Shown one piece after another: positions 1-64,000 of a DNA stretch of 64,000 nt. Below the pieces are notes generated by a model. The model made no database searches, was not told the DNA's origin, and saw only the letters and a list, made by a program, of their open reading frames with translations. Each line of letters starts with the position of its first letter. Positions within the stretch are counted from its first letter, which is position 1. The position numbers and the translations under genes were made by a program. The DNA comes from Halichondria panicea (Eukaryota > Porifera > Demospongiae > Suberitida > Halichondriidae): NCBI RefSeq assembly GCF_963675165.1, contig NC_087387.1:4490990-4554989 (forward strand), written 5' to 3'.

Positions 1-1
1 T

Positions 2-2116
2 GTTAAGACTGGTACAGCTGCAATAGACCCCCAATACACGTACGTTGCAAACGGTTCCCTGGGTATTACCGGACTGGGAGGACAAAATGTTACACTTCAA
101 TTAGATGTAGCTGGCAATCGAGATTGGCGTATAAAAGTTGAACTGGTTATTGAGGAATGTCCTATTGGGTACATAGCACAGAACGTCTTTGTCAACATAT
201 CATCCAACGAAACAGACTCGATCAAAGAGACTAAATGCGAATGTATTGGCGGAAACGAATTGTACACATTCGGAGGAAACTTGATTTGTAATAAAGTGGA
301 TATGACATCGAAAATTCATAATGGTTTCTGGATTGGACATATAGAAAACGTACCAGGTATTTCAAACGACACATTATATATGGGTATGTTACTACTAAAG
401 AACATTTCAGAGAGTTATTTAACCCTCAATCATTCTAACGATACGCAATGCAGGTACTTGAATCGTACAGGTACGCTGTGTGGTAAATGTTTAGAGGGTT
501 ATTCCGTTGCAGTGAATACTTACTCCTACGATTGTATTTTATGCAATAACCACACGAACCTTGTCCAAAATGCCTTGGTATACGTTGCGCTGACCTACTT
601 GCCTTACTTGATTTTGTTTCTACTAATAATCTTCCTTAACATCAATTTAATGAGTGGGTCTTTATCTGGGTTTATCCTCTATGCCCAGTTAATCGGTTCG
701 GGCGTACTAGAGCTAACAATCGATCGCCTTCCTAGCCAAAAATATGCTTACTACCTTCAGAGAGTGTATCGGATGTCGTATGGTGTTTTCAATCTCAATT
801 CCTTCTCCGGGATATTGTCTCCGTTTTGTGTTAGCGAAGATTCTAACACTCTAGGAGTGATTAGCTTAGACTACGGTGTCGCTATTTTCCCACTAGTAGT
901 GATAATCGTTATTTGGCTAGTCGTAAGTCTAGTGGACAGGTGTAACTTGCGGAGGGCAAAAAATCGATCTCTACAAACTTTTGCCAGTGTACAAGGGAAT
1001 AGTGAATCAAGTACCAGTCGAAAAATTGGAGAATCAATTAAGAAAATGTTCTCTCGCAATTTTATTCACGCTTTTGTTGGATTCATATATCTATCTTACA
1101 CCAAGATGAGCCTTGCCGCCACTCTCACCTTGACAACAGTTGGAGTATTCAATCAAAATGGAACCTACGTCACCTCTACACGCCTGATCTACTACGCTAG
1201 TCAGTATTACTTCGGACAAAATGAATATCTCTATCCGTACGGTGTAATAGCAATTACTGTGTACATTATCGCTGTTGCACTGCCCTTCGCTTTGTTAGGT
1301 GGTCTAGATTTCGTCAATTGGCTCACTGGTCTGGAAAAGTGTGTTCTGATGAGAAAATTATGGCCGAGTCTAACGATCAACTCTTTCTTAGATGCGATGC
1401 GTGATTGTTACCGGCCCAATCGACGTTACTTTGCAGGGATCTACTTTCTCTTTCGACTTGTAATGCTAATGATTTTCGCATTCTCCTCCAAACTACTCAC
1501 ACTAGTCTTGTGCCAGCTCCTGTTAATTTTCCTAATGGTTGTCGTGGTTGCAATAATGCTACCTTATAAAGAGATGCTTCACAATTTTATCGATATTCTA
1601 CTCCTCCTCAACATGGCAGCAATTACCCTCATTTCAATCTATCTCTACTCCGCTCCTTCCGACAATGGTAGTACCTACCCCTTTGAATTATACATTTTTG
1701 GTACCATTTTAATCTGGTTGCCAATGGTATATCTACTTATCTATATCTGCTCCTTTTGTCTACGAAAAACAAAAGCGTATAAAACGGCCACAGAGAAGTT
1801 TCTGGCCCACCGTGCAGTTCTGTTCTTATACAAACATTTCTCAAATTTGGAGCTTTACAGAGAGATACAACAGCAAAGCATGGTTCGTATCGTCGCCAAT
1901 GCTAGGGCCAATGGCCACGACAACAATGGAGTGTACGGACATATAACTGATAATGAGGCAGATATGACTGAATCAATGATGCTGTTAAATAGAGCTGGAG
2001 AGCGTAATTTATACCGACCAGCAAATCCGAAAATAACTAAGTCTACTGTGTCTGTGGTTCATGACACGAGTGGTATGGCTGATGTAAAGGGCCGGTATGG
2101 GATCAACGATACATAG
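2..2116 (+). CDS. 3' part of Cys-rich multi-pass membrane protein (beta-helix receptor family), partial
   Basis: The reading frame is open from the first bases of the window to the TGA/TAG-type stop at 2114-2116, so the gene starts upstream and no start codon is claimed. The N-terminal visible part is extracellular and Cys-rich, with many N-x-S/T sites and the motif C-x-Y-L-N-R-T-G-T-L-C-G-K-C near 450-490. It is followed by about eight hydrophobic segments between 570 and 1760 and a hydrophilic cytoplasmic tail. The same C-x(5)-R-x-G-x-L-C-G-x-C module followed by membrane segments occurs in the beta-helix gene at 43.4-48.0 kb, so I infer that the missing upstream part is a repeat-rich ectodomain. 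No biochemical role is known to me; a surface receptor or adhesin is inference. No lesion is seen in the visible part. Confidence 0.8.
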   Translation, partial: VKTGTAAIDPQYTYVANGSLGITGLGGQNVTLQLDVAGNRDWRIKVELVIEECPIGYIAQNVFVNISSNETDSIKETKCECIGGNELYTFGGNLICNKVDMTSKIHNGFWIGHIENVPGISNDTLYMGMLLLKNISESYLTLNHSNDTQCRYLNRTGTLCGKCLEGYSVAVNTYSYDCILCNNHTNLVQNALVYVALTYLPYLILFLLIIFLNINLMSGSLSGFILYAQLIGSGVLELTIDRLPSQKYAYYLQRVYRMSYGVFNLNSFSGILSPFCVSEDSNTLGVISLDYGVAIFPLVVIIVIWLVVSLVDRCNLRRAKNRSLQTFASVQGNSESSTSRKIGESIKKMFSRNFIHAFVGFIYLSYTKMSLAATLTLTTVGVFNQNGTYVTSTRLIYYASQYYFGQNEYLYPYGVIAITVYIIAVALPFALLGGLDFVNWLTGLEKCVLMRKLWPSLTINSFLDAMRDCYRPNRRYFAGIYFLFRLVMLMIFAFSSKLLTLVLCQLLLIFLMVVVVAIMLPYKEMLHNFIDILLLLNMAAITLISIYLYSAPSDNGSTYPFELYIFGTILIWLPMVYLLIYICSFCLRKTKAYKTATEKFLAHRAVLFLYKHFSNLELYREIQQQSMVRIVANARANGHDNNGVYGHITDNEADMTESMMLLNRAGERNLYRPANPKITKSTVSVVHDTSGMADVKGRYGINDT

Positions 2117-3107
2117 GAATTAAACAAACGTACGTACGTGTGTGTGTGCATGTGACTATAAGCTATGGACATCAGGATTGCAATATATATATAGGCCTAT
2201 ACTCTCTTGTACAAATTGTATTGTTCTTACGATTGTACCATGTGTTCTTTTTGTACGTCACATATTTTTATACGTTACATTACGTGTTACATTACATACA
2301 CTACTTTTGTTTGCACTGCTGTCGTGAAAATATTTTAATTCTGAGTGAAATTGTAAACTGCATGTGACAATTGACACGCAGTACGTACTGAAGTCCTATA
2401 CTAAACTAGATATCTATATATCAATATTATTATATGTGGTCCTACACTATGATATATGAAGCACTTTAGGAAAACATCATCTACTGCATGAATGATAGCA
2501 TACGTTTTGCTCTCTGACCCTGACCAGTAATTGGTTGGCATTCGCAAAAATAATTATGAGCCAGAAAATTCCGTATCTGTAATAAATATGTTGTACACCC
2601 TATATATATATAGGCGAAGAAAAAAACTGAATCGCTAGATTTTGAGCCCATTTATAGCATTAATTTAGGGTATAGTTTTATGTTTCAGATACGTCAACTT
2701 GGCGTAATTATTCTTCTACATGTAGATTCTGCACGTATGATACTCGTCTCAACACCAACACCAACACCAATACCAACACTGTTGTGTTGGTGTTGACGAA
2801 TATTGCAACACCTTCACCCTCAATATTAAGTGTATAATTATTTTAAGTGACGATGATGATTATTGGTGTGGCAGTGCCATAGGAAATGGTCGTCTAAACG
2901 TACCATGAACACTCCTATACATGTATAAGGATAGCTATAATCATTCAGCAAAGCAACAATAAACATAGCCTTATTGGAACTATCTGCATGTGTGGTCCAT
3001 AGAATATTTAATGAGTATTATAGATGGGTTGATCATGCATTTTGAACTCTTAAATTACAAAGCTGGCCTTATACAGTTAGTCTTTGAGTCAAGAACCTGC
3101 TATCAGT
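2117..3107. other. Intergenic, AT-rich
   Basis: I see no gene here. A possible poly(A) signal (AATAAA) for the preceding gene is at 2581-2586. A short imperfect inverted minisatellite of AACACC/GGTGTT units lies at 2750-2812. An upstream, non-coding first exon of the next gene could be hidden here. Confidence 0.5.
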
Positions 3108-6100
3108 ATGGCCTCATGCCATTCTGTGTACCTGCAAGCCTTTACTGAGTTGTATCCAGATTTGATAGGAAATTTGAAGTCTGGAGTTTTTGATATAACT
3201 GATCAAGCATATTCGAAGTTTCTTATTTCCATTGATGTTAAGGACGAGATCACAAGTAGAACATCTGGTAAAACAGAAACAGAACGAACAAGAATTCTTC
3301 TAGACGCTATACAAGCCAAAATTTCAGAATCTGATGTTTATTACCAATTCCTTGAAATTTTACAGGAAGACAAAGCCTTCAATGAAGTTGCTTGCAAATT
3401 TGAAGCCAAAGTCCAGGCACAAGAAGAACAGAAAGGTGCATGAGTTCTACTCAACGAAAGGCATGCCTGTATTCTTATATATACTCTCTCCCGTGATATC
3501 GTACAATTGCCGGACGTATAATGGGAATTATTTTGTGTGGCCATTTGGTGACTTGCATGCGTCTGCTGCTTAGCTCTTTAATATTGACGGTTGGTGGTAT
3601 ATAATTTTGGTGATATTCGTACCAACTCGACAATTACAATGCTCGTCAAATTTTCCCGTTCTCCGGTATAACTTTGATTTGGTTGGACATTCTTAACCAG
3701 CATATTTAACCAGCATAATTTTATAATCCAATCGCACACAGGCAGCCTATCTTCTGCTATCGAGACACCTGGTCAAAATCGACACGTAAATCGAGAGTAC
3801 TCTATTCTTGTTCACAAGAAATGCCAATGGAATCGATACCTACAAGATTCTTACACTATGAACAAGTTTATCAGGTTGCTTAAAAGGAATGGTTTACTGA
3901 CCAAAAATCAGAGCAGGCGCAGCAGGAAGAGTTTTGAGCAATTATTTGATTGTATGCTGTCCCTTGTGAAAAAAGACCCCTTCAAATTGAGATCTTTCAC
4001 TGAACTCTTGGAAACGATTACCAGTGAGCAACTAGAGCTGGAGTCTGCAGTACGTTGTGAAACAGAACTGGCTGATCAATATACAGGTATTTAGTTCCTA
4101 TAACCATACATAATTATAATTTTTTTATAATAATTATAGAGCCTAATGGATATCACATACACCAGGCCAGAAACAATATCAAGAATAAAACTTACTGGAA
4201 AACACTGGGTAAGCTGACTTTATCTGTATAAATTCCAGTGCACTAATTATTACATTATGAGATTTATCATTTTTACTGCCAATGCTATATAGCATGCAGC
4301 TACAGTGTCTGTGAAAGTACAATTATACCCGAAAAAGTCGAGTACATAGTATAGTACTTGACAGTGTTATGTGAAGGTATCATTTTGTAGCTGCATTGTC
4401 TTATTATCAAATTACAGTTCTTAATAAAAAATAAAACTCTCTCACATGCGGCTATGATTATAGTAACCGGTGTCACTAATAATTATGATCTGCTCTATAA
4501 TCTGTCCTGTCTCATTTGAATCTATAGGTACAGTATTCACGGTGATACTATTCTTTGCAATACTCATAGTGTACGTGTTTGTCCCAAAGAACAGCAACGC
4601 TGGCAATGACAATGGATTCATATTACCAAATAGTACGGATCGGGTAGATAAAGGTAGTATTGATGTTTATAAGCAAACTATGAGTCACAATCTACCACGT
4701 AGAAGTAGCCCCTTCTTTGGCCGAGAAAATAATTTATCTAGATTGACAGAGATCTTGCTGAAAGGAAATTGTATTATAAATATCAATGGTCCACCAGCAT
4801 TCGGGAAATCATCTCTAGCTGTCAAACTAGGTTGAAACTTAATCGAAAACCACTCGGGAGTGTTTAAAGAAGTGCGCTATATTGATGTTGCCACAACAAG
4901 AATGTCGATATATTTGTGCTCACATCACTTCGAAAGTAAAAGAAGCACAATAAACCCAGGCAGCAAGGAGCCTAACTCAGTTGTAGCTTTGAATGATTCA
5001 GAATCGTCAGGCAGTTCTGGATCGGACACCGAACCGGACATATGCGAGTGGTCCAAAACTCGCACGTACAGAAGTTTATTAATACTAGACAATTGTGATT
5101 TTGTTTTACATGAAAGTCGACGTCAGGAATTCATTGATTTTATCAACAGCCAGTTGGATAGGTGTCATTATGGGAAGCTAAGCTTGGTCATAACCTCTCA
5201 GGAGCAATTGAACTTTTTGGATAACTGTTTTCAGAACTTTCCGATTGCTGAACTAGATCCAACGGATTCTGTGAACTTGCTACGACACCATATTCCAAAT
5301 TTGAATGATGAAATGGCTCAACAATTTTCTTCACTCGTTGGACACTGTCCACTTGCGCTGAAAGTTATTGAAAGACTTTTGGCAGCTAGAGGAATTGAAA
5401 ATATGGAGACCTTACTTAACAGTTTAAAGGAAAAGGCGTCTACCATCTCTAATAGAATAACAGATAATAAAGAACGTTTTAGGACGATAATGGACGTTGC
5501 ACATTCAAATCTTGATATTGAAAATCAAGAATGCAGTCTCATTGTCAGTTTCTTCCAAAGTTCTTTCGATTCGGAAATCGGAACAACAATCCTGTCTGGT
5601 ATTGTCAATCCGGACTGTGTTCAAAATATTGTTCAAAAGTCGTTTTTAGAAGAATATTTTGTTGCTAGTAAAACTCGATACACTATGCATAAACTTGTTC
5701 GGAGCTATTTTCAGGAGGTACACATCAATGATTCGTTTTATGTGCAAAACCGAAAATTATTTATTCAAAACTTTATTGCCAACTATTCTGACTACCTCAT
5801 TAGCATTATGAAAGATCGCTACAAATTCAAGAACATAACTGATGAAGAAAGCCACAGGTTCTTTTATCTGGAACATAAAAATATCAAGTATTTTTCCCAG
5901 GAATTGGTAATTAGTGCAATTAAAAAAATTAAACTCAATGACAACCATTTGATAGCATTGGCCATGCTTATCATTGAAAATATCTCAAATGGTTGGTTTG
6001 AGAAAGAGGTAGCATTTAAGTATTATTTCACTGATCACAACTTATATTGGAAACTCTGCCATTTCTCGTCAGTAGACATTTGTTCGCAGTTTATGTGGAA

Positions 6101-7052
6101 ACTACTTGTTTATAAAGGTATTCCACATTGTACTAGATATTTTGAAAACGATCTCTCTCCTGTATTGTATTTTCGAATTTTAAACTTCTTTTTAGACGAG
6201 AAACCTGATTGTGAAATATTTGCTTGTAAAAACTTAACATTTCTAACGCATAGAGGTACGTTATCTCTGATTGCGGAGCAAGTAGAGAAATCAGGAAATG
6301 GTGAAGAAAAGCATTTACTGTCGATATTAGAAACTGTACTTTTGTGCTGTACGAATTTGTGGGTCAGAAACTCAATACAAGTCATAAAGTATGCATATTC
6401 TTTAATACTGAGCGCACTACCCATGTTCATGTCATCATGTGTGATATTCTTAACAATGTGGTGGTTCAAAGCAGTAACTTGTTCCAGTTTCAAGGAAAGC
6501 GTAACGTTTTTGAAAAATCATTTTATGTTGTGCTGTTTTCTCAACTGGCTGGAACATACTTGCGTGCCAAATCAAATCAATTTTTGTGTTTTAGATATCT
6601 TCATAATTTTACTATTATTATTACTAATTGTTATCATCGTAATGGTTAAGAATCTAAGGCCAAAATGCATACACCACAGGAATGTGTATACGAAATGTCT
6701 TACAAATGTTTTAGTGACGATAGATGTGCTTGTAATTGGAGCATATGCTAGAATTTTGTATTTTTTTTACTGTCACTTACTTTTTTCAATGCTTGTGCAC
6801 TGCTTTGTGATATTTGTATCCAAGAAAAAAAGAGTGAAATATACTAAAGATTCTGACAAACATTCAGAGCAGCTGCTTGATGATAGTGATTTATTAGATT
6901 ATGATTTTCTTGGATTCGTAGTAGTACTGACGATTGTTATTGCACTACTTATTGCTTTTGTGTTACCGTACTATGCGATTAATGCTATATTCTATTCGAT
7001 TAGTTGGCTTAGTAATCCAACAACTGTTTCTGACATAGGAGTCTTAAATTGA
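3108..7052 (+). CDS. Death-fold/NB-ARC ATPase with several membrane segments, interrupted by in-frame TGA
   Basis: The four-exon model is 3108-3435, 3742-4086, 4140-4208 and 4528-7052. All introns are GT-AG and all junctions phase 1, which supports it strongly. Exon 1 (about 109 residues) is a helical, CARD-like death-fold module. Exon 2 is a second basic helical module that I cannot assign. Exon 4 opens with a membrane helix, then an NB-ARC-type ATPase: P-loop G-P-P-A-F-G-K-S-S at 4789-4815, Walker B-like L-L-I-L-D-N near 5080, C-P-L-A-L-K (GxPLA equivalent) near 5350, and the winged-helix M-H-K-L-V motif near 5690. The last ~250 residues contain four or five strongly hydrophobic segments instead of LRR or WD repeats. 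The ATG at 3108 is the first in-frame ATG. A TGA at 4833-4835, just after the P-loop, splits the frame (codon ~350 of 1088), so the gene is either a recent pseudogene, a null allele or a sequence error. An intracellular sensor role is inferred from the family. Confidence 0.72.
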
Positions 7053-7186
7053 TTATATTTATGTGCTAGATCTATGGAGTGTATTATGCCCGTGCTTATC
7101 ACTATACCAATAGTTTTCTGAATCAATGAAATTCAACATTTATTTGCAAATTACTGGCTAGCAATAATTATAACGAATGATTAACT

Positions 7187-7252
7187 AAAAGTCCACTACA
7201 AAGAGGAGACAAGAGAATAGGATGGGTCCAATGAGTGCTCCCTATACATATG
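7187..7252 (-). pseudogene. TMEM245 exon-10 fragment, 3' half
   Basis: This stretch matches the second half of the TMEM245 last exon (compare 30088-30223), ending with the codons for V-V-D-F and then a stop. Its other half is at 8219-8264. The two are separated by the foldback element at 7253-8218. It is a stray, non-functional copy about 14 kb from the nearest cassette. Confidence 0.75.
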
Positions 7253-8218
7253 GTGAGCCTTTTGTTTCAAAATGGCGATACAAAATACCATGTGTTGGTG
7301 TCCCAAAAATCAACTCGATTTGTTTTATCAACTCGATTTTATCGACTTTATCTGGTAGGGATCGACTCGATGTGTTATATCAACTCGATTTTATCTAGGT
7401 AAGGATCGACTCGATGTGTTTATCAACTCGATTTTATCTAGGTAAGGATCGACTCGATGTGTTTTATCAACTCGATTTTATCCAGGTAAGGATCGACTCG
7501 ATGTGTTTTATCAACTCGATTTTATCCAGGTAAGGATCGACTCGATGTGTTTTATCAACTCGATTTCGAGAGGATCGACTCGATTCCAGGCCGCTGGGGG
7601 AAAAGGCGAGTTTTGAGGGCGGCTTGATATCTAGGCTATCTATGGCTGTACTCACAAAGGCGCTAGGCTCAGACAAGGCACTGAGACTCTTGAGGCCACA
7701 GGCAGGCCTACAGCAGGTCAGAGTAGCTGACCTTCCAGGTACGTCTGCAGAAGGTCACAGCAGCTTACTTGTGCTAGATCACAGTAAATTAAATCACTAA
7801 ATGCTTGTCTACTTGACTCTTGAGTTCATGAAACATAGCAAGTAGCTACTGTGTGATCTCAGGCTCAGAAGGTCCCCATCTGAGCTACTCTGAGCTGCTG
7901 TAGGCGTGCATGTGGCCTCAAGAGTCTCAGTGCAGTGCCCCTTGTCTGAGCCTAGCGCCTTTGTTGCAAGAGTATAGCCTCGATATCAAGCCGCCCTCGA
8001 AACTCGCTTTTTTCCCCCAGCGGCCTGGAATCGAGTTGATAAAACACATCGAGTCGATCCTTACCTGGATAAAATCGAGTTGATAAAACACATCGAGTCG
8101 ATCCCTACCAGATAAAGTCGATAAAATCGAGTTGATAAAACAAATCGAGTTGATTTTTGGGACACCAACACATGGTATTTTGTATCGCCATTTTGAAACA
8201 AAAGGCTCACTATATATA
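7253..8218. mobile_element. Foldback (long inverted repeat) transposon, non-autonomous
   Basis: The outer arms 7258-7345 and 8127-8213 are near-perfect reverse complements; inner arms 7560-7730 and 7862-8040 are also inverted copies. The loop is about 7745-7860. The left arm carries an expanded minisatellite (see 7370-7560), so the arms differ in length. No transposase reading frame is present. The insertion splits a TMEM245 exon-10 copy, which defines its outer edges; no clear target duplication is visible. Confidence 0.8.
7370..7560. repeat. Minisatellite, unit about 40-44 bp, in foldback left arm
   Basis: Four to five tandem copies of a unit containing GATCGACTCGATGTGTT and TCAACTCGATTTTATC. 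The right arm of the foldback element has only about one and a half units. Confidence 0.75.
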
Positions 8219-8264
8219 CAGACCAGCAAAGTAGATACCTCCAGCAATGGCCAGACCAGTCAGG
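8219..8264 (-). pseudogene. TMEM245 exon-10 fragment, 5' half
   Basis: Reads (minus strand) as the start of the TMEM245 last exon ([16 protein letters not shown]) and continues at 7252 across the foldback insertion. The acceptor site and first codons are lost. Confidence 0.75.
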
Positions 8265-8816
8265 TACATTCTAAGATGGGGGGGGATGATTATCATAAGT
8301 GAACAGCATAATTATAGCATCGTCATGCACCGTATTATACTGGAAAAGCTTTGTGAATGAGACAAATCAGCAGATTTGTCTCTTCACGATCTATCCATTG
8401 CGTTCTGGAAAGTATCGTAATACCAGTTTTGCAATTTTATTTTTCACAAAACATTCTAGTAGATCTACAGTAGAATCTCAATCCATTAACGACCACCTCC
8501 AAAGACCAACCACATGATATAAAACGGCCAAGAGCTTAGGTTCTGTTGAAACTATAAGGTAAAGCACCTCTCAGGAATGGTCACCTCTCTATACTCCGTA
8601 CAACGAGCAGCTTTCTAGTCCCCAATCAGCTTTAGTAATAAATAACCTCCCAGAACTTTCTTCTTTCTTTCTTTACAGAAAATTACTGCTGAGATTGTTT
8701 TGCACAATCGTGAAAACCTATCTGTAGCTGGTCCCTATACAGCCTTTTCAAACTTGTAATAACTCTAAGATTCACTTATTGCATGTCCACTACATCAGAA
8801 TTATGGCAGTAAACCT
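8265..8816. other. Intergenic, transposon debris
   Basis: No gene is seen. The stretch 8465-8640 (AATCTCAATCCATTAACGAC and downstream CACCTCTC blocks) has the look of a degraded pogo/Tigger-type MITE, but I cannot fix its ends. Confidence 0.35.
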
Positions 8817-8825
8817 CCGAGAACG

Positions 8826-9119
8826 TAGACTCGCAAGCCGTCACTGCTGCAGGCGAACAGTAGACTGGTCAAACTCCGTGTTGAGACTCGTGTTGCACAG
8901 TCAGCATATCAGAAAATATTTTAAGTGGCTGCGGTTTTCGTGACGTCAGTATACTGCATGTGATACGTAGAGTTTTCTAGTGAAACGTCACTATCATTGA
9001 TCTTGTGGTAACCGCATGCGGTTAGTTGCCACAAATATCGTGGCAAACGTTACACGAGTCTCAACACGGAGTTTGACCAGTCTACTGTTCGCCTGCAACA
9101 GTGACGGCTTGCGAGTCTA
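8826..9119. mobile_element. 294-bp MITE with ~70-bp terminal inverted repeats and 9-bp target duplication
   Basis: The terminal inverted repeat starts TAGACTCGCAAGCCGTCACT and runs about 70 bp (8826-8895 against 9050-9119). It is flanked by the direct repeat CCGAGAACG at 8817-8825 and 9120-9128. A 9-bp target duplication with long inverted repeats fits the Mutator-like (MULE) superfamily. There is no coding capacity. Confidence 0.88.
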
Positions 9120-9128
9120 CCGAGAACG

Positions 9129-10934
9129 AGGGTAAAGCCCCGAGGCCAAGGATGGCTTCCATAAATTCGAATGAAGTGGACAATAAGTTATAGTTATAAC
9201 ACGGGCACGAGGGATGTATGGAATATATTGCACTGAAGCACGAGGGCGCCAGCCCCGAGGGCTGAGTGCAATATATGCCATGCAGCCCGAGTGCACGTGT
9301 TATAACTAGTTTATATCTCGAGGGCATAGCAACATAACACTGTCCTAGTAACACATTATAAACAGCACAAAAAAAGACAGAAACAACTCTAGACACAGCT
9401 CCATCTCTTCTCTCTTCTAGACGCCAGTATCTGCAGCGTATAAGATTGGCATGACCGACGAATGGCTTGACACAAAATTGTTGGAGTCTGCAAAACAGCC
9501 CCGCCCCACTTACTGCTGCAAAGAAACAGCCCCACCCCACTACTCAGTGAATACATGTATTAGCTGCTGGTCTACGCTCGGCCTCATAACCAAGCCAAGA
9601 AAGCTCGCTTCTACACTGCTGCAAAACAGCTCATGCCCCCAGCAAAAAGAGCCACTTCTAGTGCTACGGTGAAGCAGAATTGACATGCATCACGATGTCG
9701 AGGACTAGGTCGATCTAGGAACACAGAATCTTCCACAAAATGAATCTTGGACAATTTTAAAACCTGCATGGTTGCAAGAAGAAACTCCAGCAGTGCTGAA
9801 CATTCATTCCTGCATGGCTGGACATACTTTGATACTTGTTATTTCTCATGCGTATTAATTTAATTTTAATTTAATTGTCTGTCTAATTGCCAGAGGGGCG
9901 TTTTGCGGTCAGTGCAATATGACTTTGCGGTCAGTGCAATATGAAGCATATTGCACTTGGCAACAACGTAGCAACGGGATATAATTATTATAATTATGTT
10001 ATATACTCACTGCATGCATGGAATGAATAATGCTTGCTATACTTACCTTGGATACAACTATCAAAACGACTGACAAGCTTTGTGCGGCAGCGTGGTAGTT
10101 AAACCCCACCCAGTTGCTATGATACAGACCCCAAGTAGAATATATTATTTGCAGCAAGAATTGACTCATAGAGCATAATTATACATAGCCATGTGGTTGG
10201 CAATCGAAACCTCTCAACAAAGATCACCTCTCTATAACGGTAAAAAGGAAAGGCTTCCCCAATGTTTTATAGAGGTCCACTGTAAGTGGGTAACTGTTGT
10301 ATTATAGGCCTAAAGGATAAAATGCACCCATCAACAATCGACACAATCTGTTTAATAGATACAATCGTATGATGACTGTGCTATTAGTGACTGGAGTTTG
10401 ACAGCAATTAATCTTGTATCAGTAATTGCACGGGGGTTTGTTTTCGAATAACGGCCGCGCCAGAAAATGTTGCAGAGAACTGCATTCATAAATAGGCCTT
10501 GGCAAATTATGTTTTTGACTATTCTCTGTACCCATTACTCCAAGGGTGATCGGATTAACGAGTCTACTATACATAGCTAACATCAATGACAGATACTACA
10601 TGTGTATATAGCTGATATATACCTGATGAAGCTGTGAGATAAATGTACAGTATACAAACCTCTGACCGTAATAATGGTGCCATGAACAGTACACGTGGCC
10701 GGCACCCTACAAGTCCTTATAGATAGATTGTCTTTAGTGCGTGCGGTATTTGAAAGGTTACAAAGTTTTATATTGCTTAATTCCGAAGAATTTTATCTGG
10801 ACCTTCCGCTATACTGGGTAAAATAAAACATGCATGCTTAGGTACAAGAATAAGAGCAGAAGCTGTTGTGTAACGTTAAACAGTGCCATACCATGATATA
10901 TAGCTGAGAATAGCTAATAGAACTAAAGCACTGC
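9129..10934. other. Intergenic with palindromic repeat
   Basis: No gene supported. 9191-9312 is an imperfect palindrome (GTTATAACACGGGCACGAGG ... CCCGAGTGCACGTGTTATAAC) whose TGCAATAT motif recurs at 9908-9955, suggesting one decayed element spanning roughly 9190-9980. The rest is AT-rich. Confidence 0.4.
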
Positions 10935-11200
10935 ATGAAGTGCAAACCCTCGGCATTAATTTGGAGTTTAGTGTAGTCTATACATGCAAGGTTCGAGCTT
11001 CTTAGTGTTTGCTTACTTTTATTGGCGAAGATTAACTCAAAATCTGCCAAACTTAAAACTACTACCTTTGTGTTGAGGCTATCCATGGTACAAACACAGC
11101 GCTATCACATCCAAGTGAGCAGACTCAGAACGACAGACAGATGACCATAACTGACCGACTACTATAGTGTATATCCCGTAGCGCGCCTCGGATTAATTAA
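10935..11200 (-). repeat. Dispersed repeat family R, copy 1
   Basis: Reverse-complement match to the repeat at 21812-22128. Shared landmarks are the CCCTCGGC...TTAATTTGGAGTTTAGT block, CTATCCATGGTACAAACACA, AGCAGACTCAGAACGACAGA and the CGCGCCTCGG end. No coding capacity. Confidence 0.7.
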
Positions 11201-11838
11201 GATATCACACGCAGTACTGCAATCCTAATAAAAGCACCGCGGGTGCTGATGCCTCGGTGAATGTGTCAAAGTTACGTAACATAAAGCCAAGAGTTCATAA
11301 TGAAGGTCTATTATAAACTCTTGATAAAGCTACTATAATTATAGCTAATATTAACATTAAACAGCTAATATGTAATTGCTAATTGCTAATACACATGATA
11401 TAATTATTATGATTATCATGATGAACAATTTTTGCATCAGGCTAATCACAGGGAAACTCAAAATAGTGGGAAATGATTGATCATGATTGTTGCTCAAAAA
11501 GATGCCAAAAATACACAAAGGGCTGCTGCATCAGTAGAGCCTTGCAGCTCTCTTCTCACTCTTGCAGCTATTACCAATAGCTAATATAGCGGTCTAGTGC
11601 AGAGCTATAACTACTAAGTATAGAGTAGCAACACTCCATGCATGGACAAGTTTTTGCTACGCACTATTCTGAAAAGGCTGCATGCAATGGCATTCCAAGT
11701 AACTATATAGGCATAACTCGAGAACAAAGCATTATTTTCATGTTTTGTGAATCCAAAATCCAAGAAAACGTTACTGAAGCCTCTTATACTTGCAGTTCAT
11801 TAGCAGCTCTATATTATCAGTCTATACACACAAACACT

Positions 11839-12560
11839 AGCCTCGTTCCCAGGGCTTACTTTTTCTTGCTGTTGTCATTGTTCATCCAAAAAGAATAGAC
11901 ATAGTGAGGCAGCAAAGAAAGAAATGTGCGTACAGTTAAGAAACTCTTCAATCTATGGAAAAAGGAAGGCCTGGTTTGGGAAATCGCGTGATCCACAAGG
12001 ATTTTTATGAACGTGGGCGATAAGACTACTATACTGAGACAACCACCAAGCTGTGCTGCAAGTCAGATCAGAGAACCAGCGTGGCCAGCTCTGGTGGCAG
12101 TAGCTACCTGCTATATGATAATCATGACTAAGCTACTCTTGATCTATACCATGTAGAAAGACACAAGAAAAGGTGATAGTCTGATTGAATCTGAACACAC
12201 AATCTAGACTAGTAGATCATCTAGCTAAGCCTAAGGTATAGCTAGCTATAGTGCTTGCAAACTTTCAGTTCAAGTCCATGTCCAGCTTGCTGCAGGCAAA
12301 GTTTTATTAGTCATAAAACTCTACGTGGGCAGTCCAACATCTCTAGCACTGCATGCCCACTCTCATTTTCATCCTTCTACCACCCTTATACCCTCATGCG
12401 ACTTCCCGATACAGGCTCTCCTTTTTCCTAACTCTACGTCTATTTTCTCCTCCAATCAATACCGTATTTTATCTCATTGAACAATTAATACAGTATTTTA
12501 TCTTATTGAACGATTGTGATAAAGAACAAAAAAATAAAAAGGAGAGCCTGTGTAGAGGCT
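11839..12560. mobile_element. Non-autonomous element, AGCCTC-ended, copy 1
   Basis: A 722-bp sequence that matches 62106-62855 along its whole length at high identity. Its ends are AGCCTCGTTCCCAGG and CCTGTGTAGAGGCT, forming short inverted termini. No transposase frame is seen. Confidence 0.75.
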
Positions 12561-12939
12561 ACATAGACACAGAGACAGACACACACACTATCGTATACCT
12601 CGCTTGCACATGCACACCAAGGCATAAATATGGGTTGCTATATAATAGCTACAGTATATAGCACAAGTTAGATTCAACCGGACAATCGGATTGGAGAGGT
12701 ATAGTTTTACCCATTATTTGTTAACTAATAATTATGACATCATCAGCCACAAGGCCATAGATATCAAGAAAGACGTCAGGCAAAATGGATGTACATAATA
12801 ATGGGTAAGCACCAGACATTAATCGTCAATGCAGCAGTCGCTACTTTTAGAGGTCGCGGAGGTGCTGCATATTTATAGAGGGTTGAATAAGTGCAGTACT
12901 TATTAAAGTGTACGTGTACATACAGTGGAGATTGGACCA

Positions 12940-13050
12940 GGTGGCATATACGGCACCGGATGTATTTTGAAGGGGGAGGGGTTCGGATTAGCTAAGGAAA
13001 ATAACAAAAATTAGGGCGTTTCCACATCCGGTGCCGTATAAGACACCTGA
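12940..13050. repeat. Short inverted repeat
   Basis: ATACGGCACCGGATGT near 12948 is inverted as ACATCCGGTGCCGTAT near 13024, about 65 bp apart. It could form a hairpin or be a very small MITE. Confidence 0.6.
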
Positions 13051-13279
13051 TCCCTCTTCTTTACCATCTTTAACACCTCATTTTCTCTGAGCAAAGCCTT
13101 CTCTCCATGTCCACCATGTCTTGTCTCTAGTTTTGTGACTATAATAATCTGCAGACGTCAGCACTTCAGGGTCAGAGGTCAACTGAGTGCTCACAAGGTC
13201 ATAAAGGTCAACCACATGGTCAGAACTTGATGCCAGAATGTCTGAAACTCTGAGACTTTGCAGACTTGTTTTGAGGGAG
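13047..13279 (-). CDS. Possible two-exon fragment of an unrecognised gene
   Basis: Minus strand: exon 13279-13195 (28 codons, acceptor TTCTGCAG, donor GTGAGC), a 46-nt intron, then exon 13148-13047 (34 codons, donor GTGTCT). Both exons are open in compatible phase and have protein-like, helical composition (motifs S-D-I-L-A-S-S-S-D-H-V-V and E-N-E-V-L-K-M-V-K-K). I do not recognise the protein and found no further exons, so it is either a gene fragment or part of a gene whose other exons I missed. It lies head-to-head with FMC1, about 490 bp away. Confidence 0.35.
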
Positions 13280-13769
13280 CTGCAGAAGATAGACTCTCAA
13301 GTGAGGACTCTCTGTAGCTGATAGTATTATAATGTAGATTGTATTAATGACTAAACAAAAAGGCTGGCAAAGTTTACAAATATTCCGACACATTCTTTTA
13401 ATTAAAGAATACCATTAATTAAAAAGTAGATAGTACTCAATCTTCATAGCCTAAACAGTATAATATAATAATTATGTTCTCATAATACGGTACTTTATAT
13501 AAAAAAGAGGCCCCTTCTAATTATGACATTTAATTAGCACGTACCACACCGTAATTGATGTAGAAAAATAATTCCACTTCTAAATGGCTCATCTTTTAAA
13601 CACAAAACGTTCCGCCCAACTGGCGTTTATGCTCCACAGCTAGTATAGACTTTTTAGAGAAAATAGGCGTGGTTTTACTTGCTAGCTAGCTGCACCGTTG
13701 AGAGCTGACTCGTGAACAACATTCATTGACTGTACCTATGGATCAAACAACTGTGAAAGATATGTTTTG

Positions 13770-16600
13770 ATGTCTCAAACAAGCCTTTTTATAAGTGAAT
13801 TACAGCAACGCATAACGGTAGGTGCTTCTTTTAGGGCCTAAAAAATTATGCTGATGCTGACGTGGTATTACGGTAACTATAATCTCACTAGTCTCGCAAA
13901 TGTATTAAAAAGCGACCTTATTTTTCGAAGAAGTACGCTCGTGTGAATATCTACATACATACTCTGGCACGATTATGTAAAGTAGAACTATTGGCACCAT
14001 AATTATATAGTGGTACATTTCCAAGGTAGTCTTGTGAGTAGTATAATATTTGGTGTAGGCGCGTACTGGACAGTTCTGGAGCTACGTGAGAGCTGAAGTC
14101 ACTAAAAGCACAGCAGATGATGTCACTCCTAAACAGAGATTGCTAAAGACGTGTGTTTCCTACCTGGAGAGCTCAAGACAACATAGGGTAGGTCGTGCAT
14201 ACTATCTAGCATCCATTAGTAGGTCTCAGAAGAGGTACAACATTGAATTCTATATAGTGATGACATTTGCTTAGCTGGCAGTTTATCGCGACTAACTCTA
14301 GGCTAGTAAAACTTTTTAACTGACTGTTTAGCTAGCTCTGTACGTTGCTCAATATTTCTATGGCTAGCTATAGTGTTTCTCCAGCTGAGTTCTTAGTTAG
14401 AGCTCGTCCAGATATTTATTAACAGGTGCAGTGTTCTCACGTTTTGTAGCAAACGTATCTCATAGGGAGAGGTTCACTGGGGTTCATCGACGGAAACATG
14501 ATTTCTCAACTTGAGTCGACTACTCTTTCACTTTGAAAAGCCTTAGTCAAGTGTAACTGTAGGGAACACACAACATTGAAAACCCAATATCAAAATATTG
14601 AATGAGAGTCACACGAGATGTGTTGTACCTCCTAGATAAATCCGACTAGAAAAACATTTGCAATGTGAAAAATTGCTAGGATTGGCCAGGGGAACCACAA
14701 AAAAGCGTGGGAACAAGAAATCAGACGAGAGCATAACTCCAATCCGTTACAACGTCAATCACATGTATACTGGTAGTTTTCCCATGTTTTCCCAGCCAAT
14801 ATGCCACGCAATTTTTACTGGTGGAGTGATGACCAATCCCTATATATATTTATTATACATCCATTTTAGAATGTGGGGCACATAATCATGATGATTTGTG
14901 ATGAATTGATGTTCCTAATACATGCAGTGTTGAGCACAGGTGCACACAGTCCATCCATGCGTAGTAACATGCACGGACCGTACTGGTGACTGCATGGAAT
15001 GATGTGGTGGATGGAAGCTGATAGGTGGATCTGGAACACAGTCTATTATTTAATATACTATGTATTGTACATGTTCATGACGTTGTAACGGATTGGAGTT
15101 ATGCTCTCGTCTGATTTCTTGTTCCCACGCTTTTTTGTGGTTCCCCTGGCCAATCCTAGCAATTTTTCACATTGCAAATGTTTTTCTAGTCGGATTCCCT
15201 TTCTTTTTCAGTACAGTTTACGTATCATGACATGCATAAGTGGAACGTTAAGAGGCAGTACAAGAAGAGAAGACAGGACTAATCAGATATCTTCTCGAAT
15301 ATCTCTGGACTAATAATTATAGTATAATGAGTAATAATTTATTCCTTGATAATTATGTTGAATTTGCGAATCAGTATTAAATGACAGCCATTTTAAGAGC
15401 ATGATATCTAGCCAGTGCATATAGCATGCCTTTCAGAGAAAGGGAGCTAGAGCTGAACAGTGTGAAGAAAAGGAACACCTCAGGCTCTGGAAAAGCACTG
15501 CTGCACTGATTTTAGGCGCACGGTTTATTAGCCACGCCTATCTATTATTATTGGCCACAACACAATTGCTGAGTCATTAAAGATGGCGGAATTGTCTAGG
15601 TAAGAGAAATAGAGACTGAGAGGTCATCTGCCTTGTGGAAGCAATCGCAAATCTGAAGAAGCGCTTTGTAATCCAGGTTGTAGTCGTTTGGAAACCCTGT
15701 GCAGAATGTCCTGGAGATGGCTGTACTTGGAGTAAATGCTGGGCAAGAAACTTACTTACTTACTTACTCACTTACTTACTTAGTCAGTCAGACAAAGAGC
15801 GGTGAAACGTCGAAATAGTGCAATTTTTAAAATGAAAATATTCATTCATTAAAATGTTTATGGATTATGAAATGAGAGATACAAATAGAGAAAAGGCTAA
15901 ATAAACTATCTGTTCAGCCAGTTTCTTGATGTGGCCTTTCCCTGCAGAGATAGAACAGTTTTGAACATGAGTCAAAATAATTGAAATATTGCTAAACACA
16001 GGCAAACCCACTGCCAATCCTATGTAAAACCTACTGGTTTTACTAATATGTTTGCCGAGCATTTATTTGCTACTGAGTGGGAGGAGTTAATTATTGAGTG
16101 TACAGTGTAGGGATATAAAATAGCTACTTTATTGTTTAACCAACTGAAATACCTGGCTAATTAAAAATTCATGCATGAAATTCATGCATTTGATCCGATG
16201 TAGGCCCCGATAAACATAATTTTAGCATAATACATGTAGGTGTCTAATTGGCAACAGTGTCCATTTTTGGTATAGATCATGGCAAAAATGGCTAAAGGTG
16301 AATATTATGGATCAGTTTAAGTCAACAAGATAACACTGAGAATCATTGTGTTGTTGTGTGCTGTGTTTAGTCTACATTTTGTAAAAGATGCCCATATACC
16401 ATGTATATGACTGCATGGTGGGAGATGATTAATCCCACTCTATATTTCTACATACCTATATGCAGGAGATAGTGTTCCAGTACCAAGGTCGTGGTGAGAG
16501 GTCAGTAAAGGACACTGCTAACCTGGTTGGACTCAAAGTACCACCAAATACACTCAAAGAGGACTTTCTGAAGAACAGTAGTGGAACAGCCAGAAGCTAG
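13770..16600 (+). CDS. FMC1: FMC1, mitochondrial complex V (ATP synthase) assembly factor
   Basis: Three small exons, 13770-13817, 14059-14187 and 16466-16600, all joined in phase 0 with GT-AG introns, give a 103-residue protein ending in TAG (the human protein is about 113). The C-terminal third carries the family hallmark, G-R-G-E-R-S-V followed by L-V-G-L-K-V-P, which corresponds to the GKGERSVEE...LVGLKLP block I know from animal FMC1. The middle is a helical segment with Y-L-E-S-S-R-Q-H. FMC1 is a LYR-type-like small mitochondrial matrix protein needed for assembly of the F1 sector. The ATG at 13770 is followed by M-S-Q-T and no earlier in-frame ATG is needed. Intron 2 is unusually long (2.3 kb) because it holds an inverted-repeat element. 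No lesion seen. Confidence 0.85.
14639..15196. mobile_element. Inverted-repeat element (~560 bp) in FMC1 intron 2
   Basis: Arms 14639-14766 and 15067-15196 are reverse complements at high identity, starting AATCCGACTAGAAAAACATT. A roughly 300-bp non-coding centre separates them. No target duplication could be fixed. Non-autonomous foldback/MITE type. Confidence 0.8.
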
Positions 16601-17527
16601 TTTAATAGTTATGGATCTATGTGTACGTACAATCGGTTGTTTTGTATGTTATTTTTGTAACTTGAATATAATTATTATACTGTATAGCTGGTTATTTTCG
16701 AGGAATGACCCAGAAACACAAAATTAGTGCCTTCAAAATTGTTTTACATCTGGCATTGAAACCTCTTTACTGTAGGGGTGTGGTCATTTGAACCTCTATC
16801 CTCGAAATGTTTAGTTAGGGCAATCTGCGAAAATTTAGTGCTGTAAAAATAATCAGGTTATTTTCGTATGGTCGTATATTTCATATTGCATGTATATACA
16901 TACAGTATCGTACGAACATTAAAAACTATGAGCGCTACGTCCTATTCTGAGCTGTATATACGAATAATTAAAATAACGAATTGGGAGTTCATGAAAATTA
17001 CCTGTATACACATTTTTGAGGGGCTTACTTAATTATTTCGCTGTTAGCAAATTCCCTCGGCCCTCGACCACTGATTACTATATATACCGAGCCAATATAC
17101 GTTATATTAATTGTATATAATCGATTTGCAAATGGAAGGCATGACTTGGGAGTATAGTCAACCAGCCAACAAAATCATTCTATTCTTTTACGAAATTTTA
17201 AGTGCCTCAATTGACCTGTGCAACATAATACACTATTAACAAAAAGAACTTAAGTAATACAGAACAATAGCAGAGAATTTTAAATAGGGTGGCAAATTAA
17301 TATAAGACACACAATTTTACGAAAGTTACGATATGACATAATACAAAAAGTCATGTACAGTTACTGTGCTCTACATTATAAGAAAACAAGTGATGTTTCT
17401 CTACGCTAGCTAAAGTGTACAAACCAATTATGCCCCCTGTAGGACTTGAACCTACAGCTACAGAGACTATACACTTCTATATATGATCATGTGGTAAATG
17501 TTTTTGTGATAATTATGTGTCAATAAA
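16601..17527. other. Intergenic, MITE-like block and tRNA-like fragment
   Basis: 16683-16870 contains the GGTTATTTTCGAGG block also found inverted in TMEM245 intron 2 (34621-34815), so it is a member of the same MITE family. 17432-17457 reads, on the minus strand, as the TpsiC arm and 3' acceptor strand of a tRNA (GTAGGTTCAAGTCCTAC then GGGGGCA) without any 5' half. I see no other feature. Confidence 0.5.
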
Positions 17528-20080
17528 TTATACTGAGCTCATGGGCATGAATTCTTCAATAATGCTGGTTCTGGATCGGATCCAATGAAAGGGTTTTGCC
17601 TTATTCATGTTCGTCCAATGTGTACGATTACACAAATCACCAGACGTGATCCTCAGAGTTCTCGAAGCGAAACTAGTGAAGACTTCAGTGATAGTCCTGG
17701 CTTCATTTGAATCACGTGAATACTTTTCATAGTCCTTCTTGTCATTTTTATGATCTTCTTTATACAATGTGATACATTTAATTGTACCAACAACAATGGC
17801 TTGTTTGGGGATAACAGTGATGTTACTGAAGCAGCTCAAAATTAGAGGATCAGAAAATGCTTCGAAATGAAGGTGAAGATGTAGGCGTTGTCTAGACCTA
17901 TCAGCTTTTGACCATTCAACCAAAATCAAAGCCATCGGAGTTCCAGAAAGTTGGCGCGTCCCATCTTTATCAAAAATTTTCAACCGAAAGCACAGTATCT
18001 TGATTGACCCATCTGTAAAGGCTTGCTTCATTTCCTCGATGTCCTCTAGAGTACCACCTCGTGCTGCTCCAATGCTCTTGTTTACATGATCAACACAAAA
18101 ACGTAGAAAGAAATCAGGCTGGCTGAAAAAACGAAAAGTATTGCCATCTCGTATTATCTCACGCACTCCGTTAATATCCGGACCCTGAAATGGAATACCA
18201 GGATCACAATACAGCGAGGGATTTTGCTTCAGTCCTATGTCATCGATCTGTTCATGCAAGTCACCCAAATCAGCAGCAGGAGACTTCAAAGCTTGAATGT
18301 CCTCAAGATTGGTTTTCTGGAGCTCAATCCACAATGGTATGAACAGGTTACCATAAGAGACTTCGTCACCACTGCAAGCAGTTTGAACGATTATTTTCGT
18401 GTACTCTAGTAGACTTTTGTTGCGTTCGAAGTAAGTAGCCCATTGGCCAGAATAGCAGGCATCAACGATAATAATCACTAGGCTTTTGAATTGTTTACGA
18501 TCCCGTTCCTTTAGCTGATCGAGGACCCATTTTGGAGACAATAGACCGGACTGAAATGCAATCACATCCCCAGCAGATGCGTCCCTAGTCACGGTATGGG
18601 GCGTGTACTCCTTACCCATCATTGTGCTACAATCTTTTAAATCCCAACGCAGGTACTTCCTGTTGAGAGTTTGCACCTCTCCAACAGGAATAGGATTGTT
18701 TTGTAACTTCGTGGCAGTTTCGGAGGACAAACCGTGGCCTGTAAGGCAAAGAACTGAAACAATTTTATTTATTCGGGCTGGGTTTTCAGGATTGCCAACG
18801 AGAAAATGCCTACATTGCTCTACAAATGATTCGTCCACTGCGTCCATGAAACCAAATTTAGTGTATGACCAATGCTCCCTATGATCCTTTGTAGGAAACA
18901 TATCACCAACTCTTTTTGCATAGAATTCAAACGAATCGAAATCATCCATCATTTGGGTATTGTCTTCAAATTTAGTAGACTCATATTTTCTCTTTGCTAG
19001 AGTGACTAGATCTTGATCTTGCAAATCTAAACAATGTAATAAGGGTCCTGATTTCCACATTGCGTATAATAGGTAGTTTGACACACAATTGAAACTGAAT
19101 TTACCAAGGATGCATGTCAATTTTCATAATTATATACGTGCATGTATACTGTACAATGTATGTTATATAAATGTACAGATAATTGCAACTACATGTACAT
19201 GTAGAATACACTTAATTACAGCATTGATCTATCGAACGTACTTTCAGGAACACCAAGAATATTGCACAGCTCAAGACGGCTTCCTCTCCTAATCATGTCA
19301 TCAACAAATGATTTCGCATTAAGACCGGAGTCAATAGAGCATGGGAATGCCAATGCTAGCACCTCAATCTGAATTGGAGCAAGCAACAGCATCATATACC
19401 GTTAATACTCAGAACGTCATGCAGAACATCATTATGAGCAACGGGTAACCTTATACATAGTTATATTGTAGTATAGTTAGTTAGCGCTAATAAAATTAAA
19501 ATTTCCATGACAAACAAGCACTTGGTCTATAATAATTGCATGAAAAACAAATTAGCTTAATTACCTATACAACACATTGTTACAGTAGGAGAGTCTACAG
19601 TATAAAGTTATACCGGAAGAGAGGGTGTGCATGTGCATGCATGGATCCAATATCATCCACCGCACTCAAATTAACCACGAAATATCCTATCCTAGATGTG
19701 ATTACAAATGATTATAATTATGTACTGTATATAGCAGATAATTTTCATGGGCGAGCTGACCTTCACAAAAATGTTCCCCAATTTTTTTCGTTACGAAAAT
19801 CTCCTTAAAGCAAAATGTTTACCCCACGAAAATTACCCCCGCTATACGGTAGTACGTTGTGTCTGTTTGATAATGTAACTGAATTTCAGCCTCGAGCAGT
19901 GCCTTTGGGTTTATAAATTCCGACAAAAACAGTGCCATGTGCACTGCATGCATGCCCAATACAATAAGTTCTATGTAAAGGTTATCCTCAAGGCTTCTAG
20001 AAATTGTGACTGCAAGTATTAACCTTATTATCAACGAGTTGAGCTTCATCATCACTGCCCTGATCATCTGCACTCTCCAT
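17528..20080 (-). CDS. Caspase-fold (peptidase C14-like) protein
   Basis: The three-exon model is 20080-20024 (19 codons, acidic start M-E-S-A-D-D-Q), 19368-19242 and 19047-17528, about 567 residues; the exon 3 acceptor is the least certain point. The catalytic dyad of caspase-fold peptidases is visible: His in L-C-L-T-G-H-G near 18735 and Cys in I-I-I-V-D-A-C-Y-S-G-Q near 18455, each at the end of a hydrophobic strand. The D-A-C-Y-S-G form is that of metacaspase/paracaspase-like members rather than the QACRG of classical caspases. The distance between His and Cys is about 93 residues, longer than usual. The ~235 residues after the catalytic region are not recognised. No prodomain is obvious, though exon 2 is helical. 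Activity and substrate are unknown. Confidence 0.65.
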
Positions 20081-21149
20081 GACCAGATGTTACCCTGTAA
20101 ATGGTAAAGAAAGCAATTTTAATTATTACTCGCATGTGGTTTATTTATTGTATTTTCTGCGAGTACGAGTTCACATTATTTTTCTCATTCGCAGCTAATG
20201 ATTTATAGTATATAGATCTGATTACCAGCAAATATATATCACCTAAAGGCAAGGTATCGCATGCGTACAGATTTAATCATGATAAAAAAATACCAAATAC
20301 CTCGATTATCAGCTGGGAGAATGGCCACAGGCAGTCCGAACAAGTGTGGGTGAGCTGAAGAATATAGATACAGTTAAGACATTCATAATTATATTGACTA
20401 TAGCTAAAGAACTGATCATGATGCAGGTGGAGAGATATCACATAATAACAACATGCACACAGATCTAGAATAAACAGTAGACTAGACCTAGCTATAATTT
20501 ATATATAGATATAGTCTCCATCATACATTAATGCAAGATCTACAACTAATAAAGGCACATCTAGATTCTACAAACCTTTTTGTGATGTGAAGAGCTATGT
20601 TACGTGCTACCAGGTTGCGCGCAAGGTTGAGAGACTGTACTGAACACGAGGGCCTACAAAACTTAGTTAAGGGCCTATGCAGGTACGTGTTATTAAGGAT
20701 GTGGTCATAAATTACTGATAGCTCTATAAGCTTTGTGGGTATTGCATGCAGGAGTCTCATGGATCAGCCCCTCCCAACCCTTCTTAGGAGGGGGCTGATC
20801 CATGAGACTAGTGTGGGATATAAATGTAAATTGTACACCTAGAATTGTATCTAGAAAGTGAAAGCTGGTGTCATAAATTACTGTAATCACTGTAATCAAG
20901 TATAGCCACGCCTGATACGCAAAATTAAAATTAAAATTAAAACCACTCAAAATGGCTATTCTGATATAATAATTATAGATCTACGGGATTTGGTAAGTAT
21001 TAGCCAAATCAACGTATCCATTATTATAAATCCCATGATGTAAGTAATAATAATTAGTTCGACTTATAATTTATTGAGTTTACTGAGTTTAATCAAAAGT
21101 TTGTTAGCAACGTAGTGAAGAGATACATGTATGTATCTATAGTTACTGA
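20081..21149. other. Intergenic, with a hairpin
   Basis: Apart from the exon-8 fragment, the only structure seen is a near-perfect hairpin at 20756-20808 (CTCATGGATCAGCCCCTCC paired with GGGGGCTGATCCATGAG across an ~8-nt loop). The rest is AT-rich and without gene signals. Confidence 0.5.
20310..20357 (-). pseudogene. TMEM245 exon-8 fragment
   Basis: About 48 bp match the 3' end of TMEM245 exon 8 (CAGCTGGGAGAATGGCCACA ... GTGTGGGTGAGC; compare 31607-31655). The donor side is altered (TATC instead of TCAC), so it would not splice as the normal exon does. It marks a further, mostly lost, duplication unit. Confidence 0.7.
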
Positions 21150-21152
21150 TTA

Positions 21153-21338
<186 letters not shown>

Positions 21339-21547
21339 TTATTGGATAAAGTGCACTTATAACCTCCCACCAACGACAATCCCTCTGTAATTCACATGTA
21401 TAGGGCCATTCTTCATAGCCACTATTTCATTGTGTACCTAGATCACATTTCAGCTCCACTGTACATTACCTAATGCTTCAGAGCACAACAACTTGTTATG
21501 CCTCGGTGCGCGTGTGTAAACGAGGTATACGGTAGTGTTTATGTGCA

Positions 21548-21735
<188 letters not shown>

Positions 21736-21811
21736 CCCACTCCTATGTAGCTTTGACAAATCCACCAAGGGAGGCATCAGCACCTAGCTGCACCTAGCTG
21801 CAGTGCTTTCA

Positions 21812-22128
21812 TTAACCCGAGGCGCGCTGTGGCTTACAGTAGAGTGTCAGTCTGTCTGTCTGCCTGTCTGTGTGTTCTGAGTCTACTCACCTGGATGCGA
21901 TAGCACTGTGTTTATACAATGGATAGCCTCAACACAACAAGGTAGTAGTTTTATAAATTTGGCAGATTTTGATGTTAAAGCTTCGTTGTCGAATAAAAGT
22001 GAGCAAAAGCTAAGAAGCTAAAAAGCTTGAACCTGCACGTTGGTCGTTGCACAGATTAACACGCGGCTTGGACTCGAGGCTGTAGACTACTAAACTTCAA
22101 ATTAACAACAGAGGGTTTGCACTTCAGT
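21812..22128 (+). repeat. Dispersed repeat family R, copy 2
   Basis: Begins at the CCCGAGGCGCGC block and runs to CAGAGGGTTTGCACTTCAG. It contains a short (CTGT)n tract. Inverted relative to copies at 10935 and 55960; same orientation as 38495. It sits between exons 9 and 10 of TMEM245 cassette A. Confidence 0.7.
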
Positions 22129-23284
22129 GCTCTGGTTAGTATAATATTCTGTGCAGTTTTAATTAGCACTTCCTGTGGAGCAGGCTGGGTCTCTGTTACA
22201 ATAGAGTCTTTGTGTACAGAGGCCCTGCAGGGGCTCTCTTGTTGGTTGCCATATGCAACATTATTTCTTCTACTTTTCCTTGCTACACGTATTCAATTCA
22301 AGGATTCTTCTTCATGCATTTTGTATACTGCAGGGATTTGTTGGCACATCTGGACCACGGCTCTGGACCGTGTGCTACAGTCTTGACACACAACGAAAGG
22401 AATAGACATACAATTATACTAGCCGTACAAAACTCATCCTTCAATTTCCCTATTGATGAGTGTGTCCACAAAGAGCAGAGGTAACAAAGAGAGAGTGAAC
22501 AATGCTAGAGCGGAGAGCAGTTGTCCCTGCAGCAGCCACAGCTCCAACACAGCAGGCAATGCCAACCAGTATGCCCCAATGAATGGAATGGCTCCAGCTA
22601 TCCCAGCCACTACTGCAAGGAACATAAGAAAACGCAATCATGTGGGGGTAAAGCAATCATTCAGTGTGATGCAAATAAGACAAAGAGACCAGGATTTCTA
22701 AACTCTACTAGACCTTCTAAAACTAATTTCGCAGTGCATTTTACAGGGTTCTATTACATGAAGCCTTTTAGGAAGCCTTTTAGGAAGGCCCTATATCCAT
22801 CACTCAGGGATTGAGGGATCTACAACTCTAACCAGTCAGTCTGGCCTCACCAGCTGGGAGAATAGCCACAGGTAGTCCGAACAAAGTGTGGGTGAGCCAG
22901 GTGTAGAAACCATAGAAGAATGCTCGTCTGAACGTTGCATGGAACACACTCCTTTAGAGAGATATACATGTATATCCGTCATGTCATGAACAACTAGTTA
23001 TTGTACATGTATGCACAATTATGCAATTGTACACTATACATGTACATGTAATAATTATAGTAACATGACTGTTGATGCTCTCAAGACTTATGTTCAAGTA
23101 AGAATGTGCAGAGAGAAAAAGGATAAGCCTATTGGCTTTAACAATAGGAAATGTTTTCCAAAACATCTCTCCATTCTTCACCTTACTGCCCGTGAGAAAG
23201 TCTTGCCGTGTTTCTTCTTATCCCCGTCCATACCGACCTCGGTTGAGGTACCAGTTGTGGAATCATTGGAGGAGAGGGTTAAGT

Positions 23285-29092
<5,808 letters not shown>

Positions 29093-30087
29093 CCATGTGT
29101 GTTGAGTTCAACCTTCATAATTTTGTCATACTTCAAATACTGAAATTCATCCATTGTTAAAAGTGCTTCTATCTATATGCTGTAAGCTTCAACCAGCTAA
29201 AAGTTAGCATTTTCCATGTATGTAGGAGTCCGTGGCATCATACTAGCTACTTGCCAACCACATACAGTGCATCCAGCAAAATTACTGTGTACTTTGATAG
29301 TGGATTTGGTTTGGCCAGCAAAATTACTGTGTACTTTGATAGTGGATTTGGTTTGGCATGTATCTTTCAAGAAATACACTTGTTGTAGCCTATTCATTCA
29401 CCTACACAATGGTATCAGCACCATTTCTTAGAAAGATTCCAATCAAAAGATATCAACATTAATTTTAAGTACAACCACTCACACAGTTGTGGTAATCTAC
29501 TGGCACTGTAAACCATTAATGAAGCCTAATTTACCATAAATTCTGGGCGAATTCAACTTTAGATGCTTTGTGCATGGGTATAGATGAACTATGTGACGGA
29601 ATTCATGTAAAGTGGAACCTTGATTATCCGGACACCTTGGTTACAGAGGTAGGCCGAATAGCTGAATATGAGGAAAATCAACCATGGCACCTTGATACAA
29701 CCACTTAATTGATGAACAACTAGTGCCACATGGTTGTCTGTGCATGCATGCGCAGAGAAGCAGGCCTGTCTCCATAGTAACAGCTGCATGCGCATGCGCA
29801 TTTAAGGGACACACAAAAAAGAAAATTGCCAAGCTGAGGTTCTACTGGTACACTGTACATGATTCAGTACTTCACTCATGCCTCATACGAAACACCACGT
29901 CATTGACATTTAGCTATACCCAGTAGTGCTGCTATAAATATAGGATCTGACAAAAAGCATGGAAACAAGCGATCGGAGGAAAACCGTACAATTTTTTAAC
30001 AGGTGGCATACATGTACATTACATTGGTAAACATGGTCTAACCATACAATTACTGACTCGTAACATAACTAAACAGGATACCTAAAG

Positions 30088-36942
<6,855 letters not shown>

Positions 36943-37133
36943 TTTTTGTTTTCATAGAAACCTTTTAGGGGAATTTCGGGTTCACAGAGAGATTCATAAT
37001 CTGGCACATGGGGTTTTCCCATTATGATGGGTGTGGTATTTGACCACGTGCGTTTTGGTTTATGGTTTACGGAATCATAGGAATTTAGAACATCACACAT
37101 TTTGTGTGTGTCTTCTTTCTGTCACGTCTGAAC
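36943..37133. promoter_or_regulatory. Candidate bidirectional promoter between TMEM245 and the 37-kb gene
   Basis: The two start codons diverge and are only 191 bp apart, so both core promoters and 5' UTRs must lie here or overlap upstream exons. No TATA box is obvious. The inference rests on spacing only. Confidence 0.55.
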
Positions 37134-40100
37134 ATGTCCGCTACTCAAGTCTCTGGTATCTCGGATATCCATCACCATCCAACCAGCGTAGCAGAAACCC
37201 TCTCTGTAACAACAAGCGAGACGGTTGTTCCTTCTATGGTACAACATGTTGGAGGCGTTTCTCTGAGTAATGAAGTAACTGTCAATCCCATTTCTTTACA
37301 ACAACCTGTACCTCTCACCGTCAACGTGACAGTACCTGGTGACCAGGCACATCATTCACTAACACCTGTCGGCACATCTTTGGATACCCACTCTTCTATT
37401 ACAGGTTCCATAGCCGATCGTACTTCAACAGCACTTCTAAACATTGCATCGAATTCGCTCAACCTCACCGAGATATTGAATGCGCAGCAACAAGCTTTGG
37501 AGCAGTTTCAATGTCAACTACAGCTAGCCCAACAGACGGAAGCGATCAACCAACGTCTTGATACTATCGAGAGGACTCTGAATAGTCTCATTCACCAGAA
37601 AGCGCACGAAGATGCCGTGAAGAATCAAGTGCAGATACACACACCACAGACGCATATGGTACAGCTGGATGCGTTGGCCGCGGTTACACCGGTACTTACA
37701 CCAGTACGTCCGTCACAGCAGCTGCAGTTGACCACTCCGGACAAGATGGATTCACTTTCGGATCACTCTATGCTCAGCGATGGAAGGAAGAAGAAACTAC
37801 CACGGGAGCTATGTGTAAGTGATGCTACATTAAGTACAGAATCTTTTCCGATATTGGTGTAGATCTACATACCAATTTGTACAATATAATGCTCGCCGCT
37901 GTACGGTATTATATCATAGATAGTAGAAGAAAGGGATTGGAAACAGCTCATGTGATCCAATGTATTTATTTATACACGATAATGTGTAATCTATAGACAA
38001 ATATGTGTGTCACAGTTTTTCAGCTTGTTGTGCGTATTACTCTCTCCTTGCAGAGCAAAGTTCGCTCCACCTATCACTCTATGAACCTGGAGTTCAAAAT
38101 AGACGAGAGGTAAGTTTGTATACGGTGGGGTGGCCGTAGCAAGCATTACCACTTCTGAAAGTATGCAGCACTTAAATTGAAGATGTAGAAAAAGCCTGTT
38201 TGTACAGTACTAGTTAACCACATGTATTCATTTGTCTTCTCTGATTATTATAGGTTTCTGAGCCCAGCCAACCAGCGAGTCACTGACTCTCTCATTGACA
38301 CTGTCTTTACTGACACCAATGGTAACTTTAAATACAGTATATCATAACGCTAATAATATACTGTACCCTCTCTAGTGCTCCCTATGTCTAAACGGCTTAG
38401 TCAAAAGCACTCTCCGTTCTATGTACATGCATCATGTATATGCTACTTGTCCCATGATCTATTTCTTTTTAACATGAGGCCGTGCCGCAGCCAGCTGGTT
38501 GTAGTAGTCGTCTGTCTGTGTCTGTCTGTTTGTGATTTCTGAGCCGGCTCACTTGGATGCCATAGCACTACGTTTACAGCATGGGTAGCCTTCACACACA
38601 ACAAGTTATTAGTTCAGATTTCGACATTAAAGCTTTATTGTCCAGCGAAAGCTAAGAAGCTTAAATTTGCACGTTGCCTGCAGGCTAGCTAGCTGCTGCA
38701 CGCTCTGCGATCCTAGCACCAGGATAGCCATGCCAATCTTCTAAGACTCCAGGTTTCTTCGCTGTGATTCTAGCCCACAGTGTACAGTACGTGTATGTAC
38801 ATGTATGTCTCATGTACATGTAGCAACCACTAAAACTCTGTTCTCGATGACAGTGTGTCGCAATGCCTCCAGTGTGGTTTAGTTTTATAACTCGATCCTG
38901 ATTTATGTGCTAGATAGCCTCAATCATACATACTACTAGCCTCGATTCCTAAGGCTAACATACTACATGCACTGCACTCTTACATGCAGCCACATTTATT
39001 AACACAACCCCCCCCCCCCCCCCCCCTAGGAGCCTACAGTGCTAAGGACATCAAGCGCTCTGTGCACCGTTACTATGAGTCTCGAAGACGACTAGGGATT
39101 GAGGAACTTCCTGACAGACAGGGAAAGGCGGCGGAACAGAAGAGAAGGAGAAAGCATCGTGCTAGACAGCAGAGATCCTTTGACAGGTGAGACTCAGAGG
39201 GTGGCACTATGACAAAAATACGCCCATCCCCTCTCAAGCCTATAAAGTTCTGGCTTGCAGAAAATAGTGGGTGTGTTTTCACAAAGGGTATGGTACTGTA
39301 GAGTCAGGTGTATTAGGGACTGTACAGTATCTGTTCTGTAGAGATGCAGTTTTACAAAGCTTGCACGTACATGTACTTTGTTCGCAGTGAAACCACGTAA
39401 TTTAGTTATTCTTTTACTTGAGGTCAATTAGTGTACGTTACATTACATTTTTAAAAGTGTGGTGAAAACGATTGTTATAATTATTCTATTCACTGATTTC
39501 TTGTGCAGGCGTAGGAAGTTTGTTCGGGACACTGAGAGTCAGTACTGGTCGTTTGTATCCCCCGCCTGTATGACAGAGGAGTCAGACTCGGAACAAGGGG
39601 AGAAGATTGTCACTCACCAACTGCTTTGGAGATCAGAGTGTGAGCCTGTCCTATAATTATTATGTATCTTTTGGTTTCAACAAACATGGTGGATTTGAGC
39701 CCAAAACCAATCAGGGATATTTACATGTACTGCATGTACGCACCTTATGATGACATTTACATGTATAATTATGTAACTACTATTATTTTAGTGTGTGGTA
39801 TTCATACAATTTTTACGCTTAATTACATGTAACAGGACTGTAGGGTACGCTAAAGTTTACATACCGTGTACACTGAACCATTTAATAGAGTTGCGTACAA
39901 AGGTCAAATGTTGTCATTGCCTACTGTACTTTCCGTGTGTACTGTGTCCCTCCCCCCCACAGTTATGAACCAGTTTGTTCAAAAGCTGGACAGTCGCTAT
40001 GATAAGTCCAAGAAGCCAGGCACTGGGACCACAGTCAAGCGAACCAGAGTAGCAGGTTGGACATTAATTATCACGAGATTTGAAGTCATTGAAACACATT

Positions 40101-41486
40101 TTAGTAGGCCACCCACCCACACATGCACACGCACGCTAATCCGTCTTAGTGTGATAGCGACAAAAATCCATTACTGTCTTCCCCTGCAGGTCTCTCCTCC
40201 ACCTCTCAGCCTCCCCCTAGCCTTCCCCAGTGGATGATTGACCCCACCTATAAGATCCCCGCCCCCCTACCAGGAGTGTGTATGAGTGACCCCACTCTGG
40301 ACAGCCATTCCATGGACAGCCATTCCACTCCCTCTGGTGAGTGTTAGGGGTCACGAGTTGTGCTCACTGTCTACTGTTACTGTACAGGATGTACCGGGCG
40401 CTTAGGGTCAAACTATTATTATACCGTATCCCTTATAGCGGGTGTATTTCAAATTTAATGTTGCATTTTTCGTTGATAAGCATGAACATTTATATCCCAG
40501 AATGTTGATATCGCATGCATGCATGTGCCAAAAGGTTGGTTGTCCACGAAACTTATATCCGTGAAATCCCTCCACTGGTCTTTCAGCGAAAGTGTCTACC
40601 CTAGAAATATACCCGCTATACAGTAGACCGTGCATCCATACAGTTTTTGGACCTGTAATTATATTGTTAGCTTCTAATCGAGAATGATTCTGTGCATCTC
40701 ATTGGTCACAACTGTACGATACATAGAAAAATAACATATAGCCCCAGGCATGCACAGTTCAGGTTTTTTGGGTTCAAGAAAGTAAGCAAACAGAATGAAT
40801 CATGCTTAACAGTGCTAAGACTCCAAGCGACGGCGGAAATACGGAAGCTGCTCTCCAAGATGGTTAGGCCTCCATGGGTCCATGGGAGTGGTTTAGATAC
40901 ATTTTACCAAGAAAAGCTTGCAACTGCAGCAAAGGACTTCGAATGCACAACCTTGAAAGCTCCCGAGCATCTGTAGGAGACAACATGTTGTTTAACTAGC
41001 TTTGACGGCTATAAAATCTGTTGTTCTTTTTGCAGTATGCATCATGGATTGAATTGTTGCTAAGGGAAGGTCCTTTTATAAGTGCTTCGGCCACGTAGTA
41101 TAAGTCAGATATACCACACCTACGAGGAGGATATGTACCCTGTATATCCTCTACTACTACGCCTCGGAATAACCACGGTATAGCGTAGTGGAGGATATAT
41201 GTGTGCATATCCTCCTCGTATGTGGTATATCCTAGATATACAGTAATTATGACTTTATCCAACAAGGAAGGTATAGGGTATATATAACGCTGTCTGTATT
41301 ATAGAAAACACTGGCTGTTTTGTTTTCCTCATTGCATAAAAGTAATGATGGTTATGTATACAAGTTTAGTATTCCCTCCCTCCAGTGGCTGACGATGTGA
41401 CAACGTACACCACCCTCATTGCTGACGTTCAAGAGGTCCACGAAGAGTCCAGTGACTTTGAACTGCCGGAGACTGTCGTAGCTTAA
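37134..41486 (+). CDS. Coiled-coil/basic protein, tentatively C14orf93-like
   Basis: The eight-exon model is 37134-37814, 38054-38109, 38254-38321, 39030-39186, 39509-39639, 39963-40055, 40190-40336 and 41386-41486. All phases are consistent and give 477 residues. Exon 1 is Ser/Thr/Pro-rich, then has a Gln-rich coiled coil (about residues 120-170). Exons 2-5 form the conserved core: K-V-R-S-x-Y-H-S-M-N-L-E-F-K, L-S-P-A-N-Q-R-V-T-D-S-L, a strongly basic R/K stretch in exon 4 that looks like a nuclear signal, then S-P-A-C-M-T-E-E-S-D-S-E-x-G and L-L-W-R-S-E. This order resembles animal C14orf93-type proteins as I remember them, but I cannot confirm it. The C-terminus is acidic. A nuclear role is inferred from the basic region. 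Confidence 0.7.
37915..37965 (+). repeat. Solo terminal repeat of the 52.3-kb P-like element
   Basis: ATAGATAGTAGAAGAAAGGG and GATTGGAAACA match the end of the element at 52293-53504. No second end is seen, so it is a solo terminus in intron 1. Confidence 0.5.
38495..38705 (+). repeat. Dispersed repeat family R, copy 3
   Basis: Matches 21840-22060: (CTGT)n start, CACTTGGATGCCATAGCACT, ATTAAAGCTTTATTGTC, AAAGCTAAGAAGCTTAA. It lies in intron 3 of the 37-kb gene. Confidence 0.65.
39008..39028 (+). promoter_or_regulatory. 19-nt poly-C polypyrimidine tract at a splice acceptor
   Basis: Nineteen consecutive C are directly followed by TAG, the acceptor of exon 4 of the 37-kb gene. It is the whole polypyrimidine tract of that intron. 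Confidence 0.8.
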
Positions 41487-43410
41487 ACTTAGCGCTGGTT
41501 GATATCCGTGTAGACAAACTGGATCTCTGCAATGTCACGCTGTTGTATTAGTAGTCACTTTGTTTGTTGTATGCCACTTTTGGATACGTTTAATTTTTGC
41601 TGTATGTTCTATTTTATTCCATTACTGTTGTTGTATGTGCAAAATAATTAATGCATACATGTACTCATCGATTTTTAGTGATAGTTCACTTTGTTACTAT
41701 AGCCACAATGTCAAGATCATAAAGTTATGGTAAAGATCTATTTTGCAACAAGCTAAATATTAGCTGTTACGTACCGCCTCCACAAAAGTGTGATTTTGTG
41801 ATCACGTTGTCGTACGTGGGCATAGGCTAACATAATTTTGAGACTAATAGGTGCAGAGCATTGAGCATTATGCCAGCCTAATAGGCAATAAGTATTAGCC
41901 TATTAGGCAATTTTTACCAAATGTTGGTAGAAAGTACTTATAGAAGCTCAATAGCATGAATAATGCACGTACTTCTGTGCACATGGTCCACGTCGTGGTA
42001 GACTGAGTATATACGTATGGAAGGTGCTAGTAGTACTACTAGATCAGTTGACTTTTTTCTAAAATTTCTTTCACCAATAATACTTCTTCTGTGTTCTAGT
42101 TATAGATTATAGTTAATCCACTTCCAGTGCACAATGTTCCTCTGACATGCATTAACTATGGATCAATCATGAGCTAGATGTTATAGATGCAGCTCAGGCT
42201 GCTGGGAGTGATGTAGATCTACTAGTTTTTCCATGGAAAAAATGAGCTAATAATTTATACATGTGTATATATATAGCTGTATTATTGTTCAGATGCTTTA
42301 TGACATGCATGGGTCTATTCATCTCTATATAATTATTAACACTGTTTTAAAGTATATACATGCAGAGACAGCAACAAACCTGTATACTGACAGCTATATT
42401 TTTCTTTTAGTGTGCACTGCATGGGACCTCACACTAGAAGATAAATTTTACACTAAAAATGTTCTGCGTGTTCAAGCACTGTTACATATATATAACTACA
42501 CCATTAATTATCACAGTGTTTGAAAGTACAACAAAGACCAGCAGGTGCTATCACACTGTAAAAACGAGTGGGTCATTGTAACATACTAGTGGGTTAACAA
42601 AACTCGTGAGCGGTGGGTCACATGCACATGGGTCATATCCCCTTGAAAGACCAAACAAACAAACAAATGATAAATACCATAATTATTATGCTTGATCAGA
42701 GGCCGTGGCTACTAAATGTTGGAAGAGGAGGCCACTGTTCAAGAGAGGCGTTTATTAGGGTACTAACATGCACCCCAGCTAATTCAACAACCTTTATAGT
42801 TTGTCATCAACATTATTTTCACCTGAACTCAATTGCTTGATAATGCATGAGGGGCAAAGAGATTCCCTCTTTGGTTCGTGGCTGGTCAACATCACGTTTT
42901 AAATGAGGGTCCTAACGATAACATGCATGGAATCAATATCGATCGCCTGCTCACTTTCTACGTACTTGTGATCATGATTATATAATTATTTATTCTCCCT
43001 CCCCCAACAGTATACCTTTACGCTGGATAAGAGGGTGGAAATGTTCCTTAAGAAGACAGCTGGGAAGACGTTACCAACTGTCGTGTACCCTGAACCGGGT
43101 CTACTGTAATAGGCAATGGATAAATGTTTCACTGTAGTGCCTGATAAATGGACAGGCCTGCATGGGTGCAGACGTCAAGCACTATATAACATAGTATTCC
43201 GTGTGTCATGCAACGTATCTTGATGGCCAACATTTTGAAATGCAGTATACAAAGGACACGAAATTATAATTAATTATAGCAAAAAAATGTCTATCTCTAA
43301 TATATTTATTAACACAAAACAATCAAAATTGCTAACAGCAGTTATATAACTATAGAATACATTGCCTACGAAAGTTTAGGGGTAACTTTAAGTTAGCTAA
43401 ATAAGACAGT
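41487..43410. other. Intergenic with one orphan exon candidate
   Basis: 43011-43109 (+) reads as a terminal exon: an acceptor CTCCCCCAACAG, 32 codons (Y-T-F-T-L-D-K-R-V-E-M-F-L-K-K) and TAA. I find no matching upstream exons. The rest is AT-rich; a transposon-like block CACTGTTCAAGAGAGGCG lies near 42735. Confidence 0.35.
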
Positions 43411-46400
43411 TCATACTTCATCATTGTTTATGGGGGCAATTTCTGTGTGTGTAACAATGGGATCACGGTTGACGCTCGTAGAGGGAGGGGCCGGGGTGTA
43501 GTCCTCTGTGGTGAGGGGGGCTAGTTCATCCAAGTAGGATAGTCTCAGCTGGTCAGACCTCGTGGCTGATCTGATGATGGGAGGAGTGATGTAACGATCA
43601 GGGTCAGCTTCTTCCATGGCTCTATCAGTGTAAGGTTGGTCCACGGGTACGTGTCTTTGCTCATAGTTGTCGACTACTTCAAGAAATCAATCGTCATCGT
43701 TTATTTGCTGATAATTTTCCCGGCTATTGTTAGCTTGTTGGAGTCTCATGTCTGCAACTCCAGCTCTTAAGTTCCTTATGGTGTCCTCTATCTTCAGCCA
43801 TGTATTGAGCTTCTTGAGCACGAATTGGTAGAAATGGTAGCAAAGGGTTGTCACAAACAGAATGAATGATATAGCTATCGAAGTATTGGCTAGTGCTGAC
43901 TGATTTTTCTTTGTATTTTTGACATAGAAGGTGCCAAATGCAAAAATAGCAACATTGAGTAGATAGAGAGTTTCAAGGGAACCACAGAACTTATTTTTAT
44001 AAGAACGATTATTCAGTAGTTTCCATCCAATCAGTCCAACTGATAGAACCCCAGATGATAGAATAGGGAGAGACGTGTCTGGAGCCATGGCAACTACTAG
44101 ATTATGAGTAATCAGAGCAAAGAGGAGCAGTCCCACCCAATAGCGATGCTTGGGAGTGAATGGAGCATGGTATGCATCCATGAAGCCAATGTATTTTGTG
44201 TTCTCAGTCCATTTAAAAACCTTTGAACAGCGAGGAAACCATTGTCCAAAAACGAGCAATACAGTGAACAATCCACCGGCAATGAGAATTATGGCGGCTG
44301 CAACAAACCGAGGGATGTGATTGATAGTGAAGTATTTCACATTGCTATTGTACAGCCAAACTATTTCGTTTGTATCATCAGGATAATCTAAGACCCTGTG
44401 TTGTAGTGCAGCAATGATAAAACGCAAGAATTTGGAATAAGAGAGTAGCTAGGACAAGTGTGCCTAGGGCAGCAACAGGATTCCTGTTGGAGAGGAGCTT
44501 TGCAAATGAGTTAAAGTACTTGCTCAAAATGATTACAAGAAACATTAGAAGAAACACGTAAGCTGGGAAGACAAGTTGAAGGAGTACTTTTGCTTGAGAG
44601 TTCATTCCATTGTAAAAGCATGTTTCGATTCCCATGTCAAGATTCACCCATGATACAAAAACTGTTAAAAAGTTGTTTAAATTAGGAAAGAAAATTGCTG
44701 TATTAGCAGCTACTATGTTGGCGTAGAAAATGAGGCCATGAATATTTCCAGTTGCTATAGTGATGTTGAGCACGAGAATTAAAGCAACTAGCAATATGCC
44801 AGCCAGCGCAAATGGAATTAGTAGAAGAAGGTAAAGATCAGAGCATTCTATACAGTTTGACGTGGCCAACACAAGACTTAGTCCTGGTTTACATTCTCCA
44901 CACAATACCCCACTTCGATTGTAGGCACACTGTTCGTCAGGGTTGCTTAGACTGATGTTGACTGGTTTTTCTACGCAATAGTCAAATGTACAGTTACTAA
45001 TAACATACGTTCCATTGGTGGTATTTATGAATTCTATCCATATGTTGGTATTACTTTCAAGCGTTATGGTACCATTTTTCTCAGAACAGTTTGTTATCGG
45101 ATATCCTTGTTGCAAGAATGGATCACAGTCACACTTGCATTCAGTATCGGATCGAGTTGGTTTGAGTCCAATTGGGCATGTGCAGGGCAGAAAAGAAATA
45201 TTGATAAGTTGTCTTGAAATTCCCAAATTAATGCATGGACCTTCAGCATACAGTTCCACTTGAGCAGAGTTGTCTTGTGAGAATACATTGTACTCTAATT
45301 CTGTGCACTGATTGCCAACTGTTTGTTTTTCCTGTCCTTCGTTGAGACGATCAAATCCATTCTCACTGACAACAGAACTGCGAATTGTGGCATTCATTGG
45401 ATTTCCAACTTGGTCAACAGCCATAATGCTGATTTTAAACAAGTGTCCCTTTCTAGTAGAAATACTGCCATTATTACAAAAGATTACTTTAACAGGTCTC
45501 AAAGAAATTGATAACTCGCTGGGGGATTTTACGATATTATTTATGTAATTCAATCCAGGTCCATTTGAAGAAATGTGATATTCAGCAAATTTACTTACTG
45601 TACACCTGTCCAATAGACCTCCGTAGATGTCTGCTCCTGACTGGGTAGCTGTGTTGTTAGTCATGAATGTGTTGAAATAGTTTGGATTATTGCCTATCCC
45701 ATACAGGTTAATAGTTTGAATAAAACAATCAACAAAAATGGTTTGTCTGGATTCTGTGCCCTCTCCTCTGCAGGTACCACTCTCAGTGTCATCCGCTACG
45801 AATATCCCCCCTCCATGCTGTGCCGAGTTGTTGTTAATCATTAACTTGACATACAATAATTGATAGTTAGAACTATTAGCCAGATATTCGAAGACTTCTT
45901 TAAACAGGTATAGTTTTGAACTTTGCTGTAGGTACACTCCACCTCCTTTAGCTTTAGCTGTGTTTGAGTCAATGTTGACGTATGATTGCGTTAGTTTAAT
46001 GGTTGTAGCTGCTGCATAAATACCTCCACCATTATTCTCTGCAATATTGTCAACAATCTCACTTTGTTTATTTGATCGGAATTCAACTTTACTGGAATAT
46101 GCATAAATTCCTCCACCATCCTGGTGTGCTGTGTTGTGATAGATCTCTATTGGCTTGGTTATAAAGAGTGTACTCTCTCCTAGAAATATCCCTCCTCCAG
46201 AGGTAGCTGTGTTGTTGGTTATGATTGTTCTTTCTGTGTTAATGTACATTTCACTCTGGACTGCTTTAATGGCTCCACCCAACACACCACCACGATTGTT
46301 ACTGAGTCTTGTAGGTCCGTTAAACTTGACTCGACTATTGAAAATATCAATCGCTCCACCATGGTCAGCACTGTTATTTGTCAACATGCTGTCAGAGAAG

Positions 46401-47964
46401 GACACATTACTTAAGTAAACACCAATCGCTCCACCAGAGTCAGCTCTGTTGTTTGTCAGTGTACTGTTGGAGATTGACGCACTGCTTGAGGAAATATAAA
46501 TTGTTCCACCAATGTCAGCACTATTGTTTGTCAGCACACTGTTGGTGATGGACACCACACTGTTTGAGGAAACGTAAATCGCTCCACTACTGCTGTTAGC
46601 ACCGTTGTTTGCTAGCATACTGTTGAAGATGGACACGCTGCTTGAGGAAATATAAATCGCTCCACCATAGTCAGCTCTGTTGTTTGTTAGCGTACTGCCA
46701 GAGATGGAAACACTACCTCTGTAAACATGAATAACTCCACCACTATGGTCAGCTATGTTGTTTGTCAGTGTACTGCAGGAGATGGATACACTACTTGAGA
46801 AAACATAAATTGTTCCACCAAAGACAGCTCTGTTGTTTGTCAGCACACTGTTGGTGATGGACACCACACTGCTTGAAGAAATGTAAATCGCTCCACCACT
46901 ACTGTTAGCACCGTTGTTTGCTAGCACACTGTTAGATATGGACACACTGCTTGAGGAAGAAGCATAAATCGCTCCACCATAGTCAGCTCTGTTGTTTATC
47001 AGTGTACTGTCAGAGATGGATACACTGCCTGAGGAAACATAAATCGCTCCACCACCATGGTCAGCTATGTTGTTTGTCAGTGTACTGCTGGAGATGGATA
47101 CACTACTTGAGGAAACACTAATCGTTCCACCTAACTCGTAAGCACCATTGTTTTTCAGCACACTGTCGGAGATGGACACACTGCCAATACCAATCGCTCC
47201 ACCAAACTGAAAAGCTTTGTTATTTATAAAGTTACACCAAGTGATAACTACAGTACCAGATACCATTTCTACTGCTCTTCCACTCTCAGTACTCTTGTAG
47301 TTGAACTCTGTGTTGTTGATCAGTGCGTTTTTTGATTGAATGTCAACCACACCTCCATCATTTCTAGTGAACATACTATTTTTTATGTGCACATTATCAG
47401 CCTCAACATGCAGTGCCTGACCAGTGTTGTTCACAAATACGATGCATTCAATTTTTGTGGTATGAGTATTAGCAATTTTAACTATGTGGGTTTCCGCCTG
47501 ATTGAGTAATTCAAAGTTCATAAAGTAGCAGTTGTTGATATAGACATCGTGCACATCGTCAATGATCAAGCCTTGATGTGAGTTTAGTGGTCCATAATTT
47601 GCTCCAACGAAACTCAAGTTTTTAATAATCGTTTTGGTAATACTAATGAAACGTATTTCGCCATTGCTATAGAATCTCACAACAGCTGTACTTTTGTTCT
47701 GACTGGTGATATGTACATGTGAAAAATTACGAATCAATAACTGCTCAGTTAACACATGATCTCCAGGTAAAAAGCTCAAGGTGAGAATATCTCCTCCAGA
47801 TAACAAGTCTGTTTGAACAAGCTGCTCCAAAGTAAAACAAGTTCCATTTCCATAGTTATTACTGCAAAAGTCGGTTGAATCCACTGGCACAATGTGATAG
47901 TGCTCACTCCAGCAGCTAGAGTAAATAGCAGTACTAACCAACTGAGAATATTTCTAGACAGCAT
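43411..47964 (-). CDS. Beta-helix (Pmp-like repeat) multi-pass membrane protein, frame-disrupted
   Basis: The ATG at 47964 begins a signal peptide (M-L-S-R-N-I-L-S-W-L-V-L-L-F-T-L-A-A-G). The frame changes near 47905, then a 1.2-kb-residue-class ectodomain is open to 44378. About 12-14 tandem ~20-residue repeats with G-G-A-I-Y and L-T-N-N motifs (46.2-47.2 kb) are the right-handed beta-helix repeats seen in Chlamydia-type polymorphic membrane proteins. A Cys-rich stalk with C-x-Y-N-R-S-G-V-L-C-G-E-C near 44.9 kb and membrane segments follow. A one-base shift near 44436 moves the frame into 43687-44427, which continues the membrane region. A TGA at 43687-43689 is followed by an in-frame extension to 43411 rich in Pro/Thr/Asp. 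A surface receptor or adhesin role is inferred. Paralogue of the gene at 2-2116. Confidence 0.75.
46380..47205 (-). repeat. Coding tandem repeat of ~66-69 bp beta-helix units
   Basis: About twelve copies of a unit encoding G-G-A-I-Y-V/I-S-S-S-S-V-S-I-S-x-S-x-L-T-N-N-x-A. Several neighbours differ by only a few bases, and the pairs around 46550 and 46870 look like a higher-order duplication. Confidence 0.85.
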
Positions 47965-48199
47965 ACTGATTTTGCAGTTTCTGTTTAGAGTCACTACTTT
48001 TGCTAGATCTATATAGCTAGTAAACGTTCTGCAGTCTTATATTATGCGCTAACTCTAACCCGAAATCAAAAACATTCCCTATTTGCTTGGAACCCTAATT
48101 AATGTTGTGCAAAATAGGCAAAATAGGTATTATATTTTGATTGTGGGTTATCCCACAGTTCTCAGCCCTTCCTTAATAGGGCATGATGCCACATCTTGG
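47965..48199. other. 5' flank of the beta-helix gene
   Basis: No gene is seen. The segment 47967-48006 (TTCTGTTTAGAGTCACTACTT) has a partial copy at 51918-51956, suggesting that the 5' end of a related gene was duplicated there. Confidence 0.4.
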
Positions 48200-48201
48200 T
48201 A

Positions 48202-51200
48202 CACTGTTAAAAATGTGGTGCTATTGTAACACCCAAAAGTGGGTAAAACCATTGTACCAAATATATGGCACTCATATATGGAGTTATTACAGCACCAGAT
48301 TTTAGTGTTATTAAAACACTCATTTTGGAGTTGTAACAGCATGAAAATGTGCTGTACTTGCACTTTCTTGGAGTTACTGCAACTCCAAACTGTGTGTAAC
48401 TTTTACAACTACACCTACAATGGTGTTATTAAAGCACTGGGGATGGGTGCTGCTGTTACTACAGGTACAGTTGTCATTGCTACTCTTCATGCAAAGCATA
48501 AAATATTGCATGCATGCTTATTGCACTTCTCGATAAGCTCATGCACTTGACTTAAATGACGTAACATAATTATAGCATGTGCATAATGATATATGCATCA
48601 CGATAGCATACAATAAAAGTATGAAGATATGTATACCTATAACCTCATAAAGTGTTTAATAACTACGACCACAATACACTTAGGCAGTTCGGGACCTTAA
48701 AAATAAAAAATAAAAGGGTGCCATGCAGACATGCACGTGCATGGGTACTAAAATGTCAAAAACATAGTACAAGAGTTTCATAGAATGAATCTACTTCATA
48801 CACTTCTTTCTCTACGATGACGAAGTAGTTCCTTGATCCAGATTCAATAGCACTTTTTCTACCTTGAACGAACGTTGCATGTCATCCACCTGCATGTATA
48901 TATTATGATGGGATAAGGATGGGGCTCACAAAAACAGTAGGCAGTGATATAAGTGAGTAGGAGACAATTATTCAAATAAGCCGAAAGCCTAACACTTTAA
49001 CAACTGTTGTCACCTCTTCCAAATATCCAGTGTGCATGCATTACTGTGTATAATTATATATAATGTATGATGACAGGGTTATTCTCGTTATAATAAGCAT
49101 ATACCCCCCCACACAGGATGAATTCAAGGGCAACAGAAGAATCTGTTCTCAAGTATCAAGTATTTGTAACTGTTTATGCATTACATACGTGGAGCAGCAG
49201 CTTGACAAATATCATTTGTACTGCATCCTTCTTCGTACAGTATTATCTTCAGAACTGAATAAAAAAAATGTATGTTTGAAGATATGGGTTTCTATTTACC
49301 ATTAGATTGTGACTGCACCAGTGACTGCATAGTCTTCGACCAGCTCCTGTAGCTTAACATTGTTCTCCTTTGTTCGAATTCTTTCCAATTTACCTCAAAA
49401 GTAAATCTATAGGTATCTTTCCTGTAATTTCAAAAAATGCTATTACTACTGCAAACATTTACAGCTATATGCTTGAACACAATAATGATTAATAGTGAAC
49501 TTACATAGACATAATCGGTCAGTGGTGGATAGTATATACACACATCTGTAACTGCTGGTCGATCATATCACTCGATCCTGATAGCACCTTTGTTACGCTT
49601 TGTTTTTGGACTATTCCTTTTAAAGAGCAGTGGTTTATCTTTGGACAGATATTGAATCTCAATTTGCGACGCATATTCTTTAACCTCGTTTAAATAGCTC
49701 GACTCCATGAACCCTGCATGAAAAGAGTACCTATAGCTCTTACGATGCGATAATTTTGTAAGAAACAACCATTATCTTGTTGTCATTGGAAATTAATTTA
49801 ACAATAATCGGAAGACAAAAATTATAATTATGATGATTTGTATGCAAATGTAGATACGTGCGAAAAACCAGTCTGACAGGAAAGTGTTCCTAACGCTCAA
49901 CATACATCTAACTGACGGACACGTGCCCACAAAGCCCAACATATCAGACTGACAGACAAGTGCCCACAAAGCCCAACATATCAGACTGACGGACAGCTGC
50001 CCACAAAGCCCAACATATCAGACTGACGGACAGCTGCCCACAAAGCCCAACATATCAGACTGACGGACAGCTGCCCACAAAGCCCAACATATCAGACTGA
50101 CGGACAGCTGCCCACAAAGCCCAGCATATCAGACGGACGGACAGCTGCCCACAAAGCCCAACATATCAGACTGACGGACAGCTGCCCACAAAGCCCAACA
50201 AGAATTATTATATAGTTACAATTATAGTAGTGAGTAGTAGACTTGCAGTCTGTCTATGTCAAGCTTTTTAGCACAACAATGGTTTTGCAGCAACTTACTC
50301 TATAGTTCCGAGTCAAAGCAGTGTGCCATCTTGCAGTGTAGTACATCTAGCAACTTAGTCCATGTAGTACCAGAGCACAGTACAGAGCTAGAGTAGGCCT
50401 GGCGCCTTCGTACAGTTAAGGTGCACGCAGCTGTGTGCAGAGACTCTCATGCAGGCAGCTGTCTATCACACGGTTCACGTGAGATCAGTGCTGCACGTCT
50501 ACCACCCACGATTTTGTTTTGTTTATGTAGTCTTGGCTACCCACCACGCATTTGAGTCTGTGCTCATCAATTAATTATGATCATATCATCAGTGTATGCC
50601 CTTGCATGGAAGAGGGGAGGGGTGGGAGCAAAGTAAGAGTTAAATTTGCAGGGCAACTGTACGAGTAGAAAGAACACACTATAAGCCAGCTACTTTGCTA
50701 AATACAGGATGTATGATTTTTCAGACGATTGAATTGTTAATAATTACTGTTGGGCATTAATTTGTCCGTTAGCGTGACATGCACATAGTCTAGTCCTCAA
50801 TAGATGTTGCAACTTCAAACACATAGTTTTACAGTAACTAATAATGATAACTATAGTACTGGTTCATCACATAAGTTATAAATACTGAATAGCTAAAATA
50901 TTGCCGGTACACTTGAAAAGTGCACTAATTTTTTCTTGGAAAGTTCCTCACAGGGCCGATTGTTCCGTCATCAGTACAAGTGTGCTGCTTCACCCCTGTA
51001 TACATAATTACGCATGTGATTAGAATTTATACTGAATAAGTATAATAAATAAGGTGACTATAATTATAATCTATACTTGCATGCTTGAATACAAAGGTAT
51101 AATAATTATACCAGATATTCAACTATTTTAATGGAACGGGTTTGTTACTATATAAGCAACTATTTATTTACACATGCAACTACACGAATCATTATAGACT

Positions 51201-51523
51201 GGCCTTGATTTGCATGCAGGTGATTTGTAGAGGTGCTTACATTGCACCATGTATAGTGCTACAATCACACAATTTTTATTTGAGTAACACCATCTGGTGT
51301 ATAGTTAGAGTAATATGATTTTAACAACTAGGTAAGTGCATGCACAACACTGTTTAAAATGTTCCACAAGCACTTTTAAGTGTATAATAGCACCCTTTAT
51401 TGTTCTAGTAACACGTAGCAGTTACGACTGCACTCTTAGTGTTGTGATATACATTGTAGCACCATTAGGTGAGTGTTGGCATAGCACTTTGGGTGCTATT
51501 GTAACTACCCATTTTTAACAGTG
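48202..51523. mobile_element. TA-flanked DNA transposon, 3.3 kb, with subterminal repeats
   Basis: The left end CACTGTTAAAAATGTGGTGC and the right end (reverse complement) CACTGTTAAAAATGGGTAGT form terminal inverted repeats, both next to TA (48200-48201, 51524-51525). Both subterminal regions are full of short GTGTTATTAAAACAC / GCACTTT-type direct and inverted motifs. Inside are a minisatellite and weak coding-like stretches on the minus strand (for example K-L-E-R-I-R-T-K-E-N near 49390 and G-S-R-N-Y-F-V-I-V-E-K near 48830), perhaps remnants of a cargo or transposase gene. The superfamily is not assigned. Confidence 0.75.
49900..50203. repeat. Minisatellite, 37-bp unit, about 8 copies
   Basis: Unit contains AACATATCAGACTGACGGAC and AGCTGCCCACAAAGCCC. 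The central copies are identical; outer ones have one to three changes. It lies inside the TA-flanked transposon. Confidence 0.95.
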
Positions 51524-51689
51524 TACATGTCGATCTAGGTGTGAGAGAGGAATATGATACGGATAGTCCTCGATCAACGTCTGCCATGCATTTGTGTGAG
51601 GTGTGTAATGTAATATATTATACTGCTTCAGGTATGCGCATGTGCTGCTCCTAGATTAGCTAATAATAGTATACATTACATAATTATGC

Positions 51690-51861
51690 AGTGGTGTAGA
51701 AAGAGGGGGGGGGGGCTTCAGGGGCTGGAGCCTCCCCCATCTTTCTAGGCTATTAAGTAGATATGACTTATCAAGCTGCACTATTATATGTACAGATAGC
51801 CATACTTTTCCATTAAAAAAAACTAGAGCACCCCCATTGAGAAATCGCTTCTTACGCCACT
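51690..51861. mobile_element. Small MITE with CAGTGGYGTA ends
   Basis: The start GCAGTGGTGTAGAAAGAGGG is inverted as CGCTTCTTACGCCACTG at the end. Non-coding, about 170 bp. Confidence 0.6.
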
Positions 51862-52292
51862 GTTATATAGATCTATACTGCATAATCTTCAACTCACTTG
51901 CTTAATGGATGTTGCACTCTAAGTTTCGGTTCAGAGTCACTACTTTTCCAGTCAAGGTTTTTCTCTGGTGCATGTGCAATCACTATTATTATAATTATAG
52001 TGATGTACTTAATATACAATATTGTAATTCCCAGCCACCAAAACAGAACAAAACTACCAACTTTTTCCCCCCACATCTATATATACAGCAAATGGTTTCA
52101 AGGCAACGAAGTATATATATAGTTATTACATATACCACGTTTGATCATTCATATATATAACATAATTTGATACCACACATAACAACACAAAGTTCCAAAG
52201 GTATAGTGTTAATAAGAGGGATGCAGTCCAATCAGGGCATGCAATGGGTAGTGCTTTAGGTGAAATTTCCAGTATAATATATAGGCTATAAT

Positions 52293-53504
52293 CATAGATA
52301 GTAGAGGGGAGGGATTGGAAACATCTCAGGTGACCAATGTATTGCCCTAGAGAATTCTGACACTATGCGTGTTGCATTCCGCAAGTGTTGATTGCGATTG
52401 ATTGCGAGCCAGCTGCAAAGACAGAGGAGAAGAAACTGAAGAAAACTGCAGTAAGCACTGGCAGAGCTAGTATGTATGTACATTATCCATAGTAAATGTA
52501 TGGTTTACATCATTTACCTAATTTATTTGATCATCAGAGGTCCATGTAGCACTATTTTACATGTATTTAGCTGGGAATTTGAAGGTATGAAACTTTGTGG
52601 GGGGATATCTTGAGCTAGGAAGTAGCCATGGTTGCTTGAGAGTGATCACAGTGTAGAGGAAGCATTGAAATATGCCTTAGGCATAGCTAAGTTGAGAATT
52701 ATGCTGTTAATTGTTGAATATTAACATAAAAGTGTGAAAAGAAGAATTTGTAAGTACATTTGTTTGCGGGGGAGTTGCTGATTAACAACAATACATTGTA
52801 CATCACTATTGTTTAGGTCTACATATTGCCTAATGATCCCGATGTGCCTTGAGAAAAGTTTTTTCTTGCTAACCTGTATAATTTTGGAAATATGCTAATT
52901 CAAACTTACCCGTAAATTGCTTTTCCCAGGGTACTCAGAACATCTGAGGATCTGCCAAGACCCTTTGGAAAAGTTTGGCATGCCAATGACAGAGGGAAGG
53001 GACACTGTTATTTGTTACGATTGGTCGTGCAAAAGCTGTGTAGTGACCTGTGATGACGGAAATACACCACTACCTAAACGTCGTCAGACTTACACAAATT
53101 ATGTTTTGTGTTTGTAAACATCATCATTTCTCCATGCATCCTTTGTGATTGTGTGTATCATAATGTTAAGAAATAAGTATGCAGTCTATGATCATGAGCT
53201 GTGCCTAGTACTATAGTTTTTGTGTGAGTGCATGCCTTGTTCTTTGAAGGTTTATTAATAATGTGTAATTCTTTAATGCAACCGAGAAAAGTCTCATTCT
53301 GATGTACAGCAACCAAAGAAACTAGTATGTATGTAGTAGCTAGTAGCTACTATATGGGCCAGAGACAGCTAGCTAGCTATCTGTTCACTCTCTTTTGGCC
53401 CCAATTAAATTAACTTCCTGTCTATTTCCTGTCTATTTCCGGTGCGACACGCATGGGCCGCGTGAAATTCCTGTGTTTCCAATCCCTCTCCTCTACTATC
53501 TATG
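52293..53504 (+). mobile_element. P-element-like DNA transposon remnant, 1.2 kb
   Basis: The ends CATAGATAGTAGAGG... and its inverted copy are flanked by the 7-bp direct repeat CTATAAT (52286-52292, 53505-53511). The stretch 52917-53010 encodes G-Y-S-E-H-L-R-I-C-Q-D-P-L-E-K-F, a motif I associate with the C-terminal part of P/THAP9-type transposases (Q-D-x-L-E-x-F-F-G). One codon of the usual motif is missing and the frame decays after it. A 7-8-bp target duplication also fits the P superfamily. It is inactive. Confidence 0.65.
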
Positions 53505-53511
53505 CTATAAT

Positions 53512-55648
53512 TTAAAGGTCATCAATGCATGTTGTGATTTATAGCAGCCTTAGAGTTACTTTCACCAACAGTTTAGAGGTCATAACCAGACCACCTAGCT
53601 GTTGTAGGTCATCCGCATCTGTGCATGAGCTGTTGATTTGTCTGACTATATATAGAAGTACACGCTCCACATACACTGGACACACACACACACTCACACC
53701 ACACACACACACAGGAGCCCATAATAAGAGAAGGAGCTAGCGGCTGACTATGGGGATCACGTTTCGTAAGTAGCTATGACCGCATTTCTATATATGCAGA
53801 GTCACTAAGTGGTTGAAATCCTATACACATGTTATGCGCAATACAGCCCTGCGGTTTGCAAGTAAGCACTTAGTTGCTTCCATAAAAGGAAACCGGCAAT
53901 TACGAAACCCGAGTACGTTGAAATTAGCCACTCCTTCTCTTATGGGCTCCTGGTTTTAGTCAAAAATTACGCTCACAAATTTTGCGCAGATGGTACAGAG
54001 AGTGAGTTCTACATAGTTCAGTAGTGGGTGTGGCCTATTATTCGTTTGGACCAACCCTTCGTGCCCATTTTTAACAAGTTATTTTTCAGAAGTAAGCCCC
54101 TACACTCCTATAATATGTAATGACCCTTTCAATGAAGCTGTTGTTGAATACTCCCTTTTGAAGTGCAAATACAATTTTGGAAGTTTGTGCTGAATTGCAC
54201 GCACTGTGTGGAATGCTCTTGTATTAATAATGCACTTACAGTTCTATGATTGAGTCATTCACTCTTCTGCATGGCGCTTCTTTATGGCCACACTATATTA
54301 CTCCCCCTAGCTCAGGCACTCTCTGGTCAGTGGATTGCTGATATATCTGCATGGTAGTCATCTCATACTTTTGTGTCAATAACTGCTACTGAGTGATTGT
54401 GCTATAATAGGGCCTAATTATAATAAGTGTTGTATGAAAACAGATACTGGCTGCATTACGGTACAGTGAAGTAAAACGTATTTGATCTTTCACTCTACTT
54501 TTTGTACTAATTTTGTATGTGGCTATAGCCTCAACGTCTGTCATGTATGCAGGCGGCTTAAATGGATAATATAACAGGCTAGGATTGTTGGGTAATGAAG
54601 CAACAAAGGTTAAACAGATTAGATTTCACACACACACACACAATAAACTCTAAAAAATTATGCCTCGGTGCGCATGCGCAAGCGAGGTATTATTATGGTG
54701 TGTTTTGACCCCCAGCTTTTTTCTGATATACCGGTAATTAGACTACATTACATCATCTGTAATTGATCTGATTGGCTAAAAACAGTAGATTACATGGAAG
54801 CATAATCTACAGGAAGGTAGTTATTCTACAGGAAATGGGCGCATATTCTACAGGAAGTGGACACATATTCTACAGGAAATGGACGTATATTCTACAGGAA
54901 GTGACAAATAATTTGCAGGAAGTTCTCAAAAGTTGGAATGAAATTTTTAGTGAAAGTGACAAGAAGATGACAAAAACATTATAAAAAACACAGAATGCAA
55001 TAGTTTTTCAGTCAATATCCATTCTTTCCATGTCCACTGTTGCTTTGTATTGCTTTTTCCAGTTGGGCATGGGCAGGGGGGCCAGGAAGCATCAAAAACA
55101 CTTTAGTAGTCGCTTGACACTTTCTATTGAGGTTCCATGCCGGTCCAGTCTGCTCTATACCCCCTCCACTCCACCACAGTGCTTCATTCTTCTTCTTGTA
55201 GTGTTGCAGAGTCAGTTCTAGCATAGTTCTATGTTCTTTTTACTTGTCTGTTCTTTCCAGTATCTCCAGGAAGCGTTTCACAAGCTTTACTAAGTTTTAC
55301 TGTAGTTTTTCGTTGTTTTGAAGCCGTCTTCTTGTCTTTTTCTGTCAACTGGTGTCTCTCACAGCTCGTCCAGCTTGTCCAGCTCGCACAAATTCAATTT
55401 CTGTTGCTACGCACCAAACCTGGCTTTTTATAACCACGCCTCGCGCATGCGCAATGAAGTCCAAGTTAGATAGACCACACCCACTCGTAGAATATGCGTC
55501 TTAGTAACCGCCTTGGTTACGGTTAGATTCCCTCGGCTTTGCGCCTCGGGCTAACCGCAACCGCGGAGGTTACATAGACACATATTCTACTCTTAGGTAC
55601 AGGTGTAGTCTATCCTATACTTATACGCCCCATACGCCCCTTTATTTC
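53512..55648. other. Intergenic, repeats
   Basis: 53683-53715 is a (CA)n-rich tract. 54660-54690 has a palindromic GCCTCGGTGCGCATGCGCAAGCGAGG block that recurs near 12595, 21499 and 55440. 54800-54915 is a ~24-bp tandem repeat with ATTCTACAGGAAGTGG. A TATA-like TATATATA lies near 53648, followed by a possible tiny first exon at 53750 (ATGGGGATCACG then GTAAGT), which I do not claim as a gene. Confidence 0.45.
54800..54915. repeat. Tandem repeat, about 24-bp unit
   Basis: Five to six copies of a unit with TTCTACAGGAARTGG and a short variable spacer. Confidence 0.75.
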
Positions 55649-58600
55649 ATGATGGCTGGCAGAGGCAACAGAATCACTGCTCCAGAGCTGGAGCAGTTCA
55701 TAGTTAATACAGTTCAGTTGACTGGAGAAGTACTAGGAACAGGTGCTTATGGAAACGTAGAGGAGGTGAAAATACCTGGAGCAAGGATAGCTGCTAAGAA
55801 ACTGCATGCACAGCTTGTTGACCTGGGGTCTCCACAGCAGGTACGTAGATCTATAGCTATATACATAATAATTACGTATAGGATATATATATACCTACTA
55901 TATACCTACTATATATACATTGTGTACTTAACCAGTGTCCATGTCCATGCTGTGAGATAGTTCTAGCCTGCTCAAACCCTCGGCGTTAATTTGGGGTTTA
56001 ATGAAGTTTTGTACATCTAGGCCAACGTCGAGGTTCACTCACTTTTATTTGACAACAAAACATCAAAATCAGTTTAAAAACTACTACTTTGTTGTGTTGA
56101 AGCTATCCATGGTACAATGTAAAAGATCCATCTCTACACAGAGAAAAGAGGTGTGCTGTTTTAGACCCTGAGCGTGTGCTATATTAGCACCGTGGTGTGC
56201 TAAACAGTGATTCAGCACACTACATGTGCTGTTTCGTAGGCATATAGCACAGCCTATGTGTTGTATTGGTGTGCTTTTTCATGGCTTGTAATTTTGATGT
56301 TCGATTCATGTGCTAAATGGACTGTGCTAAATGTAATGGGTGTGCTGAAACAGGTAAACATGCTAATTCAGGTAAACATGCTAATTCAGCACAGTGTGCT
56401 GTTTTCAGTACCAAATAAGGGCATGCAGTACAACAGATGTGCAGCTGCATAGCAACAAAGATTTTTTTAAATTTGCTGTTCTTACAAAGAAGAAAAGAAG
56501 TTGAGTTTAGACATGGTTTGAGAGCTGTTTGACAAAACTGTGGAACTAGGTAAGTTTCCCTCAACATGCTGAACAATGCTGTACAATGAATTGCACAGCT
56601 ATTGTATAATAATTATTGTACCAGGACACTGGGGGAGTATCCCCCTCTGGCTCCAACCCCCCCCCCCCCCCCCCCCTAAAATTTGCATTCATGTAATGTT
56701 CTGTGTTGTATGACTGGAGTGTCCATAGCCTGCATATAATTATACTAACCAGGGTATTGAAATAACATGCAGTTGATTTTTTTAGCTTAAAAGAATGCCT
56801 TATATTTCCCCCCCCTCTATACTTCAAAATCCTGTATGACACCCTGTAATAACTCTACAATATAATATGCAGGAAGGACAAGCAAGTAAAAGGTTGAATG
56901 GGGCTCAAACAAAGTGGAGACCAATTGAAGCCTATTGCCCAAGTTTCATAGCACAATAAGTGAGTTATTAAACTGGAGTTAAGCCAACCACGGGTTACTG
57001 TCTTTCTTACAGCGCCACACTAATTGAAGGGCCAAGTTCACAAACAATTAAGCGCCAAGTTGCTAGCGCTTACATAATTAGAAAAACGCATCCTTAATTC
57101 GAGGCTACATGTACAACTGATCCGATAGCCTCGTGGAAACAGCTATACTATATAGTAGCACCACTCTAAATAAATATTATAAGTGCCAAACTAGAGTTAT
57201 GGTTTTTTCTTGTTATTTGTGCGCCACTGAAAATCTTTAGTGGTGCCGTAATTAGAAGAAAGACGGTATAGTAAGTGTGTTTGTTTGTGTGTGTATTTTC
57301 ACTTGGATGCCATGGCCGCAACAATTATTGTGACAGATTTTCAAATGGTAAAAAGCTTAGTTGGGTAAAAGCTAAGAAGTATAAATTAAACCTTGTACAC
57401 ATGCATTGAAGCTAGCTAAATATAGTTTCATTTTAAAGCTTGATACATCAAATGCGCACTATACAGCCACGCTTGAGTTCTGGCTTGTTTACTGTGAGAC
57501 TACTCTGGTCCCGGTGAATGTCCGGAGCACTATTTTTTAACACATAAAGCTTAGTTCCATTCCACTGCCGTTTTCAACTGTACTTGTCATAGCGTACGTT
57601 GCACTATTATTGTATAGATGGAGTAAGCGGTCAATATAAGTTCATTTATGTAGTACGTCAGTACGTTTATAATTTTAAAACTGTACTAAAAGCGTTGCAA
57701 TTTACCGTTACATGTTGCAAGTATACGTTTTGCAAAACAAACAAAAAAGAGACAATCCTAGTCAGGGTTTCATCTAGGATTTAAAGTTTAGGGGGGAAGT
57801 TTGAAATGGAACTGCGCACTAGTGTGAACAATTTTAGGCCACTCTCACTTCCGGTCACCCCCCCCCCCCCCCCCCCTATATTGTTTATTGTTGGTGCCTA
57901 GCAATGTACTCTTAGCAATGTGCATTGACAGGCAACTCCATGTAACTGCTAATTATAGTGTATAGAACACTAGAAACCACGTGTTCTAATTATACAAAAG
58001 CAATGGATAGATTTGTGGTAAGACTAGATGAATTAATCATCCTCTAGCAAAGCTACATATATATACCATTGCAAATTACAAATGCGGTGTGCTGTGTTTT
58101 TGAATGCATAGCGACAATCCTCTAGTAACATATAATAATGGTTATACCAAGCTAAATTATGCTTAGCTATAAGCCTATAGTTTTACATAGATCTAACAAA
58201 GAATAGAACGCACCATTGACTGCACTATAATCTTAGCACAACTGCTATATAGCTAACTTACATGTAGCAAAACTAGCAAGCTGCAAAATGTCGTGATAAC
58301 TATAGCTGCATGGGTGGCCAAAGTAAAATGTAACAACAGAAAAGAGCTCTTATCTTGAGCGTCCTTTTTAGCGTTTAATTTGCGCTGTATCAGTGTATTA
58401 TGCATACTGTAAATGGAACGGAGACTTTATATTTACCACTTTGTAAGTTCATAATTGTTAAAAGTTGCTGCTACGGAAATCCCAATATCCTTGTGCGCAA
58501 ACGATTTTCGATTGCCACACACCCTCCTAATTAATGCAAATCTATACCGCCACCTGTAGCATATTGTCTGCCGGCCTTGCAGCTGTATAGCTGTTCCTCT

Positions 58601-61600
58601 TAAGCTAACAGTTCTATCGATATATTTATATAGGACAACGCAACTTTCGTGTTAAGCTTTGGATTATATTTGTTGTTTAACCCAGTATTGTCGGTGGAAG
58701 ACAACTTCTCAATCTGCTCTCTATAGGAGATAGTTGATGGGCCCGAACATTGATGCTGCTCTATAATAGCACAACAAGAACTCATTTGCATTATCATAGT
58801 CTCGCAAACTTAATTGTGCGTAAAAACGACTATAATGTCTTACTAAGAGTTCATTAGGAAGAGTACGCAACTCCACTAACCGTAGTAAGCATTCTGTCTA
58901 ACCTACGTCACAATCACATGCTGTTGTATAAACTGTAAAATCTTAGCGATGATGGATGAATAAGTTAGTGAGGTTACCACTAATTTTATTCATTACTTTT
59001 CCTTATCAGCATTGTTATTGTTATTGTTGTATCTCAAGTGGCTGTGGTTACATGCAATAGTGAGTTTGCCTCCTGTGTAGGCTTGAGGCTATTATGCTCC
59101 AAATTTTACCGATTATTCTATTCTCCAATTCCCAAGCTATAGCCTATTATTCTCAGTGATTTAGCCCATTATTCTCATAAAAAAAATCATTATTCTTCAT
59201 TAAAATCACAATAAAATCATCTTTTGATAAATTGCAACACAAGGAAGTCTCTACATAATGATATAATAATGTACATAGTCCTGAAGAGCATTGTCTTGCT
59301 GATCACCAAACGAAGTGCCTTGAGTTGATCCAACATCGATATGTCTCTACTTGTTGGAACTGGAATTGGCTTCAGTAGGTTCAGTAATCTAATCTCTTGA
59401 TTTTCTTCAGATTCCATATAAAGTACTAGTAGTCTACTATACTGTCTATGGTCTGTCTTTACCGGTAAGGCTAGCTAGCTGCAGTCTAGCCCAGAAATCA
59501 GATCAGAGTACAATAACAATGGTAATTGTGCTTTATTTAGAATGTTAGCCACGTGGCATAATTATTCCCACCCACTCTACCGTTTATTCCCGCATAATTC
59601 CTAATGCTCCAAGCTACCTATTATTCTCAAAATTATGCTCGCATAATCGCCGCATCCCTACTCCTGTGTACAGTCTATTTGAGTAGCGTACTCTTCCTCT
59701 TGGTCTTATTTGTGTTATAGGACTCTTTCTGTAGCTACAATTCTTTGCTTTTGGTTCATGTACTTTTTCATGCACTCGGCATTTGTCATGGATCACAGCA
59801 AAGGCTTTTCTTATTTCGCCCTGTAATAATAATAATTATTATGACTGATGGTATGTACCTAATCTATACGCACTTTAATTATTATTATACTTGGTTATGG
59901 CTTTATGTGACATATTTTTCTATTTCACGCATGCAGGTGATGCTGAGAAGTCAAAGGCAGTATCTTACAATTGCAGTGAACTGAGTGCAGACTTGCTATG
60001 GTTAACTAACTATGTTTAAAAAACATTTTTTTGTATATCCTCATCAATACTGTATTGATGTATTGTTGTTTTTATTGTTGTTTATTGTTTTTTTATTGTT
60101 GTTTAATGTTTGAAATTGATTTAGCACAATACAATCAGCACAGCTGTTTCAGCACATCAGAATTTAGCACATGTGCCAGTTTAGCACACCAGGTTGTTTA
60201 GCACATGTGCAAACGTGCTAAAACTGGAGACATTCGTTTAGCACGGTTTTCCGTGCTAAATTAGCACATCTTTTTTCTCTGTGTAGACTATTACGTTCTG
60301 TTCAACAATCTTCATTTAACAATAATTCAATTCCACAAGATCGCAATTATAACTCTAACATCACAAAACAACTCTAACACACTGTCCTTTTACACTCCTG
60401 AACACTTCTTGTTTGTTAGGTTCTAAACTGGTTTTGACGGCATCTTACTCAGTAGGAGAGAGGGATTAACACCTTGGGTGTACATGCAGTCATACACTAT
60501 TGCACAACAATACCAAATAAGTACATGCAGATGTAGTCTATTTAACACTATAACTTCTATAATACAATAACAAACAAATACTACGCACAAACAATAACCA
60601 ACTAAGAAACGTACTAGTCTTTCACACTCCTACCCACCTCTCCTGCGATAAACTTGTTGCGTCTGCATTTCCGCTGCTTTTCCCTTGTCGATATTTCACT
60701 GTGTATTGGTACGGCTGCAGGAACAAGCTCTATCGTGTCAATCTCGCATTTTTCTCTTTGACTCTGGCTCAAGTAGGATCCAGACTTCCAGGCTTCCATC
60801 CTCGTGTCTTCGATCAACACCATCGCACTGTCTTGCCTGCACATAGTCGTCTGCCAGGCTTCCAGCCTCGTTTCCACTCTTGGGCTTCTTCTCCGGCAAC
60901 CAGATTTTGAGATCTGCCCCCATAGTTTCTAACAACTGTTAAACTACTAGCTTGTCCAAAACTTCTTCCAAAGTCTCGCACCCAGCCACCCAGCCATCCA
61001 CTTCTTTGCTAGGTCTGTTAGCCTCACTGCTAGCTCGTCTCGTTCTCGCTTTTTCGGGTAGTTCGAAATCGTCTGCGATAACTCTCTTTGCTCACGTTAT
61101 ACCGTCTCAGAATCGCCTCTTTAACTCGATGATAGTAAACTTCCTCACTTCCTCTTCCGCACCCAATGCTGCATACGCCTGCTGCACCTTTCCAGTCAGC
61201 TGGGGGGCAAGCTTGAAGACCCACTGATCCTCAGGCACTTCGTACACCGACATCATACGTTCACACGTTGTTAGATAGGCCTCGATGTCTTCCGAATCCG
61301 ATAACTTCGACAACCATACCTTTGCTCGACCCGCTCGCTCCTGTTCTCGAGCACCACTATGCTCCATCCAGCTCTTCCATCTGCTCTTGCATCTGCCTTA
61401 TCTGCAGCTAATGTGCAGCCTCCCGTTTGGCATCGCGTCTAGCATTCTCCTGGTCTCGCAACTGTCGTTCTTCCAGTAGCATCTGTAGAATCCACTCCAT
61501 GCTGCCTTGGTCCTGCACCATAGATGCATTGTAGACTCTCCCAAAATGTGTACTCGTACTCATAAACCGTCCAGTCGTTTTCAATTAAAACCAGTCCTTC

Positions 61601-63959
61601 CCATTGAGTCTCAAGTACGTCTAGCTCAATAGGATCCCACCGCTGCTACCAAATGTAAAAGATCCACTCTTGACTATTACGTTCTCACAATTCAGTTCAA
61701 CAATCTTCATTTAACAATAATTCAACAGTATCAATTCCACAACATCACAATAACTCTAACATCACAAAACAACTCTACACACTGTCCTTTTTATACACTC
61801 CTGAACACTTTTTGTTTGTCAGGTTAATTCTAAACTAGTTTGATGGCATCTTACTCAGCAGGAGAGAGGGATTAACACCTTGGGTGTACAGTCATACACT
61901 ATTGCACAACAATACCAATATTAACTTCTATAATCAAGCTAAGGCATGCAAGAACCCTTGCCTGAACATAACCTATACAATAACAAACAAATACTACGCA
62001 CAAACAATAACCAACTAAGAAACGTACTAGTCTTTCACATACAAATACAGCACTATTGCATCCAGGTAAGCAGACTCAGAATTACACAAAACGACAGACA
62101 GACATAGCCTCGTTCCCAGGCCTTACTTTTTCTTGCTGTTGTCACTGTTCATCCATAAACACATAGTGAAGCAGCAAAGAATAAAATGGGCGTACAGTTA
62201 AGAAAAAGTAAGGCCTGGTTTGGGAAATCGCGTGATCCACAAGGATTTTTATGAACGTGGGCGATATGTAGCCCACAATCGTGACGTAAGGTATTCTCCC
62301 ACGCATTCAGAGTAAGACTGTACTGTACTATACTGCACTGAGACAACCACCAAGCTGTGCTGCAAGTCAGATCAGAGAACCAGCGTGGCCAGCTCTGGTG
62401 GCAGTAGCTACCTGCTATATGATAATGATGACTAAGCTATTCTACTATAGCATGTAGAAAGACACAAGAAAAGGTAATAGTCTGATAGAATCTAAACACA
62501 CAATCTAGATCATCTAGCTAAGCCTAAGGTATAGCTAGCTATAGTGCTTGCAAACTTCCAGTTCCAAGTCCATGTCCAGCTTGCTGCAGGCAAAGTTTTA
62601 TTAGTCGTAGACCTCTGCGTGGGCAGTCCAACATCTCTAGCTCAGTATGCCCACGCTCATTTTCACCCTTCTACCACCCTTCTACCCTCACGCGACTTCC
62701 CGATACAGGCTCTCCTTTTTCCTAACTCTACGTCTATTTCTTCTTTATTCCTCCAATTAATACCGTATTTTATCTCATTGAACGAATAATACAGTATTTT
62801 ATCTTATTGAACGATTGTGATAAAGAACAGAAAAAGGAGAGCCTGTGTAGAGGCTAAGACAGACAGACAAAATGACCTGCCACTGCTGTAACCCGATTTG
62901 TGCCTCGGCCTCGTGTTAATTTCTTAAGTTTATGTTTACTGAATTTCTCCCCACATGTAGGTTGAGAAATGGGTGAATGATTTTGTGGAGGAGTGCAAGC
63001 TGATGAGCCAGCTCCGTCACCCTAACATAGTACAGTTCCTGGGGGTATGCTATCTCCCTGAAGCCCAACTTCCCGTTCTACTGATGGAAAAGTTACAAAC
63101 CAGCCTCGACAGACTTCTAGAAACCAACCCCAACCTTCCAACCGACCTCAAAGTACACCTTCTGACAGGGACAGGCCAAGGAGTAGTTTTTTTGCACAGC
63201 CATACTCCACCTATTGCGCATCGAGATCTGTCTGCCAAAAACATTCTAGTCGATAATGGCTTCACTGCCAAGATAGCGGACATGGGTGTTTCTAGAATCG
63301 TGAATATTCGGCCTGGCCGGCTAGCTGCCACGATGACTCAAATGCCAGGCACTGGTGTGTACATGCCACCAGAAGTAGCTCAAGAGGAAGGGGTAACACG
63401 ATACAACACTGCTATAGACATCTTCTCCTTTGGTGTAGTATCTCTGTTCACAATGACGCAAACCTTCCCAAAAGATGTCAAACCTGCAACATACTATGAT
63501 CTAGTTACAAGGAAGATAGTTGGCCGATCAGAAATCGAACGCCGTGAAGATTACATTGTGCCAATGAAAGTAGCTCTTGGTGAGACCCACCCCCTAGTCC
63601 TGTTGACCCTTAATTGTCTGCAGTACCGTCCTGAAGATCGACCAACTGCTTTAACAGTGTTGGAACAATTGGTGGAGGTTGCAACAACCCTCCCTCAAAA
63701 CTGCACCCTGACTAAGTTGGAGCTGATTCAACAGGTCGAAAGTAAAGACAATGAGGTCAATAGATTGCAGGCTGAAAATGAAACTCTTCAAGCTGATAAT
63801 CGAGAGCTAATTCACAGACTGGAACAACAGACCACGGAGTTGGAAGCTCAACGTAAGGAAATTGATCGTCTTTTCAGATTAGTGAAGTCTACACAGCCTC
63901 TGGAACAGGGACAGAGAAAAGTGACTGTGGCTCAGCTGAAGGTGAGGCTCATGCAGTGA
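55649..63959 (+). CDS. Tyrosine-kinase-like (TKL) protein kinase with C-terminal coiled coil
   Basis: Exons 55649-55840 (64 codons) and 62961-63959 (332 codons plus stop) join in phase 0 and give 396 residues. Exon 1 carries the glycine loop L-G-T-G-A-Y-G-N-V and the catalytic lysine in A-A-K-K. Exon 2 has helix-C E-E-C-K-L-M-S-Q-L-R-H-P-N-I-V, the catalytic loop A-H-R-D-L-S-A-K-N-I-L-V, D-M-G in place of DFG (63286), and the APE-equivalent M-P-P-E-V. Catalytic Asp and metal-binding Asp are both kept, so it may be active. The last ~100 residues are a heptad-rich coiled coil, likely for dimerisation. There is no signal peptide or membrane helix, so it should be cytoplasmic. Two adjacent ATGs begin the frame. 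The only intron is 7.1 kb and consists almost entirely of nested transposons. Confidence 0.85.
55960..56117 (-). repeat. Dispersed repeat family R, copy 4, left part
   Basis: Matches the copy at 10935-11200 up to CTATCCATGGTACAA, where it is cut by the LTR retrotransposon. The remainder resumes at 62040-62105. Confidence 0.75.
56137..60283. mobile_element. TA-flanked DNA transposon, 4.1 kb, inserted in the 3' LTR
   Basis: Terminal inverted repeats CACAGAGAAAAGAGGTGTGC (left) and CACAGAGAAAAAAGATGTGC (right, reverse complement) sit beside TA at each end. Both subterminal regions (56150-56410 and 60120-60283) are packed with TGTGCTAAA/TTTAGCACA motifs in both orientations, probably transposase-binding sites. 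Removing the element leaves the expected LTR sequence. Two poly-C runs (about 56659 and 57858) lie inside. No transposase frame is evident. Confidence 0.8.
57275..57445 (+). repeat. Dispersed repeat family R, partial copy 5
   Basis: Shares CACTTGGATGCCATGGC, GACAGATTTTCAAATGG and AAAGCTAAGAAGTATAAATT with the copies at 21.9 and 38.5 kb. It lies within the nested DNA transposon. Confidence 0.5.
60700..61367 (-). pseudogene. Retrotransposon Gag remnant (SCAN-like capsid), frame-shifted
   Basis: The first part, 61367-61107, holds an E-A-Y-L-T-T-C-E-R-M-M and W-V-F-K-L-A-P-Q-L-T-G-K capsid motif typical of SCAN-like Gag proteins. The homology continues in other frames at 61224-61030 and 60935-60738 (A-D-D-Y-V-Q-A-R), so at least two frameshifts are present. 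No zinc knuckle is visible. It is not expressed as an intact protein. Confidence 0.75.
62106..62855. mobile_element. Non-autonomous element, AGCCTC-ended, copy 2
   Basis: A 750-bp full-length relative of 11839-12560. It contains about 30 bp near 62270-62310 that the first copy lacks. It sits directly upstream of kinase exon 2, ending about 105 bp before it. Confidence 0.75.
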
Positions 63960-64000
63960 AATAATTCTAGTATTGATATTACTCAACTTCACACAGTATT

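Follow-up and report, generated by a model that had tools for sequence, protein, structure and literature searches.

We read the gene at positions 3108–7052 of the window (the whole 64,000-nucleotide stretch of Halichondria panicea DNA analyzed here), with the balance slightly in favor, as a stop-bearing member of a family of STAND receptors that are anchored in the membrane, have expanded within the lineage, and act by the mechanism proposed below. In the spliced gene, a CARD-like module is followed by a linker, a hydrophobic helix, a STAND (NB-ARC-type) ATPase, and membrane segments; this domain order, which a preliminary description had claimed for the locus, was borne out by a four-exon model and recurred in paralogues with open frames. 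Tentatively, we put forward an inside-out transmembrane STAND receptor, in which a cytosolic CARD-like adaptor would be joined to a disulfide-stapled NB-ARC ATPase located on the lumenal or outer face rather than in the cytosol; a C-terminal membrane bundle would hold this ATPase, which would signal across the membrane and perhaps be gated by lumenal or extracellular nucleotides.

Positions 3108–7052 correspond exactly to the first ATG and the last stop of the model, which has 1088 codons and three introns, each of the GT...AG type and each in phase 1. The parts of the model are as follows.

3108..3435, + strand: exon 1, CARD-like death-fold module (residues 1–109)
3742..4086, + strand: exon 2, apparently helical and perhaps a second CARD-like half-domain
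4140..4208, + strand: exon 3, basic linker ahead of membrane helix 1 (GT-AG, phase 1)
4528..7052, + strand: exon 4, coding for membrane helix 1, the STAND ATPase, a helical region, and the C-terminal membrane segments
4833..4835, + strand: in-frame stop TGA at codon 350, just past Walker A, the only internal stop in the model

A family search of the sponge's own 131-Mb genome gave 13 matches, counted as 10 loci and one fragment, with loci of the same order on C14, C5, C6, and C11. In six paralogues, helix 1, the ATPase, and the C-terminal membrane segments lay within one uninterrupted ORF; the same order with an intact frame, which the preliminary description had proposed to look for, thus recurs within the genome. 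Because these six carry everything in single ORFs, a separate transcript for the membrane segments, named beforehand as an outcome that would overturn the reading, is very unlikely for the family. The five-gene clade containing the window gene had a support of 96/98. The dN/dS was 0.47 for L036/L037 and 0.43 for L033/L034, with an excess of synonymous changes in both pairs (P = 1.4e-6 and 1.7e-8, respectively) and also in the C-terminal membrane part of L033/L034 (P = 1.4e-4). A CARD-like exon was present upstream on the same strand at 7 of the 10 loci. The exons at L033, L044, L045, and L046 shared only 15–19% identity with the window exon and were absent among the matches of the exon-1 genome search, and a profile built without these four scored them at 82.6, 67.1, 37.4, and 39.8, compared with at most 18.6 for 20 shuffles of each. 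Each of six CARD exons in paralogues ended in a phase-1 donor-like site, and each of the six exon-4 starts examined had an acceptor-like site of compatible phase ahead of helix 1, both being raw counts without a chance control. Pattern matches outside this genome, in other genome contigs (46) and viral contigs (25), yielded no confirmed relative.

The N-terminal module was identified as CARD-like by profile comparison. The exon-1 genome search gave 11 matches including itself, the best paralogue sharing 46% identity (E = 3.8e-17). Pfam returned neither CARD nor Death for the window exon 1 or for the CARD-like exons of L018, L019, L033, L044, L045, and L046; the relative L021 matched CARD at E = 7.6e-5 (23.1 bits, slightly below the cut-off of 23.9). 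When a 13-row exon-1 profile was compared with the genome's own APAF-1-type CARD using hhalign, the score was 32.2 (E = 6.8e-5, probability 63.5%), exceeding all controls (a maximum of 17.6 for 40 shuffles and 15.4 for 17 helical controls). Against the PDB, this profile ranked 5i9d first (E = 1.7e-6), which is a designed protein and unrelated, and reached CARD chains (ICEBERG and caspase-9) only at E = 0.5–1.9; a 4-row exon-1 profile found nothing meaningful among solved structures. Death was rejected as the alternative to CARD for exon 1, the Death-like exon of L039 scoring just 9.5 against the exon-1 profile. Exon 2 matched only itself in the genome at E ≤1. Its hhalign score was 19.1 against the CARD-like profile (E = 0.019, over only 31 columns, probability 2.5%; maximum of 30 shuffles, 16.7) and 15.0 against the APAF-1 CARD, where 30 shuffles reached 14.2.

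The ATPase carried the STAND/NB-ARC motif set (Walker A, Walker B, GxP, and an MHD-type His) in an alignment of eight rows.

4788..4811, + strand: Walker A, GPPAFGKS, aligned in 8/8 rows, with E replacing the last G in L033
5076..5099, + strand: Walker B, LLILDNCD, with DNCD in 8/8 rows
5340..5360, + strand: GxP motif, GHCPLAL, with G, P, L, and A in 8/8 rows
5685..5711, + strand: MHD-type winged-helix motif, MHKLVRSYF, with His in 8/8 rows
5727..6389, + strand: region from the winged helix to the membrane segments, with conserved cysteines 510, 518, 534, 561, and 566

The HMM searches suggested in the preliminary description matched neither NB-ARC nor CARD nor Death in the window protein, whose best Pfam match was nSTAND1 (E = 4.8e-4, 20.3 bits, cut-off 27.1), and detected NB-ARC above the cut-off of 23.5 bits in two paralogues (L027, 28.5; L042, 23.7). 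Scores below this cut-off were obtained for L030 (19.9), L034 (18.6), L033 (15.1), and the first part of L039 (20.0), and NB-ARC was not listed for L018, L036, or L037; NACHT was only a secondary match, slightly over its cut-off in L027 (27.2 against 26.7). Among solved structures, the family profile retrieved AfsR, a STAND regulator, at E = 1.8e-6 and a STAND protein with TPR at E = 0.0019, and a 4-row exon-4 profile matched none at E ≤0.01. In the ORFs of the ten loci, Pfam detected no LRR or WD repeats; a weak TPR signal, below the cut-offs, occurred between the ATPase and the membrane segments in two C6 paralogues (TPR_12, E = 6.9e-5; TPR_7, E = 0.01). The departure from the usual plan, in which LRR, WD, or TPR repeats follow the ATPase, is supported in these ORFs for LRR and WD and partly contradicted for TPR.

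Membrane segments were predicted by hydropathy, as Kyte–Doolittle (KD) values of ≥1.6 over 19 amino acids.

4530..4583, + strand: membrane helix 1, residues 248–266, KD 2.74, no charged residue, before the ATPase
6402..6458, + strand: C-terminal membrane segment 1, residues 873–891, KD 2.07
6585..6641, + strand: C-terminal membrane segment 2, residues 934–952, KD 3.58
6699..6755, + strand: C-terminal membrane segment 3, residues 972–990, KD 1.62
6762..6818, + strand: C-terminal membrane segment 4, residues 993–1011, KD 2.15
6909..6965, + strand: C-terminal membrane segment 5, residues 1042–1060, KD 3.24

The four or five C-terminal segments claimed earlier were thus counted as five, perhaps six with a weak segment ahead of them (residues 842–860, KD 1.24). 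The whole protein has 6 segments (shuffle mean 2.8, maximum 7), and shuffles of the C-terminal part on its own give a count similar to the 5 predicted there (shuffle mean 3.9, maximum 7); the composition is thus membrane-like, but the counts themselves prove little. The cut-off also fires within the ATPase of L033, L036, L037, and L039. Recurrence across the family is better evidence from the sequences: a segment upstream of Walker A was predicted in 10/10 loci, with a helix 1 hydropathy of KD 2.1–3.0, and segments downstream of the ATPase in 9/10 (in a second frame in L033, partly so in L039). By comparison, among 12 NACHT loci picked from the 102 NACHT matches in the genome, none had such a segment in the 86–238 open residues upstream of Walker A. 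These 102 matches, the 131-Mb size, and the presence of a locus with CARD and NB-ARC are in keeping with a sponge genome. A NACHT-LRR locus met otherwise, L028 (one frame with NACHT, E = 1.1e-19, and LRR_8, E = 1.2e-11), is an exception with a hydrophobic helix before NACHT.

If helix 1 spans the membrane, the CARD-like module and the ATPase would lie on opposite sides, because a single helix separates them. In the window protein, the 15 residues before helix 1 contain four K+R and the 15 after it one. The net charge was higher before the helix than after it in seven of nine proteins examined (window, L018, L030, L034, L036, L037, and L042), the difference amounting to a single charge unit in L018 and L034; paralogue flanks were taken from the exon-4 frame, the start of which may be intron. 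The C-terminal loops were more positive opposite the ATPase than on its side in five of the seven proteins with scored loops (K+R, L018 8:2, L030 6:4, L034 8:2, L036 6:2, and L037 5:2). The cysteines were also unusually conserved: in the five-gene clade, 11 of the 14 in the soluble part of the window protein were invariant, compared with 92 of 564 residues overall (16%; P = 3e-7), and all 11 aligned cysteines were common to L018 and L030, which are 41% identical. Two of them are candidate partners.

4917..4919, + strand: conserved Cys 130 (exon-4 numbering), candidate partner of Cys 172
5043..5045, + strand: conserved Cys 172 (exon-4 numbering), on the far side of a variable insert from Cys 130

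Cys 130 and Cys 172 were both present in five of the eight rows and both missing in the other three, and the pairs 130/172, 335/363, and 534/566 were each present or absent jointly; the five cysteine rows are nearer four, as L033 and L034 are 78% identical, and a single event on one branch may account for the joint loss. When the clade was compared with the C5 genes, the conservation of cysteines was not significant; in the C6 pair it was mildly raised (5/7, P = 0.046), and there the flanks point to a cytosolic ATPase. Together, the helix-1 charges and the conserved cysteines suggest an ATPase on the non-cytosolic side. In general, ATPases of the STAND class are regarded as cytosolic.

The sequences show the gene structure, the domain order, the family, and its conservation, and everything about the mode of action is inferred. 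The proposed layout comprises a cytosolic CARD-like adaptor, a membrane helix, an NB-ARC-type ATPase with a winged helix, a helical sensor region (perhaps TPR in two relatives), and a poorly conserved multi-helix end. The ATPase is very probably a nucleotide-gated oligomerization switch, as judged from its Walker A, Walker B, GxP, and MHD-type motifs. It may sit on the non-cytosolic side (in the lumen or outside), where one helix would separate it from the adaptor, and be disulfide-stapled in the five-gene C11/C14 clade, a step that we hold more cautiously. The helical region and the membrane bundle would, with some plausibility, hold the ATPase at a membrane and sense a ligand or a membrane change. 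Oligomerization would then, fairly likely, cluster the CARD-like modules in the cytosol and recruit CARD partners for inflammatory or death signaling.

The topology could also be the reverse. If helix 1 does not span the membrane but forms a hairpin or monotopic element, both the CARD and the ATPase would be cytosolic and the C-terminal bundle would merely anchor a tethered inflammasome- or apoptosome-like scaffold, a version that deserves serious weight although we would not bet on it. In the window protein, K+R in the C-terminal loops lie mostly on the side of the ATPase (14 compared with 2), as they do in L027 (3:1), and the former ratio speaks for an ATPase in the cytosol unless the membrane is also spanned by the weak segment at residues 842–860; the helix-1 flanks are reversed in two C6 genes, L027 and L039, and the familiar biochemistry of known STAND ATPases points the same way. 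N-glycosylation sequons, also in line with a cytosolic ATPase, showed no clear excess in the ATPase region (counts of 3–8 in each protein, with shuffle means of 3.7–5.8) and were discarded as uninformative about an outside ATPase; among presumed cytosolic controls, they were below the shuffle means in L024 (0 compared with 2.1) and L023 (2 compared with 4.4) and close to the mean in L026. Against this version stand the strong hydrophobicity of helix 1 at all ten loci, the loop charges of the five proteins that point the opposite way, and the cysteine pattern of the clade. STAND proteins normally carry their effector or adaptor end at the N-terminus. It is improbable that the bundle is the effector, as a pore or channel that the ATPase opens, even with up to seven C-terminal segments per protein and with the possibly pore-forming multi-TM ends mentioned for bacterial TRADD-N neighborhoods (PMC8195603): the segment number ranges from 2 to 7 in the family, the C-terminus is poorly conserved (that of L034 had no match in the genome beyond itself and its near-duplicate), and a CARD-like adaptor is already present at the N-terminus. 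The earlier suggestion of an effector end in the bilayer found no support, the poorly conserved C-terminus being at the sensor position, and output most likely comes from the CARD-like module.

The window copy itself would be a null allele, a young pseudogene, or an assembly error, and its protein may be absent, given the stop, which was unique to this locus among the matched stretches of the family search. There is close to an even chance that the locus is a decaying pseudogene without a role: the TGA lies directly downstream of Walker A, and a second family member, L033, is also broken (E in Walker A, frame closed after 585 aa). Against decay, there is just one internal stop in the 1088 codons, the three splice junctions are intact, and at each of the 11 columns that hold Cys in the other four members of the clade, the window protein has Cys as well. 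This reading is compatible with that of the family and says nothing against the six open paralogues. Removal of the stop by splicing, from a GT at 4830 to nearby downstream AGs, was not favored because the in-frame pieces (approximately 30–42 bases, by eye) are shorter than the smallest intron of the model (53) and the helix after the P-loop would be deleted. Fusion of unrelated genes during assembly has nothing in its favor except the unusual order, and with the order repeated on C14, C5, C6, and C11 and contained in single ORFs in six paralogues, we regard it as extremely unlikely.

The family resembles the APAF-1/CED-4 type in its death-fold module, NB-ARC-type ATPase, and winged helix with an MHD-type His, and differs from it in having no WD40 (Pfam, ORFs of ten loci), a membrane helix between the CARD and the ATPase, a multi-helix C-terminus, and conserved cysteines; the genome also contains a locus read as APAF-1-like, with CARD (E = 1.9e-14) and NB-ARC exons. 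By profile, the closest solved structures belong to AfsR and to related STAND regulators of bacteria, which control transcription in the cytosol. With no LRR match in the ORFs of the ten loci, the family falls outside bona fide NLRs, defined by NACHT plus LRR. The claim of an undescribed receptor type was too strong, as membrane NLRs have been published from anthozoans (PMC5094078), sponges (PMC12909245), and a sea cucumber (PMC13133943); what stands is that no description of a membrane-anchored CARD-NB-ARC design was found in the literature searched. The sponge and anthozoan proteins are likewise STAND-type with transmembrane segments and are suggested to be membrane bound, but they are classed as NLRs having NACHT and LRR, whereas the present family is NB-ARC-like, lacks LRR, and has a C-terminal bundle. 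Placozoan NB-ARC proteins (PMC6321704) similarly combine a CARD or Death-like domain with NB-ARC and lack LRR; they differ in that WD40 or TPR is always there, and membrane segments are not mentioned in the relevant part of that paper. The sea cucumber AjNLR-new (PMC13133943) is a reported membrane receptor whose nucleotide-binding domain is extracellular and whose N-terminal domain lies inside the cell; it has an Ig domain rather than CARD and NACHT rather than an NB-ARC type, and the part of the report used here mentions no C-terminal bundle. Even with a cytosolic ATPase, the sponge family would be a membrane-anchored CARD-NB-ARC design with testable open paralogues. If the proposed topology is true, a nucleotide-switch ATPase acts on the far side of the membrane from the cytosol and communicates through it with a CARD, so that a single protein would unite the STAND (NLR/APAF-1) style of innate sensing with that of transmembrane receptors.

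The four-exon model at window positions 3108-7052 (1088 codons; three GT-AG introns, each of phase 1) proved sound, and it contained the order proposed in the preliminary description: a death-fold-like module, a membrane helix, NB-ARC, and C-terminal membrane segments. The N-terminal part of the protein comprises a CARD-like module, the product of a second exon, a basic linker, and a strong membrane helix. A STAND ATPase follows, recognisable by its Walker A, Walker B, GxP, and MHD-type motifs, and after it come a further region and then five or six membrane segments. A search of the sponge's own genome found no further copy of the second exon. The gene has one internal TGA (4833-4835); the window copy may be dead, and it is the open paralogues that carry the case. 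Just 3' of the gene lies a long imperfect palindrome (7242-8221), with outer arms (7242-7421 and 8042-8221) that are 97% complementary and an interior of nested repeats of the 'TCGACTCGAT/ATCAACTCGAT' motif; it resembles an element of the foldback or MITE type. The other features recorded in the window were as follows.

Neighbouring features in the window
2-2113, + strand: 704-aa open frame directly upstream of the gene, by eye cysteine-rich and hydrophobic in several stretches; without Pfam matches at E ≤0.01
17534-19123, - strand: 530-aa frame with a borderline peptidase C13 (legumain) match (E 6.1e-5; 23.1 bits, cut-off 22.8)
44384-47953, - strand: 1190-aa frame with a right-handed beta-helix (E 2e-15), Chlam_PMP-type repeats (E 5.4e-21), and a weak DUF7630 match
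62961-63956, + strand: protein kinase domain (E 6.4e-31)

When the ATPase part of one paralogue was searched against the genome, 13 matches were obtained, counted as ten gene loci and one fragment; four loci lie on contig C14, two each on C5 and C6, and one each on C8 and C11 (the window gene). At six loci, a hydrophobic helix, the ATPase, and C-terminal membrane segments occur within a single uninterrupted stop-to-stop frame (L018, 725 aa; L030, 863 aa; L034, 857 aa; L036, 820 aa; L037, 788 aa; L027, 1158 aa). L033 is broken, L039 is spread over several frames, and the L042 ORF has no C-terminal membrane segment. In the tree, the window gene grouped with the four C14 genes (support 96/98). 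The hydrophobic helix preceded Walker A in all ten family loci vs none of 12 NACHT loci picked across contigs out of 102 matches, and is, on this sequence comparison, a mark of the family; L028, a NACHT-LRR locus met through another search, also has a helix before its NACHT domain. The genome holds at least 102 NACHT matches at E ≤0.001 (265 candidates, 102 scored), which indicates a large NLR expansion as a lower bound.

The window protein reached none of the NB-ARC, CARD, or Death models in Pfam scans, and paralogues, profiles, and sequence motifs provide the basis for its assignment. L027 and L042 passed the Pfam NB-ARC cut-off, four other loci fell under it, and three had no listed match. 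A relative of exon 1 came within 0.8 bits of the Pfam CARD cut-off, and the exon-1 profile matched an APAF-1-type CARD of the same genome (score 32.2, probability 63.5%), far over 40 shuffles and 17 helical controls; a PDB search with this profile gave no convincing CARD chain (best CARD E 0.53). Seven of the ten family loci have a CARD-like exon on the same strand, upstream of the ATPase, a count covering L027 and L042 only unsystematically. The search with the window exon directly matched three of them (the window exon itself, that of L018, and L019, which belongs to L030), and those for L033, L034, L036, and L037 were spotted by eye and then scored with a profile excluding them (82.6, 67.1, 37.4, and 39.8, respectively; 20 shuffles each, ≤18.6). 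A weak Death-like exon (E 0.043) occurs at L039. Phase-matched donor-like and acceptor-like sites, scored without a chance control, flank the CARD exon and exon 4 in 6/6 paralogues examined. Exon-1-type CARD-like modules also lie directly 5' of P-loop frames of one kind at L021, L022, and L023 (C14, about 2.14-2.19 Mb); the module of L021 falls just short of Pfam CARD, and L023, the P-loop frame scanned, has an AIG1 match (E 3.1e-7). At L020 (5498-6994), the frame that follows a CARD-like module has no Pfam match and, by eye, is hydrophobic in several stretches; it is perhaps another membrane protein bearing this adaptor.

Substitution patterns indicate that the family proteins are kept by selection, with dN/dS values of 0.47 (L036/L037) and 0.43 (L033/L034). 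Synonymous change was significantly in excess, also within the C-terminal membrane part of L033/L034, L033 being the broken copy; over the final 278 codons of L036/L037, the same test was not significant (P 0.09). Synonymous divergence drops from 0.56 to <0.05 along the L036/L037 pair (C5), as though gene conversion had homogenised its 3' part.

STAND proteins generally use the ATPase as a switch, sensing through the C-terminal part and giving their output through the N-terminal part. By this logic, the CARD-like N-terminus would be the output here, and therefore membrane-tethered oligomerisation followed by CARD recruitment is the likely action. The earlier proposal that the effector end lies in the bilayer is possible but not favoured, because the same logic places the output at the N-terminus.

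If the single helix between the CARD and the ATPase spans the membrane, the two lie on opposite sides. Where a signal peptide is lacking, N-terminal domains of >100 residues usually remain cytosolic. An ATPase outside the cytosol is a real possibility that falls somewhat short of probable. In its favour, net charge was higher before the helix in 7/9 proteins examined, by only one unit in L018 and L034 and with the two C6 genes reversed; the flank was read across the splice in the window gene and from the exon-4 frame in all others. The C-terminal loops of L018, L030, L034, L036, and L037 (segments at KD ≥1.4) point the same way, with sequons in ATPase-side loops only. In contrast, the C-terminal loops of the window protein favour the ATPase side in K+R by 14:2, provided that the weak segment 842-860 does not itself span, and those of L027 by 3:1; loop counts are weak evidence because parity depends on the choice of segments. 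No clear excess of sequons was found in the ATPase region, which also counts against a non-cytosolic ATPase. The cysteines favour an ATPase outside the cytosol: in the clade of the window gene and the four C14 genes, 11/14 soluble-part window cysteines are invariant vs 16% of all residues (P 3e-7; two of the five sequences are 78% identical); ten remain when the one within the Walker B motif DNCD is set aside. The pairs 130/172, 335/363, and 534/566 (exon-4 numbering) are present throughout this clade and absent from L036, L037, and L027, a joint loss that one branch could explain. Against this reading, the C6 pair (L027 and L039), with flanks of the opposite kind, still shares cysteines slightly over chance (5/7, P 0.046). 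In the 1206-aa NACHT-LRR frame of L028 (C17), the N-flank of the helix is basic (K+R 3 vs 1), so that the question of sidedness arises in a classical NLR too.

Among the matches listed (titles and abstract openings, with subscription literature mostly outside), no single protein with a CARD, membrane helix, NB-ARC, and C-terminal membrane bundle was described, and the portions seen of PMC8260672 and PMC11797021 contained no such design. Placozoan NB-ARC proteins that are CARD- or Death-like with WD40 or TPR are reported (PMC6321704), and multi-TM ends are mentioned for bacteria (PMC8195603). Membrane-bound NLRs are described from anthozoans (PMC5094078), from a sponge, Dysidea avara, in a paper that also refers to Amphimedon (PMC12909245), and from a sea cucumber, in which the NACHT domain is extracellular (PMC13133943). 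Membrane-bound NLRs are already known, and the design of the window protein would be a variant of this kind of receptor.
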